Below, piece after piece: positions 1-64,000 of a DNA stretch of 64,000 bases (positions within the stretch are counted from its first letter, which is position 1; every line of letters starts with the position of its first letter). The notes below the pieces were generated by a model. It saw nothing but the letters and a program-made list of their open reading frames with translations, was not told the DNA's origin and did not search any database. The stretch is from Selenomonas sputigena (GTDB lineage Bacteria > Bacillota > Negativicutes > Selenomonadales > Selenomonadaceae), in the NCBI RefSeq assembly GCF_026015965.1, contig NZ_CP110383.1, forward strand, positions 1,119,501-1,183,500. Direction: 5' to 3'. Made by a program: the position numbers and the translations under genes.

Positions 1-253
1 GCACGATTCGTTCCAGCATCGGCGTCATCTGCAGCACGGGCGTCGCCAGAAACACGATGTCAGCACCCTCGACGACTTCGCGAACGTCGGGCGACGCCAT
101 GTCGACAGCGCCGCGCTTTACGGCAAGATCCATGGACTTCTGCGTGCGGCAGAGTCCCGTGATGAAGATGTCCGCTCCGAGCTTCTCCTTTAAGCAAAGT
201 CCCAAAGAGCCGCCGATGAGTCCGACGCCGATGATAGCCAGTTTCATCTTCAT
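1..253 (-). CDS. tyrA: Prephenate dehydrogenase, N-terminal part (cut by window edge)
   Basis: Oxidises prephenate to 4-hydroxyphenylpyruvate in tyrosine synthesis. Only about 84 N-terminal residues are in the window. They start MKMKLAIIGVGLIGGSLG, a Rossmann dinucleotide-binding GxGxxGGS fingerprint, and continue with a VVEGADIVFLATPV strand typical of TyrA. The ATG overlaps the aroF stop in an ATGA arrangement, so translation is probably coupled to the preceding DAHP synthase gene. A second in-frame ATG two codons later is also possible. Assignment rests on the Rossmann start and the aroF neighbour; another NAD-dependent dehydrogenase cannot be fully excluded without the rest of the gene. 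Confidence 0.8.
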   Translation of the reverse strand, partial: MKMKLAIIGVGLIGGSLGLCLKEKLGADIFITGLCRTQKSMDLAVKRGAVDMASPDVREVVEGADIVFLATPVLQMTPMLERIV

Positions 254-1263
254 GCCTCGCGCCCCATGAAGTGTGCAATGTCACGCACCTCTTCCATCGT
301 CTTCTGGAAATTCTCGGGCGTCAGGGACTGGTCGCCGTCCGAAAGCGCGACTTCAGGATGCGGATGAACCTCGATGATGAGACCGTCCGCACCGGCCGCG
401 ATTGCCGCACGCGCCATCGCGGGCACCATCTGCCAACGCCCTGTGCCGTGGCTCGGGTCGACGATGATCGGCAGGTGCGAGATCTCCTTGATGGCAGCGA
501 CGGCGCTCAGATCGAGCGTATTGCGCGTATACGTCTCGTAAGTGCGTATGCCGCGCTCGCAGAATACGACGTTGTCGTTACCGCCGGCCATGATGTACTC
601 CGCCGCGTTGAGCCACTCGCTGATGGTCGCGGAAAGGCCGCGCTTCAAAAGTACAGGCGTATGCACCTTGCCGACTTCTTTGAGCAGCTGGAAGTTCTGC
701 ATGTTGCGCGCACCGATCTGGATCATGTCGGCATACTTCGTGATCAGTTCGACGTCGTTGATGTTCACGATCTCCGTCACGACCTTGAGCCCCGTCTTGT
801 CCGCCGCCTCGCGCAGCATCTTCAGCCCCTCTTCCGCCAGTCCTTGGAAATCATAGGGCGAAGTGCGCGGTTTGAAGGCACCGCCGCGCAGGAACTTGGC
901 GCCGTACTTCTTCACGCACTCGGCCGCTTCCATGAGCTGCTCCATGCTCTCGACAGCGCACGGTCCCGCCATGACCGTCAAGTGCCCCGCGCCGATCTTC
1001 ACGCCTCCGACGTCGATGACGGTGTCTTCGGGCTTGAACTCGCGGCTTACAAGTTTGTACTTCTCCGTGATGCGCACCGTCTTTTCCACCCCGTCGAGAG
1101 AATTCATCTGCAGTCCTGCAATGATCTTTTTGTCACCGATCACGCCGACGATCGTGCGTTCATCGCCTTCCGAAAGATGGTACTTGAGACCGGTTCGCGT
1201 GATTTTCTGCTCCACTTTCTCAAGGTTTTCCTTTGTCGACGTCGGACTCATTACAATGATCAT
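250..1263 (-). CDS. aroF: 3-deoxy-7-phosphoheptulonate synthase (DAHP synthase)
   Basis: Condenses phosphoenolpyruvate and erythrose 4-phosphate in the first step of the shikimate pathway. The 337-residue protein has an N-terminal ferredoxin-like regulatory domain (about residues 1-70, starting MIIVMSPTSTKENLEKV) and then the barrel with the family signature MAGPCAVES and a late DPSHGTGR motif, as in type I-beta enzymes. The ATG at 1263 is chosen over an upstream in-frame start because AGGAGG sits 7 bases before it and the family begins here. It lies 19 bases after the GNAT gene and overlaps tyrA. The N-terminal domain suggests allosteric control by an aromatic product, which is inference. 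Confidence 0.95.
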   Translation of the reverse strand: MIIVMSPTSTKENLEKVEQKITRTGLKYHLSEGDERTIVGVIGDKKIIAGLQMNSLDGVEKTVRITEKYKLVSREFKPEDTVIDVGGVKIGAGHLTVMAGPCAVESMEQLMEAAECVKKYGAKFLRGGAFKPRTSPYDFQGLAEEGLKMLREAADKTGLKVVTEIVNINDVELITKYADMIQIGARNMQNFQLLKEVGKVHTPVLLKRGLSATISEWLNAAEYIMAGGNDNVVFCERGIRTYETYTRNTLDLSAVAAIKEISHLPIIVDPSHGTGRWQMVPAMARAAIAAGADGLIIEVHPHPEVALSDGDQSLTPENFQKTMEEVRDIAHFMGREA

Positions 1264-1282
1264 GACACAACCTCCTGCAAAA

Positions 1283-1756
1283 TCAATGACTGTTCGCGTC
1301 CGCAGCCTCCCGCACCATGGCGATCTCGTCACAGTTCGGAAACTTCGGACAGTCGATGCATTCCTTCCAGACCTTCTGCGGCAACTCCTCCTTGGCAACG
1401 ATATGGAAACCGAGCGTCTTGAAGAAGCCCGGCTTGTACGTCAATGTGAAGAATCGCCGCACGCCGAGTGCACGCCCTTCCTCCATGAGCCGATGCACGA
1501 TTTCCGATCCGATGCCGCAGCGTGCAAGCGCAGGGTCGACCGCCATCGTGCGAACCTCTGCGAGGCCGTCCCACATCATGTGCAGGCCGCCGACGCCGAC
1601 GATCTTGCCCTCATCATCTTCGGCAACGATCATATCGCGCAGCGTCTCGTAGAGGGTGTTGCGCGAACGTGCGAGCATCGCGCCCTCCGCCGCATAGTCG
1701 TTCACGAGATGAAAGATGCTCTCCACATCAGCGAACACGGCCTTTCTGTACTTCAA
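1283..1756 (-). CDS. GNAT N-acetyltransferase, short ArgA-like
   Basis: A 157-residue single-domain acetyltransferase. The acetyl-CoA loop region appears as VDPALARCGIGSEIVHRLME (about residues 73-92). The C-terminus carries a cysteine cluster, CIDCPKFPNCDE, seen in short N-acetylglutamate synthase-like proteins of Firmicutes, so a role in arginine synthesis is possible. The start is a TTG preceded by GGGGGAAAG; no better start is visible. It sits between nth and aroF in the same operon, which gives no specific functional hint. Family assignment is secure, substrate is not. Confidence 0.8.
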   Translation of the reverse strand: MKYRKAVFADVESIFHLVNDYAAEGAMLARSRNTLYETLRDMIVAEDDEGKIVGVGGLHMMWDGLAEVRTMAVDPALARCGIGSEIVHRLMEEGRALGVRRFFTLTYKPGFFKTLGFHIVAKEELPQKVWKECIDCPKFPNCDEIAMVREAADANSH

Positions 1757-1777
1757 AATCTTTCCCCCATTCGCTGC

Positions 1778-2407
1778 TCACTCACGGCTTGGGCAGACAT
1801 CCGCGAGCGGACACTCGCCGCAGAGCGGGCGATTCGCCTTGCATATGCGCCTGCCGTGGTAGATGAGCCAGTGGTGCGCCGCACTCCACTTTTCGCGCGG
1901 AATCGCCTTCATCAGCCCCTTCTCCACCGCGAGCGGCGTCTCGCCCACAGCGAGCTTCAAGCGGTTCGCTATGCGAAAAACGTGCGTATCGACGGCGATG
2001 GCGGGGCGGCCGAAAGCGACGCTCGTCACGACGTTCGCCGTCTTCCTGCCGACGCCCGGCAATTTGAGGAGCGTATCGTAGTCGGACGGCACCTCGCCGC
2101 CGAATTCCTCGACGAGCATACGGCACGTCGCCATGATATTCTTCGCCTTGTTGCGGAAAAGTCCGCAGTCCTTTATTTCCTCTTCAAGCCCCGAAATCCC
2201 CAAGGCGACGATGGCCGCAGGCGTCGCCGCCTTCTTGAAGAGCCGCGCCGTCGTGATGTTCACGCGCTTGTCCGTGCACTGCGCCGACAGGATGACGGCG
2301 ATCAGCAGCTCGAAAGGATTGCTGAAATGCAGCTCAGGCTTGGCGCCGCGGTACGTCTCTTCGAGGATTTCCAGCTGCTTTTCGCGTATCTTCTTCGTGA
2401 CTCGCAT
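1778..2407 (-). CDS. nth: Endonuclease III (DNA glycosylase/AP lyase)
   Basis: Removes oxidised pyrimidines in base excision repair and cuts the abasic strand. The 209-residue protein has the full family layout: helix-hairpin-helix LPGVGRKTAN with the catalytic lysine, the catalytic aspartate in VDTHVFR, and a C-terminal [4Fe-4S] cluster of C-x6-C-x2-C-x5-C spacing ending ADVCPSRE. The ATG lies 7 bases after the DUF711 stop with a GAGGG site in the gap, so it is co-transcribed. Length and motifs are normal for Nth. Confidence 0.96.
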   Translation of the reverse strand: MRVTKKIREKQLEILEETYRGAKPELHFSNPFELLIAVILSAQCTDKRVNITTARLFKKAATPAAIVALGISGLEEEIKDCGLFRNKAKNIMATCRMLVEEFGGEVPSDYDTLLKLPGVGRKTANVVTSVAFGRPAIAVDTHVFRIANRLKLAVGETPLAVEKGLMKAIPREKWSAAHHWLIYHGRRICKANRPLCGECPLADVCPSRE

Positions 2408-2414
2408 CGCGCCC

Positions 2415-3776
2415 TCAGTTCGTCAGACTGCGCACGGGCGCCGGGATTCGTCCGCCGCGTGCGACGAAAGCCTCCGAGCTGAAGGCGTCCTTAACGGGCA
2501 TGATCGGGCAACGCCCCAAGAGGCCTCCCCACTCCACCTCGTCGCCAACCTTCTTTCCGGGCACGGGGATGATGCGCACCGCCGTCGTCTTGTTGTTGAT
2601 CATGCCGATCGCCGCCTCGTCCGCGATGATTCCCGAAATTGTTGCCGCCGACGTATCGCCCGCGACCGCGATCATGTCGAGGCCGACGGAGCAGACGCAC
2701 GTCATCGCTTCAAGCTTTTCCAGCGAGAGACTGCCGCGTGCCACAGCGTCGATCATGCCCGCATCCTCGCTGACGGGAATGAACGCGCCCGACAGACCGC
2801 CTACATGCGAAGATGCCATGAGGCCGCCCTTCTTGACCGCATCGTTTAAGAGCGCGAGCGCCGCTGTCGTGCCGGGAGCACCGCAGCTTTCGAGTCCCAT
2901 CTCCTCTAAGATGTGCGCGACGCTGTCGCCGACTGCCGACGTCGGTGCAAGCGAGAGGTCGATGATGCCGAAGGGCACGCCGAGCCGCTTCGACGCCTCG
3001 CGTGCCACGAGCTGTCCGACGCGCGTGATCTTGAACGCCGTGCGCTTGATCATCTCCGCCACCTCGGAGAAATCCGCGCCCTTGATGTCCTCCAAGGCGC
3101 GCTTCACGACGCCCGGCCCGCTGACGCCGACGCTCACGACCTTATCCGCCTCGGAAACGCCGTGGAAAGCGCCCGCCATGAAGGGATTGTCCCCCGGTGC
3201 ATTGCAGAAAACGACGAGCTTCGCGCAGCCGATGGCCGCCTGATCGCGCGTCAGTTCCGCCGTACGCTTGATGACCTCGCCCATCTCGCGCACGCAGTCC
3301 ATGTTGATGCCCGCCTTCGTCGAACCGACGTTGACCGAGGAACAGACGAGATCTGTTGAAGAAAGCGCCTGCGGGATGGACGAGATGAGGACCTGATCGC
3401 CGTGCGTATATCCCTTTTCCACGAGCGCGGAAAAACCGCCGATGAAGTTGATGCCGATCTCCTTCGCCGCACGATCGAGCGCTTCGGCTACGGGAACGTA
3501 GGAATCCGTCTTGCAGGCGTCCGCCGCGATGGCGATCGGCGTGACGGAAACGCGCTTGTTGATGATGGGGATGCCGTACTCCGCCTCGATATCCTTGCCC
3601 GTTTGCACAAGGAATTCCGCCGATTTCGTGACCTTGTCGTAGACGTTGCGGCAGAACTGCTCGATGTTCGGATGCGCGCAGTCGCGGAGCGAAATGCCCA
3701 TCGTGATCGTGCGCACGTCGAGCTTGTTCTCCGTAATCATGCGGTTTGTTTCTAATATATCGTCAATGGTAATCAC
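2415..3776 (-). CDS. DUF711 / UPF0210 family protein
   Basis: A 453-residue protein of the conserved UPF0210 (PFL) family, recognised from the start [14 protein letters not shown] and glycine-rich segments such as [18 protein letters not shown] and [15 protein letters not shown]. The biochemical function is not established. The start is a GTG at 3776 with CAGGAGGTC just upstream; an ATG 15 codons earlier lacks a site and would lengthen the protein beyond the family norm. The partner ACT-domain gene lies 41 bases upstream. This ACT-DUF711 pairing is common in Firmicutes and suggests the ACT protein senses a ligand for it (inference). Confidence 0.9.
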
Positions 3777-3817
3777 AGAAAGACCTCCTGCAGCATGTAA
3801 AAAAACCGTCCAAGTCC

Positions 3818-4087
3818 TCAAACCTTGTGCATCGCGTTGAAAATATCCTCATGCTGCGTCTTGATCTCGACGCCGAGCGCTTCGCCCTTCTCCTGCAAAA
3901 GCTGCCGCACAGCAGCGAGCTCGATCTTGCTGCCCGCCATATCAGCGATCATGACCATATTGAAAAAGCCGTCCATGATATTCTGGTTGATACTCAGAAT
4001 GTTGACGCCGTTTTCAGCCAAGAGCGTGCTGACTGCCGCGATGATGCCCACACTGTCCTTGCCGACGATCGTAACCACGATTTTCAT
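3818..4087 (-). CDS. ACT domain protein, UPF0237 family
   Basis: An 89-residue protein made of one ACT domain ([20 protein letters not shown], then [19 protein letters not shown]), the fold that binds amino acids or similar small ligands in regulatory proteins. The ATG at 4087 is chosen because GAGGGG lies 7 bases before it; a TTG two codons upstream touches that site. It is the first gene of a minus-strand operon running through DUF711, nth, the GNAT gene, aroF and tyrA, with a promoter at 4162-4190. It probably works with DUF711, which is inference from gene pairing. Confidence 0.9.
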
Positions 4088-4161
4088 TTGCAACCCCTCA
4101 TTCTTTCCGACAATGCGATATGCACTGCCGCAGTTTTCTGTTTGAAATGCTATGTTTTTTC

Positions 4162-4190
4162 ATTATATCAGTCAAATGCTGAAAATCCAA
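4162..4190 (-). promoter_or_regulatory. Promoter of the ACT-DUF711-nth-aroF operon
   Basis: On the minus strand, TTGGAT (4190-4185) is followed after 17 bases by a perfect TATAAT (4167-4162). It lies about 75 bases before the ACT gene, and no other start for that operon is visible. The -35 is weak, the -10 is perfect. Confidence 0.6.
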
Positions 4191-4208
4191 GAGGGCGCGT
4201 CTCCCAAA

Positions 4209-4237
4209 TTGTTTTTTGCATCCGTTTCCGTTATAAT
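4209..4237 (+). promoter_or_regulatory. Promoter of dat
   Basis: TTGTTT (4209-4214), a 17-base spacer and a perfect TATAAT (4232-4237) lie about 65 bases before the dat start. It is arranged divergently with the promoter at 4162-4190. Confidence 0.65.
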
Positions 4238-4301
4238 GAGAGGAGCATTTCCTGACACAATGCAAAAAATTCATCCTTACATCATCAAGGAGGCCATTCT
4301 T

Positions 4302-5162
4302 TTGAAGGAACTCAGCTTTTTCAACGATCATTTCTATGCACCGGGCGAGGCGCAGGTCGACATCGAGGACCGCGGCTATCAGTTTGGCGACGGCATCTAC
4401 GAGGTCACGCACGTCTACAACGGCAAACTCTTCGCCTTCGACCGCCATCTCGCACGCTTCCGCCGCTCCATGCGCGAGATGCACATCCCCATCACCTATA
4501 TGGACGAAGAACTTACCGCCATTCACAACGACCTCATCGAAAAGAGCGGCATCAAGAGCGGCGCGATCTACTTCCAAGTCACACGCGGCACGGCAGCGCG
4601 CGCCTTCCCCTTCCCCGGCCGTGCCACACCGAACCTCTCGATGACGATCCGTGAGAGCACGCCGAACCGCGAGCAGCAGGAACGCGGCATCTCGCTCACG
4701 CTCGCCGAAGACATCCGCTGGCTGCGCTGCGACATCAAGTCTCTGAACCTCCTCGGCGCCGTCTTTGCCAAGGAAAAGGCGAAGGCGGAAGGATGCGAAG
4801 AGGCTCTTCTCTACCGCAAGGACACGGGACTCGTCACCGAGGGTGCGAGCAGCACCTTCTTCCTCATCAAGGACGGCGTCGTCTGGACGCATCCGCTTGA
4901 CCATCTCGTACTGCCGGGCGTCACGCGTGCCGTCGTCGTCGAGGAATGCGCCAAGGAACTCGGTCTGACCGTCATCGAAAAGACCTTCACGCCGGAGTTC
5001 GCTCAGAAGGCGGACGAAGCATTTGAAACGAGCACAAGCCTCGAAGTCACGCCCGTCATAAAGATCGGCGGCAAGAAGATCGGCTCGGGCGCCCCCGGCG
5101 GGATCACGAAAAAGATCATGGAATCCTTCCAAGGATTGATAAAAAAAGAGTGCTTCAACTGA
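4302..5162 (+). CDS. dat: D-amino-acid transaminase
   Basis: PLP-dependent fold-IV aminotransferase that interconverts D-alanine and 2-oxoglutarate with D-glutamate and pyruvate, supplying D-amino acids for peptidoglycan. With a TTG start at 4302 the protein is 286 residues, the usual size. AAGGAGG lies 8 bases upstream, while the earlier in-frame ATGs have no site. Visible motifs are VDIEDRGYQFGDGIYEV near the N-terminus, the PLP lysine in LRCDIKSLNLLG (about K146), and VTEGASSTFFLIKDG with the cofactor-binding loop. Branched-chain aminotransferase is the main alternative, but length and the N-terminal motif favour Dat. It is a single-gene unit with its own promoter and terminator. Confidence 0.9.
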   Translation: MKELSFFNDHFYAPGEAQVDIEDRGYQFGDGIYEVTHVYNGKLFAFDRHLARFRRSMREMHIPITYMDEELTAIHNDLIEKSGIKSGAIYFQVTRGTAARAFPFPGRATPNLSMTIRESTPNREQQERGISLTLAEDIRWLRCDIKSLNLLGAVFAKEKAKAEGCEEALLYRKDTGLVTEGASSTFFLIKDGVVWTHPLDHLVLPGVTRAVVVEECAKELGLTVIEKTFTPEFAQKADEAFETSTSLEVTPVIKIGGKKIGSGAPGGITKKIMESFQGLIKKECFN

Positions 5163-5166
5163 AACG

Positions 5167-5208
5167 CACGAGACAAAAGCGGCTGTACGTCAGCCGTTTT
5201 GTCTCGTG
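5167..5208 (+). terminator. Terminator after dat
   Basis: Inverted repeat CACGAGACAAAA-G-CGGCTG / CAGCCG-TTTTGTCTCGTG with one bulged G and a short loop, starting 5 bases after the dat stop. The T-rich segment is inside the stem, so it may end transcription by the unusual long-stem type. Confidence 0.75.
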
Positions 5209-5261
5209 TTGGCAGAATTTTTCGCGTATTGGAAAAAACCTGCAAAAATCGTAACTTTTCA

Positions 5262-5290
5262 TTGACAATATCCAAAATAGTACCTATACT
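5262..5290 (+). promoter_or_regulatory. Strong promoter of the carboxylase subunit gene
   Basis: Consensus TTGACA (5262-5267), 17-base spacer, TATACT (5285-5290), 60 bases before the ATG at 5350. This is among the best promoter matches in the window and suggests high expression. Confidence 0.8.
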
Positions 5291-5349
5291 TGTAGTGAAG
5301 CAAATACATCATGTTTATGGTAGTATAACCCGAAGGAGTGTGTTTTTTT

Positions 5350-6744
5350 ATGGCAAAAAAGGTAAAGATCACCGAAACAGTACTTCGCGACGGGCATCAG
5401 TCCCTGTGTGCGACGCGCATGCATTACTCCCAGATGGAACCCATGCTTGCAGCGCTCGACAAGATCGGCTACAACTCGTTGGAAGCTTGGGGCGGTGCGA
5501 CCTTTGATACGTGCCTCCGCTTCCTCGACGAAGATCCGTGGGAGAGGCTCGACAAGCTCAAGGCTCGTCTCAAGACCCCGATCCAGATGCTGCTTCGCGG
5601 TCAGAACCTCCTTGGCTACAACCACTATTCGGACGATGTCGTCAAGAAGTTCGTCGAGAAGGCTTCCGAGCACGGCATGGGCGTATTCCGCATCTTCGAT
5701 GCGCTGAACGACGTTCGCAACCTCAAGACGGCGATCAACGCTGCTCTCGGCTGCAAGGAAAAGCCGCATGTACAGGGCTGCCTCGTCTACACGCTCAGCC
5801 CCTATCATACGAACGAAGTCTTCGTCGACCTTTCCAAGAAGCTGCAGGAAATGGGCTGCCATTCCGTCTGCATCAAGGACATGTCCGGCCTTCTGAAGCC
5901 GTATGTCGCAGAAGACCTCGTGAAGAAGCTCAAGGCTGCGCTCGACATCCCCATCCAGCTCCACACGCACTATACGTCCGGCTTCGGCAGCATGACGTAC
6001 CTCAAGGCGATCGAGGCAGGCGTCGACACCGTTGACTGCGCGCTCTCGCCGTTCGCTCTCGATACGTCCCAGCCCTGCACGGAGACGATGGTCGCCGCCT
6101 TGGAAGGCACGCCGTTTGACACGGGTCTTGACCGTCAGGCCATGACGCCGATCGCCAAGCACTTCCTGCAGGTCAAGCAGGATCTCATCAAGGAGTTCAA
6201 CCTCAAGGGCTACTTCGACGTCAACCCGAACGTCATCGACTTCCAGATTCCGGGCGGCATGCTCTCGAACCTTGCGAACCAGCTCAAGGAGCAGGGCATG
6301 GAAGACAAGTTCCAGGATCTCCTCGACGAGATGCCGCGCGTGCGCGCCGATGTCGGCTATCCGCCGCTCGTTACGCCGTCCAGCCAGATCGTCGGCACGA
6401 TGGCGACGTTCAATGTCATGACGGGCGAGCGCTACAAGATCGTCCCGAAAGAATTCAAAGACCTCGCACGCGGCAAGTTCGGCAAGCCGCCGGTGGAAGT
6501 CAGCCACGAGTACCTCACGAAGACGCTCGGCATCCCCGAGAGCGAGATCATCACGGACATCGTTGCCGAGGATGCGAAGGCTCCAAAGCTTGCAGATTTC
6601 GAGAAGGAAATGAAGGCAAAGGGCTTCCTCAACCCGACGGAAGAGGATATCCTCTCCTACGCTCTCTTCCCGCAGGTCGCAGAGGAGTTCTTCAAGAAGC
6701 ACTATGCACCGATGAACGCTTACGATATGTCTCACAAGGCATAA
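5350..6744 (+). CDS. Biotin-dependent carboxyltransferase subunit (PycB/OadA type)
   Basis: The carboxyltransferase of pyruvate carboxylase or oxaloacetate decarboxylase, moving CO2 between biotin and pyruvate. In 464 residues it has an HMGL-like barrel with the metal motif ETVLRDGHQS, the carboxylated lysine in CIKDMSGLLKPY, the metal histidines in LHTHYTSGFGSM and the family segment LSPFALDTSQPCTE, followed by the conserved carboxylase domain. No biotinyl MKM motif is present, so the biotin carrier must be a separate protein. The ATG at 5350 has AAGGAG upstream. It stands alone between a strong promoter and a strong terminator; the partner subunits are not in the window. Whether it is PycB, OadA or transcarboxylase 5S cannot be decided here. 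Confidence 0.85.
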   Translation: MAKKVKITETVLRDGHQSLCATRMHYSQMEPMLAALDKIGYNSLEAWGGATFDTCLRFLDEDPWERLDKLKARLKTPIQMLLRGQNLLGYNHYSDDVVKKFVEKASEHGMGVFRIFDALNDVRNLKTAINAALGCKEKPHVQGCLVYTLSPYHTNEVFVDLSKKLQEMGCHSVCIKDMSGLLKPYVAEDLVKKLKAALDIPIQLHTHYTSGFGSMTYLKAIEAGVDTVDCALSPFALDTSQPCTETMVAALEGTPFDTGLDRQAMTPIAKHFLQVKQDLIKEFNLKGYFDVNPNVIDFQIPGGMLSNLANQLKEQGMEDKFQDLLDEMPRVRADVGYPPLVTPSSQIVGTMATFNVMTGERYKIVPKEFKDLARGKFGKPPVEVSHEYLTKTLGIPESEIITDIVAEDAKAPKLADFEKEMKAKGFLNPTEEDILSYALFPQVAEEFFKKHYAPMNAYDMSHKA

Positions 6745-6780
6745 GCCAAAACTGTAAGCAACCCTCCCTTCCTATGGGGA

Positions 6781-6845
6781 GGCAAACAAAAAGGGGCTGT
6801 GGCAGAATGCTCTTACATTCTGTCACAGCCCCTTTTTTGTTTGCC
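6781..6845 (+). terminator. Long terminator hairpin after the carboxylase gene
   Basis: A near-perfect inverted repeat: GGCAAACAAAAAGGGGCTGTG and its complement, including CACAGCCCC followed by a run of six T, around a CAGAATG/CATTCTG core. It may work in both directions. It resembles the hairpin at 7042-7089. Confidence 0.85.
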
Positions 6846-6909
6846 AATTTTGATTTTATTTTAGAAATTCACCTTGGAAATTTACCCCTAAAATTTTTCC
6901 TATTTCCTA

Positions 6910-6938
6910 TTGCATTTCTTAAAGCCTCATAGTATAAT
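6910..6938 (+). promoter_or_regulatory. Promoter of tRNA-Pro
   Basis: TTGCAT (6910-6915), 17-base spacer, TATAAT (6933-6938). The -10 ends 12 bases before the tRNA, so the transcript would have almost no leader. Confidence 0.75.
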
Positions 6939-6950
6939 AGATACTGTTGT

Positions 6951-7027
6951 CGGGATGTGGCTCAGCTTGGTAGAGCGCATCGTTCGGGACGATGAGGTCG
7001 CAGGTTCGAATCCTGTCATCCCGACCA
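6951..7027 (+). tRNA. tRNA-Pro (anticodon CGG)
   Basis: Folds as a complete cloverleaf: acceptor stem CGGGATG/CATCCCG, D arm GCTC-GAGC, anticodon stem CATCG/CGATG around the loop TTCGGGA (anticodon CGG at 6985-6987), and T arm GCAGG-TTCGAAT-CCTGT. The terminal CCA is encoded. It reads proline codon CCG, which fits a G+C-rich genome. It has its own promoter and a downstream terminator. Confidence 0.97.
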
Positions 7028-7267
7028 TTCTTCAGAAAAGGAAGGAGTCGTGACATAGTGCGAAAGCATTTTGTCACGGCTCCTTTTTCGTACCCTTTTT
7101 ACCATGAAGCCCCAAGAGGTCAAGCCGAAGGTGCAGACCGATTGGCTAGGCTTCTGTAAGGGCGGCGCACAATGTCCGCGAAGTGGACGTTTGTGCGTGT
7201 AATTTACACTGCACGGCATAGGGATGCCTCGTACAATCTTCACATAGATAGACTTCTTCTCGTACAT
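7016..7267 (-). CDS. Doubtful small ORF antisense to the tRNA 3' end
   Basis: An 83-residue frame starting MYEKKSIYVKIVRGIPMPC. AAAGGAG stands 7-8 bases before the ATG, which is a good translation signal. However, the reading frame runs through the terminator at 7042-7089 and ends inside tRNA-Pro on the opposite strand. A TATAAT at 7289-7284 is too close to leave a usable leader. The interior contains a hairpin (GCACAA...TTGTGC around 7168-7198), so the region may instead be a structured or repeated intergenic element. I recognise no family. Low confidence that a protein is made. Confidence 0.25.
   Translation of the reverse strand: MYEKKSIYVKIVRGIPMPCSVNYTHKRPLRGHCAPPLQKPSQSVCTFGLTSWGFMVKRVRKRSRDKMLSHYVTTPSFSEEWSG
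7042..7089 (+). terminator. Terminator after tRNA-Pro
   Basis: Stem AAGGAG-TCGTGACA paired with TGTCACGGCTCCTT, closed by TGCGAAAGCA and followed by TTTTTC. It starts 15 bases after the tRNA. Confidence 0.8.
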
Positions 7268-7328
7268 ATTTCTCTCCTTTGACATTATAGATAGCAGTAG
7301 TAAAAACGAAATATTTCTCGATCAAGTC

Positions 7329-7365
7329 AAAAAAGCCTCATCCCGTGTAGCATAAGGGATGAGGC
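7329..7365 (-). terminator. Terminator of the leu-ilvB operon
   Basis: Perfect 10-base stem GCCTCATCCC/GGGATGAGGC (7335-7365). On the minus strand it is followed by a run of T and starts just after the ilvB stop. Confidence 0.88.
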
Positions 7366-7370
7366 TTCTT

Positions 7371-9032
7371 CTATTTAAATTCCACAAATTCATTGAGTCT
7401 GGCGCCACCCTTAATCATCGGCTCGACGAAGCTCTTCGCAAGTTTCAGCACGATGACACGGGGCTCGTTGGCTTGCATGGCACGGCTGAACGCACGGATA
7501 AACTCCTCCTGCGTCTGCACGGCTTCGGCTTCTATGCCGAAGCTTTTGGCGTAGGCGACAAAATCCATCGGATGTGCCAACTCGCAGGCGATGTAGCGCT
7601 CCTTGTACATGACCTTCTGCAGCTGACGGATCATGCCGAGAGCGCAGTTGTCCATGACAAGTGAAATCACGGGAAGCTTGAGCCTCGCGATCGTATACAG
7701 CTCGTTTCCCGTCATGCGCATGCCACCATCGCCTGCGATGTGGATGACGCGGCGGCTCCTGCCATAGGCGGCCTGCGCCCCCATGGCGGCGGGCAGGCCG
7801 AATCCCATCGTACCGAGGCCGCCCGAGGTCAGCCACGATCTCGGCTCTTCGATCCGCAAGTGAAGCGCCGCCCACATCTGATGCTGTCCGACATCGGTCG
7901 CAAACGAGTACGGCTTGCCTGCCGTAGCGAGCGCTACATGATGCATTGCCCACGGCACGCTCAGATCTCCCGCGTCGTAGTCGTAGGCGTATTTCGTGCG
8001 CCATTGGCGGATGCTCTTGAGCCATTCCTCGGTATGGTGCAGGGATTCCGGCTTCATCAAGAGATGCAAAATCGTCTTCATGTCGCCCGCAAGGCCAATG
8101 GAACTGGGGATGTTCTTGTCGATCTCCGCCGGGTCGATGTCGACATGGATGAACGTCGTGCCCTTCATGTACTTGACGACATTGCCCGTCTGGCGGTCTC
8201 CGAAGCGACTGCCGAGCGCAATGACGACATCGGATTCGGCAATCGCATGATTTGCCGCCTTGTGCCCGTGCATGCCGGCAAAGCCGACGCACAGGGGATG
8301 CGAGTGCGGCAGAGAACCAAGCCCCATCAAGGTCTGCACGACAGGGATGCCGTAGTGCTCAGCAAGAGCGGCCAGCTCTTTCGAGGCTCCTGCATAGATG
8401 ACGCCGCCGCCCGCGATGATGACGGGCTTTCGCGCCTGCCGAATCGCTTCCGCCGCCTCCGCCGCACAGATGAGGAAGTCCGCGTCGGGTTTTCCGGGCG
8501 TCTTCTCCTCATAGATGCAGCTTTCGTACTTCACATCGGCAAAGAAGAGGTCGCGCGGAATGTCGACGAGCACAGGCCCGGGCCTGCCGCTGCGCGCGAT
8601 GTCAAACGCTTCGCGCAAAGTCGGTATGAGTTTTGCCGCGTCCTTGACCTTGAAATTGTGCTTCGTCACGGGCATCGTGATGCCGAGGATGTCCGTTTCC
8701 TGAAAGGCGTCGCGCCCCAGAAGCCCCGTATCGACCTGCCCCGTGATCGCTACCATGGGGATGGAATCCATGAACGCCGTGGCGATGCCCGTCACGAGAT
8801 TCGTCGCGCCAGGCCCCGATGTCGCAAGACAGACACCGACCTTGCCCGTCGCACGCGCATAGCCGTCGGCGGCATGCGCTGCGCACTGCTCGTGCGAGGT
8901 GACGATCTGACGAATATTTCTTTCATCGTAAAGCGCATCGTAGAGCGGCAAGTTCATGCCGCCCGGATAGCCGAAGATCGTGTCGACGCCCTGCTCCTTC
9001 AGACATTCGACAACTGCTTTCGCGCCTCTCAT
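7371..9032 (-). CDS. ilvB: Acetolactate synthase large (catalytic) subunit
   Basis: ThDP-dependent enzyme that joins two pyruvates, or pyruvate and 2-oxobutyrate, at the start of valine, leucine and isoleucine synthesis. The 553-residue protein has the ThDP glutamate region VTSHEQCAAHAADGYARATG, the central FAD/Rossmann domain, and the C-terminal ThDP-Mg motif AGDGGMRMTGNELYT with VMDNCALGMIRQ. GGAGAGG precedes the ATG. It is the last gene of leuC-leuD-leuB-ilvB, 27 bases after leuB. Its regulatory subunit, ilvN, is in the neighbouring ilvN-ilvC unit, so the two halves of the enzyme come from different transcripts if the hairpin at 11915 stops readthrough. Confidence 0.95.
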   Translation of the reverse strand: MRGAKAVVECLKEQGVDTIFGYPGGMNLPLYDALYDERNIRQIVTSHEQCAAHAADGYARATGKVGVCLATSGPGATNLVTGIATAFMDSIPMVAITGQVDTGLLGRDAFQETDILGITMPVTKHNFKVKDAAKLIPTLREAFDIARSGRPGPVLVDIPRDLFFADVKYESCIYEEKTPGKPDADFLICAAEAAEAIRQARKPVIIAGGGVIYAGASKELAALAEHYGIPVVQTLMGLGSLPHSHPLCVGFAGMHGHKAANHAIAESDVVIALGSRFGDRQTGNVVKYMKGTTFIHVDIDPAEIDKNIPSSIGLAGDMKTILHLLMKPESLHHTEEWLKSIRQWRTKYAYDYDAGDLSVPWAMHHVALATAGKPYSFATDVGQHQMWAALHLRIEEPRSWLTSGGLGTMGFGLPAAMGAQAAYGRSRRVIHIAGDGGMRMTGNELYTIARLKLPVISLVMDNCALGMIRQLQKVMYKERYIACELAHPMDFVAYAKSFGIEAEAVQTQEEFIRAFSRAMQANEPRVIVLKLAKSFVEPMIKGGARLNEFVEFK

Positions 9033-9059
9033 GCAAAGCCTCTCCTTTCCTGCCCGCGC

Positions 9060-10127
9060 TTATATATGCGCGAGCACCGCTTCTGCCATCTGCTCGGTGG
9101 TTGCCTTCTTGAAACCGTCCTTCCAGAGGTCTGCCGTGCGCCAGCCATCGGCGAGCGCCGCATCGACGGCTGTTTCAATCGCCTGCGCCGCTTCTTCTTC
9201 GGCGAGCGCATAGCGCAGCAGCATCGCCGCCGAGAGAATCGTGCCGACGGGATTGGCGATGCCCTTTCCCGCAATATCGGGCGCAGAGCCGTGAATCGGC
9301 TCGAAGAGGCTCGTCTTTTCGCCGATGCTCGCCGACGGCATCATGCCGATGGAGCCGCCGACGACCGCCGCCTCGTCCGACAGAATGTCGCCGAAAAGAT
9401 TGCCCGTGACGATGACGTCGAACTGCGTCGGACGCACGGCAAGCTGCATGGCACAGTTGTCGACATAGAGATTCGTAAGCTCGACATCCGCGTAGTCCTT
9501 CGCGACCTCAGCCACCGTGCGCCGCCAGAGACGCGAGGTCGCAAGCACGTTCGCCTTGTCGACGCTCGTGACATGGCTGCGGCGCAGCTTCGCCGTCTCG
9601 AACGCGAGCTTTGCGATGCGCTCGACTTCGGGCACGGAATAGTTTTCGAGATCCCATGCTCTCTCGTAGCCGTCCTTGATTTCCGACTCGCACTTCTCGC
9701 CGAAGTAGATGCCGCCGATCAGCTCGCGCACGATGACGAGGTCAGCGCCCTTGACAAGCTCGGGCTTCAGCGGTGAATACTCGACGAGTGCATCAGCGAC
9801 CTTCACGGGACGCAGGTTTGCGTAAAGGCCGAGACCTTTCCGAAGACCCAAGATCGCCTTTTCAGGGCGCAGAGCAGGCTCTACCGCATCCCACTTGTCG
9901 CCGCCGACAGCGCCGAAGAGCACGCCATCCGCCGCCTGCGCGGCGGCAAGCGTCGCTTCCGGCAGCGGCGTGCCACACTTGTCGTAAGCCGTGCCGCCCG
10001 CATCATGCTCCTCATAGGAGAGCGCCAGATGGAACTTTTCCGCCGTCTTCTTGAGCACGGCGACGGCTGCATCCGTGATTTCTCTGCCAATGCCGTCGCC
10101 CGGTATCACCACGATCTTCTTTGCCAT
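9060..10127 (-). CDS. leuB: 3-isopropylmalate dehydrogenase
   Basis: Oxidatively decarboxylates 3-isopropylmalate to 2-oxoisocaproate in leucine synthesis. The 355-residue protein has the start KIVVIPGDGIGREITDAAV, the substrate loop LRKGLGLYANLRPVK, the conserved catalytic region SVDKANVLATSRLWR and the metal aspartates in GNLFGDILSDEAA. The C-terminal GSAPDIAGKGIANP NAD motif is intact. Its ATG overlaps the leuD stop by one base (TGATG), so translation is coupled. Confidence 0.97.
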   Translation of the reverse strand: MAKKIVVIPGDGIGREITDAAVAVLKKTAEKFHLALSYEEHDAGGTAYDKCGTPLPEATLAAAQAADGVLFGAVGGDKWDAVEPALRPEKAILGLRKGLGLYANLRPVKVADALVEYSPLKPELVKGADLVIVRELIGGIYFGEKCESEIKDGYERAWDLENYSVPEVERIAKLAFETAKLRRSHVTSVDKANVLATSRLWRRTVAEVAKDYADVELTNLYVDNCAMQLAVRPTQFDVIVTGNLFGDILSDEAAVVGGSIGMMPSASIGEKTSLFEPIHGSAPDIAGKGIANPVGTILSAAMLLRYALAEEEAAQAIETAVDAALADGWRTADLWKDGFKKATTEQMAEAVLAHI

Positions 10128-10621
10128 CAGAGCGCCCCCTTTTCCTTGATGTAATTGATCAGGCCGCCTGCTTCGGCAATCTCCTGCACGAATCCCGGCA
10201 GAGGATGCGCCTGAAAGACGTCGCCCGTCGTGAGATTCTCGATCTTTCCTGTTTCCGTATCGACGCGCAGCTCATCGCCCGCGCTGATCTTCTCCACATC
10301 ATCGCCGATTTCCAGGAGCGGCAAGCCGATGTTGATGCCGTTGCGATAGAAGATGCGCGCGAAATCTGCCGCGATGATCACGGGGATGCCTGAAGCCTTG
10401 ATGGCGACGGGCGCGTGTTCGCGCGACGAGCCGCAGCCGAAGTTCTTGCCGCCGACCATGATGTCGCCTTCCTGCACGTTTTTCGCGAAACTCTCATCAA
10501 TGTCAACCATGCAGTGCTCCGCCAGCTCCTTCGGATCGAAGCTGTTCAGATAGCGCGCGGGAATGATGACGTCCGTATCGATATTGTCGCCGTAGCGCCA
10601 GACTTTTCCTTGCAAACTCAT
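10127..10621 (-). CDS. leuD: 3-isopropylmalate dehydratase small subunit
   Basis: Swivel-domain subunit of isopropylmalate isomerase, which acts with LeuC to interconvert 2- and 3-isopropylmalate. 164 residues, the short form. Motifs include [17 protein letters not shown] at the N-terminus and the substrate-binding loop [12 protein letters not shown]. It starts one base after the leuC stop and overlaps leuB. Confidence 0.97.
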
Positions 10622-10622
10622 C

Positions 10623-11885
10623 TCACTTTACCTCCTCCGGCGCGGCGATCCTGCCCAAGATGGCGCTCGCAGCTGCCACATGCGGGCCTGCCAGATAGAC
10701 TTCGCTGTCGACATGCCCCATGCGCCCGCGAAAATTGCGGTTCGTCGTAGAAACACAGCGCTCGCCCGCCGTCAAGATACCCATGTAGCCGCCGAGGCAA
10801 GGGCCGCACGTCGGCGCAGCAACGGCGCAGCCCGCATCGATGAAGACGTCAATGTAGCCGAGGTGCATCGCCTCCCGATAAACCGCCTGACTGCCCGGAA
10901 TCACGATGCAGCGCACATCGGGATGCACCTCGTGCCCCTTCAACAGCCCTGCGGAAATCTCAAGGTCTTCCAAGCGCCCGTTCGTACAGGAGCCGATGAC
11001 CACCTGATCGATCTTGATCGGCTCAGCGATGTCCATGACGCGCTTCGTGTTGCCCGGCAGATGCGGGAAAGCAACGACGGGACGCAGAGATGAGAGGTCA
11101 ATTTCGACGGTGCGGCAATACTTCGCATCAGCGTCCGAGGTCACAGGCTCATACGCGCCTTTGACGCGGCCTTCAACGTACTCCTTCGTCTTTTCATCGA
11201 ACGGGAAGATGCCGTTTTTCGCACCCGCTTCAATCGCCATGTTGGCAATCGTCAAACGATCCGTCATCGTCAGTGCAGCGACTCCTTCACCCGTGAATTC
11301 CAGTGACTTGTAGAGTGCGCCGTCGACACCAATCATGCCGATGAGCGTTAGGATCACGTCCTTGCCATTGACATCGGCAGGCTTCGCTCCCGTCAGATGC
11401 ACCTCGATCGTCTCGGGCACTTTGAACCAAGCCCGCCCCGTCGCCATGCCGACGGCGAGATCGGTCGTGCCGACGCCCGTCGAAAAGCCGTTCAATGCGC
11501 CATACGTACAGGTATGCGAGTCCGCGCCGATCGTCAGCATGCCCGGTCCCACAAGACCGAACTCAGGCAGGATGACATGCTCAATGCCCACGCGACCGAT
11601 CTCAAAATAATTCTTGATCTTGTGCTTTTTCGCGAAGTCACGCACGATCTTGCCGAGTCCCGCCGCCTTGATGTCCTTCGCCGGCTGGAAGTGATCGGGC
11701 ACGAGCGCAATCTTCTCGTTGTCGAACACAGGGCGGCCGATGCGTTCGAACTCCTTGATCGACGGCGGCGCCGTGATGTCATTCGCGAGCACCATGTCAA
11801 GCTGACAGGTAATCAGCTGTCCTGGTTCGACATGCGAAAGTCCTGCATGACGCGCGAGAATCTTCTCCGTCATATTCATTCCCAT
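10623..11885 (-). CDS. leuC: 3-isopropylmalate dehydratase large subunit
   Basis: Carries the [4Fe-4S] cluster of isopropylmalate isomerase. The 420-residue protein has the aconitase-family motifs [20 protein letters not shown], the cluster cysteine in [12 protein letters not shown] and the pair in [19 protein letters not shown] is 7 bases before the ATG at 11885, so the first of three N-terminal methionines is used. First gene of leuC-leuD-leuB-ilvB. A hairpin with a -10-like sequence in its loop lies just upstream (11915-11957). Confidence 0.97.
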
Positions 11886-11914
11886 GAAATTTCCTCCTGG
11901 ATAAGTCGAAAGAA

Positions 11915-11957
11915 AACGGCTTACACCTCATTATACCATAAAGGAGTGTAAGCCGTT
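11915..11957 (-). terminator. Hairpin between ilvC and leuC with a -10 box in the loop
   Basis: A perfect 12-base inverted repeat, AACGGCTTACAC / GTGTAAGCCGTT, with a 19-base loop. On the minus strand it follows ilvC and ends in GTTTTCTTTC, as a terminator would. The loop contains TGGTATAAT (11938-11930), an extended -10 about 45 bases before leuC. It could therefore end the ilvNC transcript, start the leu transcript, or do both. Confidence 0.6.
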
Positions 11958-11986
11958 CCAAGATTCAACGTTTGTTGTTGCTCAAA

Positions 11987-13000
11987 TCAGAACTTCAGCT
12001 CTTTCTTGTCACGAAGCCAAGGCATCATGTTGCGGAGCTCTGCGCCGACCTTCTCGATCGGATGCTCCTGATGAAGACGACGCTGTGCGAGGAAGTTCGC
12101 GCGACCGGCGGCACGGTTCTCCAACAGCCAATTGCGGGCAAACGTGCCGTCCTGAATCTCCTTCAGAACCTTCTTCATTTCCTTCTTCGTTTCTTCCGTG
12201 ATGATGCGCGGTCCGACCATGTAGTCGCCGTACTCAGCCGTGTCGGAGCAGGACTGACGCATCTTCGTCATGCCGCCCTCATAGCAGAGGTCAACGATGA
12301 GCTTCATCTCGTGGAAGCACTCAAAATATGCCATCTCGGGCGGATAGCCTGCCTCAACAAGAACCTCAAAGCCCGTCTGCATGAGCTGGCATACGCCGCC
12401 CATGAGCACGCACTGCTCACCAAAAAGATCCTCTTCCGTCTCATCGCGGAACGTCGTCTGAAGGACTCCGGAACGCGTTGCACCAAGCCCGCGCGCATAA
12501 GCGAGTGCAATGTCAAAGCACTTGCCCGTCTCATCCTTCTCAACAGCAAAGACCGCCGGAACGCCCGACCCTTCCTCGAAGGTGCGGCGAACGAGATGAC
12601 CGGGGCCCTTCGGTGCAACCATGAAAACGTCAATGCCAGCCGGAGGAACGATCTGCTTGAAGTGGATATTGAAACCATGCGCGAAGGCGAGAGCACTGCC
12701 TGGCTTGAGGTTGGGACCAATCTCTTCCTTGTAGACGTCCGCCTGCTTCTCATCCGGGATCAGAACCATCGTGATGTCCGCCTGCTTGACCGCCTCGGCG
12801 ACCGTCAAAACCTTGAGACCATGGGACTCGGCAGCAGCCTTGGACTTCGATCCCTCGTAAAGGCCGACGACGACGTTGACGCCGCTCTCCTTGAGGTTCA
12901 GCGCATGTGCATGTCCCTGGCTGCCGTAGCCGATGATGGCAACGGTCTTGCCCTTCATGACCTCCCAGTTCGCGTCCTGATCATAATAAGTTTTTGCCAT
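11987..13000 (-). CDS. ilvC: Ketol-acid reductoisomerase
   Basis: NADPH-dependent isomeroreductase converting acetolactate and acetohydroxybutyrate to dihydroxy acids in branched-chain amino acid synthesis. The 337-residue class I protein starts [20 protein letters not shown]. It has the Rossmann motif [19 protein letters not shown], and metal-binding acidic residues in [12 protein letters not shown] and the later ECFHEMKLI helix. The ATG at 13000 has GGAGAG upstream; a longer in-frame start lies inside ilvN. It overlaps the ilvN 3' end by 20 bases. Confidence 0.97.
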
Positions 13001-13511
13001 AATACTCTCTCTCCTCACAATCTTGATAAATGGTATGCTCACCGCGTTCGAGAGCGATGAGACCCGTGCGGATCGTTTCCAGGATGCCGTAGGGCGAAAG
13101 AAGCTGCAGGAATGCCGTGACCTTCGCATCATCTCCCGTGATTTCAAAAATCAAGGTTGTCGGCTGCACATCGACGACGCGTGCGCGAAAAATCTCCGCC
13201 ATCTTGAGCACGTCGAGACGATTCGTGTCGTCCGCTCTGACCTTGATGAGCGTCATGCCGCGGAAAACCGAGGCAGCGGAAAGGAGCGCCTGCACCTCGA
13301 CGACATCGGGCAGCTTTTCGAGCTGCTTCATCATCTGGTCGATCAGCTCCTCATCGCCATGCACGACGACGGTGATCCTGGAAAACTCCGCAGTCTCGGT
13401 CACACCGACAGACAGGCTGTCGATATTGAACTCCCGCCGCGAAAACATGCTTGCAACACGGACAAGTACGCCGGACTGATTCCTCACGAGTATGGAAAGC
13501 ACATGTCGCAT
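12981..13511 (-). CDS. ilvN: Acetolactate synthase small (regulatory) subunit
   Basis: Regulatory partner of IlvB that gives valine feedback inhibition in the family. 176 residues: an N-terminal ACT domain ([20 protein letters not shown], then [14 protein letters not shown]) and a C-terminal domain ending in a [13 protein letters not shown] tail. The ATG at 13511 has GGGAGG 7 bases upstream. It leads the ilvN-ilvC unit from a strong promoter at 13555-13583. The leader is only about 37 bases, so no T-box or peptide attenuator fits. Confidence 0.95.
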
Positions 13512-13554
13512 CTGAAATCCTCCCAACGCATAACCCTAGTGTAAACATGTATAC

Positions 13555-13583
13555 ATTATGGCAACATCGCTTCGGTTTGTCAA
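13555..13583 (-). promoter_or_regulatory. Promoter of ilvN-ilvC
   Basis: On the minus strand, TTGACA (13583-13578), a 17-base spacer and CATAAT (13560-13555). It begins only 14 bases past the stop of the upstream EF-G-like gene. The start region contains a partly symmetrical TGTATACATGTTTACA that could be an operator. Confidence 0.8.
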
Positions 13584-13596
13584 CAAGATTTTTTCC

Positions 13597-15675
<2,079 letters not shown>

Positions 15676-15758
15676 TTGATCAACTCCTCGTTATTTTATG
15701 TTTTCTTTATTCTCTGAAAATGAGATATATCCTGCTTTTTAGAGCGAGATAATTTTCC

Positions 15759-15799
15759 AAAAAAATACCGCCATCAAGCGGCCTTTGCCTGATGGCGGC
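15759..15799 (-). terminator. Terminator after the cobalamin adenosyltransferase gene
   Basis: On the minus strand, CCGCCATCA...TGATGGCGG with a GC/GC inner pairing around AAAG, followed by ATTTTTTT. It ends the 17352-15827 operon. Confidence 0.88.
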
Positions 15800-15826
15800 A
15801 TCTCTTCTTCCTTCACGTTCCTCTGC

Positions 15827-16327
15827 TCAATCTTCCGCTTCTTCCAAGCGCATCAGCATGAAGCAGTAATCGGAGAGGCGGTTGAGAAAGACGCGGTCTT
15901 CCTCATGGAGATCGGCCTCTTTCGCCAAGGCGCAGAAGCGTCTCTCAGCACGGCGCACGGACGTGCGTGCAAGATCGAGCATCGCGCCCGCCTGCGTATC
16001 GCCGGGGATGAGAAAGTGAGCGAGCTTCGGCAGCTTCGCATCGATGGCATCGATGTCCTTCTCCATCATCTCCGAATCCTCGCGCGTGATCATCGGCTTT
16101 TCACCAAGACTCGCGATATCGGCCATGAGAAGCGGCAGCTTCTTGAGCAGCACGAGAACCTTCTCCCGCACCGCTTCCTTTGTCGCAAAAGCGCGCGCCA
16201 TGGCGAGCGCCGATCCCGCCTCATCAACCGAACCGTACGTCTCGACGCGCAGCGCATCCTTATCGACGCGCTCGCCCGTATATAGGCTCGTCTGCCCCTT
16301 GTCACCTGTCTTCGTATAAACGCCCAT
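15827..16327 (-). CDS. Cob(I)yrinic acid a,c-diamide adenosyltransferase, PduO type
   Basis: Adds the adenosyl group of ATP to cob(I)alamin, making coenzyme B12. The 166-residue helical-bundle protein begins MGVYTKTGDKGQTSLYTGE, the PduO-type ATP-binding start. It also has the signature VETYGSVDEAGSALAMAR and the late RRAERRFCALAKE and LNRLSDYCFMLMR helices. The ATG at 16327 is preferred over a GTG three codons upstream because GAGG is 8 bases before it. It is the last gene of the gammaCA-ndk unit. Confidence 0.93.
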   Translation of the reverse strand: MGVYTKTGDKGQTSLYTGERVDKDALRVETYGSVDEAGSALAMARAFATKEAVREKVLVLLKKLPLLMADIASLGEKPMITREDSEMMEKDIDAIDAKLPKLAHFLIPGDTQAGAMLDLARTSVRRAERRFCALAKEADLHEEDRVFLNRLSDYCFMLMRLEEAED

Positions 16328-16378
16328 CTCTTTCACCTCAATGCTGTCAAACTTTCAGAAATCATGCGGCAGGAAATA

Positions 16379-16798
16379 TCAGTCGAGGACTTCGATCGCG
16401 CTGAAGAAAATGGCGATCTCGCGCGCCGCGCTCTCAGGGCTGTCGGAAGCGTGGACGGCGTTCTTGCCAACGCTTTCGGCGTAGAGCTTGCGAACCGTTC
16501 CTTCGGCGGCCTCCGCCGGATTCGTCTTGCCATTGATTTCGCGCACGCGTGCGATGGCATCATCACCTGCGAGCACCATGGCAACGAGCGGTGCAGACGT
16601 CATGAATTCTTCCAGCTCCGCATAGTAGGGACGTCCGATATGCTCGGCGTAGTGTTTCTGCGCCACGCGCGGCGTCATCTGCATGAGCTTCATCGCGAGA
16701 ATCTTGAGTCCCGCCTTTTCATAGATGGCGATGATGTCGCCCGTGTGCTGCTTCTCGAAAGCATCCGGCTTGATGAGTACCAAAGTCTTTTCCTGCAT
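16379..16798 (-). CDS. ndk: Nucleoside diphosphate kinase
   Basis: Transfers phosphate from ATP to other nucleoside diphosphates through a phospho-histidine. The 139-residue protein starts MQEKTLVLIKPDAFEK and has the active-site histidine in NAVHASDSPESA. The ATG at 16798 lies 8 bases after AAGGAG; an ATG two codons upstream is too close to that site. It is 14 bases after the gamma-carbonic anhydrase-like gene. Confidence 0.96.
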   Translation of the reverse strand: MQEKTLVLIKPDAFEKQHTGDIIAIYEKAGLKILAMKLMQMTPRVAQKHYAEHIGRPYYAELEEFMTSAPLVAMVLAGDDAIARVREINGKTNPAEAAEGTVRKLYAESVGKNAVHASDSPESAAREIAIFFSAIEVLD

Positions 16799-16812
16799 CT
16801 TCATATCTCCTT

Positions 16813-17352
16813 TTACTTCCCTTGATGTTCCCGCGCTTCGCGCTCCTCCCGATAGACTCGGGCCAGCTTGCAGTAATTCATCGCCGAGGCATGAACCGCC
16901 TCGACCTCGTCCTCGCGCAGCGCACGGATGATGCGCGATGGATTGCCATAGACCAGGGAATCGTGCGGAATCTTCTTGTGCTGCGTCAGAAGCGTCGCTG
17001 CTCCGATGATCGTATTTCCACCGATCTCCGTGTAGCCGAGCAAGGTGGATCCCATGCCGATCAGACAGTTGTTGCCAATCTTGCTGCAGTGAATCAGCGT
17101 GTTATGGCCGATCGTCACATAATCGCCGACAATCGTCGGCGCATCGCCCATGACATGGATCGTCGCATTGTCCTGAACGTTCGTGTACCTGCCGATGACG
17201 ACGGGCTGCAGATCGCCGCGGATGACCACATTGAACCAGATGTTCGCCCCTTCCATGATCGTCACATCGCCGACGATCGTAGCGTTCGGTGCAATGAGCG
17301 CCGTCGGGTCGATCTTCGGCACTTTGCCTTTGTAAGGCAGGATGACTGCCAT
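16813..17352 (-). CDS. Gamma-carbonic anhydrase-like hexapeptide protein
   Basis: A 179-residue left-handed beta-helix protein with hexapeptide repeats such as LIAPNATIVGDVTI and IGRYTNVQDNATIHVMG. The likely metal histidines lie in ATIHVMG and TIGHNTLIHC, as in gamma carbonic anhydrases and PaaY/CaiE-type proteins. Activity cannot be predicted because many members are inactive or act on other substrates. First gene of the operon with ndk and the adenosyltransferase, under the promoter at 17395-17423. Confidence 0.88.
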   Translation of the reverse strand: MAVILPYKGKVPKIDPTALIAPNATIVGDVTIMEGANIWFNVVIRGDLQPVVIGRYTNVQDNATIHVMGDAPTIVGDYVTIGHNTLIHCSKIGNNCLIGMGSTLLGYTEIGGNTIIGAATLLTQHKKIPHDSLVYGNPSRIIRALREDEVEAVHASAMNYCKLARVYREEREAREHQGK

Positions 17353-17394
17353 GCGAACCCCTCCCTTTTCCTTCTTCCCTTATCGGACAGAACT

Positions 17395-17423
17395 ATTATA
17401 AGGAATTTTTTCGCGCTTGTAAA
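17395..17423 (-). promoter_or_regulatory. Promoter of the gammaCA-ndk-adenosyltransferase operon
   Basis: On the minus strand, TTTACA (17423-17418), a 17-base spacer and a perfect TATAAT (17400-17395), about 43 bases before the first gene. Confidence 0.8.
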
Positions 17424-17494
17424 GGAGACGCCCGCATTCATGCCGACTCAGACCTCAGACAAATCCATTTCAAAAGCGCACTTCATAGCAGACC

Positions 17495-18721
17495 TCATAT
17501 TGGAAGCAACTGCGCCAAGCGTCGCACCCTTTCTTCACGCAGCCATTTCCCCACGTCCGCGCCGCGAAGTTCGGGCGGCGCCTCCGTACCACGCACTTGA
17601 AGCATTTTCCGCAACAGCTCTTCCCCATGCACCAGATAGTACGGTAAAGTGCCATGGTCGGCGCAGATGATACGACGAAAATCGGCGAAGGAAAGCCCCG
17701 ATTTTTCGACCGCAAGCAAAAGATCGGCAATCTTTCCCGTCTTTTTCAAAAGCGGTGCACGCATGTGCTCCTTGATGACGAAGTACGCCGCCATAAGCCA
17801 CGATTTTGGCAAGGTCATGTGCTTGTTCCACGCATCGAGTACAAGGAGTCCGCGCTGCTCGTGCCCGTAATGATGCGGCAGCATTTCCTCGGGAGTCTTC
17901 CCTTTGCCGATGTCGTGCACGAGAGCGGCAAAGCGCGCTTCGATCGTCTGCGTCTTTCGCGCTACGACATCGACGATCTGCATCGTATGGCAGTAGGCGT
18001 CGCCTTCGGGATGATATTCCGGCGGCTGCGTCTTTCCCTTCAGGGCAAAGATTTCCGGGAACACCGATTCCAAGAGGCTCGCGTGCGCAAGAGCTTCAAA
18101 AAAAAGCGAGGGCTGCGGCGCGGCAAGCGCACGCGAAAGCTCGTGCACGATGCGCTCTGTCGGTTCTTCCCCAAGCTCTGCAGCACAATCCGCCATCAGT
18201 GTCCGCGTGCCATCGTCGATGACAAATCCCAGTTCCGCCGCTTGACGCGCTGCACGAAGAGCCCGCACGGGGTCTTCGGAAAAATGATGCGACGTCGCGC
18301 GAATCACGCAATGCGCAAGGTCACTCCGTCCACCGTAGGGATCAATAAGTTCCATCGCGGGCAGGCGATAAGCCATGCTGTTGATGCGCGTATCGCGGCG
18401 AAAGAGATCGTCTTCGATCGTGACTTCCGCCCCAAAATCTACGGCAAAGCCGCGATAGCCATGCCCCGATTTCCTCTCGCGACGCGCGAAGGAAACTTCC
18501 GAGCGTACGCCGTCGATTTCTACGAGATAGACAGGAAAGGCGTGACCTATGAGAGAAGCTGCAGGGAAAAGCTCTGCGAAAGCCTCCCTTTCCAGCCCCG
18601 TGATGACGAAGTCCTTATCCCGCGGCGTTGCGCCTCTAAGATGATCGCGCACCCAGCCGCCGACGAGGTAGACCGTACCTCCCGCCCCTTCCACGGCCTT
18701 GACGAACTCCTCCTCACGCAT
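17495..18721 (-). CDS. CCA-adding tRNA nucleotidyltransferase with HD domain
   Basis: Adds or repairs the tRNA 3' CCA end. The 408-residue protein has the class II start VYLVGGWVRDHLRG, the catalytic pair in PRDKDFVITG, and the neck-region motif RRDTRINSMAYRL followed by DPYGG. The C-terminal half has an HD phosphohydrolase motif (AALVHDIGKGKTP). The ATG at 18721 has AAGGAG 6 bases upstream. It is last in the ACT-hom-thrB operon, 34 bases after thrB. Poly(A) polymerase is an alternative for this superfamily. Confidence 0.88.
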   Translation of the reverse strand: MREEEFVKAVEGAGGTVYLVGGWVRDHLRGATPRDKDFVITGLEREAFAELFPAASLIGHAFPVYLVEIDGVRSEVSFARRERKSGHGYRGFAVDFGAEVTIEDDLFRRDTRINSMAYRLPAMELIDPYGGRSDLAHCVIRATSHHFSEDPVRALRAARQAAELGFVIDDGTRTLMADCAAELGEEPTERIVHELSRALAAPQPSLFFEALAHASLLESVFPEIFALKGKTQPPEYHPEGDAYCHTMQIVDVVARKTQTIEARFAALVHDIGKGKTPEEMLPHHYGHEQRGLLVLDAWNKHMTLPKSWLMAAYFVIKEHMRAPLLKKTGKIADLLLAVEKSGLSFADFRRIICADHGTLPYYLVHGEELLRKMLQVRGTEAPPELRGADVGKWLREERVRRLAQLLPI

Positions 18722-18755
18722 ACACGACTCCTTCACCTTCGACACATTTCCTGCG

Positions 18756-19679
18756 TCAGCGATGTTTCAAAATTCTCGCACCATGCGCATCAAGAGAAAG
18801 CTGCAGTGCGTGTGCCTCGATTTCATGCTCTCTAAAGGCTTCAACCATCGCCTGTCCCACCGACTCTTCATTCTCCAGCGTATAGGCGATAAGACACGGC
18901 CCCGCGCCGCTGAGGCTTGCGCCGAGCGCACCTGCCCGGCATGCGGCACGAAAGACATCCTTCATGCCGGGGATGAGCTTTTCTCTGTACGGCTGGTGCA
19001 GGGCATCAGCGAAGGCGTTGCGCAAAAAACGCGGCTGTCCCTTCGTCAAAGCAGCGACAAGAAGCGCCGCACGGCTAACGTTGAAAACGGCATCCTTCAT
19101 CTTCACCTGCTCAGGCAGAACGCTTCTGGCAAGCCGCGTCGAAAGCGGAAACTCCGGCACGGCGACGACGAGCTTCAGCGGCATGCGAGGCATCAGGGAG
19201 AAGCATTCGACCCTGCCGCGCGTGACGACGCTGATCGTGAAACCGCCAAAAATGGCGGGCGCCACATTGTCGGGATGACCTTCGATGTTCGTCGCTATCT
19301 GCAGGAGCTCGCGCCTGGAAAAGCGGTTGCCTAAGAGGGCGTTCGCCGCCTTGAGTCCTGCAACGATCGCCGCCGCACTGCTGCCAAGACCGCGCGATAA
19401 AGGGATGTGGTTCGTCATGCGGATATGGAAGCCCTTGACCTCATCTTCCCGGTGCGCGCGCTTCAAGATCGTGCGAATGGCGCGAAGGACAATGTTGCGC
19501 TCATCAGCGGGGATATTGGCCGCACCCTCTCCCTCGATTTCGATGACGAGCCCCTCTTCCCCTTTCAGCGTAAGCTCCAGATCGTTATAGATCGTACAGG
19601 CGACCCCTATGGCGTCGAAGCCAGGCCCGCAGTTCGCACTCGTACCCGGCACGCGAACGCGGATCGTTCGATTCAGCAT
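18756..19679 (-). CDS. thrB: Homoserine kinase
   Basis: GHMP-family kinase that phosphorylates homoserine for threonine synthesis. The 307-residue protein has the N-terminal VPGTSANCGPGFDAIGVA, the phosphate loop IPLSRGLGSSAAAIVAG and the C-terminal LGASLSGAGPCLIA motif. Its ATG overlaps the hom stop by 7 bases, so the two are translationally coupled. Confidence 0.96.
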   Translation of the reverse strand: MLNRTIRVRVPGTSANCGPGFDAIGVACTIYNDLELTLKGEEGLVIEIEGEGAANIPADERNIVLRAIRTILKRAHREDEVKGFHIRMTNHIPLSRGLGSSAAAIVAGLKAANALLGNRFSRRELLQIATNIEGHPDNVAPAIFGGFTISVVTRGRVECFSLMPRMPLKLVVAVPEFPLSTRLARSVLPEQVKMKDAVFNVSRAALLVAALTKGQPRFLRNAFADALHQPYREKLIPGMKDVFRAACRAGALGASLSGAGPCLIAYTLENEESVGQAMVEAFREHEIEAHALQLSLDAHGARILKHR

Positions 19680-20977
19680 GCGCCGTCCTCCTGCGGATTT
19701 TCCACGCGGATGATGCTGCGGATCTCACTGACGACGGCAAGTTTCTCAAGATCCGCCGCCGCCTCCTGCATCTTCCTGTGCTTGACGACATGCGTGACCG
19801 CGACGATTTCCGCACGCTCCTTATATCGTCTCGTCTGAATGACGGATTTCAGACTGACCTTGTGGTTGCCGAATGCCGTCGCGATGGCAGCGAGAACGCC
19901 TGGCTCATCATCGACGAGAAGGCGTACATAATAGGACGCTTTCGTTTCCTCCACGGGGCAAAGCGATTTGTGCGCATAGCACGTGCAGTGCAGTCGCCCG
20001 AACGTATCGAGCTGCATGTCGCGCGCGATGTCGATGACATCAGCGACGACGGCTGAAGCCGTCGGCAAAGAGCCTGCACCGCGTCCGTAGAACATCGCCT
20101 CGCCGATGGCGTTGCCGCGCACGAAGATCGCGTTGTAGACGTCGTTGACGGAGGCGAGCGGATGCGCCTTCGGCAGGAATACGGGATGCACGCGCACATC
20201 GATGCCCGCCTCTCCGCAGTCGCGCCCGATAGCCAAAAGCTTCACGACATAGCCGAGAGCCTTTGCGTACTCAATGTCCTCGGGCGTAACCTTCGTGATT
20301 CCCTCGACGGAGACATCCTCGAAGCGGATGCGCGTATTGAATGCGATGGACGCGAGGATTGCAATCTTGCGCGCTGCGTCGAGACCCTCGACGTCAGCCG
20401 CAGGATTCGCCTCGGCATAGCCCTTCGCCTGAGCCTCCTTGAGCACGCTGTCGTAGTCTGAGCCGTTCTCCGCCATCTGCGAGAGCATGTAGTTCGTCGT
20501 GCCGTTGATGATGCCCATGATTTCCGTGACGCGGTTCGCTGTCAGGCACTGTTTCAGCGGCATGACGATGGGGATGCCGCCGCCGACGCTCGCTTCAAAG
20601 TGGAAGTCCACGCCGTATTTTTCCATCGCCTCGAACATGTCCTTGCCGAACTGCGCCACGACGTCCTTATTTGCCGTCACGACGTTCTTACCCTTCTCCA
20701 TCGCGACCAACATGTACTCGCGCGCCGGATGGATGCCGCCAAGAAGTTCGATGACGATGTCGATTTCCTCATCGTTTAGGATTTCATCCACATTCTCGGT
20801 CAGATGCAGCCCCTCCATATAGGGGCGCTCTTTCTTCGCATCGCGCACGAGCACGGACTTCAGCGTGAGCTTCACGCCCGCCTTCGCCGTGATCTCGCGC
20901 TCGTTCTCGCGAAGCACGCGCACGACGCCCGTGCCGACCGTACCGAAGCCCAGCATGCCGATCTTGATCTCTTTCAT
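19673..20977 (-). CDS. hom: Homoserine dehydrogenase with ACT domain
   Basis: Reduces aspartate semialdehyde to homoserine, the branch to threonine and methionine. The 434-residue protein has the Rossmann start KIGMLGFGTVGTGVV, the VVTANKDVVA segment, the substrate loop GIINGTTNYMLSQM with NPAADVEGLDAARK, and a C-terminal ACT domain (VDDEPGVLAAIATAFGNHKV), typical of threonine-inhibited enzymes. The ATG at 20977 has AAAGGGG upstream. It follows the ACT protein gene by 14 bases. Confidence 0.97.
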   Translation of the reverse strand: MKEIKIGMLGFGTVGTGVVRVLRENEREITAKAGVKLTLKSVLVRDAKKERPYMEGLHLTENVDEILNDEEIDIVIELLGGIHPAREYMLVAMEKGKNVVTANKDVVAQFGKDMFEAMEKYGVDFHFEASVGGGIPIVMPLKQCLTANRVTEIMGIINGTTNYMLSQMAENGSDYDSVLKEAQAKGYAEANPAADVEGLDAARKIAILASIAFNTRIRFEDVSVEGITKVTPEDIEYAKALGYVVKLLAIGRDCGEAGIDVRVHPVFLPKAHPLASVNDVYNAIFVRGNAIGEAMFYGRGAGSLPTASAVVADVIDIARDMQLDTFGRLHCTCYAHKSLCPVEETKASYYVRLLVDDEPGVLAAIATAFGNHKVSLKSVIQTRRYKERAEIVAVTHVVKHRKMQEAAADLEKLAVVSEIRSIIRVENPQEDGAC

Positions 20978-20991
20978 CTCTTCCCCTTTCA

Positions 20992-21465
20992 TCATGCCTG
21001 TCCGAGGACTTCGAGACGCTTCACTCCGTCCACCATGCGCAGCTTGTCGAGAAGCGCTTCAAGATCCACCGAGAGGTTCGCCGTCTCAATGGAAACCGTC
21101 GCATTCGCCACACCCTGCAGGGGGATGCCCTGATTGATCGTCAGAACGCTTCCCGAATCCGCCGAAATCGTATTGAGCACGCTCGAAAGGACGCCCTTCT
21201 TATGCTCCAAGAGGAGCGTCAGCGAGATGATCTTGTTGCGGCTCGCTTCATAGAAAGGAAAGACATAATCCTTGTACTTGTAATAAGCGCTGCGGCTCAA
21301 TCCCATACTGTCGACCGCCTCGTTGATCGTGCGTGCGTCGCCGCGCTTAAGCATCTCCTTCACGCGGATTGTCTTCTTGATCGCCTCGGGCAAGATCTGC
21401 TCCTGCACGAGGAAAAATCCACTCTGCGCCTTCTGTTCTGTGTTTTCTTTGCGTTCTCTTGGCAT
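20992..21465 (-). CDS. ACT domain protein, UPF0735 (PheB-like)
   Basis: 157 residues. The N-terminal half resembles a small helix-turn-helix-like segment (RTINEAVDSMGLSRSAYYKYK). The C-terminal half is an ACT domain (LTLLLEHKKGVLSSVLNTIS, then GSVLTINQGIPLQGVAN). Proteins of this family often sit next to hom-thrB or pheA, suggesting amino-acid-responsive control (inference). It is first in its operon and lies just below a palindrome at the promoter, so it may control its own operon. Confidence 0.9.
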   Translation of the reverse strand: MPRERKENTEQKAQSGFFLVQEQILPEAIKKTIRVKEMLKRGDARTINEAVDSMGLSRSAYYKYKDYVFPFYEASRNKIISLTLLLEHKKGVLSSVLNTISADSGSVLTINQGIPLQGVANATVSIETANLSVDLEALLDKLRMVDGVKRLEVLGQA

Positions 21466-21486
21466 AAAAATTCCTCCTGCCGCATA

Positions 21487-21504
21487 AATTCCACGCTTGG
21501 AATT
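21487..21504 (-). promoter_or_regulatory. Palindrome at the hom operon start (possible operator)
   Basis: Perfect 7-base inverted repeat AATTCCA-CGCT-TGGAATT that overlaps the edge of the -10 box and covers the expected transcription start. Placement fits a repressor site or a short leader hairpin. Confidence 0.45.
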
Positions 21505-21530
21505 ATACCATTGTCCAACACTATTGTACA
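21502..21530 (-). promoter_or_regulatory. Promoter of the ACT-hom-thrB-cca operon
   Basis: On the minus strand, TGTACA (21530-21525), a 17-base spacer and TATAAT (21507-21502) preceded by TGG, an extended -10. Confidence 0.75.
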
Positions 21531-21576
21531 GTCCCTATAGACATTTTGCGAGAAAAGAATTCTCAAATACTCCCTC

Positions 21577-22167
21577 TCAACGATGCCCCGCCTTGATCTT
21601 GCTCTCCGTGCCATTCAAGAGGCGCGTGATGTTCGTATGGTGACGCACGATGACGAGAACGGCGGCGAGGACGCCAAAGACCGTGTATTCCGTTGGGCAG
21701 TCGAAGAAGAAGGCGAGCACGGGCACGAGCGCCGCGCCGACGATGGAGCCGAGCGAAACGTAGCGCGTGACGAGCACGATGACGAGCCATGCGAGGAAGA
21801 CGACACCCGTCACCGCCGGCATGAGCATCGCTATGACGCCCAGCCCCGTAGCGACGCCCTTGCCTCCCTTGAAGCGCAAAAAGACGGACGCCGAGTGTCC
21901 GAGAATGGCGGCGATACCGCCCAAGACCATGGAAAGCGGCGTGCCGACGAGAAGCATGGCGATATAGACGGCGAGGAATCCCTTGAGGAAGTCGAGCGCG
22001 AAGACGAGCGCCCCCGGCCCCTTGCCCAGCGTGCGGTAGACATTCGTCGCGCCGATGTTGCGGCTGCCGTGTTCGCGGATGTCGATGTGCCAGATGGTGC
22101 GGCAAAGAAGCAGACCGTTCGGCACAGAACCCAGAAGGTAGGCGATGATGCAGGCGAAAAGTGTCAT
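21577..22167 (-). CDS. plsY: Glycerol-3-phosphate acyltransferase PlsY
   Basis: Integral membrane enzyme that transfers the acyl group of acyl-phosphate to glycerol 3-phosphate, the first step of phospholipid synthesis. The 196-residue protein has several hydrophobic segments and the family motifs LLGSVPNGLLLCR, REHGSRNIGATNVYRTLG, the glycine-rich FKGGKGVATGLG, and RHHTNITRLLNGTE near the end. Its ATG overlaps the der stop (ATGA). A weak hairpin follows the gene. Confidence 0.96.
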   Translation of the reverse strand: MTLFACIIAYLLGSVPNGLLLCRTIWHIDIREHGSRNIGATNVYRTLGKGPGALVFALDFLKGFLAVYIAMLLVGTPLSMVLGGIAAILGHSASVFLRFKGGKGVATGLGVIAMLMPAVTGVVFLAWLVIVLVTRYVSLGSIVGAALVPVLAFFFDCPTEYTVFGVLAAVLVIVRHHTNITRLLNGTESKIKAGHR

Positions 22168-23492
22168 ATCTCTTCCTCCTCCCTGCCGCGCACGATGAGA
22201 CGCAGCGGCGTTCCCTCGAAACCGAAGCTCTCGCGCAGCTTGTTCTCGATGTAGCGCAGGTACGAGAAGTGCATGAGCTCAGGCTCGTTCACAAAAACGA
22301 TAAACTTCGGCGGACGGATGTCCGCCTGCGTCATATAGCGAATCTTGAGCTGCTTGCCCTTGTGAGCAGGCGGTGGATTCACGGCGATCATATCGCGCAC
22401 GAGGTCATTCAGGATGCTCGTCTTGACGCGCATCGACGCCTGATCTGCCACATACTTGACGAGATCGGTGACGCGCGCGACGCGTTGATGCGTGAGAGCC
22501 GAAGTATAAAGGACGGGCGCGTACTGCAGGAAGCCAAGTTCTATGCGCAGTTCATCCGTGAAGCGCAGCGTAGACTTTTCATCCTTGTTTTCATAGATGT
22601 CCCACTTGTTCACGATGAGCACGACCGCCTTGCCCGATTCGTGGGCATAGCCTGCGATCTTCTTGTCCTGCTCGGTGATGCCCGCCGTGGCGTCGAGCAC
22701 AACGAGCACGACGTCGGCGCGGTCGACGGCGCGAAGCGCTCGCATGACGCTGTAGCGCTCAATCGGCGCATCGATCTTTCCCTTGCGTCGCATGCCCGCC
22801 GTGTCGATGAGGATGAACTTCGTGTCCTCCGCCATAAAGTGCGTGTCGATGGCATCGCGCGTCGTGCCCGCAACGTCGCTAACGATGACGCGCTCCTCGC
22901 CCAGGAGTGCATTGACGAGCGAGGATTTGCCGACGTTCGGACGGCCGATGACGGCGATGCTAATCTCATCCGACTCTTTCTCTTCCTCTGCTCCTTCGGG
23001 AAAGAGCGCCACGAGAGCATCGAGCAGATCGCCGAGATTCATGGCGTTCGTAGCAGAAATCGGCACGGGATCGCCAAGGCCGAGGTTGTAGAACTCGTAG
23101 ACGTCCGCCTCCTGCTTGGGCGAATCGATCTTGTTCACGGCCAAGAGCACGGGCTTCTTCGTCGTGCGCAGCATCTTGCCGACTTCCTCATCGGCAAGCG
23201 TCAGACCCGCACGGCCGTCGACGAGGAAGAGGATGACGTCCGCCTCCTCCATGGCGATCTGCGCCTGCTGGCGCATCGAGCGCAGGATGACATCGCTCGT
23301 ATCGAGTTCGATGCCTCCCGTATCGATCATCGTAAATTCCTTGCCGAGCCATTCGGCATCAAGGTAGATGCGGTCGCGCGTGACGCCCGGCAAATCATCG
23401 ACGATGGACACGCGCTTCCTGCCCAATTTATTGAAGAGCGTGGACTTGCCCACGTTCGGGCGTCCCACGATCGCTACGATCGGCTTGCTCAT
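22164..23492 (-). CDS. der: Ribosome biogenesis GTPase Der (EngA)
   Basis: Tandem GTPase that helps assemble the 50S ribosomal subunit. The 442-residue protein has two G domains, each with GRPNVGKS (near residues 9 and 180), DTGG/DTAGM and NKID/NKWD, and a C-terminal KH-like domain. The ATG at 23492 is chosen because AAAGGAGAGG is just upstream and the family starts MSKPIVAIVGRPNVGK; the longer frame lies inside the previous gene. It overlaps the DUF512 gene by 4 bases. Confidence 0.97.
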   Translation of the reverse strand: MSKPIVAIVGRPNVGKSTLFNKLGRKRVSIVDDLPGVTRDRIYLDAEWLGKEFTMIDTGGIELDTSDVILRSMRQQAQIAMEEADVILFLVDGRAGLTLADEEVGKMLRTTKKPVLLAVNKIDSPKQEADVYEFYNLGLGDPVPISATNAMNLGDLLDALVALFPEGAEEEKESDEISIAVIGRPNVGKSSLVNALLGEERVIVSDVAGTTRDAIDTHFMAEDTKFILIDTAGMRRKGKIDAPIERYSVMRALRAVDRADVVLVVLDATAGITEQDKKIAGYAHESGKAVVLIVNKWDIYENKDEKSTLRFTDELRIELGFLQYAPVLYTSALTHQRVARVTDLVKYVADQASMRVKTSILNDLVRDMIAVNPPPAHKGKQLKIRYMTQADIRPPKFIVFVNEPELMHFSYLRYIENKLRESFGFEGTPLRLIVRGREEEEI

Positions 23493-24901
23493 TCCATCCT
23501 CTCCTTTTCCTCTTTCCTCGGTTTCGTATACGCCGCGTTGCTCTGCCACATATACGAAGCCTCATCATCCGACGCCCCTCGATAATGCGCCCAATCAAGA
23601 AGGGCGCGCGCGAGATCGCCGCCGCCCTGCGCCGTCTCGACGCGAAGGTGCGGCACGGCGCTGCGAAATGCATCGAGCGTCATATCGTCGAGCAGAACGT
23701 TCTCGCCCGTGCGCAGGGCGCACTCGGGCAGGAGAACGCCGTGCGGCGCCTCGGTAATCTCTCGCAATGCGCGCAGCATGTCCTCACCCGTCAGAAGTCC
23801 CGAAACATTGACCGTCCTGCCAAAGTAATCGTTTTCCACACCGAGACAACGAACGCGAAGCCCCGGTACAGAAAGCCCAGCCACAAGCTCCTCGAAAAGC
23901 GGTGCAACAGACGTGCCCGAGAGGATCACGAGATGCAGCGGCTCTTCATATCCCTCGGGCGCAGGCAGCTTCTGCAAGGTATTTTTCCATTCCTCGATGA
24001 AGCTTCGCGCAAGCCCAATGCCGTTGTCGAGCTGTGGGAAACCATCGTATTCCTCCACGGGCGGCACGGGAAGGCCCGCGAGAAAGTAGAACTCATCGCC
24101 CAAGTAGACGAAACTATTGCCCGTCTCCTCTCGCGCACGCCGCTGCCATGATGCAATCTGGTGAATGACGGCGACCGCACCCTTGCGGTCAAACATCTTC
24201 AACGGATAGCATCCCTCGCGAAAGCGCGTGAGTCCGACGGGCACGACGGCGAGCGACAGCGCATGCGGCCGCCTGGCCATCAATTCCTCCACCGTGCGGT
24301 CAAGCTCCCTGCCATCGTTGAGTCCCGGGCAAAGCACGACCTGCGTATGATACTCGACGTCCGCCGCCTCCAAGCGGTCGAGATGGTTTGCAATCTCAGC
24401 CGCCCGCCGCGTGTTGAGCATGGCAGCGCGCAGATCGGGATTCATCGCATGGACGGAAACGAAGAGCGGCGACAGGTGATAGCGTTCGATCCGCTGGAAA
24501 TCCTTTTCGCGCATATTCGTCAGCGTGACGAAGTTGCCATAGAGGAACGACATGCGATAATCGTCATCCTTGACCGACAGACTCTTTCTCATGCCAGGCG
24601 GCACCTGATCGACGAAGCAGAAGTAACAGCGGTTGCCGCACGAGCGTATACCATCGAACACGGCGGAAGCGAACTCTGCGCCAAGTTCTTCATCATAGTC
24701 CTTGTCGAAAGCAAGCAATTCCTGCTCACCGTCTGCATGTTCGACGAGAAGCTCGATCTCCTCTTCGGCGAAAGCAAAGCTCAGATCGATGATGTCGCGC
24801 AGTTCCTGCCCGTTGACGGCAAGGATCTTATCTCCCACCGCAAGTTCCAATTCTTCTGCCAGACTCCCCGGCGCTACGCGTATGATTTCCCCTGACAACA
24901 T
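23489..24901 (-). CDS. DUF512 protein: PDZ plus radical-SAM-like domain
   Basis: 470 residues. An N-terminal PDZ-like domain (IIRVAPGSLAEELELAVGDK) is followed by a radical-SAM-like segment with the cysteine motif CGNRCYFCFVDQ, and then by the DUF512 domain. The function of the family is unknown. Its position directly before der and plsY is conserved in many Firmicutes, which hints at a link to ribosome assembly or translation (inference). AGAGGAAC precedes the ATG. Confidence 0.85.
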   Translation of the reverse strand: MLSGEIIRVAPGSLAEELELAVGDKILAVNGQELRDIIDLSFAFAEEEIELLVEHADGEQELLAFDKDYDEELGAEFASAVFDGIRSCGNRCYFCFVDQVPPGMRKSLSVKDDDYRMSFLYGNFVTLTNMREKDFQRIERYHLSPLFVSVHAMNPDLRAAMLNTRRAAEIANHLDRLEAADVEYHTQVVLCPGLNDGRELDRTVEELMARRPHALSLAVVPVGLTRFREGCYPLKMFDRKGAVAVIHQIASWQRRAREETGNSFVYLGDEFYFLAGLPVPPVEEYDGFPQLDNGIGLARSFIEEWKNTLQKLPAPEGYEEPLHLVILSGTSVAPLFEELVAGLSVPGLRVRCLGVENDYFGRTVNVSGLLTGEDMLRALREITEAPHGVLLPECALRTGENVLLDDMTLDAFRSAVPHLRVETAQGGGDLARALLDWAHYRGASDDEASYMWQSNAAYTKPRKEEKERME

Positions 24902-24949
24902 GCTGTTCCTCTGACTTTCCCCGGGGACATACCCCGCTCTGATGAATAA

Positions 24950-24975
24950 GGGAGTGATGAATATTCATCACTCCC
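24950..24975. repeat. Perfect 26-base palindrome between rpsA and the DUF512 gene
   Basis: GGGAGTGATGAAT and its exact complement with no loop, so a folded RNA would need to open a few pairs. On the minus strand only a short CTTATTC follows, so it is at best a weak terminator. A smaller GGGG/CCCC hairpin lies next to it (about 24920-24936). Confidence 0.6.
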
Positions 24976-25011
24976 CGACTTCTTACTTATTCAGCTATGA
25001 GGCTTGATCCT

Positions 25012-26148
25012 TCAGTCCTCGCCGCCCTCTTCGTGGGTGACAGGCTCGTCCTTGTAGTAGGAAACGTCCGAAACCTCGGCATCCCGCTGCGCCCTCGTGA
25101 TGGAGAGCGAAATGCGTTTGCGCTTCATGTCGATGTGCAGGATCTTGACCTTCACGATGTCGCCGAGCTGCACAGCCTCATCGGCACGCGCAATGCGGCG
25201 GTCGGCAAGCTCGCCCATCGGAATCAGGCCATCGAAGCCCGGCTCGATCTCCATGAAGGCGCCGAAATCCGTGAGCTTGATGATCTTGCCCTTGATGTGC
25301 GTTCCCTCTGCATAACGCTCCGCCTTGTCGAGCCACGGGTCGCGCATCGTGTCCTTGACGGACAAAGAGATGCGCTTCGTCTCGGGATCGAAGTTCTTCA
25401 CATAGACGTCGACCTCATCGCCGACGGAAAGAACGTCGGACGGCTGCTTCACGCGATGCCATGCGAGATCCGAAATATGCGCAAGGCCGTCGACGCCACC
25501 GATGTCGATGAAGGCGCCGTACTCGACGAGACGCTTGACCGTACCGCGGATGATCTGCCCGACTTCAAGCTTCGAGAAGACCTCTTCCTGCTTCTTCTCG
25601 CGCTCTTCCTCCAGGAGACTGCGGCGCGAAAGAACGAGACGCTGCTTGCGGATGTCGATCTCGATCGGCAGAGCTTCCACCGTCTGGCCGACATAGATGG
25701 AAAGATCCTTGACGAAGTGAAGCTCCATCTGCGACGCGGGAATGAAGCCTCGCAGACCGTTGACGGATGCAACGAGACCACCCTTGACAACCTGCGTGAC
25801 CTGCGCCTGCACAGTCTTTCCTTCTTCTTTCAGCGCCTCGATCTCTTTCCATGCGACCATGCGGTCAGCACGAACCTTGGAAACCGTAGCGCCATTCTCA
25901 CCGCCGAGGCTCACGACAAAGACCTCGATCTCGTCGTCGACCTTCACGACATCCTTGGCGGAATCCGGCTCAGGTGAGGCAAGCTCCCTCTTCGAGATGG
26001 GAATGTCCGCCTTGAGGCCAGCAATGTTGACATAAGCCTGACCATCGTCGACAGCGACGACCGTAGCCTTTACGACATCGTGTTCCCTTACCTCCTGCAT
26101 GGACTCCTCTTCAGCCTCAAGCAAACTCTTCATGTCCTGTTCTTGCAC
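25012..26148 (-). CDS. rpsA: 30S ribosomal protein S1-like, four S1 domains
   Basis: 378-residue RNA-binding protein with four S1 repeats, recognisable at VVKATVVAVDDGQAYVNI, KTVQAQVTQVVKGGLVAS, GTVKRLVEYGAFIDIGG and GKIIKLTDFGAFMEIEPG, with an acidic tail. It is the short Firmicutes form. The start is taken as GTG at 26148 with AAGGAGG 10 bases upstream; an internal ATG at 26133 forms ATGA with the ispH stop and is the alternative. Either way it overlaps ispH in a different frame. Many Firmicutes encode IspH and S1 as one fused protein. Confidence 0.93.
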   Translation of the reverse strand: MQEQDMKSLLEAEEESMQEVREHDVVKATVVAVDDGQAYVNIAGLKADIPISKRELASPEPDSAKDVVKVDDEIEVFVVSLGGENGATVSKVRADRMVAWKEIEALKEEGKTVQAQVTQVVKGGLVASVNGLRGFIPASQMELHFVKDLSIYVGQTVEALPIEIDIRKQRLVLSRRSLLEEEREKKQEEVFSKLEVGQIIRGTVKRLVEYGAFIDIGGVDGLAHISDLAWHRVKQPSDVLSVGDEVDVYVKNFDPETKRISLSVKDTMRDPWLDKAERYAEGTHIKGKIIKLTDFGAFMEIEPGFDGLIPMGELADRRIARADEAVQLGDIVKVKILHIDMKRKRISLSITRAQRDAEVSDVSYYKDEPVTHEEGGED

Positions 26149-26960
26149 TTTTGATATACCTCCTTGATAATCCAGTCCGGAGTTGAAGCCCCAGCTGTAA
26201 TACCAATTTTTTTGATTTTATCAAACCATTCGTCCTGCAGCTCCGCCGCAGTTTCGATATGATAGGTTTGGCATTCCTTGGCGCACAACTGCGCGAGGCG
26301 CGTCGTGTTCGCACTGTTCTTGCCGCCGATGACGAGCATCAGATCCACTTGCTGCGCAAGCTTGACCGCCGCCTCCTGACGCTGATCCGTAGCCGTGCAG
26401 ATCGTACGGACGATGCGCACGTCGTTCGACTTGTCCAGCAGATGGAGTACAATCTCCTTGAACTTCGCACCGGAAAACGTCGTCTGCGCGACGATGCCCA
26501 AGCGCGCACATGGTGCGACAGCTTCGGCTCCCTCGACGGAATCCACGATGACGGCATCGCCGCCTGCCCATTCGAAGATGCTCCTGACCTCCGGATGAAG
26601 CTTCTCCCCTACGATAACGACAGAATACCCTTCTTGAAAAAGCTCATGCGCCGTGGACTGTGCCTTCTTCACATGCGGACACGTCGCGTCGACGAGAGAA
26701 AGCCCTCGCTCCTTCGCTTCATCATAGACGAGGGGACCAACCCCATGCGAGCGTATGATGACTGTCCCTTTCTCCAACTCGGGCAAGGCATTGACCATGC
26801 CGACGCCCTCCTCCGCCAGACGCGAAACCATCTGAGGATTGTGGATGATGGGACCGAGCGTGCAGGAAGTTCCGTCGGGTGCGGCCTGTTCGCGCGCAAG
26901 TTTAATCGCACGCTTCACGCCATAGCAGAAGCCAAGGGATTCTGCCAGAAATACTTCCAT
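26130..26960 (-). CDS. ispH: 4-hydroxy-3-methylbut-2-enyl diphosphate reductase
   Basis: Last enzyme of the MEP isoprenoid pathway, a [4Fe-4S] enzyme producing IPP and DMAPP. The 276-residue protein has all three cluster cysteines (FCYGVKRAI, DATCPHVKKAQ, RTICTATDQRQ) and the substrate residues GPIIHNPQMV, RSHGVGP, EKLHPEV and ITAGASTPDWII. The ATG at 26960 matches the family N-terminus; the site is a weak GGTGG. It overlaps the rpsA start. A promoter-like TGCTATAAT lies upstream. Confidence 0.96.
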   Translation of the reverse strand: MEVFLAESLGFCYGVKRAIKLAREQAAPDGTSCTLGPIIHNPQMVSRLAEEGVGMVNALPELEKGTVIIRSHGVGPLVYDEAKERGLSLVDATCPHVKKAQSTAHELFQEGYSVVIVGEKLHPEVRSIFEWAGGDAVIVDSVEGAEAVAPCARLGIVAQTTFSGAKFKEIVLHLLDKSNDVRIVRTICTATDQRQEAAVKLAQQVDLMLVIGGKNSANTTRLAQLCAKECQTYHIETAAELQDEWFDKIKKIGITAGASTPDWIIKEVYQKCKNRT

Positions 26961-27029
26961 ATATCTACCACCAAATATCCAATGTATCGCAGAAAGGCAG
27001 TTTCTCCCCATTTCTGCAATCTATTTTAT

Positions 27030-27060
27030 ATTATAGCATAAAATCAATCGCTTATGCTAT
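27030..27060 (-). promoter_or_regulatory. Inverted repeat with an extended -10 before ispH
   Basis: Perfect 9-base inverted repeat ATAGCATAA / TTATGCTAT (27033-27060) spanning the plsC stop. Its promoter-proximal arm runs into TGCTATAAT (27038-27030), an extended -10 about 70 bases before ispH. No good -35 is seen. It could be an internal promoter with an operator. Confidence 0.4.
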
Positions 27061-27649
27061 CATTTTTTATCATTGCGTAAATTTCATCCATTATTTTTTG
27101 CGAAAAATCCTGCAGCGCCTGCTTATCCTGCTTTTCTCCTTGAAAAATCAAGGGTTTTCCATAAATGACGCGAAGCTTCGGCAGGAAGCCGCCATTGGCA
27201 AAAACATGATCGGTGCCGATGATAGCGGCCGGCACGACGGGAGCTTTTGCCATGGCCGCGAGCAGCGCGACGCCCGGCTCCGCCTTCTTCCTCTCCCCAT
27301 GGCGGCTGCGCGTTCCCTGCGGGAAAACACCGAGGCAGCGTCCTTTCTTGAGTTCGGCGAGAGCCGCCTTGATCGCGCCCCGGTCTGCTGCACCGCGCTT
27401 TACGGGAAACGAATGACAGCTCCTTAAGATATAATCCGCGATGAAATTGAAGAAAAGTTCCTGCTTCGCCATGTAGCTGACGGGGCGCGCAAGAAACGTC
27501 GCCAAGAGCGGCGGATCCCAGTTGCTCATGTGATTCGCCGCCAAGATCACAGGCCCTTCTTTCGGCATGTTTTCTCTACCCTCAATCTTGGCACGAAAAA
27601 CAATGGAAAAGAGCATGGCAAAACTGATTTTCAATAAAGCGTAAATCAT
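27044..27649 (-). CDS. plsC: 1-acyl-sn-glycerol-3-phosphate acyltransferase
   Basis: Makes phosphatidic acid by acylating lysophosphatidate at the membrane. The 201-residue protein has a hydrophobic N-terminus and the acyltransferase motifs NHMSNWDPP (catalytic histidine and aspartate), PVKRGAADRG and VFPQGTRSRHG. The ATG at 27649 overlaps the cmk stop (ATGA) and has AAAGG upstream. The cmk-plsC-ispH-rpsA order is typical of Firmicutes. Confidence 0.95.
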   Translation of the reverse strand: MIYALLKISFAMLFSIVFRAKIEGRENMPKEGPVILAANHMSNWDPPLLATFLARPVSYMAKQELFFNFIADYILRSCHSFPVKRGAADRGAIKAALAELKKGRCLGVFPQGTRSRHGERKKAEPGVALLAAMAKAPVVPAAIIGTDHVFANGGFLPKLRVIYGKPLIFQGEKQDKQALQDFSQKIMDEIYAMIKNDSISD

Positions 27650-28308
27650 TTGCCGCACCTTTCTACGATAGCACGCACAACGGCGGCGATATCCATGCCC
27701 GTCGTATCGAGCAGCTCTGCATCCGGCGCCTGCACAAGCGGCGAGATCTCACGCTCGCTGTCCGTCTTGTCACGCCGTGCGATGTCCCCTTCAAGCTCTG
27801 CGAGCGTCATGTCGTAGCCCTTTTCCTTCATCTCCTTCCAGCGACGTTTCGCACGCTCTGCCAAGGAGGCCGTGAGGAAAATCTTCACGTCAGCATTCGG
27901 CAGAACGTGCGTGGCGATGTCCCTGCCGTCCATGAGCACGCCGCCCGCGTCTGCCATGCGCCTTTGCTGATCGACCATCTTCTCGCGCACGGGACCCAAG
28001 CGCGCCACTTGCGATACGACGGCGCTGACCGCAGGCGTGCGGATTTCGCTCGTAACCTCTTCACCGTCGACGAAAACCTGCGTCCGCTTCCCATCATAGC
28101 GCAGACTGACCACGATGTCGGCGACAGCTGTGAGAATCTTCTCATCCGTCAGAGGCTCTCCGGCCTTGAGTGCCTTCCACGCAACGGCACGGTACATCGC
28201 GCCCGTGTCGATGTAAGTGTAGCCCAGTTCCTTCGCCGCGAGCTGAGCTACCGTGCTCTTGCCCGCACCCGCCGGCCCGTCGATCGCCACCACGAGTTTC
28301 TTTGCCAT
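27646..28308 (-). CDS. cmk: Cytidylate kinase
   Basis: Phosphorylates CMP and dCMP. The 220-residue P-loop kinase starts MAKKLVVAIDGPAGAGKSTVA. It has the family segments YIDTGAMYRAVAW and MDGRDIATHVLPNADVKIFL, and the lid-region RDKTDSEREISPL. The second of two tandem ATG codons (28308) is best spaced from GGGGG. It overlaps the aroA stop by one base. Confidence 0.97.
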   Translation of the reverse strand: MAKKLVVAIDGPAGAGKSTVAQLAAKELGYTYIDTGAMYRAVAWKALKAGEPLTDEKILTAVADIVVSLRYDGKRTQVFVDGEEVTSEIRTPAVSAVVSQVARLGPVREKMVDQQRRMADAGGVLMDGRDIATHVLPNADVKIFLTASLAERAKRRWKEMKEKGYDMTLAELEGDIARRDKTDSEREISPLVQAPDAELLDTTGMDIAAVVRAIVERCGK

Positions 28309-29630
28309 CATCTTTCCCCCTGTTGCACAAGTCCATCCAACGTCTGATAAAAAGACGGATATGAGATATTGACGCAAGATGGCGCATCGAGCGTCACGCC
28401 CACTCCTGCGGCGCCTGCCACGGCGAGCGACATCGCCATGCGATGATCGTCGTAGGTGCGGCAGGAGGCGGGCGAAAGCGTGCGCCCGCCATGGATGACC
28501 ATGCCGTCCTCCTTCGCCTCGACAGCACCCGGGGCGAGGCGATTGAGCTCCGTCGTCACCGCTGCAAGCCGGTCGGTCTCCTTGACGCGCAGTTCCGCCG
28601 CACCCGAAATCACGGTGTCGCCGTCTGCGAAAAGCGCCGCGACGGCAAGGATTGGGATCTCGTCAATGAGGCGCGGAATGATCTCGCCGCTAAACGATGT
28701 ACCACGAAGCGACGCCGCCCGCACGCGGATGTCAGCGAGCGCCTCGCCGCCGCTCTCACGCTCGTTGTCAATCGTGATGTTCGCACCCATGTCGGACAAT
28801 ACATCGAGAATACCCGTGCGCGTCGGATTGACACCTACATCCTGCAGGATGATGTCGCTTCCCTCAATCAGAGACGCTGCAACGAGCCAGTACGCGGCAG
28901 AGCTGATGTCGCCAGGTACACGGATCTCTTCGGGCGCAAATAGTTCGTCGGCCGGCTCGATCGTCACCTTCGTCCCCTCGCGCTCAATCCTTGCACCGAA
29001 GGCGCTGAGCATGCGTTCCGTATGGTCGCGCGAAAGTGCCGGCTCCGTCAGACAAGTCTCTCTTTCCGCATAAAGACCCGCAAGAAGCACCGCCGACTTC
29101 ACCTGTGCGCTCGCGACGGGACTTTCGTAGTCCATCGCGCGAAGCGATCCCTCATGCGGCAGTACGGCGAGCGGCAGGAAACGATCCGAACCGCGCCCCC
29201 GAATCGCAGCCCCCATGCGTGTGAGCGGTTCAACAACACGCCCCATGGGGCGACGCGAGAGCGATGCGTCGCCCGTAAGCACCGAGAAGAACGACTGCCC
29301 CGCGAGAATCCCCAGCAGAAGACGCAGCGTCGTGCCGGAATTTCCCGCATCGAGGATGCCCTGCGGCTCTTTCAAGCCATGCAGGCCGACACCCGTGACG
29401 AGGAGGGCGCCGTCCGCCTGTCGCTCGACGCCTGCGCCGAGTGCCCTCATGCACGCCGCTGTCGAAAGGCAGTCCGCCGCTTCGAGGAAGTTTTGGACGC
29501 GCACCTTTCCTTTCGCTATGGCAGAAAACATCACGCTGCGATGTGAAACGGACTTGTCCCCGGGCACGCGGATCTTCCCCGTCAACCCCCTCTTTGCCGG
29601 ACGGATTTCTCTTCCTTCAGCCATATACAT
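28308..29630 (-). CDS. aroA: 3-phosphoshikimate 1-carboxyvinyltransferase (EPSP synthase)
   Basis: Transfers enolpyruvyl from PEP to shikimate 3-phosphate. The protein is about 440 residues with repeated beta-alpha-beta units. Key motifs are VPGDKSVSHRSVMFSAIA at the N-terminus, LDAGNSGTTLRLL, the catalytic-region PVASAQVKSAVLLAGL and RVKETDRLAAV, and TYDDHRMAMSLAVAG near the end. Two starts are possible, ATG at 29630 (closest to GAGGGG) and ATG at 29624. It lies 22 bases after the flavoprotein gene. Confidence 0.96.
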   Translation of the reverse strand: MYMAEGREIRPAKRGLTGKIRVPGDKSVSHRSVMFSAIAKGKVRVQNFLEAADCLSTAACMRALGAGVERQADGALLVTGVGLHGLKEPQGILDAGNSGTTLRLLLGILAGQSFFSVLTGDASLSRRPMGRVVEPLTRMGAAIRGRGSDRFLPLAVLPHEGSLRAMDYESPVASAQVKSAVLLAGLYAERETCLTEPALSRDHTERMLSAFGARIEREGTKVTIEPADELFAPEEIRVPGDISSAAYWLVAASLIEGSDIILQDVGVNPTRTGILDVLSDMGANITIDNERESGGEALADIRVRAASLRGTSFSGEIIPRLIDEIPILAVAALFADGDTVISGAAELRVKETDRLAAVTTELNRLAPGAVEAKEDGMVIHGGRTLSPASCRTYDDHRMAMSLAVAGAAGVGVTLDAPSCVNISYPSFYQTLDGLVQQGER

Positions 29631-29652
29631 CTTTCCCCTCAAAATCATGCTT

Positions 29653-30915
29653 TCAAACTTCTGCCTGTCCCACACGGGCGGCGCTCCAGCGTCCCGCTGC
29701 CGCCCCCATGGAAAACGCCGCCTGCAAGTTGTATCCACCCGTGAAGCCGTCGACATCGACGACCTCGCCGGCAAAATAAAGACCCGGCACAAGCTTTGAT
29801 TCCATCGTCTTGGGATCGATCTCCTTCGTCGAGACGCCGCCCGCCGTCACGATGGCCTCGGCGAGAGGCCGCGTCTTCTCGATCGTGAGCACGAGATGCT
29901 TGATCACCTCGGAGATTCTCATGCGCTCTTCACGCCGCAAGTCGTGCACGAACTTTTCGGGAGACAGGTACGCCGCATCGAGCACGGGCGCGATGAGTTT
30001 CCCGGGCAAAAGATCGCGCATACCATTCTTCAGCGCCTTGTTCCGGTATTTTTCAAAGTCGCGCTGCACGCGCGCCGCAAAGACTTCAGGCGTCAGGGCG
30101 GGCTTCAAGTCGAGTACAAGCTCCACGAATTTCCCCGCCGCAAGCGCCTCGGCCGCCGCACGGCTCAAAGACAGAACGATGGGCCCTGTCACGCCGAAGT
30201 GCGTGAACATCATCTCGCCAAATTCCTCGCCGATTCTCCTGCCGTCAGCAAGAAGCGTCACGCGCACGTTGCGCAGGGACAGTCCCTGCGCCTCTTTGAC
30301 CCAGTCCTCCTCCGTGACAAGCGGCACGAGCGACGGCAAGACATTCGTGACCGTATGGCCGAGCGTACGCGCCATCGTATAGCCGTCGCCCGACGATCCT
30401 GTACCCGGATATGACGCGCCGCCCACCGCGAGCACGACGGCGTCGGCACGCATCTTCGCGCCGCTCGCGAGTCTGACTCCCGCCGCATGTCCCTCTTCCA
30501 CGAGGATCTCGGCGACGCGCACCTCCGTCTCGATCTTCACTCCGAGCGCATGAAGATGCCGGACGAGCGCCTCGACCGCATCGGTGGCGCGGTCACTGAC
30601 GGGAAAGACACGCCCGCCGCGCTCCACTTTCGTCTCCACACCAAGTTCTCGGAAAAATTCCCGCACATCCTCATTGTCAAAAGCGTGCAGGGCGCTGTAG
30701 AGAAACGAGCCGTTGCCCGGGATATTCTTGACGATCTCTGCGACGGGCGCGACATTCGTGATATTGCAGCGCCCCTTGCCCGTAATCATCATCTTGCGGC
30801 CGGGCTGCTTCATTTTCTCCAAAAGGAGCACGGAAGCGCCTGCTTCCGCCGCCTTGGCCGCCGCCATGAAGCCAGCCGGACCTGCGCCGACAACGAGGAC
30901 GCGCCGCGCACTCAT
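29653..30915 (-). CDS. HI0933/BaiN-like FAD-dependent oxidoreductase
   Basis: 420-residue flavoprotein with the N-terminal dinucleotide motif VLVVGAGPAGFMAAAKAAEA, the family segment KMMITGKGRCNITN, a middle substrate domain, and the C-terminal FAD motif YFAGEVVDVDGFTGGYNLQ with AFSMG. The physiological substrate of most members is unknown; some act on steroid intermediates. The ATG at 30915 overlaps the rluB stop (ATGA); the upstream frame lies inside rluB. Confidence 0.9.
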   Translation of the reverse strand: MSARRVLVVGAGPAGFMAAAKAAEAGASVLLLEKMKQPGRKMMITGKGRCNITNVAPVAEIVKNIPGNGSFLYSALHAFDNEDVREFFRELGVETKVERGGRVFPVSDRATDAVEALVRHLHALGVKIETEVRVAEILVEEGHAAGVRLASGAKMRADAVVLAVGGASYPGTGSSGDGYTMARTLGHTVTNVLPSLVPLVTEEDWVKEAQGLSLRNVRVTLLADGRRIGEEFGEMMFTHFGVTGPIVLSLSRAAAEALAAGKFVELVLDLKPALTPEVFAARVQRDFEKYRNKALKNGMRDLLPGKLIAPVLDAAYLSPEKFVHDLRREERMRISEVIKHLVLTIEKTRPLAEAIVTAGGVSTKEIDPKTMESKLVPGLYFAGEVVDVDGFTGGYNLQAAFSMGAAAGRWSAARVGQAEV

Positions 30916-31640
30916 CGTTCTTCTGCGAGGCGATAGAGCGCCTCGACCTCCGCCTTCGTCAGAGGACGCGAAGCGCCGCGCTTGACGCCGTCCAGCGTGA
31001 GCTGCGCAAAACGCGTGCGCTTCAGGGCGCGCACGTCGCACCCCACGGCCTCGAACATGCGACGCACCTGCCGATTCCTGCCCTCGTGCAGCGTGACCTC
31101 GACGTCACTGAGCCCCTTTTCCGTCACGCCGTAGACGCGCACCTCCGCCGGCGCCGTCATGCCGTCTGCCAGTTCGATGCCGCCTCGGAGCTTCTTCAGG
31201 GCTTCTGGCGTAAGGTCGCCCGCCACCTTCGCACGGTACGTCTTGTGCACGAGAAAGCGCGGATGAAGAAGAGCCTGCGTCAGTGTACCGTCATTCGTAA
31301 GGAGGAGCAGCCCTTCCGTATTCTGGTCGAGCCTTCCCACCGGATAGACGCGCACGTCCTTCACGGGCAGAAGGTCGAGCACCGTGCGCCTGCCGCGCTC
31401 GTCGGAAACGGTCGAGACGCAGCCCTTGGGCTTGTTCAGCAAGAAATAGACGAGACGCTCCTCTGCGGGAAGCGGCTCGCCGTCCACCGCAATACATGCG
31501 GTCGCCGCGTCCGCCTTCGTTCCCGGCTCACGCACCACCGCGCCGTCCACTGTCACGCGCCCCGCCGCAATGAGCTCCTCCGCCTTGCGGCGTGACGCCA
31601 CGCCCGCGCGGCTGATGATTTTTTGCAATCGTTCTTCCAT
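30912..31640 (-). CDS. rluB: 23S rRNA pseudouridine synthase, RluB/RsuA family
   Basis: 242 residues: an N-terminal S4 RNA-binding domain (RLQKIISRAGVASRRKAEEL) and a pseudouridine synthase domain with the catalytic aspartate in VGRLDQNTEGLLLLTND and the late LHEGRNRQVRRMFEAVG motif. The RluB subgroup is likely from length and context, but RsuA-like specificity cannot be excluded. It lies 52 bases after the small protein gene. Confidence 0.92.
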   Translation of the reverse strand: MEERLQKIISRAGVASRRKAEELIAAGRVTVDGAVVREPGTKADAATACIAVDGEPLPAEERLVYFLLNKPKGCVSTVSDERGRRTVLDLLPVKDVRVYPVGRLDQNTEGLLLLTNDGTLTQALLHPRFLVHKTYRAKVAGDLTPEALKKLRGGIELADGMTAPAEVRVYGVTEKGLSDVEVTLHEGRNRQVRRMFEAVGCDVRALKRTRFAQLTLDGVKRGASRPLTKAEVEALYRLAEER

Positions 31641-31692
31641 ACTTCACCCTTACCCGTAAACTCTTATTAGACGCATCCGACGCACACCGCGC

Positions 31693-31884
31693 TCAGAGAT
31701 TCGCCATATTGCAGACGATGTCGCGCGCCTCTTCCACTTCCGAGGCGAGGACGCGTATCTCGAAGTTCGCCTTGCGCTGGCTGCCGACGGATTTCCGATC
31801 CGTCAATATGCCTTCCGCCTCCAGCCTTTCGCAGATCTTCTCCGCCTGCCCCTTTGTTGCAGCCACAAAGATCGATGTCCACAT
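31693..31884 (-). CDS. Small conserved-looking protein, DUF2007-like
   Basis: 63 residues starting MWTSIFVAATKGQAEKICER, with a beta-alpha-beta pattern and a C-terminal VEEARDIVCNM helix. It resembles DUF2007-type small putative signal proteins, but the assignment is weak. GGAGGAAATTTTC precedes the ATG at 31884, 20 bases after the dnaE stop. A longer in-frame start would lie inside dnaE and is not supported. Confidence 0.7.
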   Translation of the reverse strand: MWTSIFVAATKGQAEKICERLEAEGILTDRKSVGSQRKANFEIRVLASEVEEARDIVCNMANL

Positions 31885-31904
31885 GAAAATTTCCTCCTTC
31901 GGCG

Positions 31905-34900
31905 CTATCTCTGCAACACCGAGTTTTTGCCGAGCAAGGCCTCGATTTCCTGCACGACGGCAGGAGATGCGTCGAGCCAATACTGCGGCTCCAACTTCTG
32001 CCAACGTCCCTTCCGATTCAAAAAGACGACATGATCGCCCCTGTGCATCGCGAAAATGCCGTAGAGCGCATCGAGCGCAGCCGCTTCCTCGTGCTCTGCG
32101 GTAAGCGTGATGTAATAATCCTGCCGATAATCGTCGAGCGCAGTAATCGTGTCGGCAAGCACCTTGACGCCGTCATCTGTGAAATTCACGCGCCCCTGCA
32201 CGACGATGGCCGCATCGGGAACAAGGAGGTTCACATGCGGGTAGAATACCGCGGGGAAGACGACGACTTCGACGGAATGCGTGTAGTCCTCCAATTCCAA
32301 GAAGCACATCGTGTCGCCCTTCTTCGTTGCGATCCGCTTCGCCGAGGAGATGAGGCCGCCGATGCGCACGAGTTGGCGCTCCTTCTTCTTGCCGTCTAAG
32401 ATATCCCCGATGGGCACGAGATTCTTGATCTTCTTCTCATGGCGATCGAGCGGATGTCCTGTAATGAAGAAGCCTGTGTTCTCCTTCTCCCACGCGAGTC
32501 GCTGCACCGAGTCTGCCTCAGCGATGTCGGGAAGCGCGACGTCCTCAGCCTCCTGCATCGCCGCCTCGCCGAAAAGGCCGATCTGCCCGCTCGCTGCATC
32601 CGCGTGCTTTCGTGCAGCGACATCGATGACGCGCTCCAAGACGGCAAGAAGCTGCGAGCGGTGCGCGCCGAGCGAGTCGAACGCACCGCATTTGATGAGA
32701 CTTTCAAGTACGCGCTTATTTGCCGTGCGCATATCGACGCGCGTGCAGAAGTCCAGGAGCGACGTGAAAGCGCCGCCTTCCTCGCGCACGGCTGCGAGAC
32801 TCTTGATCGCCGCCTCGCCGACATTTCGCACGGCGGCGAGGCCAAAACGAATGGCCGCGCCGTCGACGCTGAAATTCGCCTCGCTCGCGTTGACGTCGGG
32901 CGGCAGAATCTTGATGCCCATGCGGCGGCAAAGCTCGATGTAGACGCCGACCTTATCGTTCGTGTCCATGATGCTCGTGAGCATCGCCGCCATGAACTCC
33001 TGCGGATAATGCGCCTTCAAGTACGCCGTCTGCCACGCCACGAGCGCGTATGCCGCGCTGTGCGACTTATTGAAGCCGTAGTCGGCAAAATGTGTCAGAA
33101 GATCGAAGATCTTTTCTGCCAAAGCATCATCAATGCCGTTCTCTCGCGTTCCCTTCATGTACGTCTCGCGCTGCGACATCAGGACTTCGTGCTTCTTCTT
33201 GCCCATGGCGCGGCGCAGGATGTCCGCCTGCCCGAGCGTGAAGTTCGCGAGCACCTGCACGACCTGCATGACCTGCTCCTGATAGAGCACGACGCCGAAC
33301 GTCTCCTTCAAGATCGGCTCCAAGAGAGGATGCAGGTAGGTCACCTTCTTCTTGCCATGCCTGCCCGCGATGAAATCCGTCACCATGCCGCTGCCCAAGG
33401 GGCCCGGCCGGTAGAGCGCGACCGTCGGGATGAGGTCTTGAAAGTTTTTCGGCTGCAAGTCCTTGACGAGATTCGTCATGCCCGCCGATTCCATCTGGAA
33501 AACCGCGCCCGTATCGCCGCGGCAGAGCATCTCGGCTGTCTTCTCGTCTTCAAGCGGTATCGTGTCGATGTCGATCGTGATGCCGCGGCTCTTCTTGATG
33601 TTCTTCAAGGCGTCGGCGATGACCGTGAGCGTGCGCAGGCCGAGGAAATCCATCTTCAAAAGCCCCAGCTCTTCCACGTGATCCTTGTCGTACTCCGTCA
33701 CGAGCGTGCCGTCGGAGACCTGCACAGGCACATAGTCGGTCAAGGGATTTCGCGCGATCACGACGCCCGCCGCGTGCGTCGACGAGTGGCGCGGCAGCCC
33801 TTCAAGGTCGCGCGCGAAGTCGATGAGCCGCTTCGTCTCGTCGCTCTCCTCATAGATGCTGCGAAAATCCTGCGAATCGGCGAGCGCACGGTCGAGCGTG
33901 ATGCCAAGCTCTGACGGCACAGCCTTCGCCACGCGGTCGACGCTCGCATACGTCATTTCGAGCGCACGCCCGACGTCACGGATCGCGCCCTTCGCCGCCA
34001 TCGTGCCGAAGGTGATGATCTGCGCGACATGATCGGCGCCGTAGCGGCGCTTCACATAGTCGATGACCTCCTCGCGGCGAATGTAGCAGAAGTCGATGTC
34101 GATATCGGGCATCGTCACGCGCTCCGGATTCAAAAAACGCTCGAAGAGCAATTCGTACTTCAGGGGATCGAGGTTCGTGATGCCCAGGAGATAGGCGACG
34201 ATGCTGCCCGCCGCCGAGCCGCGCCCCGGACCGACGGCGATTCCCTCGCCGCGCGCATACTTGATGAAATCCCAGACGATGAGAAAGTAGCTGTCATAGC
34301 CCATGCGATGGATGATGGAAAGCTCGTAATCGAGCCTTTCGCGCACAGCGGGCGTGATCTTTTCGTAGCGAAGGGGCAGATTCTCCTCGCAGAGCTGCTT
34401 TAGGTAGGCCTCGTCCGACATTCCCTCCGGCAACGGAAAATTCGGCAGATGAAGATGCCCGAACTCAAAGTCGACCTTGCATCGCTCGGCGATCTTCTGC
34501 GTATTGGCGAGCGCCTCCGGGTGATCGTGAAAAAGCGCCTGCATCTCCTCGGGCGAGCGCATGTAGAACTCCCCTTCGGCATAGCGCATGCGCGTCGGAT
34601 CATGGACGCCCTTGCCCGTCTGAATCGCGAGCAGGACATCGTGCGCCTCCGTGTCCTCTTTATGCACATAGTGGATGTCGTTCGTCGCCACGAGTCCGAC
34701 GCCGAACTTCTCCGCCAGCTCAATGACACCCGCGAATGCTGTCTTTTCATCGGGGATTCCATGGTCTTGAATCTCAAGGAAGAAATTCTCTCGTCCAAAG
34801 ATGTCGATATACTCCTCGACGAGCTTTTCCGCGCGCTCGCGCTCGCCACGCAGGATCGCCTGCGGGATCTCTCCCGCGACGCAGGCGCTGAGGCAGATGA

Positions 34901-35300
34901 GGCCCTTATGATACTTGCGCAGGATGTCCTTATCGACGCGCGGCTTGTAGTACATGCCCTCTGTATTGGCTAGCGAGACGAGTTTCACCAGGCTTCGATA
35001 GCCTTCATCATTCTCCGCAAGAAGAATCAGATGATAGTAGCGCGTGCCGCGCACCTCGGTGCGGTCAAAGCGCGACTCAGGCGCAAGATACGCCTCACAG
35101 CCGATGATCGGACGGATTCCCTGCTTCTTCGCTTCCTTATAAAAATCAATGACGCCGTACATCGCCCCGTGATCGGTGATCGCGACGGAATCCATGCCAA
35201 GCTCCTTCGTGCGTGCGATAAGCTCGGGAATGCGACTTGCGCCGTCGAGAAGGCTGTAGCATGTATGAACGTGCAAATGTGCAAAGGGAATCTTCGTCAT
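31905..35300 (-). CDS. dnaE: DNA polymerase III alpha subunit DnaE
   Basis: Replicative C-family polymerase. The 1131-residue protein has an N-terminal PHP domain (AHLHVHTCYSLLDGASRIPE), the polymerase palm with catalytic aspartates in MPDIDIDFCYIRRE, a fingers/HhH region (QADILRRAMGKKKHEV, then HFADYGFNKSHSAAYALVA), and a C-terminal OB fold (VRIGGLISSAKRIATKKGD). The ATG at 35300 has AGAGGAGG upstream. It is the first gene of a long minus-strand series and has its own promoter. Confidence 0.97.
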   Translation of the reverse strand: MTKIPFAHLHVHTCYSLLDGASRIPELIARTKELGMDSVAITDHGAMYGVIDFYKEAKKQGIRPIIGCEAYLAPESRFDRTEVRGTRYYHLILLAENDEGYRSLVKLVSLANTEGMYYKPRVDKDILRKYHKGLICLSACVAGEIPQAILRGERERAEKLVEEYIDIFGRENFFLEIQDHGIPDEKTAFAGVIELAEKFGVGLVATNDIHYVHKEDTEAHDVLLAIQTGKGVHDPTRMRYAEGEFYMRSPEEMQALFHDHPEALANTQKIAERCKVDFEFGHLHLPNFPLPEGMSDEAYLKQLCEENLPLRYEKITPAVRERLDYELSIIHRMGYDSYFLIVWDFIKYARGEGIAVGPGRGSAAGSIVAYLLGITNLDPLKYELLFERFLNPERVTMPDIDIDFCYIRREEVIDYVKRRYGADHVAQIITFGTMAAKGAIRDVGRALEMTYASVDRVAKAVPSELGITLDRALADSQDFRSIYEESDETKRLIDFARDLEGLPRHSSTHAAGVVIARNPLTDYVPVQVSDGTLVTEYDKDHVEELGLLKMDFLGLRTLTVIADALKNIKKSRGITIDIDTIPLEDEKTAEMLCRGDTGAVFQMESAGMTNLVKDLQPKNFQDLIPTVALYRPGPLGSGMVTDFIAGRHGKKKVTYLHPLLEPILKETFGVVLYQEQVMQVVQVLANFTLGQADILRRAMGKKKHEVLMSQRETYMKGTRENGIDDALAEKIFDLLTHFADYGFNKSHSAAYALVAWQTAYLKAHYPQEFMAAMLTSIMDTNDKVGVYIELCRRMGIKILPPDVNASEANFSVDGAAIRFGLAAVRNVGEAAIKSLAAVREEGGAFTSLLDFCTRVDMRTANKRVLESLIKCGAFDSLGAHRSQLLAVLERVIDVAARKHADAASGQIGLFGEAAMQEAEDVALPDIAEADSVQRLAWEKENTGFFITGHPLDRHEKKIKNLVPIGDILDGKKKERQLVRIGGLISSAKRIATKKGDTMCFLELEDYTHSVEVVVFPAVFYPHVNLLVPDAAIVVQGRVNFTDDGVKVLADTITALDDYRQDYYITLTAEHEEAAALDALYGIFAMHRGDHVVFLNRKGRWQKLEPQYWLDASPAVVQEIEALLGKNSVLQR

Positions 35301-35341
35301 GGCAGCCTCCTCTATCACTCTTTTATGTTTCGCTTCTTCCT

Positions 35342-35370
35342 ATTATAAAGGAAAACGAGCGAACCTTCAA
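35342..35370 (-). promoter_or_regulatory. Promoter of the dnaE series
   Basis: On the minus strand, TTGAAG (35370-35365), a 17-base spacer and a perfect TATAAT (35347-35342), about 42 bases before dnaE. The -35 overlaps the stop of the upstream nucleosidase gene. Confidence 0.75.
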
Positions 35371-36161
35371 CGCTTCTTCATATACGCTTCGGCAACAGCG
35401 AGAACATATTCCTGCAGCGCGGCGCCGACAGCGAGATCCCAATCAACATCACCCGCAAAGACCGTATTGGAAACGACGCGGATCGTGAGGAACGGCACAT
35501 CGTACGTCTGGCAAATTTGCGCGACGGCGTCACCCTCCATCTCCTCAACCGCAGTGCCGTAGAAATCATGCAGGAAGAGCACGCGGTCGACTTGGCAGTT
35601 CCAGCTGTCCGCCGTACCGATGACGCCCTCCGTCACGCTTCCTTTCTTGTAGGAGTTCTTGAGCGCGAGCGCCGTCCGAAAGAGACCCTCGTCTGCTCTG
35701 TGAAAGACCTCCTGCGTGAAGCGACGCGCTTCCTTGTCGTAGGCAAAGACGCCGAGCTGGTCGAGTGCCTCTTCATCGACACCCTCACCGCGTGCGCGAA
35801 AGTGCGATTTCCATGCCGATATATTGACCGTCTCTCTGCCTATGACAATATCGAAATTCTTTAGAACCGGATCATGCGCTCCCGCCGTCCCCTGATTGAT
35901 GACGGCGCAGGGGTGAAAGAACTCCATGGCAAGCGCCGTCGTCGCCGCCGCATTCGCCAAGCCCCACTGCGTGCGCGAAACGGCAAGAGGCACGCCATGA
36001 TAAGTGCCCGAGGCGAAGTACCACTCACCGAGCCGGTATTCCTCCAGAGCGTCGAGCTGCTCGACTATATGGCTCGTCTCCACCCTCATCGCACCTTGGA
36101 TGAGCAAGGGCGGCTCCCCCTTGTATGTCTTGCCCGACCGATCTGACAATCCTCCTACCAT
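35367..36161 (-). CDS. MTA/SAH nucleosidase-like (Pnp/Udp family)
   Basis: 264-residue purine nucleoside phosphorylase/nucleosidase fold protein. Motifs include SGTYHGVPLAVSRTQWGLANAA, the conserved VINQGTAGAHDP, and the C-terminal AVEEMEGDAVAQICQTYDVP with VSNTVFAGDVDWD. These fit hydrolysis of methylthioadenosine, adenosylhomocysteine or related nucleosides. The ATG at 36161 has GGAGGG 6 bases upstream; the earlier in-frame start would run past the promoter. It is divergent from the SpeD-like gene, and methylthioadenosine is a product of polyamine synthesis, so the pair may share a SAM-related task. Confidence 0.85.
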   Translation of the reverse strand: MVGGLSDRSGKTYKGEPPLLIQGAMRVETSHIVEQLDALEEYRLGEWYFASGTYHGVPLAVSRTQWGLANAAATTALAMEFFHPCAVINQGTAGAHDPVLKNFDIVIGRETVNISAWKSHFRARGEGVDEEALDQLGVFAYDKEARRFTQEVFHRADEGLFRTALALKNSYKKGSVTEGVIGTADSWNCQVDRVLFLHDFYGTAVEEMEGDAVAQICQTYDVPFLTIRVVSNTVFAGDVDWDLAVGAALQEYVLAVAEAYMKKR

Positions 36162-36206
36162 CCTCTTCCCTCCGTAAAATTCTCGCAAATTCTGCAAATG
36201 CAAAAT

Positions 36207-36235
36207 AGTATACGCCTCTAACTTTACATTGTCAA
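36207..36235 (-). promoter_or_regulatory. Promoter of the nucleosidase gene
   Basis: On the minus strand, consensus TTGACA (36235-36230), a 17-base spacer and TATACT (36212-36207). Its -35 region interleaves with the opposite promoter at 36223-36251. Confidence 0.8.
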
Positions 36236-36251
36236 CTAAATCCTCTATAAT
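36223..36251 (+). promoter_or_regulatory. Promoter of the SpeD-like gene
   Basis: TTTACA (36223-36228), a 17-base spacer and a perfect TATAAT (36246-36251), back to back with the nucleosidase promoter and sharing its -35 region. Confidence 0.8.
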
Positions 36252-36297
36252 GGAAATGACTAACTTTTCGACTTTACCGCAAAGGAGCGATTCCCTC

Positions 36298-36765
36298 TTG
36301 AAGATCATCGCACGGCATCTCACGGCCGACTTATACAACTGTAAAGAAAACAAGCTGCTCGACATGGAGATGACCGTCGCCTCCTTGAGGCGTCTCACCG
36401 AGGAAGCGGGCCTTCACATTCTGCAGGTCGACACGCAGGTGATTGAAAAGGGTCATTTCGTCGTCCTCCTCGCCCTCAAGGAGGGACATCTCGCACTGCA
36501 CACCTACACGGAACTCCGCTACGCGGCGGGCGATATCTTCCTCTGTGACGCGAATGCCGAGCCTGAAACGCTCTTCAAAGGGCTTAGGAGTTTCTTCAAA
36601 CCTGAAAAGATTCGCACGACCTTCCTCAAGCGCGGCGACTTCGGCAAGGCCAAGGATATGAAGCCAAAGATCAAGTCGCGCGTCGCGCCGCTTCGGCGCA
36701 TCCACAACACAGGCGCAAAGGTTATCCGACTTCTCGCGCGTCGCAACCGCAAGAAGAACTTTTGA
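36298..36765 (+). CDS. SpeD-like AdoMet decarboxylase homologue lacking the pyruvoyl serine
   Basis: 155 residues from a TTG with AAAGGAG 10 bases upstream. The start KIIARHLTADLY matches the N-terminus of bacterial AdoMet decarboxylase proenzymes (typically GRHLVAEFY). The core reads KEGHLALHTYTELRYAAGDIFLC where the family has ESHxxIHTxPExGYAAxDxFTCG. Numbered from this start, Glu62, His68 and Cys83 fall at the classical active-site positions, but residue 63 is Gly (GGA at 36484) instead of the Ser that is cleaved to make the pyruvoyl group. It also has a basic C-terminal tail (RRNRKKNF). It therefore cannot mature as a normal decarboxylase. A regulatory or other role is inferred. It is divergent from the nucleosidase gene. 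Confidence 0.8.
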   Translation: MKIIARHLTADLYNCKENKLLDMEMTVASLRRLTEEAGLHILQVDTQVIEKGHFVVLLALKEGHLALHTYTELRYAAGDIFLCDANAEPETLFKGLRSFFKPEKIRTTFLKRGDFGKAKDMKPKIKSRVAPLRRIHNTGAKVIRLLARRNRKKNF

Positions 36766-36792
36766 AAAAAGGCTGCCATCGGCAGCCTTTTC
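36765..36792. terminator. Bidirectional terminator between the SpeD-like and TPR genes
   Basis: AAAAAAGGCTGCC-ATC-GGCAGCCTTTT: a 7-base G+C stem flanked by A and T runs, placed between two convergent genes so it can serve both. Confidence 0.85.
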
Positions 36793-36802
36793 TATTTCAC
36801 CT

Positions 36803-38341
36803 TCACTTATAAGCGGGAAGATCCGGCTCAATCGCCGTCGCCGCTTTGTAGTCACTCTCAGACTCCGCCGTCTTACCCGACAAACGATACAGATAACCGC
36901 GGCGATAATAGAATTTGGCATTGCCCGGCTCCAACCGAAGCGCCGCCGTATAGTCGTCGATGGCCTTCGCCTTCTCGCCCATATTCTCCAATACACCTGC
37001 GCGATTACCAAAGAACGCGGCATTCTTCGGCTCGAGATCGATTGCTGCATCAAGGTCAGCGAGCGCTCCATGAACATCATTGAGCTGGATCTTTTCAATC
37101 GCACGCAAGTTGAGAAGATCCGCATTCTTTGGCTCGATCGCCAGCGCCCTCTCAATGTCGAGAAGCGCCTCTTCGTTCCGATCCATCAAACGATAAGAAA
37201 TCGAGCGCTCGATGTAGATGGGAAGTACATCCGACGTATGCTCCAATGCATGCGTATAATCGGCAATGGCTTCATTGAGCTGACCGAGCGCACGATAACT
37301 TCCCGCACGATTGAAATAAATGAGCGATGCCTGATCGGCGGGCACGCCTTCCAAAAGATGCGTGAAATCTGCAATTGCCTCTTCGTGCTTGCCCAAACGC
37401 TCGAGGCAAACACCACGCCGGCTCAAGGCTGGAACATTTTCCTTTTCGAGCGTCAATGCCGCCGTATAATCGTCCACGGCAGAAGCAAGATCCTGCTTCT
37501 GTTCCTTCGCCAAGCCGCGCTCAATATAGGCGCGCAGTTTGAGAACGTCATCGGCTTTTTCGAGCACATGCGTATAGCCATCTATGGCATCATCGAAGCG
37601 CCCCAGACGATAGAGCAAGGAAGCGCGATACATCTGCGCCCCCATATCGTCCGGTTGTAAGGCAACGGCTCGATCCATGTGCGCGAACGCCGTGCCACTG
37701 TCATTTTGAGCAAGCGCAGTCAATCCCATCTCGAATTCAATAAGCGCATTCCGAGGATCGAAGGACTGCGCCGTAAGAAAATCTTTCTGCGCATCCCCAT
37801 AGCGCTTCATATCGCGCAAGACGATGCCGCGATTGACGAAAGCCGTCGGATTTTCTCCATTGATTGCAATCGCCCTGCTGAATTCTCTGTAGGCAGCATC
37901 GAGATCGCGCTTTTGGTAGCTGTCAATGCCGCTCTGAATTGCGGCGAAGTCCGGCGACTGTCCGGCAACTTCCCCCTGCCTTTTCGGAAGTTCCTGCGCC
38001 ATCTTGCCCGCATCCGACTTCGGCAGCGTCTGCGCCGGCTTTGCTGCATCGCGCGAAGCAGCAGCATTAGATGCAGGCTTTTGCTCACGGTGTTCCTCAC
38101 GCACGGATTCTTGCTCTTGCTCATGCGTTTTCTTCGGCTGCGTTTCCTGCACCTGCTTCTGTTCTTCCGTCTGCTCCGCTTTCGGCTTCTGCGGTTCGAC
38201 AGGCGCGGCCGGCGTGAACGTCCCCAGGGTACGCGCGAGCGCATCGTCCACTGCAGAAGCCGCAGCCGGCAAACAGCCGCACCAAGCGGCAGAACCCGCA
38301 AGAATAGCAGCCAAAGCTGCCGTCTTCATCCCTTTTTTCAC
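36803..38341 (-). CDS. Exported TPR-repeat protein
   Basis: 512 residues. An N-terminal signal peptide (MKKGMKTAALAAILAGSAAW, then cleavage likely after PAAASA, about residue 29) is followed by a low-complexity Q/E/K-rich linker (about 50-125) and then about ten tetratricopeptide repeats to the end, for example NPTAFVNRGIVLRDMKRYGD. It probably acts as a periplasmic or envelope scaffold; no enzyme domain is seen. The GTG at 38341 follows GAGGTGA; an ATG four codons in is the alternative. It lies 18 bases after the DUF445 gene, so it is likely in that operon. Confidence 0.85.
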   Translation of the reverse strand: MKKGMKTAALAAILAGSAAWCGCLPAAASAVDDALARTLGTFTPAAPVEPQKPKAEQTEEQKQVQETQPKKTHEQEQESVREEHREQKPASNAAASRDAAKPAQTLPKSDAGKMAQELPKRQGEVAGQSPDFAAIQSGIDSYQKRDLDAAYREFSRAIAINGENPTAFVNRGIVLRDMKRYGDAQKDFLTAQSFDPRNALIEFEMGLTALAQNDSGTAFAHMDRAVALQPDDMGAQMYRASLLYRLGRFDDAIDGYTHVLEKADDVLKLRAYIERGLAKEQKQDLASAVDDYTAALTLEKENVPALSRRGVCLERLGKHEEAIADFTHLLEGVPADQASLIYFNRAGSYRALGQLNEAIADYTHALEHTSDVLPIYIERSISYRLMDRNEEALLDIERALAIEPKNADLLNLRAIEKIQLNDVHGALADLDAAIDLEPKNAAFFGNRAGVLENMGEKAKAIDDYTAALRLEPGNAKFYYRRGYLYRLSGKTAESESDYKAATAIEPDLPAYK

Positions 38342-38359
38342 GAAATCACCTCATTATAT

Positions 38360-39655
38360 TCAATGGACAAGCTGCAACAAAACGAAGATGACAAGCCCCA
38401 GACCCGCGCCAACGATGGATCCATTCATGCGAATCCACAGGAGATCAGGCTCCACCTTGTCGTAGACGAGATGGTTGAGCTGCTCGTCCGTCAGACGCGC
38501 GAGCACGTCGCGCACGATGACGGCGACGAGATCCTGCGCGGCGAGCGCCGAACGCGCCGCGAGATCGTAGAGCAGCCGGTCGATCGCACGCTGCATCTTC
38601 TCATCCCTGCCGACGAGCGCAAGCGCACGCCGCAGCTCTTCGACGAGGACGGCAGAAAATTTCTCGCGTAAGAGCGGCAATACTGTGTCGAATCTATGCC
38701 TGCCCCGCGCCAAGAAGAAATGCTTCTGCACAAACGCCAAACTTCGCTCGATCGCTTCTTCAAGCGGCAGCCCTCTGAGCATGGCGTCGCGCAGCTCCAG
38801 CGAGAAGGAACGAAACTCCTCGTCGGCACAAAGCTCCTCCGCCTTCTCATAGCATACTGCAAGAAATTCCCTCTGCAGCGCTGAATCCTTTTCGGCCAAT
38901 TCCGTCAGTACGGTCAAGGCCTGATGACGCACGAGGTGAGCGAGATCGGCGAAGTTCACGACGTCCGCGATCTGCCCGATGCCGAGCAGGAACTTGTCCC
39001 AAGTGCTCCTGGCATTTTCCTTCGCATAGTTGAAGAGCAGATCCTCGACCTTTCGGGAAAACTCCGGGGCAGCAGCCTTCTCAGCGAGAAACTGCGCCGC
39101 CCGCGCGACGAGCACATGGTCGCGCTCGTCGTCGCGCATCCAGCGTCCGATCAAAGAAAAAATCTCTTCGGGACGCGACCGCTTCAGTTCGCTGCGCATC
39201 TCGTCCGCAAAGGCATTCGCCTGCTTCTCGCGATCGATGTGCATGGCGAAACTGCGCACATAGTGCAGGAACTGCGCGACGAGCTTTTCCTGCACATCCT
39301 CTCGCCGAAGAAACTCAAGCAAGCGAGCGACGAGGTCGATGTGCTGCAAGGCTTGGAAAATCTTGCGGCGTGAAAAGAACTCCTTCTGCACGAGCGTGAC
39401 CGACGCTTCGATGAAGGACTCGCGGCGGCGCGGCAAAAGCGCCGTATGCCATGGGAAGCCCAACGGCTTCTTGAAGAGCGCCGTCACGGCGAACCAATCG
39501 GCAATGCCGCCGACGAGCGCAGCGTCGGCACAGGCGAGAAAGCCGCGCGCCAGGAGACTCTTCGGATATGCGATGACCAACGCGAGCGCCAAGAAGAATA
39601 CGACAGCGGCAAAGAGCAGCGTCTTGTCCGCCTTGTTCCAAGAACGCCAAAACAT
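38360..39655 (-). CDS. DUF445 membrane protein (second copy)
   Basis: 431 residues. The N-terminal part has two hydrophobic segments and the family signature LVGGIADWFAVTALFKKPLG. A long helical middle follows (about 70-390), and the protein ends with a hydrophobic segment, MNGSIVGAGLGLVIFVLLQL. This is the topology of DUF445 (YheB-like) proteins, whose function is unknown. Its ATG overlaps the stop of the preceding DUF445 gene (TGATG). Confidence 0.88.
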   Translation of the reverse strand: MFWRSWNKADKTLLFAAVVFFLALALVIAYPKSLLARGFLACADAALVGGIADWFAVTALFKKPLGFPWHTALLPRRRESFIEASVTLVQKEFFSRRKIFQALQHIDLVARLLEFLRREDVQEKLVAQFLHYVRSFAMHIDREKQANAFADEMRSELKRSRPEEIFSLIGRWMRDDERDHVLVARAAQFLAEKAAAPEFSRKVEDLLFNYAKENARSTWDKFLLGIGQIADVVNFADLAHLVRHQALTVLTELAEKDSALQREFLAVCYEKAEELCADEEFRSFSLELRDAMLRGLPLEEAIERSLAFVQKHFFLARGRHRFDTVLPLLREKFSAVLVEELRRALALVGRDEKMQRAIDRLLYDLAARSALAAQDLVAVIVRDVLARLTDEQLNHLVYDKVEPDLLWIRMNGSIVGAGLGLVIFVLLQLVH

Positions 39656-40896
39656 CAGCCCACCGCCTTTTCCACAAAGTATGCGATGAGGAAAAGCGCC
39701 ATGCCCGCCATCGCTCCAACGACGGAACCATTGATGCGAATCATCTGCAGATCGTCATCGACGCGGCTCTCCACGAAGGCGATGAGCTCGTCATCGGAGA
39801 AATCCTCCAGCCGCGCCTTGACCATCTGCGTGATAAAGGCGTGATGATCGTTCAGCTCCGCTTCAAGAAGATTCTTGAACATGGCGTCCGCACGCCTCTG
39901 CAGACTCTTCCTCTTGATGAACTCGTCAATCTTGCCGTCTACAAGAAGAAAGAAGGGGTCGCGCCAAAAGGGCGTCTCCCCCTTGGCGTTGCGCTCCAGC
40001 CAAAGGGCGAACTGTTCCGACAGATCGATCCGTTCGAAGGACGTTTCCTTCCACTTTGCAATCGCCTGTTTCAGCGAATCGTTTTTGCCGAGGGAATGCA
40101 GCAGTGAACGGAATTCTGCTGCAAGGCGCTCATACGCCTCGCCCTCGCCCTTGAGCATGGAGCTGATATAGGCGTCCATGTGCCTCACAGCGATTTCCCG
40201 CAAGCGCTCATCACTCAAATCCATCGCCTGAATGACCGTCGCTCGAAGCGACGCCTGTCTTTCATACCGCTCGCGCAGCTCGCGAATGTTTTCCAGCAGC
40301 ACCTCCTGCATCTTCGCGTCGTGCAGCGTTCGGCGCACGGCGCGAAGTGCCACATGCAGGATACGTGCGCTATTCGTCTCTTCGGCAAGCATGTCGAAGA
40401 ACCGCAGCAGGAATTTTTCCAAAGGAAAACTCTTAAAGCTCTCACGAATCGCCGGCCAGATGCGCTCGGCTACATGCGCCGCATCCATCGTCTCAGCCGC
40501 ACGCAAAAGCACGGCGAAGGAGATGTCTTTGATCCGCTCGCGCCCGCCGCGCTCTTCAAGATAGGCGACGAACATCTGCGCCATGTCGATCTTCCTCGCT
40601 ACAGCCATGATGTTCGCCGCACTCAGAAGATCGTTGGCAGCATAGTCGACGAGCGCCTGCATGATGCGCGTGCGATTCCGGCGCAGGATGTCCGTACGGT
40701 AGGATATGCCCAAGGGCTTTCGGAAGATCGCCGTGACGGCGAACCAGTCGGCAAGTCCGCCGACTGTCGATGCGAGGAAAGCCGCCTCCAGAAGATCCCA
40801 GAAGAACCCGCTGCCGACCATAGGCAGGACGGCGAGCGTGCCGATGACGCTGACAGAAAGCGCGAGCGTCGCCTTATACTTTTTCTGCAAGACCAT
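39655..40896 (-). CDS. DUF445 membrane protein (first copy)
   Basis: 413 residues with the same layout as its downstream neighbour: VGGLADWFAVTAIFRKPLG near the N-terminus, a long helical middle, and INGSVVGAMAGMALFLIAYF at the end. The shared end motifs with a divergent middle indicate an old tandem duplication. The ATG at 40896 has GGTGA upstream; a GTG three codons earlier is possible. Function unknown. It is 17 bases after the dehydratase-activase gene. Confidence 0.88.
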   Translation of the reverse strand: MVLQKKYKATLALSVSVIGTLAVLPMVGSGFFWDLLEAAFLASTVGGLADWFAVTAIFRKPLGISYRTDILRRNRTRIMQALVDYAANDLLSAANIMAVARKIDMAQMFVAYLEERGGRERIKDISFAVLLRAAETMDAAHVAERIWPAIRESFKSFPLEKFLLRFFDMLAEETNSARILHVALRAVRRTLHDAKMQEVLLENIRELRERYERQASLRATVIQAMDLSDERLREIAVRHMDAYISSMLKGEGEAYERLAAEFRSLLHSLGKNDSLKQAIAKWKETSFERIDLSEQFALWLERNAKGETPFWRDPFFLLVDGKIDEFIKRKSLQRRADAMFKNLLEAELNDHHAFITQMVKARLEDFSDDELIAFVESRVDDDLQMIRINGSVVGAMAGMALFLIAYFVEKAVG

Positions 40897-40913
40897 ATCG
40901 TTCACCGAAACCG

Positions 40914-43900
40914 TCAGCGCCGCTCAGCGTCGTTCGCCGGAACAGAGACGCGATGCGGATTCCGCTCCTTGGCGACGGCCAGCATCAACTTGATGCGGTT
41001 GAGCTGATTGACCTCTGAAGAGCCGGGATCGCAGTCAATCGCCACGATGTTCGCCCCTTTGTAATCACTTCGGAGACTGTGGATGACGCCCTTGCCCGTG
41101 ATGTGGTTCGGCAGGCAGCCGAAGGGCTGCAGGCAGACGACATTCGGCACGCCCTCATGGATGAGCTTGACCATCTCGCCCGTGAGGAACCAGCCCTCGC
41201 CCGCCATATTGCCGAGCGACACATGCTTCTTCGCGAGACGTGCCGTTTCACCAATCTTGTACGGCGGCGTGAAGCGACGGCTCTTCTTCAGCGCCTTTCT
41301 CATAGGGCGGCGGAAGAACTCGACGAGGCTGATGAACATCTGCGCAAACAGCTTGTCCTTGAGCCTGCCTGCAAAAAGCTCGCGCTCGACGATGGAATCA
41401 TACGCCATGTAGAGGAAGAAGTCCGCAAAGTCCGGCATGACGACCTCGGCGCCCTCCTCAATCAAGACCTCCTCGATGTGGTTGTTCGCCACGGGGTGAT
41501 ACTTGACGAGAATCTCACCGACAATGCCGACTTTCGGCTTCCAGATCCCCTCGACGAGCGGCAGAGCATCAAACTCCTGCACCATGCGCCTGACCGTGTC
41601 TGCATACTTGAAATAGCTTCCATCCATAAGCTCGGCAAGGCAATTTTCATGCCACTTTTCATACAGCCGTTCCGCCGTTCCCCGCTCCTTCTCATACGGC
41701 AGGGTCGCATTTCTCAGCTTTTGCAGCAGGTCGCCGTAAAGGAATGCCTTGATCGCATCGACGAAGCAGCTTCGGTCGAGAGAGAACGCATCCGTTTCGA
41801 GTCCCCAGCACGCGAATACAGGTACCTGCGGATAGCCCGCATACTTCAGAGCCTGGCGCATCAGTGCCATATAGTTCGTCGCACGGCACGGTCCGCACGT
41901 CTGAAACAGCAGGATCGACGTGCGATCGGGATCGTACTCGCCCGATTTCAGCGCGGCGAGCAGCTGACCGATGACGACGATGGCGGGATAGCACATATCG
42001 TTGTTCACATAGCGCAGCCCGAGATCGATCGCTGCCTTGTCCGGCAGAGCCGGCACGACAACCTTATAGCCATGCTTTTCGAGCACGGGACGCACGAGGC
42101 TGAAATGAATCGGCGCAAGCTGCGGCGCGAGAATCGTATGCGTGCGGCGGCACTCCTCCGTGAAGCGCGGACGCTCCTCGGCGGCCGTTGGCTGAAACGG
42201 CGTCTTCCTGCGGCGTGCGAGAGCCGCGATCAAAGAGCGCAGGCGTATGCGAGCCGCACCGAGGTTGCTGACCTCGTCGAGCTTGATCATCGTGTAGATA
42301 TGATGATGGCTTTCGAGAATCGACTTGACCTGCCCCGTCGTCACAGCATCGAGTCCGCAGCCGAAGGAACTGAGCTGGATGAGCGTCAAGTTTTCATGCT
42401 CGGCGACGAAATGCGCCGCGTGGTAAAGGCGTGCGTGATAGCTCCATTGATTGACGATGTTGAGTCCCGCACCCTTGACCGGCAGATGATAGACGGCATC
42501 CTCCGACAGGATGGCAAGACCGTAGGAAGCGATCATGTCGGATATGCCATGATGAATCTCAGGGTCGATGTGGTACGGCCTGCCGACGAGCATGACGGCG
42601 GGCTGCTTCGTGCGCTCGATCTCGCGCAGAATGCTCACGCCGTAATCGCGCACGTCCTGCTTGTAGTTCTCAAGTTCCGCGTAGGCAGCGAGTGCCGCCT
42701 CCTTGATCTCGCCCTTAGAAAGACCTTCGGAAGCGCCGAGTTCCTCAAAAAGACGCTCAACCATGCGCTTCTTGTCGTCAAGCGGCAAAAAAGGCTGCAG
42801 AAACTCGATGTTCTTTTCGCGCAGCACGTCCATATTGGCACGGATATTCTCTGCATAGGACGCAACGACCGGGCAGTTGTAGTGATTGTCGCCCGGATGC
42901 TGCTCGTCGATGACATTGAAAGGGATGCACGGATAAAAAATCTTTCGGACGCCCTTTTCCACGAGATCCATGATATGTCCATGCACGAGCTTCGCCGGAT
43001 AGCAGAGGGAATCCGACGGCACCGTCGCCATGCCCTTGTAGTAGAGCGCCGCCGACGACTTGTCCGACAGCACGACCTCGTAGCCAAGCTGCGTGAAGAA
43101 GGTGAACCAGAAAGGATAGTCCTCGTACATGTTGAGTCCGCGCGGCAATCCAATTGCACCGCGCGGCGCGGCGGCGCCCGTCAGCGGCTTGTAGTAGGCG
43201 AAGAGGCGCTTGTACTTGTAATCGTAGATATTCGCCGTCTCCCGATTCTCGCGCTTCGCCTTGCCAATACCACGCTCACAGCGGTTGCCCGTGAAGTACT
43301 TGCCGCCGTCGCTGAACTTCTGCATGGTGATCAGACATTGATTGCCGCAATGCCTGCAACGGTACGAACTCGTCGATACAGAAAAGTCTTCCAGCGCATC
43401 GGCAGCGAGTATCGAAGAGTGCTCAAGCCCCTCCTCCTGTGCAAGAATAGCCGCGCCATACGCGCCCATGAGGCCCGATATATCGGGGCGCACGACATCG
43501 CGCTCGATGAGCTTTTCCATCGAGCGCAGGACAGCATCGTTGTAGAACGTGCCGCCCTGCACAACGATATGCTCACCAAGTTCCTTGACATCCTTGAGCT
43601 GCATGACCTTAAAGAGCGCATTCTTGATGACGGAAAAAGCGATGCCTGCCGATATGTCGCTGACCGCCGCGCCGTCTTTCTGCGCCTGCTTGACCTTGGA
43701 ATTCATGAAGACCGTGCAGCGCGTTCCGAGATCGACGGGCGCTTTCGACTCCATCGCCATGGCAGCGAACTCCCCCGCCGTCATGTTAAGTCCCTGCGCA
43801 AAATTCTCGATGAAGGAGCCGCATCCCGCCGAACAGGCCTCGTTGAGCGTGATGTTGCCGATGCTGCCGTCCTTGACGAAGAAGCATTTCATGTCCTGCC

Positions 43901-45167
43901 CGCCAATGTCCATGACGAACGTGACCTCGGGGCAGAACTCCTGTGCCGCACGCAGATGGGCGAACGTCTCGACCTCGCCCGCATCCGCGTGAATCGCCGC
44001 CTTGACGATCGCTTCACCATACCCCGTCGTAAGTGCGCCCGCGATGTACGTTCTTTCGTTCATCGCGGCGTAAAGCCCCTTCAGTTCACGAATGACCGTA
44101 TGAAGCGGCGACCCTTGGTTGCTACCGTACGACGTGTAGAGAAGTTCACGCTTCGTACCGATCGCCGCGAGCTTCGTCGTCGTCGATCCGGCATCGATGC
44201 CAATGTAGATCGGGCCTTCATACGCGGCGAGATCGCCGCGCCGCACCTTTGCACGATCATGGCGCTTCTTGAACGCCGCATAGTCCGCTGCATTGGAAAA
44301 GAGCGTGAAGTCCGCCTGCCGCGTCTCCTTCGCCGCCACGTCTCGCGCCTTCTCCATGCTCTCTTCCAGACGCGCCATATCGACGACCTCGGTCTCCTCC
44401 GAGAGTGCCGCACCGAGCGCGACGAAAAAATTTCCGTCGGGCGCATCGACGACGTTCTCGGGTGTAAGCTGCAGCGTCTCGATGAAACGTTGCCTGAGCG
44501 CAGGAAGGAAGTGAAGCGGCCCGCCAAGAAACGCGACCTTGCCCGCAATCGGGCGACCTTGCGCGAGATTGCTGATCGTCTGATTGACGACAGCCTGAAA
44601 AACGGAAAGGGCAATATCCGCCTTTTCCGCACCGTCATTCATCAGAGCCTGGATGTCTGTCTTGGCAAAGACGCCGCAGCGAGAAGCAATCGTATAGATC
44701 TGCTTCCCCTTCTCCGCGAGTGCATTGAGTCCTGCCGCATCCGTCGAAAGAAGCGACGCCATGTGATCGATGAAAGAACCCGTGCCGCCCGCACAGACGC
44801 CATTCATGCGCTGTTCAGGTGCATCGCCGAAGTACGTCACCTTGGCGTCCTCGCCGCCAAGCTCAACGACGGTATCCGTCTCGGGAATCAGCGACCTTAC
44901 AGCTGAAGCGCACGCGATGACCTCCTGCACGAAAGGCAGCCCGATGTGCTGTGCGACGCCCATGCCCGCCGAACCGGTCAATGCAAAAGAAAACTTCTCA
45001 CCGCCGACGATCTTCTTGAGGCTTGCCAGATTCTCGCAGAGGGAAGCGCCGATCTCGGAAAAATGGCGTGCGTAGTTTTTGTACACGATCTTCTTCTCAT
45101 GATCGAGGACGACGAGCTTGATCGTCGTCGAGCCGATGTCAATCCCCACATCAAATATAGAATTCAT
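40914..45167 (-). CDS. Large acyl-CoA dehydratase activase-related protein
   Basis: 1417 residues. Two BadF/BadG/BcrA-type ATPase domains in tandem (DVGIDIGSTTIKLVVLD near the start, YIGIDAGSTTTKLAAIG near residue 316) each carry a conserved cysteine for an inter-subunit [4Fe-4S] cluster (ASRCGVFAKTD, GTRCTVFMNSK). They are followed by a DUF2229 region (IGLPRGLNMYEDYPFWF) and an HgdB-like C-terminal domain (QTCGPCRATNYMALMRQAL). Proteins of this type are related to activators of 2-hydroxyacyl-CoA dehydratases, which use ATP to push a low-potential electron. The actual substrate is unknown and no dehydratase subunit genes are nearby. Length is normal for this fused family. Confidence 0.85.
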   Translation of the reverse strand: MNSIFDVGIDIGSTTIKLVVLDHEKKIVYKNYARHFSEIGASLCENLASLKKIVGGEKFSFALTGSAGMGVAQHIGLPFVQEVIACASAVRSLIPETDTVVELGGEDAKVTYFGDAPEQRMNGVCAGGTGSFIDHMASLLSTDAAGLNALAEKGKQIYTIASRCGVFAKTDIQALMNDGAEKADIALSVFQAVVNQTISNLAQGRPIAGKVAFLGGPLHFLPALRQRFIETLQLTPENVVDAPDGNFFVALGAALSEETEVVDMARLEESMEKARDVAAKETRQADFTLFSNAADYAAFKKRHDRAKVRRGDLAAYEGPIYIGIDAGSTTTKLAAIGTKRELLYTSYGSNQGSPLHTVIRELKGLYAAMNERTYIAGALTTGYGEAIVKAAIHADAGEVETFAHLRAAQEFCPEVTFVMDIGGQDMKCFFVKDGSIGNITLNEACSAGCGSFIENFAQGLNMTAGEFAAMAMESKAPVDLGTRCTVFMNSKVKQAQKDGAAVSDISAGIAFSVIKNALFKVMQLKDVKELGEHIVVQGGTFYNDAVLRSMEKLIERDVVRPDISGLMGAYGAAILAQEEGLEHSSILAADALEDFSVSTSSYRCRHCGNQCLITMQKFSDGGKYFTGNRCERGIGKAKRENRETANIYDYKYKRLFAYYKPLTGAAAPRGAIGLPRGLNMYEDYPFWFTFFTQLGYEVVLSDKSSAALYYKGMATVPSDSLCYPAKLVHGHIMDLVEKGVRKIFYPCIPFNVIDEQHPGDNHYNCPVVASYAENIRANMDVLREKNIEFLQPFLPLDDKKRMVERLFEELGASEGLSKGEIKEAALAAYAELENYKQDVRDYGVSILREIERTKQPAVMLVGRPYHIDPEIHHGISDMIASYGLAILSEDAVYHLPVKGAGLNIVNQWSYHARLYHAAHFVAEHENLTLIQLSSFGCGLDAVTTGQVKSILESHHHIYTMIKLDEVSNLGAARIRLRSLIAALARRRKTPFQPTAAEERPRFTEECRRTHTILAPQLAPIHFSLVRPVLEKHGYKVVVPALPDKAAIDLGLRYVNNDMCYPAIVVIGQLLAALKSGEYDPDRTSILLFQTCGPCRATNYMALMRQALKYAGYPQVPVFACWGLETDAFSLDRSCFVDAIKAFLYGDLLQKLRNATLPYEKERGTAERLYEKWHENCLAELMDGSYFKYADTVRRMVQEFDALPLVEGIWKPKVGIVGEILVKYHPVANNHIEEVLIEEGAEVVMPDFADFFLYMAYDSIVERELFAGRLKDKLFAQMFISLVEFFRRPMRKALKKSRRFTPPYKIGETARLAKKHVSLGNMAGEGWFLTGEMVKLIHEGVPNVVCLQPFGCLPNHITGKGVIHSLRSDYKGANIVAIDCDPGSSEVNQLNRIKLMLAVAKERNPHRVSVPANDAERR

Positions 45168-45531
45168 GAACTCACCGCCTAAAATCTAGGATAGTATATG
45201 CTGAAAATATCTGACAGAAAAACCTGCCGTAACGTATGATTCAGTCTCAAACTTATTCTTGTATTTTAACGCTTTTTCTCTCTGGATTCAAGGATAATTG
45301 TTTCCCAAAAACGCCAAAAACGTACTTAAACAGTTGACGAAAGCTCTTCTCTGGAGTAAGCTAAAAGAATAATCGTTGTTCGTATTTGTCTTAAGGAAAG
45401 CTGGTGAGGAAATGGACGGAGATCACCCTAGTTGCACGACAAATAAAAAGAAAACGCTCGGAAGCCTCCTTTTTCTCAAAGCATCCTGCATTTGACTTTG
45501 GGGAGCTTCCGCGAAAGGAGACTCCCTGTCT
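45168..45531. promoter_or_regulatory. Divergent intergenic region with a structured corA leader
   Basis: A 364-base gap between divergent genes. On the plus strand TTGACG (45334-45339) with a weak TAAGCT (45357-45362) could start the corA transcript. The leader holds GGTGA/TCACC and a hairpin CGGAAGC (45459-45465) / GCTTCCG (45505-45511). CTCCTTT (45466-45472) is also complementary to the corA ribosome site AAAGGAG (45514-45520), so two exclusive folds are possible. On the minus strand TATACT lies before the activase gene with no clear -35. It does not clearly match the known M-box consensus. Confidence 0.4.
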
Positions 45532-46485
45532 ATGCTCAAAATCTTCAAGTCCCTTGAAAGCGGTCCCCTGCAGACTCTGACGCTCAAGACGCTCGAAAAG
45601 GGCGCATGGATCAACATCATCGACCCCACGCCCTACGAACTCAAGGTTGTCAGTAACCTCACAGAAGTCGAGCCGGACTTTCTGCGTTCCGCGCTCGACG
45701 ACGAAGAGCGTTCCCATACGGACGTCGAGGACAACTCCGTCATGGTCCTGACCAATGTCCCTGTCATGCGCGGCCAGGACAGCTACGATACGCTGCCGCT
45801 CGCCATCATTCTGACGGCGGACTACTTCATCACGGTCTGCTTGGAGGACACGCCGGTTCTTTCAGAGTTCAATGAGAACACGGCGAAGCTCTTCCGCACA
45901 TTCAAGAAGACGCGCTTCCTTTTTCAAATCCTCTACAAGTCGGCGACCTTCTACTTACGCTATCTCAGGCAGATCAACAAACACTCGGACGAAATCGAGC
46001 TGAACCTGCGCCGTTCGATGGAAAACAGCGACATCCTGCGCCTTCTCGAACTACAGAAAGGCTTGACCTATTTCAGCGCGGCGCTGCGCTCCAACGGCGC
46101 CGTTCTCGATAAGCTTCTGCGTTTGCGCTCCAACCAATCTCTGACACCCATCATCAAAATCTACGAAGAGGACGAAGACCTTTTGGAAGATGTCATCATC
46201 GAGAACAAGCAGGCACGCGAGATGGTCGAACTTTATAACAAGATCCTCGCGCGCATGTCGGATACTTTCTCTTCCATCATCTCGAACAATCAGAACCTCG
46301 TGATGAAATTCCTCGCTGCCATGACGATCATCCTCGCGATTCCGACGGTCATATCGAGCTTCTTCGGCATGAACGTCCCCGTCCCGCTGGCAGACGACTC
46401 GACGGCATTCCTCTCCATCGCCATCCTCGCCGCCGTCATCGCCGGAGCGTCATCGTATGTCCTATGGCGCAAGAATATGTTTTGA
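45532..46485 (+). CDS. corA: CorA-family divalent metal transporter
   Basis: Mg2+/Co2+ channel-type transporter. The 317-residue protein has a soluble N-terminal funnel, long helices (about 125-255), and two C-terminal membrane segments, with the signature GMN in SSFFGMNVPVPL between them and a short WRKNMF tail. AAAGGAG is 11 bases before the ATG, a long gap. Ion specificity cannot be read from sequence. The structured leader suggests post-transcriptional control (inference). Confidence 0.92.
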   Translation: MLKIFKSLESGPLQTLTLKTLEKGAWINIIDPTPYELKVVSNLTEVEPDFLRSALDDEERSHTDVEDNSVMVLTNVPVMRGQDSYDTLPLAIILTADYFITVCLEDTPVLSEFNENTAKLFRTFKKTRFLFQILYKSATFYLRYLRQINKHSDEIELNLRRSMENSDILRLLELQKGLTYFSAALRSNGAVLDKLLRLRSNQSLTPIIKIYEEDEDLLEDVIIENKQAREMVELYNKILARMSDTFSSIISNNQNLVMKFLAAMTIILAIPTVISSFFGMNVPVPLADDSTAFLSIAILAAVIAGASSYVLWRKNMF

Positions 46486-46506
46486 AGCTACGAATCGGAG
46501 GCAAGT

Positions 46507-46737
46507 ATGGCATCCCTCATTGAATCCGAGCTAAAGAGCGGCCTCATCTTCGGTGATGCAGAAAACGCCGAATACGTCTACATGCCCGCGAGCGAGATCG
46601 GCGTCAAAGATCCTGTCTGCGTCTACGAAATGGGTGATATGCGGGACGATGTAGACATCAAAGAAGCACTGCGGCTCATAAGAATCCGCAGCCTGCGCCC
46701 GAGCACACATCCAAGGCTCGGAAAAAGCTCGTGCTAG
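46507..46737 (+). CDS. Small protein of unknown function
   Basis: 76 residues starting MASLIESELKSGLIFGDAEN, acidic in the middle (MGDMRDDVDIKEAL) and basic towards the end. GGAGG is 5 bases before the ATG, 21 bases after corA, so it is probably translated from the corA transcript. I recognise no family. Its stop overlaps the possible GTG start of the MATE gene. Confidence 0.6.
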   Translation: MASLIESELKSGLIFGDAENAEYVYMPASEIGVKDPVCVYEMGDMRDDVDIKEALRLIRIRSLRPSTHPRLGKSSC

Positions 46738-48209
46738 AATCGAATTTTATGGACAAGATTCTTGGCAAACTTCGTACTTTGCGGTATCGCGAGCGGATTT
46801 ACGGCATGCACAATCCGCTCACTTATGATTTTCTTCATCACAATCTGCACCATCTCCACGTCCTGCTCTTCCATAGCGCCGATCAACAGGATTTTACACG
46901 CGGGGCAATCCCGCGTCAGCTGCTCGTCTTCATGCTGCCGATCCTGCTCTCGCAGCTCCTGCAGCAGTTCTACACAATTGCGGACACCGCCCTCGTCGGA
47001 CAGGTGCTCGGCGCACAGGCGCTTGCCGCCGTGGGCACGGCGAGCCTCGTCCTATCCGTCATCGTCAATTTCTTTATCGGCTTCTCGGCGGGACTCAGCG
47101 TCCTCGTCTCCCACCTCTACGGGGAAAAGGATTATGCGCGTCTCAGCGCACTCGTACAGAGCATCTTCATCACCGTCGCGTTGTTCGCCGCTCTCTTTAC
47201 GGCGGCCGGCATCATTCTGACCGAGCAGCTGCTCGCGGCACTCTCCACGCCCGCCGAACTCATCCCGGCAGCGAGCCTCTATCTGCGAACCGTGTTCTAC
47301 GGTATGCTTGCACAGCTTCTCTACAATACAGCGAGCGCCATCCTGAGAGCGCTCGGCAATACGACGAGCGCTCTTCATTATCTCGCCGCCGCTGTCGTGC
47401 TCAACATCGCACTCGACGTCGTGCTGCTCATCGTCATTCCCTGCGGAATTGCAGGCGCGGCAACCGCGACCGTCCTCGCGCAATATGCAGCGGCGCTGCT
47501 CGCCCTGTGGAAACTATTCCATCTCCACGGCACATGGAAACTGCGCTTTAGCCGCCCCTTCTTCGCTTTGGGGCATCTCCTGCCCATCCTCAGCACAAGC
47601 ATTCCCGCGGGACTTCAAGCCGTCTTCATGAGCCTTTCCTCCCTCGTCATCCAGACGTACATCAACTCCTTCGGCTACGCGGCGATGGCGGGCATGACTG
47701 TCTATGCACGCATCGAGGGATTCCTCTACTATCCGCTCTTTGCATTCGGCATCGCACTCACAAGTTTCATCGGACAGAATGTCGGTGCACACGACCTTGC
47801 GCGCGTGCGTACAGGGCTTCGCATAAGCCTTCGTCTCGCAGCGGGCGGGGCAATGGGCATGGCGCTCATCGCAGGTCTTGCTGCGCCCGCGCTCATCACC
47901 CTCTTCACCGACGATCCCGCCGTCGCTGCGAATGCGCTTGACGCCGTTTACTACACGTTCCCCTTCTACTGGCTCTACGGCGTCAATCAGATCTACATCG
48001 GCGCGATCCGCGGTTTAGGCAACACCCTCTATCCCATGATGACCGCACTCGCCGCCTACTGCCTCTTTCGCGTCGCATGGTGCTGGGGCTGGGACATGAC
48101 CGGCATCCACTCCATGCACATCGTCTACAGCGCCTACAGCGGCAGCTTCTTCGTCATGACAGGACTGCTGTGGCTCGGCTGCCGAAGAGCGCTGTGTCGC
48201 GTCTCATGA
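46731..48209 (+). CDS. MATE family efflux transporter
   Basis: Na+- or H+-driven multidrug/toxin exporter with 12 predicted membrane segments in 492 residues. The core begins at DFTRGAIPRQLLVFMLPILL and has the family segments QQFYTIADTALVGQ and the symmetric half starting near STSIPAGLQAVFMSLSSLV. About 50 residues before that core are unusual for the family and include a histidine-rich stretch (FLHHNLHHLHVLLFH). The start is uncertain: GTG at 46731 or ATG at 46749, neither with a good ribosome site. It follows corA and the small gene; a bidirectional terminator ends the unit. Confidence 0.85.
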   Translation: MLESNFMDKILGKLRTLRYRERIYGMHNPLTYDFLHHNLHHLHVLLFHSADQQDFTRGAIPRQLLVFMLPILLSQLLQQFYTIADTALVGQVLGAQALAAVGTASLVLSVIVNFFIGFSAGLSVLVSHLYGEKDYARLSALVQSIFITVALFAALFTAAGIILTEQLLAALSTPAELIPAASLYLRTVFYGMLAQLLYNTASAILRALGNTTSALHYLAAAVVLNIALDVVLLIVIPCGIAGAATATVLAQYAAALLALWKLFHLHGTWKLRFSRPFFALGHLLPILSTSIPAGLQAVFMSLSSLVIQTYINSFGYAAMAGMTVYARIEGFLYYPLFAFGIALTSFIGQNVGAHDLARVRTGLRISLRLAAGGAMGMALIAGLAAPALITLFTDDPAVAANALDAVYYTFPFYWLYGVNQIYIGAIRGLGNTLYPMMTALAAYCLFRVAWCWGWDMTGIHSMHIVYSAYSGSFFVMTGLLWLGCRRALCRVS

Positions 48210-48232
48210 AGAGCACCCGCTGCCTTTCTATC

Positions 48233-48279
48233 AAAAAGCAAACAGCCCGACGGATTTTCGTCGGGCTGTTTGCTTTTTG
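48233..48279. terminator. Bidirectional terminator between the MATE gene and addA
   Basis: AAAAAGCAAACAGCCCGACG and its complement around GATTTT, with A and T runs on both sides, between convergent genes. Confidence 0.88.
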
Positions 48280-48309
48280 CCTCCCAGCTCTTGCTACATT
48301 CTCTCTTCC

Positions 48310-51300
48310 CTACAGCTGCACGACACTGCCGTCCTGCAGCAGGTAGAGGCAGCGCTCCGCCACCTTGCGGCCTAGAATTGCTTCCACGGCTTCCGTATAA
48401 ATCTCGATCTGCAGGCGGTACTTCTCTCGCACGGCTGCGGGACGCGTGTTCTTGTCCGTCTTGTAGTCCAAGAGCACGAGTGCACCGGCTTCATCTTCAA
48501 AGAGCACGTCGATGACGCCCTGGACGAAGATCCGCGCCTCGGGTTCGGCCTCGGGGTAAAAGCGGTGCGCTTCGAGGCGGCGGCTGAAGGGAAGCTCGCG
48601 CCAGAGGCGCCGCGCCTTCTTCATGCGCGTGCCGAGCGGCGACTGCAGAAAGGATGCTACGGCGTCGAGACGGACGGCTTTCGCCTGTTCGGGCAGAAGC
48701 AGCTCCTTTTCCACCATCTTCGCCAGCTGCTTTTCCAGACCCTCGCGGCCAGTGTCTCCCGCGAGGTCGATATGCTGCAATACTGCGTGCATAAGAGTGC
48801 CGTATTCCGCCGCAGAAAGTCCCGCCTTTTCCTGCATGAAATCGGGGCGTTTGAATACATTCTTGGAACTGCCGTGCACTTCTTTCAACGGTATATATGC
48901 CTTCTCCTCCGCCGCATCTTCGACGGAGAAGCGACGCTTGAGTTCCGTGACGGAAAGCTTCGCCGGCACGTTATCGACGCCGTGCGGCGCGTACTGCCAA
49001 ACGAGCATCTGCTCGACATCGTCCTTTTCCTCGCTCGCTTCCAAAGGCTCTCTCCTGCGCAGTTTCTCGAATAATTCGTCGTCTTCGGCGACGGCGGCGC
49101 TGACGCTCGCGACAGCAGAGGCCGGCACGATTTCCACCTGCCAGCGCGATTCGTCCTCTCCTTCGGGCGCGACGCGCGTTTCGAGGAGCGCGGCCTTCTC
49201 CCGAAGAGGTGCGCCGTCCGCATGGCGTGCGACGGTCATGCCGAGCCAGTCGAGGAAGGAGTTTGCCGCAAGCGCCGCATGGGCGGGAAGCGCACGCTCC
49301 GTCTGCGTGACGAAAGTGCACCAGCCCTCTGCGCATGCAGCAAGCTTCTTCGTCGAGCCGACGAGGATGAGCTTTTCCCTCGCACGCGTCATCGCCACAT
49401 AGAGGACGCGCAGTTCCTCCGCTTTGCTCTCGCGCTTGATGCGCTCGGCGACCGCCTCCCGCGCAAACGTCGAGTAGCGAAGCGACTTCTCGCGTTCCGT
49501 GCGGTAGAGTCCAAGCCCCAGTTCACGGTGCATGAGGAGGTCCTGCGACGCATCTTGCATGTTGAATTTCGAGCCGAGTCCCGCGACGATGACGACGGGA
49601 AATTCCAGTCCCTTGCTCTTATGAATCGTCATGATGCGCACGACGTCCTCTCCTTCGCCGAGCGTGCGTGCGGCGGAGAGGTCGGTTTCCATCTGCTGCA
49701 TCTTCTCAATGAAGCGCAGGAAGCGGAAGAGTCCGCGAAAGTTCGTCTCTTCATAGTCGCGTGCGCGGTCTGCGAGCATGCGCAGGTTCGCTTGGCGAAG
49801 AAGCCCGCCCGCCATGCCGCCGACGTAGTCGTAGTAGCCCGTGTCACGGTAGATCTGCCAGATGAGTTCGGGCACGCTGACGCGCCGCACAAGGTCGCGC
49901 CAACCTTTGAGAAGCCGCAGGAAGGCATCGACCTTTTCACGCAAAGATGCAGAGAATTTCGCTGCAGGGTCATTGACGACGAGGAGCGCGCCGAAGATGT
50001 CCTCTTCGGGCGCGGCGAGTCGAAGCTCCGCCAACTCGCTGACCGACAGTCCGACGATCGGCGAGCAGAGCGCCGCCGCGAGCGGCACGTCCTGACGCGC
50101 ATTGTCGATGACGGCGAGCACGGCGAGCACGACGCGCACCTCTGTCGCCTGGAAATAGCCGGCATCGAGCGTCGCATACGCGGGAATGTCGGCATCGCGC
50201 AGCGTTTCGAGGAGAATGTCCGCCTTGGTGCGCACAGCACGCAGAAGGATCACGATGTCACGCCAGCGCAGCGGACGATAGCCGTCCTTGTCGGCGACGA
50301 GAGCACCACTCGCCATCAGTTCCCGCACGCGCCGTGCGATGAACGCCGCCTCCAGAGCGAAGCCCTTGAGTTCTTCTTCCTCCTCACCATCCGGCGTCTC
50401 TGAACCGCCATCTGCCACAGCCGAAGTTTCCGCCTTTTCCTCGTCCTCTTCCTCAGGCTCAACAGACGATTCGGCGTCACTCTCGATGATATGCAGCTCA
50501 ACCGCACCCGCAAGGCTCTTTGGCGAATCTTCAGGATAGAGCGCCGCAAAGTGCAGCGCCGCGGCATCGTCGTATGTAAGCTCCATCGCCTCGGGCGTCA
50601 TGAGCTGCGAGAAGATCCAGTTCACAGCCGCAAGCACGCCCGCGCGGCTGCGGTAGTTCTCCGAGAGGTCGATGCGTGCATACTTCTCTCCCAAGGTCGG
50701 ATACTCGCGCTGCTTCTTGAGGAAGAGCTGCGGGTCGGCAAGACGAAAGCGATAGATGCTCTGCTTGACGTCGCCGACAGCAAAGAGGTTGTCATCACGC
50801 GCGACGAGGGAGAGAATCGCCTCCTGCACGCCGTTCGTGTCCTGATACTCGTCAACCATGACTTCCTCATACTTCTCGCGCAGGGCGAGCGCCTGCGCCG
50901 AGGGGCGAAGCTCTCCCTCCGATACATCCTTGTCGCAGAGGACGGCGAGCGCGAAATGCTCCAAGTCGTTGAAATCGACGACGCCGCGCTCCTTCTTCGC
51001 CGCCTGAAAAGAGACGGTGAAATCCTTGACGACGTCGACGATGGCATGAGCCATGCCTGAAAGAGCGCGAAGATCGTCGAGAAGCTCCTCTTCCGTCGCA
51101 TGAAAATACGTGTTCCTGAGCTTTTTGATACGCTGTTTCACGCGATCACGCGGCTGCGTAAAGAGACGCTTCGCCTCCTCCTTTTCCTCCTCGTCCATGC
51201 CTTTGGGGAAGCTCATCCTCGCATGAGCATACGAAGAGAACGCCTGGCGCAGTCTTTCCCAATCCCTTGCCGCCAAGGCGTCGAGCAGGTCTTTAAGGAT

Positions 51301-52065
51301 TTTCTCGTCCCCCTCCAATGCAGCATGGCACGTCTCATAGCCGAGCGCCGCCGCCTTCTCGACGAGCCGCTCAATAGCGGCGAGACCGGCAGCAAGCTCA
51401 AAGGAAATCTGCGCGAGCACGGACTGCGCCCACGGCGTATCGAGAAGACGCTGCTGCTCTGCGAGGTCGAAGCTCTCGGCGAGCGAATCGAGCCAGCGCG
51501 AGGGAAAGGGCTGACTGCACGAAAAGGCATAGAGGCGCAATACCATGGCATAGAGAGCTTCATCGCCGTGCTCCGTACCGTAAGCGGCGGCAAAGGAAAG
51601 GAAATCCTCCTGTGCTTCGTCATACTTTTTTTCAAAGACTTCTTCGAGCGCATCCTGCTGCAACAGACGCCTCTCCTGCTCGTTTGCAAGACGAAACTTC
51701 GGATCGAGGTCGATGACGGAAAAGTTGCGCCGAATGACGTTCTGGCAGAAGGCGTGAAGCGTCGAAATCGAGGCGTTGGAAAGGAGCGCCAGCTGGCGCT
51801 CAAGTTTCGGCGACGCCGTGCCCTTGGCGATTTCCTGCGCGAGAGCCGCTTCGATGCGCTCGCGCATCTCGGCGGCAGCGGCGTTCGTGAAGGTGACGAC
51901 GAGAAGGCGATCGACGTCCGTCTCCCCTTGCAGGATGCGGCGGATGATGCGCTCGACGAGCACCGAGGTCTTGCCCGATCCGGCGGCCGCCGCGACGAGC
52001 AGATTCTTGCCCCTTTCCTCGATCGCCCGTAGCTGTGCCGCAGACCATTTGCGTGCGTCGCTCAT
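48310..52065 (-). CDS. addA: Helicase-nuclease subunit AddA
   Basis: 1251-residue subunit of the AddAB recombination nuclease, the Firmicutes counterpart of RecBCD. It has UvrD-type helicase motifs (Walker A AAAAGSGKTSVLVERII, VVTFTNAAAAEMRERIE, VDEYQDTNGVQEAIL, TIHKSKGLEFPVV) and a C-terminal PD-(D/E)xK nuclease motif (LVLLDYKTDKN). A long acidic insert lies in the middle. The ATG at 52065 has AGGAGG upstream and overlaps the addB stop (ATGA). Confidence 0.96.
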   Translation of the reverse strand: MSDARKWSAAQLRAIEERGKNLLVAAAAGSGKTSVLVERIIRRILQGETDVDRLLVVTFTNAAAAEMRERIEAALAQEIAKGTASPKLERQLALLSNASISTLHAFCQNVIRRNFSVIDLDPKFRLANEQERRLLQQDALEEVFEKKYDEAQEDFLSFAAAYGTEHGDEALYAMVLRLYAFSCSQPFPSRWLDSLAESFDLAEQQRLLDTPWAQSVLAQISFELAAGLAAIERLVEKAAALGYETCHAALEGDEKILKDLLDALAARDWERLRQAFSSYAHARMSFPKGMDEEEKEEAKRLFTQPRDRVKQRIKKLRNTYFHATEEELLDDLRALSGMAHAIVDVVKDFTVSFQAAKKERGVVDFNDLEHFALAVLCDKDVSEGELRPSAQALALREKYEEVMVDEYQDTNGVQEAILSLVARDDNLFAVGDVKQSIYRFRLADPQLFLKKQREYPTLGEKYARIDLSENYRSRAGVLAAVNWIFSQLMTPEAMELTYDDAAALHFAALYPEDSPKSLAGAVELHIIESDAESSVEPEEEDEEKAETSAVADGGSETPDGEEEEELKGFALEAAFIARRVRELMASGALVADKDGYRPLRWRDIVILLRAVRTKADILLETLRDADIPAYATLDAGYFQATEVRVVLAVLAVIDNARQDVPLAAALCSPIVGLSVSELAELRLAAPEEDIFGALLVVNDPAAKFSASLREKVDAFLRLLKGWRDLVRRVSVPELIWQIYRDTGYYDYVGGMAGGLLRQANLRMLADRARDYEETNFRGLFRFLRFIEKMQQMETDLSAARTLGEGEDVVRIMTIHKSKGLEFPVVIVAGLGSKFNMQDASQDLLMHRELGLGLYRTEREKSLRYSTFAREAVAERIKRESKAEELRVLYVAMTRAREKLILVGSTKKLAACAEGWCTFVTQTERALPAHAALAANSFLDWLGMTVARHADGAPLREKAALLETRVAPEGEDESRWQVEIVPASAVASVSAAVAEDDELFEKLRRREPLEASEEKDDVEQMLVWQYAPHGVDNVPAKLSVTELKRRFSVEDAAEEKAYIPLKEVHGSSKNVFKRPDFMQEKAGLSAAEYGTLMHAVLQHIDLAGDTGREGLEKQLAKMVEKELLLPEQAKAVRLDAVASFLQSPLGTRMKKARRLWRELPFSRRLEAHRFYPEAEPEARIFVQGVIDVLFEDEAGALVLLDYKTDKNTRPAAVREKYRLQIEIYTEAVEAILGRKVAERCLYLLQDGSVVQL

Positions 52066-55000
52066 TCGGCATCCTCCTGTCCTTTCAATTCCATGCTGTC
52101 CATCAATTCTGCATCCTCGTGGCTTTGCAGCCGCCGATAGGAAAAGCCCGGCACGAGCGGGTCGAAGCCGCAGACGGCGATGTACGGGCAGAAGCGGCAT
52201 GCCGTCCTGTCCTTGAGGCGGTACGGCAGGGCGCGCACCTCGCCCGAGAGGATCTGCCTTCCCGTATCCTTGAGAATGTAGGCGATGTAGTCGAGCAGGA
52301 TGGCGAACTCCTCTTCCGTCTTGACGTAATCGAGCTTCCGTTTGTCGATCTCGCCTTTCTTCGTCAAGGCGACCTTCGTGAAGCTGAAGGTGCTGTCGAG
52401 TGCGCGTATGACGTCGGCGTCCGCGAGCACCCAGCCGGGCATCTTGAGCTGCCCCTGCAGAAGCTTCTTCGCCTCTGCCTCATCGATGCGATGGGGCGCT
52501 GTGACGAGCGGATTCTTCAAGAAGCAGTAGAGCATCGCTGCGGGCAGAAGTTCCTTTTCCTCGGTGTGCGCGAGGAGGTTTCTGGCGACGAGCAGATAGG
52601 TCAGAAGCTGCAGCCTCAGACCGTAGTACACCTCGACGAGGTTGATGTATGCCGCGCCCGTCTTGTAGTCGAGAATGAGGAAGTAGCGCCCCGCCTCGTC
52701 CATGTCGATGCGGTCGATCTGTCCGGTGATTTCGAGCGAAGAGCCGTCAGCGAGCGCATACGTCAGCGGCGGCAGGCTGCCCGCACCGCGTCCGAAGGAA
52801 CGCTCGAAGGCGACGGGGCGGAACTCGCTGGCCGCATCGAGTTCGATGAGGCGCACGAGCGCCTTTTTCGCCGTCTCCTCGATGCGCACGAGGAGATTCT
52901 CGTACTGCTTCGAGCTCAGGAGGATTTCATTCTGCAGCCGTGGCGCAAGCAGGCCAAGGATCTCATGCAGGATCTCGCCGCACTCCTCTTCACCTACGTC
53001 GCGCCAGCGTCTGCCGTCCTTTTTCAGCCGCTCGCCAAATTCGCGCAGAGCCGCATGAAGCAGCACACCGAGGTCGAGCGTGCGAAAGCCATGCGCGGGG
53101 CGCTCCGCCAGATGCAGGCCATAGCGTGCAAAGTGCTGGAAAGGACAGGCGCGAAATGACTCAAAGCGCGTGACGCTGCCGCGCAGCCGGCGATTCTTCG
53201 TGTAGAGCGCCGCCGCCAGCTCCTTGGGCAGAAGCTCCGCCGCAGCATGCGAAAATATGCCCTGCAGCACTTTCTGCAGGACAATGCTCATCTTTTTCTC
53301 CCCCAACGCCCAGTTGTAGACGTCGCACCAAAAAGGCTCAAGCGTCCCCTTCTCGCGGTAGCTGCGCAGCGCCGCCGCCAGAGCCGTCACCGCCTGACGA
53401 CCGCCCGCAAAGAGGCGGCGCTCCGCCCCCTCCAACGGAACGGTCTGCAAAGAGACGGCAGGCAGGACGGTGCGGATCTGCCCGAGCAGAGAGGCGGGCA
53501 GGAGAGCCTTTCCCTCCGTATCGGCGAGAGCATAGGAAACCCACAGATAGTCACGCGCTTCCGTGAATCCTTTGTAGAGCAGGAATCTCTCGTTGAAACT
53601 TCCCTCGACGGAGCCTTGCGGAAGCTCCAGCCCGGCCTCCTTCAAATGCAGCCGGTCAGCATCGGAGAGCAGCCCCTTCTCCTGGCTGCGGCGCGGCATG
53701 ACGCCCTCGTTCGCGCCGAGAATGTAGATGGCACGTGCATTTTCTACACTGTTCCGGTCGAAATCGGCGACGGTCACATAGTCGAGTCCCGGCGGAATCA
53801 AGGAAATCTGCAGGGCGTCAAGCCCGTCGCCCAAGACGTCCTCAAATTCGCGCACCTTGATCGTCTCGTCGCCGCTCGTCTCTGCCATCTGTTCCAACAG
53901 GGAGATGACGTCGTCCCAGATTTGACGATGCTCGCGCGACTCAGCGAGGCGACCCGCCTTCTCGGCCTCGTCCGCCCACCGCTCCAACGTCTGCGGCACG
54001 TCGAGCGCGAGCAGCAGACGATAGAGCGCCTCAGCATAGCCGCGCACCGTCGATGCCGCCTTCACCTGCGCCGCAAACTCCTGCAGGGGCTCTGCCACGG
54101 CGCGGCGGCAGGAATTGATCTGACAAAGGCGCTCCGCTTCCTTCTGCGTCGCGCCCTCTTCTTCCTCGTCCAGACTGCGGCGGCGATGCCAATGCCAATC
54201 CTCTTCCATCGTCCAGCGCGAGCCGCGAATGCCGAATTCCAGCACATAATTTTCAAGCAGGTCGATCTGACCGCGCGTCTTTTTGAAAAAGCCCGTCTTC
54301 AGTGCGCGGAACATGGCATCGTAGCGCCAGCCGCGCAGCACCTCGAAGGCCGAGCGCACGAGCTCGGCGAGCGGATGATGGACGCCCTCACGCTTGTTGT
54401 CGCGAAAGTACGGGATGCCGCAGTCCTCAAGCGTCAGAGCGAGCATGTCGCCGTAGGCAGCCTCGTCGCGCGTCAAGATGGCGATGTCGCGCCAGCGCAG
54501 TCCCTTCTCGCGGCACAGGCGCACGATGTCAGCAGCAGCCGCCTCCATTTCCAGCCGCCTCGTCGCCGCCTCGACGAGCGCGACGCCCGCCGCCCCTGCC
54601 TGCGGTACGAGAGGGAAGGAAAACGCCGTGCGCTCGATGGCGGCGAGCACATCGCTTTGAAAGCGCCGCCTCTCCTCCAAGCTGCGCACGCGCACGGGAA
54701 TCTGCATCTCCTGCGCCAACCGCCGCAGCTGCTGCAAGGTCTGCGCCTGCCGATAGAAGAGGCTGCCCTCGCGCTGCATGGCCGCCTCATCCGTCGGATC
54801 GAACGTCAGCGTGATATGCACATTCTTCGCTTTTTGGAAGAGCGCCGCAAGAATCTTTCTTTCCTGCGGATTGAAGAAGGAGAAGCCGTCAACCCATACC
54901 TCCGCCCCCTCCAAAAGGCGCGAGGAAGGAATCTTCTCGGCAAGCGCGTCGAGCATGTCGCCCGTATCGTTGTAGCGCCCCGCCATCTTCTCTCTGTAGC

Positions 55001-55496
55001 GGCTGTAGATGAGCGCGAGATCCGCGAGCTTCCGGCACAGATCATCGTCAGCGAGCGCAGATTCCGCCTGCATCAAGGCGTCGCTGTCGATGCCGTAGCT
55101 GCGCATCTCCTCCATAGCTCTTTCCAGCGTCTCTGTAAAGCCGCGCTGCTTCGCCGCACGCGCGAATGCCTGCAGGCTCTCTCCTTCTTCGGCGAGGATG
55201 CGTTTCAGCAGCAGCCGTCTGCCCACGCTCGTGATGCGTGCGGCTGCCGCACCGCCCGTCTCCTGCAGTACATGACGCGCGAAGCGCTTGAAGCCGAACA
55301 CGAGACCGCGCACAAATCCCTCGCCCGCACCCGCCATCATAGCGGCGAGGCGGCGCTCTGCACGATACGTCGCATGTTCGGGCAGGAGAAGCACGAGGGC
55401 GCTGCCCATAGGCTCTGCCTTCATGCGCTCTGCCATGCTGGAGAGGCAGGCGTGCGTCTTTCCCGTTCCCGCACGCCCCAGGATGAACTCGATCAT
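52062..55496 (-). CDS. addB: Helicase-nuclease subunit AddB
   Basis: 1144-residue partner of AddA with an N-terminal P-loop (ILGRAGTGKTHACL), a degenerate helicase core and a C-terminal nuclease domain (FLILDYKTGAAYINLV). Cysteines of the family's [4Fe-4S] staple are present at FRACPFQHFARYG and in CRFCPYIAVC near the end. The ATG at 55496 has AGGGAG 5 bases upstream; the longer upstream frame lies in the terminator. It is translationally coupled to addA. Confidence 0.95.
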   Translation of the reverse strand: MIEFILGRAGTGKTHACLSSMAERMKAEPMGSALVLLLPEHATYRAERRLAAMMAGAGEGFVRGLVFGFKRFARHVLQETGGAAAARITSVGRRLLLKRILAEEGESLQAFARAAKQRGFTETLERAMEEMRSYGIDSDALMQAESALADDDLCRKLADLALIYSRYREKMAGRYNDTGDMLDALAEKIPSSRLLEGAEVWVDGFSFFNPQERKILAALFQKAKNVHITLTFDPTDEAAMQREGSLFYRQAQTLQQLRRLAQEMQIPVRVRSLEERRRFQSDVLAAIERTAFSFPLVPQAGAAGVALVEAATRRLEMEAAAADIVRLCREKGLRWRDIAILTRDEAAYGDMLALTLEDCGIPYFRDNKREGVHHPLAELVRSAFEVLRGWRYDAMFRALKTGFFKKTRGQIDLLENYVLEFGIRGSRWTMEEDWHWHRRRSLDEEEEGATQKEAERLCQINSCRRAVAEPLQEFAAQVKAASTVRGYAEALYRLLLALDVPQTLERWADEAEKAGRLAESREHRQIWDDVISLLEQMAETSGDETIKVREFEDVLGDGLDALQISLIPPGLDYVTVADFDRNSVENARAIYILGANEGVMPRRSQEKGLLSDADRLHLKEAGLELPQGSVEGSFNERFLLYKGFTEARDYLWVSYALADTEGKALLPASLLGQIRTVLPAVSLQTVPLEGAERRLFAGGRQAVTALAAALRSYREKGTLEPFWCDVYNWALGEKKMSIVLQKVLQGIFSHAAAELLPKELAAALYTKNRRLRGSVTRFESFRACPFQHFARYGLHLAERPAHGFRTLDLGVLLHAALREFGERLKKDGRRWRDVGEEECGEILHEILGLLAPRLQNEILLSSKQYENLLVRIEETAKKALVRLIELDAASEFRPVAFERSFGRGAGSLPPLTYALADGSSLEITGQIDRIDMDEAGRYFLILDYKTGAAYINLVEVYYGLRLQLLTYLLVARNLLAHTEEKELLPAAMLYCFLKNPLVTAPHRIDEAEAKKLLQGQLKMPGWVLADADVIRALDSTFSFTKVALTKKGEIDKRKLDYVKTEEEFAILLDYIAYILKDTGRQILSGEVRALPYRLKDRTACRFCPYIAVCGFDPLVPGFSYRRLQSHEDAELMDSMELKGQEDAE

Positions 55497-55528
55497 ATCT
55501 TCTCCCTCGTTTCCCATTCGTGCCAAAG

Positions 55529-55568
55529 AAAAATGCCGCGCGGCATAAAAGATGCCCGCGGCATTTTT
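55529..55568 (-). terminator. Terminator after the PaaK-like gene
   Basis: On the minus strand, AAATGCCGCG...CGCGGCATTT is followed by TTTTTC. It lies between the PaaK-like stop and the addB start. Confidence 0.82.
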
Positions 55569-55582
55569 GTCATATAAACGGC

Positions 55583-56551
55583 TCAGCGCGTCAAGCCGAA
55601 CGGCGTCGCAAGGCGCACGAAGGCACGTCCGCAGCCGCACGGCTCGTCAAGCCGCATGACCGCCTGTCCCGTGCGATAGCGTATGAGCGGCATCGCCTCT
55701 GCAGCGAGCATCGTGACGACAAGCTCACCCATGCGTCCAGGCTCGTGAATGACTTTCGCGCCACTGAACTCAATGAGCTCCGTGTAGCAGTAATCCTCCT
55801 GCACATGATGCCCCTGCCCCTTGCCGCACGGATAAAAAAGGCCCGCCGTTCCCAGCTCCGTCGAAGCGAAGAGGTCATGCACCTCAGTCTGCAGCCGATC
55901 CGAGATATGGCGTCTCATCGGATTCGAGATCGCCTCGTTCAGACAGACGACCGTCTTGATCGGCAAGGTCGACGGCTCGATGTTTTTCATCTGCGCGTGC
56001 ACGATGAGCTGCATGACGAGCGGCTGGCTCGCCAAGAGCGTATCCATACCCGTCAGGCGCACGAGTTCGACCGCCGACTGCATGTCCTCGCCGAGCAGCA
56101 CGGTCGTCGCGCCGATCACCTCCGCCGCCATCTGCAAATCGAGCAGCCGTCCGTCCGACATGTCGCCGAGAATGCCGACGACAGAAGCGCGATAGACGCC
56201 CGTCGCTGCGAGAGCACGCGTCAACATGTCGACGTTTCTCGCAATGTCGCCGTTCGTATACATCTTGACGACAGCGCCCGTATGATTGCGGCAACTGATG
56301 CGCAGGACACCACTCAAAGGAAGCGTGAGGAAATCGAACGGCGATGTCGCGAGGATGTCGGGCAGAGAAGTGAACGGCAATTTCTCGATGTCTTCCAGCT
56401 TCTCAATCTGCGACGCGCAGCCGTTTGCAAACTTCGTGCGGTAAAAGGCGCTCTTCTCACTCGCCCAAGAAACCGCCTTCTTCAGGCGCACAAGCTGCAA
56501 ATCCCGCAAATCATCACGGCTCATGCACTCGATCTTCTCGTTTGCAAACAC
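55583..56551 (-). CDS. Shortened PaaK-like adenylate-forming protein
   Basis: 322 residues related to phenylacetate-CoA ligase: the N-terminal KAVSWASEKSAFYRTKFA, LPFTSLPDILATSPFDFLTL, and the late GELVVTMLAAEAMPLIRYRTG with CGCGRAFVRL. Normal members have about 430 residues. Here the nucleotide loop SSGTTGKP is replaced by CRNHTGAVVK, and the chain ends straight after the CGCGR motif, so the C-terminal lid domain is missing. The gene looks intact otherwise (no frameshift or stop in the homologous part). It may be a non-catalytic binding protein or an enzyme with an altered mechanism. It is 37 bases after cheR. Confidence 0.75.
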   Translation of the reverse strand: MFANEKIECMSRDDLRDLQLVRLKKAVSWASEKSAFYRTKFANGCASQIEKLEDIEKLPFTSLPDILATSPFDFLTLPLSGVLRISCRNHTGAVVKMYTNGDIARNVDMLTRALAATGVYRASVVGILGDMSDGRLLDLQMAAEVIGATTVLLGEDMQSAVELVRLTGMDTLLASQPLVMQLIVHAQMKNIEPSTLPIKTVVCLNEAISNPMRRHISDRLQTEVHDLFASTELGTAGLFYPCGKGQGHHVQEDYCYTELIEFSGAKVIHEPGRMGELVVTMLAAEAMPLIRYRTGQAVMRLDEPCGCGRAFVRLATPFGLTR

Positions 56552-56587
56552 CTGCCCCGCCCCCTTTCCTCAAAGATGCCGCCTCGC

Positions 56588-57376
56588 TCACGCCAGCGGT
56601 CTCTGATAAAAGAAAGGCTGGTAACTTGTGTAGCCGATCTTGCGGAAATTCAAAATTGCCTCCGTCGCGCCGACGAAGAGGATGCCTCCGGGCTTCAGTG
56701 CGCGGAAGAAGTTCGTGTAGAGGTCGAACTTCGCTTCCTCCGTGAAATAGATGACAACGTTGCGGCAGAGAATCAGATCGAAGCCCGTCTCAAAGGGATC
56801 CTTCAAAAGGTTGTGACGCTTGAACTCGATGAGCTTCTTGATGTCCTCATGCACGGCAAACGTACCGTCGCTTCCCTTCGTGAAATATTTGTTGAGGCGC
56901 GGACTCTCGACGCACTTGAGCTCGTTGTCCGTGTAGACGCCCCTCTTCGCCTTGGCAATGATCTCGACGTCGAGATCCGTCGCGAGGATGCGATGCTGCT
57001 TGCCCGGCGTCATCTCTTTCAAGATCATCGCCAGAGAATACGGCTCAGCGCCAATGGAGCAGCCCGCGCTCCAGATATTGAGCTTGGGCGAGCGCGTCAA
57101 CAAATCGGGAATGACGTCCGTCTCAAGCTTCGAGAACTTCTCCGGCGTGCGGAAGAACTCCGAGACGTTGATCGTCAGATATTCGATGAAGGCGTCAAAC
57201 TCCGTCTTGTCCTGCGTCGCCATATCGAAATACTTCGTATACGAATCGTAGCCCTTGCGCGTCACAAGACTGCCGATACGCCGCTTCATCTGCGGCTCCT
57301 TGTAGAGATCAAGGTCGATCTCCGCCTTCGCCTTGAGCTTCCGCTTGAATGCGCCCCAATCCTGATCGTCCAACAT
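56588..57376 (-). CDS. cheR: CheR-type protein-glutamate methyltransferase
   Basis: Methylates chemotaxis receptors using SAM. The 262-residue protein has the N-terminal helical domain (RRIGSLVTRKGYDSYTKYFD, then LTINVSEFFRTPEKF) and the SAM-binding domain (LNIWSAGCSIGAEPYSLAMI, ILATDLDVEIIAKAKRGVY, FDLILCRNVVIYF). The ATG at 57376 has AGGAGG and AAAGGA upstream. No other chemotaxis genes are in the window. Confidence 0.94.
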   Translation of the reverse strand: MLDDQDWGAFKRKLKAKAEIDLDLYKEPQMKRRIGSLVTRKGYDSYTKYFDMATQDKTEFDAFIEYLTINVSEFFRTPEKFSKLETDVIPDLLTRSPKLNIWSAGCSIGAEPYSLAMILKEMTPGKQHRILATDLDVEIIAKAKRGVYTDNELKCVESPRLNKYFTKGSDGTFAVHEDIKKLIEFKRHNLLKDPFETGFDLILCRNVVIYFTEEAKFDLYTNFFRALKPGGILFVGATEAILNFRKIGYTSYQPFFYQRPLA

Positions 57377-57535
57377 ATTCCTTTTACCTCCTGCCGGCGG
57401 GGACATCGCGTACGCCGCCGCCTCTCATTTCGTTCTGCGAAAAGTGCCAAGCCGCTTTTCAAAGCGAGATGACACACCTTACTCTTTTTAATTCTACACA
57501 AAGGGAAAGAATCCTGTTTTTTCTCATGAACGCGC

Positions 57536-57563
57536 TAAAAGGCTGCTGCACTGAGCAGCAGCC
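57536..57563 (-). terminator. Terminator after hsp20
   Basis: On the minus strand, GGCTGCTGC-TCAGT-GCAGCAGCC followed by TTTT, 17 bases after the hsp20 stop. Confidence 0.85.
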
Positions 57564-57579
57564 CATGATGACCCTCAGC

Positions 57580-58026
57580 CTACTTGATCTCTATGCTGTT
57601 CTTTTTGATGTCCTCAACGCCGAGCTTCGGCAGGACAACCTTGAGGATGCCATTCTCCATCGAAGCCGCACTTTCCTCCCACTTGATGCCGTCGACGGCG
57701 AAGGAACGCTCGAAGCGACCCGTGCGGCGCTCGCGCATCAGATACTTCAAGTGGTTCTCGCGCTCAGGAACTTCCACGGCAATCGTCAGATACTTGTCGT
57801 CCTCGTAGGTCAGAGAGACGTCTTCCTTGAGGACGCCGGGCAGTTCCGCTTCAATCTCATAGTAATTTTCTTCATCGAGGATGTCGCAGCGAAAAGAAGC
57901 GAGCGCCCCCGTCACCTTGCCAATGGGATTGAGCGGCTGCTCCATGATGAAGTCCACCACGCGCTCCACCGTATCGCGCGTCTTCTCCGCATTGTTTCGG
58001 AAATTGAAAGGTATGCTGCGAATCAT
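57580..58026 (-). CDS. Small heat shock protein, Hsp20 family
   Basis: 148-residue alpha-crystallin-domain chaperone. The domain runs from about residue 40 (RCDILDEENYYEIEAELPGV) to the family end motif NGILKVVLPKL. GGAGG lies 8 bases before the ATG. It is a single-gene unit with its own promoter and terminator. No CIRCE repeat is seen. Confidence 0.93.
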   Translation of the reverse strand: MIRSIPFNFRNNAEKTRDTVERVVDFIMEQPLNPIGKVTGALASFRCDILDEENYYEIEAELPGVLKEDVSLTYEDDKYLTIAVEVPERENHLKYLMRERRTGRFERSFAVDGIKWEESAASMENGILKVVLPKLGVEDIKKNSIEIK

Positions 58027-58072
58027 GACGTTTTCCTCCGATCAACACTCACGTCCTATTCTCATTTCTTAT

Positions 58073-58101
58073 ATTATACGGTGTTTTGCTAAAAAATTCA
58101 A
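58073..58101 (-). promoter_or_regulatory. Promoter of hsp20
   Basis: On the minus strand, TTGAAT (58101-58096), a 17-base spacer and a perfect TATAAT (58078-58073), about 47 bases before the ATG. Confidence 0.8.
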
Positions 58102-58128
58102 GCGACGGACAAGGTTGTCGAGGAAAAA

Positions 58129-59169
58129 TCAAGAGGTCAGCTTCATGTGGCGGCGCAGCAGATAGAGAAAGTACGGCGTACCGATAAATGCCGTCATGAT
58201 GCCCACGCGGATCTCCATGCCTTGAAGCAGGATGCGCCCCAAGGAGTCGCAGACGACGAGGAATATGCCGCCGGCCAGGAGGCTTGCAGGCAGCAGCTTC
58301 CGATGGTCAGGGCCGATCAGGAGGCGCATCATGTGCGGCACGACGAGTCCGACGAAGCCGATGTTGCCGCTGATGCAGACGCCCGCCGCCGTCGTCAGCG
58401 ACGCGAGCGCCAGAAAGAGCAGGCGGAAGAAGGTCACGGGCATGCCTGCGGCACGCGCCTCGACCTCGCCGAATGCGAGGAGGTTCAGATGGCGTGAGAG
58501 GAGCAGCATGAGAAAGGCGCCGCCGCTGATCGGCGCGATTCCCAGAAGGACGTGATCCCAGCGGCGATAGTCGAGGCCGCCGATCGTCCAGAAAAGGTAC
58601 TGCTGCATCTTCTGCTCGTTCATGACCGTGAGAATCGCCGCCGTGCACGCGCCGAGGAACATGCCGACGACGACGCCCGAGAGCAGGAGCGTCATGACAG
58701 GAATGCGCCCGTGGCGCATGGAAAGCGACACGGTAAGCCCCACGGCGAGCATGGAGCCCGTGAAGGCGAAAGCAGGCAGCGAAAAGACGCTGACAGCGGA
58801 GACGCCGAGCGCGATGGCGAGCACAGCTCCGACGGAAGCGCCGCTCGATACGCCGATGATGCCGGGATCGGCGAGCGGGTTGCTGAAGATGCCCTGCAGC
58901 ACTGCACCGGAGATGCCCAGCCCCGCCCCCACCATGAGGCCGACGAGCGTGCGCGGCAGACGGATGTGCCAGAGCACCGCCTGCTGCTCGGGCGTAACCG
59001 TGACATCGGAAAAGAATGGAAGACCCGCCGCATGGGAGAAAGCTGCGAGCACGCACTCCATTGAGATGTCGTACTGCCCTGAGCTCATCGACAGGACGAC
59101 GGCGAAGCCGACGAGGCACAGCAGAAGAAGCCAAAAGAAGAGGCTTCTCTTCTCGTAATTCTTTTTCAT
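58129..59169 (-). CDS. FecCD-family ABC transporter permease
   Basis: 346-residue inner-membrane permease of the Fe-siderophore/heme/cobalamin uptake family with about ten membrane segments. Family motifs are IRLPRTLVGLMVGAGLGISG, LQGIFSNPLADPGIIGVSSG and GNIGFVGLVVPHMMRLLIGP. It overlaps the ATPase gene by 4 bases and is last in the nitrogenase-like gene group. Substrate cannot be read from the permease alone. Confidence 0.93.
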   Translation of the reverse strand: MKKNYEKRSLFFWLLLLCLVGFAVVLSMSSGQYDISMECVLAAFSHAAGLPFFSDVTVTPEQQAVLWHIRLPRTLVGLMVGAGLGISGAVLQGIFSNPLADPGIIGVSSGASVGAVLAIALGVSAVSVFSLPAFAFTGSMLAVGLTVSLSMRHGRIPVMTLLLSGVVVGMFLGACTAAILTVMNEQKMQQYLFWTIGGLDYRRWDHVLLGIAPISGGAFLMLLLSRHLNLLAFGEVEARAAGMPVTFFRLLFLALASLTTAAGVCISGNIGFVGLVVPHMMRLLIGPDHRKLLPASLLAGGIFLVVCDSLGRILLQGMEIRVGIMTAFIGTPYFLYLLRRHMKLTS

Positions 59170-60008
59170 GACGCTGCCTCCTCCCTTCCCAAGATGACCT
59201 GCAGGAGATGTGATTTCCTGCCTGCACCCTTCTCCGCCTCCGTGAAGACCTCAGCATGATTCGTCAGCGGATTCTCCACGACTTTGATGGGCGCACCGTA
59301 GGCGCGTGTCAGAAGCTCTGCCGTCAGCACCTCGCGCGGCAGACCGTCGGCGAGGAGCGCACCGCGTCCGATGAGCAGGAGGCGCGAGCAGAAGCGTGCG
59401 GCGAGGGAAAGCTCATGCGCGACGAGCACGACGGTCTTGCCCGCGGCACAAAGTTCGCGGCAAAAACGGAAGATTTCCTCCTGATAGATGATGTCCAGTC
59501 CCGTTGCCGGCTCATCGAGAAAGAGCACGGGCGTCTGCTGCGCGAGCACCTTGGCGAGCAGCACGCGCTGGCGCTGTCCGCCCGACATGGCCTGAAGCGG
59601 CTTCTCCGCCAGTTCCGCGACGCCCGTGTACGCCATGCACGCCTCAGCGATGGCGATATCGTGCGCCTGCTCCTGCCGCCACCACGAGAGATACGGATAG
59701 CGTCCCGAGAGCACGACCTCGCGCGCCGAGTAATCGAACGTCATCTCCAGATGCTGCTGCAGATAAGCGGCGCTCTTCGCAAACTCCTTCGCCGGCAAAT
59801 CGCCGATTCTCTGTCCCATGACAGAGATCTCGCCCGCGAGCGGCGCCAAGATGCCGCGCATCGTCTTCAAAAGCGTGCTCTTGCCCGCGCCGTTCGGCCC
59901 GATGAGACCGACCATCTCGCCCGCTGCAATGCCGAACGAGACGTTCTCCAAGATCACCTGCCGCTCATAGCCCGCATAAAGGCCCGCAACCCGTATCATT
60001 TCCTGCAA
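59166..60008 (-). CDS. ABC transporter ATP-binding protein, FecE/FepC type
   Basis: 280-residue ATPase for the FecCD-type transporter. It has Walker A GPNGAGKST, the Q-loop LQQHLEMTFDYSAREVV, the signature AMSGGQRQRVLLAKVLAQQ, Walker B VLFLDEPATGLD and the switch histidine in VLVAHELSLAARF. The start is a TTG at 60008 with AAGGAG 9 bases upstream; an ATG three codons later is the alternative. It follows a 62-base inverted-repeat region. Confidence 0.94.
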   Translation of the reverse strand: MQEMIRVAGLYAGYERQVILENVSFGIAAGEMVGLIGPNGAGKSTLLKTMRGILAPLAGEISVMGQRIGDLPAKEFAKSAAYLQQHLEMTFDYSAREVVLSGRYPYLSWWRQEQAHDIAIAEACMAYTGVAELAEKPLQAMSGGQRQRVLLAKVLAQQTPVLFLDEPATGLDIIYQEEIFRFCRELCAAGKTVVLVAHELSLAARFCSRLLLIGRGALLADGLPREVLTAELLTRAYGAPIKVVENPLTNHAEVFTEAEKGAGRKSHLLQVILGREEAAS

Positions 60009-60031
60009 ATTCCACCGCTCCTTTGCTCGGA

Positions 60032-60093
60032 AAGCACGGATAAATCCACTTACCCTTCTTCACACATTCGGGCGGCTTTATTTATCCGTGCTT
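60032..60093. repeat. Inverted repeat between the NifK-like gene and the ATPase gene
   Basis: Perfect 13-base arms AAGCACGGATAAA (60032-60044) and TTTATCCGTGCTT (60081-60093) around a 36-base loop. No T run follows on the minus strand. It may be an mRNA processing or stability element that lets the nitrogenase-like and transporter parts be expressed at different levels. Confidence 0.6.
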
Positions 60094-60105
60094 CCTTTAT
60101 GACAT

Positions 60106-61380
60106 CTATAACATCCATTGTCGTCGCAGAATGTGACCGTTCCAGAGCTGCTCCTCGATGAAGCGCGAGCCGCGCAGTCCCATGAACGGCGCATCCGTCA
60201 GCTGAATGCGGTCGAGCACAGGACTGGCGACGGGCAGGAACTGCGCGTGCTGCGGCGCGACCTGCGCCGCTTCGTTGCTGCTCGCGAGCAGCAGCCCGTT
60301 CTTCATGGAGGTGAGGAACTGCGCCAGCTCCGCCGTACGCGTTTCAGAAAAAACCTCGTCGGCGATCCCAGTGGCATCTGCCGCTTCCGCTGCCTCCGCC
60401 GCCACAGCGAGGCAGCGCACGTCCGCCCACTCCGTGCGCAAGGCTCTTGCCAACCCCCAGGCCATGGAGGATGGCGCACGCACGAGCGCCTCGTCGAACC
60501 AAAGCTCGCCCCACATGCTCTTTATTTCGTTCAGGCGCAGAAAATCTTCCTTTTCCACACGCGAAAGTTCTTCCTGTACCTCCTTTTCGCGCGGCGCAGG
60601 CAAAGCGCCTGCGATCTCTTCGAGCCAATGCCGCGTGCCCGCCCTGCCGTAAGGCGGCAGCGGTGCGACAAAGGGCGTGCCGCTGCGCTCCGCGAGCATC
60701 TCTGCCGGAGCGAGTCCCAACTCCCTGTGCACGACGATGTTGAGCGCGGCGGCGGGCAGATGCTGCAGCTCCTCCGCCGTCTCGCCGCAGCCGAGGACGG
60801 CGTTCACTTCATAGCCCGCCAGATGCAAAAGGCGCACGAGTTCTCGCGCGTCGTTCGCCCCGTTGCAGTAGCTCGCCGTCATGCCGAGAAGGTTCACGCC
60901 ATGCGGCTTCTCCTCCTTCTTTTCAGGCAGAAGCGCCTCGATTGCCGCACATGCAGCCTTGCTCCAGCCTGCGGCGAAGCTGCCCGCAAGGCCGCTGCTG
61001 TCGACGGCGACGACGGGCGCTGCAATGCCCGCCGACCGCGCGATGGCGGCTACATCGTCGCCGATCAGTCCTGCGGCGCAGCTGCTGACGATGGCCAAAA
61101 GGCGCGGCGGCTCAGCGATATAGGGCTGCAGGGCTTCCAGCAGATAGTCCTCCGCGCCGAAGACGATGGCATCGTTGTCGAGCTGCGTGCAGCCTGTGCG
61201 TCGCACGGCATCGCTCACGCCATGCTCGACGTGGCGCAGCGCGAAGTAATGACACCACATGGGGCCGTTGACGATGACGGCGGCGTCTTGCCAGGCGGCA
61301 AAAAATGCCATCGCGCCCGCGAGCGCACAGCTGTCCGTCCAAGCGCAGACATCATCGAAACGCCTTTCCTGCTCAGCCAT
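60106..61380 (-). CDS. Nitrogenase-like component, NifK-type half
   Basis: 424 residues of the NifD/NifK/NifE/NifN/BchN superfamily. Cysteines sit where bridging Fe-S cluster ligands are expected: C12/C18 (DVCAWTDSCALAGAMAF), C43 (NGPMWCHYF) and C101 (VSSCAAGLIGDD). The superfamily segment RTGCTQLDNDAIVFGAEDYL is also present. With the D-type protein it probably forms the heterotetramer that receives electrons from the NifH-like protein. No nifB, nifE or nifN-like assembly genes are in the window, so FeMo cofactor is not implied. It overlaps the D-type gene by 8 bases. Substrate unknown. Confidence 0.82.
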   Translation of the reverse strand: MAEQERRFDDVCAWTDSCALAGAMAFFAAWQDAAVIVNGPMWCHYFALRHVEHGVSDAVRRTGCTQLDNDAIVFGAEDYLLEALQPYIAEPPRLLAIVSSCAAGLIGDDVAAIARSAGIAAPVVAVDSSGLAGSFAAGWSKAACAAIEALLPEKKEEKPHGVNLLGMTASYCNGANDARELVRLLHLAGYEVNAVLGCGETAEELQHLPAAALNIVVHRELGLAPAEMLAERSGTPFVAPLPPYGRAGTRHWLEEIAGALPAPREKEVQEELSRVEKEDFLRLNEIKSMWGELWFDEALVRAPSSMAWGLARALRTEWADVRCLAVAAEAAEAADATGIADEVFSETRTAELAQFLTSMKNGLLLASSNEAAQVAPQHAQFLPVASPVLDRIQLTDAPFMGLRGSRFIEEQLWNGHILRRQWML

Positions 61381-62674
61381 AGATCAGACCTCCCCGGCTT
61401 TCGTGACGACAGACGATATGAACCATATCGCGCAGGAGCTTCTTTTCCATCGACCAGCCGACGGATGGCATGAGCGCGAGGAAGATCTGCCGCAGCCTTG
61501 CGTTGGTAAGCTCGTGCGTCGTCAGGACGAAATCCGCCGCTTTGAAAAGCGCCTCCGCCTCGCGGCTTCCCTCATGGGCGATCGGCGCATCCGTCAGACG
61601 CGCGACCTCTTCTTCCATGACCTCGCGCCGCCCGGGCAGGAACGAATCAAGGAGGACGACGCCCGCCAGTTCTACGCCCGCCTTCTTCAGAAGGCGCATG
61701 ATGATCTTCGGCTGAAACCAGTCGAGGTCGCGCCCGATGGCGAATGTCACGCGCCTTTCTGCGAGAGTCGGCCGCACCTCGTCCACGGCGCGTTGAAACG
61801 CCGCTTCTTCCGCGCGAATCGCTTCTTCCGCTTCCCTTTCCCTGCCGCAAAGCCTGCCGACCGCACGCAGCCACTCCTTCGTTTCCTCCGAGCCGACCGC
61901 ATAGACATCGGCAAGGTACGGCGTGCCGAAACGCTCATGAATGTGCCGCGCCAAGTCGACGAGAAGCGCCTGCTTCTCGTCGCTTCGCCGCCCGAGCACG
62001 ATGAGAAGCTCCGCTGCCGGCACGACATCCATCTCAGACAGGGCGAGATACGACGGAAACTGCCCCTCGACGCGCAGGGAAAGAAACCCGAGCAAGCGGC
62101 ACAATTCCTTCACGTACTCGCCGTGGACGCCGCCGCAGTCGCCGAGCAGCACGACGCTTCCCGCACGGCGCTCTGCCGGCTTCATGAAGCGATCGACGAG
62201 CACGCGTGCAGCGTCAAGGTAGCCTGCATAATACTCGCCGTCAAGAAAGCCGTGCGCCGAGACGGCGCTGACGGGCAGGCCAAGCTCTTGCTCCATCTCC
62301 TCAGCCACGGCGCACGTATCGTCGCCGATGACGCCGCTCACACAGGAATTGGCGATAAATATCGCTTGCGGCTGATATTTTTCTGCGGCGAAGCGTATGC
62401 ACTCGCGCAGACGACCCTCGCCGCCAAAAATCGCCTCTGCGTCCGACAACGAGCTTGTCAGAAGCGGCACAGGCGAGAGGCGCACCTTCGTTCCCGCCGC
62501 ACGAAGGCGATGGAAACTTCCCACATCCATGCCATGGGCGATGTGAGCGCACGGACGCGGGCTGTGGAAGATGACGAGAGCGCCGCGCACGAAGGAAAGC
62601 GCACGCCAGACGCCCGGCATGCTGCAGCTGCAATTCGTGCGGCGCATCACCACACGTTTCGCTTCAGTTCCCAT
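61373..62674 (-). CDS. Nitrogenase-like component, NifD-type half
   Basis: 433 residues, same superfamily as its downstream neighbour. It has C15/C17 followed by PGVWRAL, C42 in [13 protein letters not shown], and C111 in [12 protein letters not shown], matching the three P-cluster-type cysteine positions. The segment [13 protein letters not shown] is typical of these proteins. I do not see an obvious counterpart of the FeMo-cofactor histidine. The ATG at 62674 has GGTGG upstream and overlaps the NifH-like gene by 11 bases. Which half is D or K is assigned only by order and motif resemblance. Confidence 0.82.
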
Positions 62675-63482
62675 AGCTTTCCACCAGATCTTCCAACTCT
62701 TCAAATGCCATCGGCTTGGGGATGACGAGATCCGCATTTCCCTCAATCGCCGCCGCAAGTTCTTCGTAAACCTTCGCCTGTGCGGAATCCGGCGCGTAGG
62801 CGATGAGCGTCTGCCGATGGATCTCCGCCTCGTGTACGGCGGCAGAGCGCGGGATGTAGGCGATGAGCTTTGTGCCGAGGCGTGCGGCAAAGGCTTCCAA
62901 AAGCTCCTTCTCGCGTGCGACATCGCGCCCGTTGCCGATGATGCCGCCGAGCTTCACGACGCCTCGCGCAGCGAAGCGGCGCACGCCCTTGGCGATGTTG
63001 TTCGCCGCGTAGAGCGACATGAGCTCCCCCGAGGAAACGATGTAGATTTCCTCGGCATAGCCCTCTCGTATCGGCACGGCGAAACCACCGCAGACGACGT
63101 CGCCGAGTACATCGTAGATGGCGACATCGACATCGTCAAACGCATGGAGCGCCTTGAGCCTTTCGAGCGCCACGATGATGCCGCGCCCCGCGCATCCGAC
63201 GCCCGGCTCGGGGCCGCCCGCCTCAATGCAGCGCACACCGCCGTATCCCTCATGCGCGATTTCTGCAAGAGAGAGTGCCGCGCCCTTCTTGCTGCGCTCC
63301 GCATCGAGCACAGTGAGCGGCGCAATGCGCCCCAGGAGAAGCCGCGTCGAATCGTTCTTCGGGTCGCAGCCGATCTGACAGACCTTCTTTCCCCCGCGCG
63401 AAAACGCCGCCGATACATTGGCGGCAGTCGTCGATTTGCCGATGCCGCCCTTGCCGTAAAACGCAATCTTTTTCAATCTCAA
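62664..63482 (-). CDS. NifH-like ATP-dependent iron protein
   Basis: 272-residue homologue of dinitrogenase reductase/BchL/CfbC. The P-loop is [16 protein letters not shown]. The two cysteines that hold the inter-subunit [4Fe-4S] cluster are C97 ([13 protein letters not shown]) and C131 ([11 protein letters not shown]), at almost the same positions as in NifH. It delivers electrons with ATP hydrolysis to the D/K-type partner. The start is a TTG with AAAGG upstream. It lies 20 bases after the binding-protein gene and overlaps the D-type gene. Confidence 0.9.
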
Positions 63483-63502
63483 AGCCGCCTTTCTTTACAT
63501 CT

Positions 63503-64000
63503 TTACTCCACCGCCGAGAGAAATTCCTGCCGCGATTGGCGAAAAGCGTCACCGTAAAGAATCCATGCCGTTTCCTGCACGCCGAAGACGATGTTCTGTG
63601 AAAGATTGTAGACGTAACGCGCCCACGGATGGCCGATCTGCTTTTCCCGCACGGCTGTCATCTGCTGAAGAGACGGATCTTCCATGTACTGCCTGCCGTA
63701 ATTCTCTTCACGCGTTTCTGCGTCTTCGTAACTCGGAAGGAAGATGTAGTCGGGATTCGCCGCGACGAGCTGCTCCTTCGTCATCTCCTGTCCCATGCGG
63801 TTTCCTGCGGCGGCCTTTGCGTTGATCGACGCCGTATGGCTGCAAAGCTCATCGAAGGTGCAGCCGGCGCCGCCGTAGTTGGGCATGATGGAGATGAGCG
63901 CGATGCTCTTGTGCTTCTTTTCCTCGGGAACATCCTTCATCTTCTCTTCGATCTCCGCGAGTTTTTCCTCCATCTTCGCGATCAGTCGTTCGCCGCGCTC
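63503..64000 (-). CDS. FecB/BtuF-like substrate-binding protein, C-terminal part
   Basis: The last 165 residues of a periplasmic binding protein; the frame runs off the window edge. Segments such as VAANPDYIFLPSYEDAE and the C-terminal helices fit the FecB/BtuF fold that delivers siderophores, heme or cobalamin to FecCD permeases. GRQYMEDPSLQQMTAVREKQ resembles the usual linker to the second lobe. It is the first visible gene of the nitrogenase-like group, so the transporter and the reductase are likely one system. Confidence 0.75.
   Translation of the reverse strand, partial: ERGERLIAKMEEKLAEIEEKMKDVPEEKKHKSIALISIMPNYGGAGCTFDELCSHTASINAKAAAGNRMGQEMTKEQLVAANPDYIFLPSYEDAETREENYGRQYMEDPSLQQMTAVREKQIGHPWARYVYNLSQNIVFGVQETAWILYGDAFRQSRQEFLSAVE

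Follow-up and report, generated by a model that had tools for sequence, protein, structure and literature searches.

The window analysed here, a 64,000-nucleotide stretch of Selenomonas sputigena DNA, carries a SpeD-like gene on its forward strand at 36298–36765: a coding sequence with a TTG start and a TGA stop, whose open reading frame and profile matches predict a protein of 155 residues with an AdoMet decarboxylase (AdoMetDC)-like domain and a C-terminal tail. A ribosome-binding site, AAGGAG (36282–36287, +), lies 10 nt upstream of the TTG, and 51 of 58 homologues have an SD-like tetramer no more than 20 nt ahead of their start codon. The original prediction had credited the gene with a good promoter and a good terminator. 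The promoter is borne out by a sigma-70-type sequence, TTTACA-N17-TATAAT, at 36223–36251 (+) with 11 of 12 matches, one of two promoter-like sites in 36100–36850 (shuffled mean, 0.2); its predicted position also speaks against a longer open reading frame starting at 36229. The evidence on the terminator is divided: a terminator-like hairpin at 36767–36791 (+) has a folding energy of −18 kcal/mol (z −4.76; none of 200 shuffles equally good), but a consensus terminator scan flagged no terminator at this gene. A search of 35900–37100 against Rfam at gathering scores gave no match.

On the opposite strand, a nucleosidase-like gene (PF01048; 35367–36158, −) is transcribed away from the SpeD-like gene, and its predicted promoter, TTGACA-17-TATACT at 36207–36235 (−), overlaps that of the SpeD-like gene. 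The product of this neighbour matches 15 NCBI models and reaches the cut-off of none, the best being MTA/SAH nucleosidase (96 bits vs. a cut-off of 169). Further along the window, 38360–39655 and 39655–40905 (both −) encode what by eye are tandem, similar-looking membrane-type proteins of 431 and 416 residues.

A glycine at the position of the pyruvoyl-forming serine

In class 1b AdoMet decarboxylases, Ser63 serves self-cleavage and formation of the pyruvoyl group, and His68 and Cys83 serve processing and catalysis. The window protein matches the Pfam AdoMet_dc profile (PF02675) over residues 7–113 with 83.9 bits (cut-off 25) and the NCBI model TIGR03330 over residues 3–113 with 79.8 bits (cut-off 75.65). 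Codons 62–64, at 36481–36489, read GAG GGA CAT (Glu-Gly-His); aligned to Thermotoga maritima AdoMetDC (1TLU), the glycine of codon 63 (GGA, 36484–36486) stands opposite Ser63, with Glu62, His68 and Cys83 in register. Alignment and codon reading therefore agree with the original prediction of a SpeD-like protein with Gly63 and with Glu62, His68 and Cys83 at their classical positions, and confirm, at the level of sequence, that the gene encodes a protein of predicted AdoMetDC fold with Gly in place of the pyruvoyl-forming serine.

Three trivial explanations of the glycine can be set aside: displacement of the serine, a sequencing error and decay of the gene. The only Ser, Thr or Cys residues among residues 51–84 are Thr69, Thr71 and Cys83, and a serine displaced to another position is thereby ruled out. 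Gly63 recurs in a genome of the same genus (G001) and in 79 of 79 distinct proteins encoded by the best 80 of 138 confirmed loci, which were obtained by scanning two peptide patterns over 84,980 species genomes (the 80th protein is identical to another); these 80 loci belong to Selenomonas, Mitsuokella, Megamonas, Schwartzia, Anaerovibrio, Propionispira and unclassified kin. This recurrence excludes a sequencing error at codon 63. For the same-genus pair, the domain has a dN of 0.004 against a dS of 0.36, and the tail a dN of 0. Although the window protein does exceed the curated cut-off for AdoMet decarboxylase, the reading of an ordinary enzyme with a sequencing error, or of a gene in decay, is already refuted.

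Comparison among relatives points the same way. The ratio omega ranges from 0.011 to 0.167 for residues 1–107 (computable in 16 of 18 pairs) and from 0 to 0.244 for residues 108–150 (14 of 18 pairs), and where both could be computed it is lower for residues 108–150 in 10 of 12 pairs and higher in 2, with the caveat that dS is near saturation in several of the compared pairs. These ratios show strong purifying selection on the predicted protein; together with the Gly63 common to relatives, the domain values uphold the earlier judgement that the gene is not decaying.

Predicted structure and the cationic tail

An AlphaFold2 model of the whole window protein, built from an 80-row alignment, has a mean pLDDT of 86.0 and a pTM of 0.73. 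The model and structure comparison assign an AdoMetDC (class 1b) fold to residues 1–114 (36298–36639, +), with residues 4–114 of the model forming the fold itself. Structure comparison, which covers well only residues 1–131, superimposes the model on T. maritima AdoMetDC (1TLU) with Z 17.6 and rmsd 1.9 over 117 aligned residues; the T. maritima matches, including the S63A non-processing mutant, all fall at Z 17.4–17.6 over 117 residues. Other matches are Aquifex aeolicus AdoMetDC (Z 16.5), the human and potato enzymes, trypanosome AdoMetDC and prozyme entries, and human spermine synthase (3c6k; Z 11.0 to model residues 5–120). The phage SAM lyase 6zm9 matches weakly (Z 6.6 over 103 residues), short of what the tool counts as clear and in the range that it calls a common arrangement.

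Beyond the fold lies a conserved cationic tail (residues 115–155; 36640–36762, +), recognized by its charge and by a tail profile. The C-terminal extension follows the consensus RGDFG...DMKP[KR].K...APLRRI.NTGAKVIR.L.R in relatives, and over the 150 aligned family members described below the net charge from residue 124 onward averages +10.3 (range +6 to +20). The model places a strand at residues 124–129 and a helix at residues 138–153 (36709–36756, +; DSSP), at the lower confidence of the tail as a whole (block pLDDT 60–80; 60–74 for the helix). Column conservation peaks at residues 108–123 (0.73, compared with 0.40–0.58 elsewhere), a block whose start still lies in the last part of the ordinary core; residues 124–147 score 0.55 and residues 58–84 score 0.58. 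In 121 of 150 rows the helical moment of residues 130–147, a stretch picked after the tail had been seen, is higher than in shuffled versions of the same sequence (p<0.05); that of the modelled helix 138–153 of the window protein does not stand out in this way (0.139).

Within the sampled phylum, the tail appears to be confined to the class. In a phylum-wide draw searched at E ≤ 0.001, a tail profile that includes the window's own tail and excludes that of one relative (G017) matched both own-class genomes and none of the 59 others of the phylum. Searches of tailed members returned AdoMet_dc from Pfam in 57 of 57, together with eleven unrelated families that matched weakly in 1–5 members each (best E 0.0028), and from NCBIfam TIGR03330 in 57 of 57, TIGR03331 in 5 and, weakly, CofF in 1. 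A tail-profile match to PDB 9szu (whole-sequence E 0.00094, no single stretch better than E 23) was rejected as chance.

A paralogue clade across the Negativicutes

The family profile matches 128 of 130 Negativicutes genomes drawn at ≥90% completeness each; in the other two (G050 and G128) it finds nothing even at E ≤ 1. S. ruminantium is a member of this class. All but one of the 128 matching genomes are represented in a set of 150 rows carrying Arg112 and Pro123, from which we excluded a fragment (L088), a normal SpeH that serves as outgroup (L072), a gene whose tail is cut by the contig end (L043) and the one remaining genome, G113. The G113 paralogue (L251) runs in two frames with a frameshift near residue 106, possibly a recent loss or an assembly error. 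In seven class matches, apparent splitting of the gene by in-frame stops was rejected: each stop is the gene's own terminal stop, overrun by the match.

Ser63 is missing in 110 of the 150 rows: the residue is Gly in 84, Ser in 40, Phe in 10, Cys in 8, Ala in 5, Thr in 2 and His in 1. Other sites are far better retained, namely Asp11, Asp79, Arg112 and Pro123 (150 of 150 each), Cys15 (149), His64 (147) and His68 (142); Cys83 (94) and Glu62 (74) are less so. The combination of Ser63, His68 and Cys83 occurs in 25 of the 40 Ser rows, and hence in 25 of 150; among the 110 rows lacking the serine, His68 persists in 102 and Cys83 in 69. Site 11 (codon at 36328–36330, +) sets the family apart: all 150 family rows have Asp, whereas the seven outgroup rows, T. 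maritima plus six ordinary SpeH from the class, all have Glu; in the separate set of named loci it is Asp in 78 of 79 and Glu in 1. Asp11 versus Glu11 is a clade marker seen in this analysis, with no published definition behind it.

A tree computed without column 63, a quick build with SH-aLRT support only, many open forks and long branches, separates the clade from the six SpeH and T. maritima SpeD with support 100 and places the window protein in an all-Gly set of 47 rows with support 99. Ser63 is the outgroup state; the distribution of Ser and non-Ser requires 7 changes on this tree, at least 4 of them forced by starred branches, although such counts cannot separate loss of the serine from its regain. 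The simplest reading of the tree is that Ser63 was lost repeatedly within the clade. Ser and non-Ser members alike carry the cationic tail, and the simplest order of events would put the gain of the tail and of Asp11 before repeated losses of the serine.

In one group (f25; L226, L229 and relatives), site 63 is Phe in one lineage and Cys in the sister lineage, and Cys83 is mostly replaced by Phe. Judged by these substitutions, the f25 lineages are a separate route of putative active-site loss.

Genomic context

Clustering of neighbours over 150 loci, each with at least 2.4 kb, revealed no operon partner common to the class; the gene was at first unplaced in 10 of 60 loci, the window included, and later placed in 150 of 150 with a simple ORF filter. 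At 106 of 150 loci the family gene and its upstream neighbour are on different strands, and the nucleosidase-like gene accompanies the family in only two, the window and G001. Synteny is seen at lineage level only and, with names assigned by reading, involves ctsR-mcsA-mcsB-clpC, FprA with a nitronate-monooxygenase-like gene, lgt, glmS and a HAD-like gene; an lgt-like (14) or glmS-like (4) gene lies directly upstream in 18 of 150 rows.

A mobile origin was considered and rejected, as the matches in phage (9 records) and plasmid (5 records) collections are all <60% identical. One plasmid-collection match covering most of the query, from Acetoanaerobium, was likewise dismissed: it is a normal SpeD accompanied by speE and without the tail. 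In viral contigs, the two peptide patterns picked out seven stretches, of which none proved to be a relative. A faecal phage-like scaffold (MT839461.1; L295) encodes at 307–1974 a normal-looking SpeD domain with the motif ESHLTIH behind an enzyme-like domain, by eye a fusion in a single frame of 555 residues.

Carriers with and without another AdoMet decarboxylase

The S. sputigena genome (one contig, 2.61 Mb) encodes a second AdoMet_dc protein of 257 residues, with the motif DKSHVTVHTYPE, which by our reading is of the E. coli type. Its gene, about 326 kb from the window gene, is clustered with speE and nspC and with two genes that we read as basic amino acid decarboxylase-like and carboxyspermidine dehydrogenase-like. 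A normal speD elsewhere in the genome, for which the original prediction had advised a search, is thus present, with the motif DKSHVTVH and in a polyamine cluster.

Many relatives differ from S. sputigena in this respect. Exactly one AdoMet_dc match (E ≤ 0.001) was found in 32 of the 130 class genomes, and in 31 of these it is the tail paralogue (the place of the match in G078 lies beyond the matches listed). With G004, G010, G015 and G032 added to the 32, there are 36 genomes that carry a non-Ser paralogue (35 Gly, 1 Ala) and no other AdoMet_dc match; four further genomes (G012, G027, G037 and G056) were left out of this count, three being <90% complete and one having a gene cut at a contig end. 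These 36 are not independent, as 21 belong to family f15 and 7 to genus g17 and many are drafts; moreover, in the genera of single cases such as G026 and G102, other genomes do show a second AdoMet_dc match. In G017 no AdoMet_dc match was found besides the tail paralogue. Conversely, all 40 genomes with a Ser-bearing paralogue have at least two AdoMet_dc matches. In our sample, therefore, the Ser-bearing paralogue is never the sole AdoMet_dc protein, whereas the non-Ser one often is.

Further searches for AdoMet decarboxylases found none. Class 2 AdoMetDC (PF01536) was found in 0 of the 36 carriers, a result that shows little because the control genomes were also silent. A search of 11 genomes for relatives of the 257-residue SpeD, itself run without a positive control, returned none; matches of the AdoMet_dc profile to long-form SpeD in other relatives serve as the positive control for this negative. 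As to the rest of the pathway, speE is absent from 18 of the 36, and among the 12 carriers searched for nspC, nine have matches of ≥397 bits; the other three (G004, G015 and G026) have matches of only 29–44 bits (cut-off 409) and also lack speE. By profile matching, these data show that the gene is kept in genomes with no other detected AdoMet_dc protein, three of them also without detected speE and nspC.

Four genomes (G010, G017, G032 and G050; loci L093, L094, L095 and L096) have speE with a carboxyspermidine dehydrogenase-like gene and nspC, and no speD was detected in them. The SpeE of these genomes may therefore use a donor other than decarboxylated AdoMet.

Discussion

Our analysis suggests, with a probability of roughly 60%, that the window protein is a pseudoenzyme derived from a class 1b AdoMet decarboxylase, is a member of a paralogue clade typical of the Negativicutes, and has a binding or adaptor role in which the cationic tail docks to a partner. 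The alignments and the model show that the residue that would form the pyruvoyl group is gone and that the predicted fold, His64, His68, Asp79 and the clade-specific Asp11 are retained. The parts of this explanation differ in strength: Gly members almost certainly lack pyruvoyl chemistry; a non-catalytic role for the clade protein is probable; docking through the tail is an even call; and a ligand-gated sensor in particular is possible and somewhat doubtful. Whatever its precise role, a family kept by almost all sampled relatives in the class probably does a job different from polyamine synthesis.

The mechanism we propose would run as follows: the tail would have been acquired before the serine was lost; the protein would no longer decarboxylate anything; the old active-site pocket would bind a small ligand, with AdoMet, a derivative of it or a polyamine as the obvious candidates, or alternatively the pocket region would serve only as a dimer scaffold; the tail, with its charge of +6 to +20, would dock to an anionic partner such as RNA or the ribosome, the membrane or an acidic protein; and the clade protein would thus act as a stand-alone sensor or adaptor. 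AdoMet-type and polyamine ligands suggest themselves, given a pocket inherited from an AdoMet site and the stimulation of human AdoMetDC by putrescine that PMC5201418 states. Among the points against the preferred explanation, the retention of His64, His68 and Asp79 would also fit an altered enzyme, and no pathway is indicated, as there is no conserved operon partner; the lower model confidence of the tail, the absence of the gene from G050 and G128 and the relatedness of the 36 carriers count on the same side. Of the roles originally put forward for the protein, a new ligand-binding role comes closest to this explanation; the Gly63 and the intact gene of that prediction stand, the normal speD that it advised looking for is there, and the cationic tail and the class-wide family had been overlooked.

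That retention is one argument for a rival in which the protein would be an enzyme that acts on AdoMet or a related compound by a new chemistry needing no pyruvoyl group, in the manner of, for example, phage SAM lyase, whose published active site is formed by a trimer and includes Tyr and Glu residues, by way of the conserved His and Asp residues (His64 in 147, His68 in 142 and Asp79 in 150 of 150 rows). The structural match to 6zm9 and, in this genus, the nucleosidase-like gene that diverges from an overlapping promoter, as would fit MTA as a product, lend it some appeal. Yet a Z of 6.6 falls within what the tool calls a common arrangement, the nucleosidase-like gene is present at just 2 of 150 loci, and destruction of AdoMet by a near-universal protein of the class would presumably be costly; we consider this chemistry unlikely. 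Such residues count against a further rival, in which the cationic tail would be the main function, binding nucleic acid or membrane, and the AdoMetDC fold would only provide a platform for dimerisation: Asp11, Asp79, His64 and His68 are retained beyond what a pure scaffold would need. The conservation peak at residues 108–123, the mean tail charge of +10.3 and the association of the human spermine synthase N-terminal domain (3c6k, Z 11.0) with dimerisation (PMC11203672) would suit such a platform; the cationic part proper (residues 124–147, 0.55), however, is no better conserved than residues 58–84 (0.58), and we regard this reading as rather improbable.

The comparison with trypanosomes made in the original prediction leads to another rival, a prozyme-like activator, in which the Gly paralogue would pair with the competent SpeD of its genome and switch it on. 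Dead AdoMetDC paralogues are known in trypanosomatids, where they activate the live enzyme, according to PMC5201418; the S. sputigena genome does hold a Ser-bearing second speD, and genomes with a Ser-keeping paralogue had at least two AdoMet_dc matches in 40 of 40 cases. But the prospective partner is of a different subfamily and is encoded 326 kb away, and the 36 genomes in which a non-Ser paralogue is the only AdoMet_dc match imply that activation of SpeD is not the general function. The analogy consequently fails as a general role, which we rate as very improbable, and may still apply within the S. sputigena genome itself.

A bolder form of the pseudoenzyme explanation would make the protein a Negativicutes-wide regulator: a dead AdoMetDC acting as a free-standing polyamine or AdoMet sensor, with the tail linking the supply of amines to some process peculiar to the class. 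The most daring choice for that process is the peptidoglycan, decorated with diamines, to which the outer membrane is anchored, named here because PMC10628300 reports that the outer membrane of Negativicutes is held to peptidoglycan carrying polyamines; translation would come next. The spread of the family through the class, its presence in three genomes that lack speD, speE and nspC and its lgt-like or glmS-like neighbours are compatible with such a regulator, which we nevertheless offer as a long shot.

Known systems each share part of this picture. From class 1b AdoMet decarboxylases (SpeD/SpeH; PF02675, TIGR03330) the window protein keeps the fold, the core length, the RG end of the core and Glu62, His64, His68, Cys83 and Asp79; it differs in lacking Ser63, in having Asp for Glu11 and in its added cationic tail, and its gene is not beside speE and its family is kept in 36 genomes without another AdoMet_dc protein. 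Human spermine synthase likewise has an N-terminal domain of AdoMetDC-like fold, which is not known to have a decarboxylase role. That domain is associated with dimerisation (PMC11203672) and is part of a fusion with an aminopropyltransferase, whereas the window protein is free-standing and tailed. The trypanosomatid prozyme is, like the window protein, a paralogue without key residues (a likeness of sequence in our case), but it activates a live partner, as described in PMC5201418; here a class 1 partner is missing from 36 genomes, and the prozyme has no counterpart of the tail. SpeDA and SpeDC, the pyruvoyl arginine and ornithine decarboxylases, are function-changed SpeD paralogues, some of them beside a second SpeD; the passages of PMC10407285 consulted present them as pyruvoyl enzymes, unlike the window protein and the 110 of 150 rows without Ser63. 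The C-terminal SpeD domain of a Victivallis vadensis fusion has also lost critical active-site residues and does not self-cleave, but, as the same passages of PMC10407285 describe, it is fused to an active SpeD, whereas the window gene is separate and has its own predicted promoter.

A search of open-access titles and abstract beginnings, with subscription papers outside its scope, found no description of a free-standing bacterial AdoMetDC-like clade with a conserved tail. A 2019 Biochem J paper reportedly ascribes a polyamine-independent role to AdoMetDC. If our preferred explanation holds, an enzyme found throughout a bacterial class has lost its catalytic residue, with the remainder, the tail included, strongly constrained, and the reason for keeping a dead AdoMetDC becomes testable in S. 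ruminantium and relatives.

The curated cut-off of TIGR03330 admits the Ser63-less protein (36298–36762) as an adenosylmethionine decarboxylase (79.8 vs. 75.65). As the window protein passes this cut-off although 110 of 150 family members lack the cofactor residue, pathway reconstructions in these bacteria can be misled.
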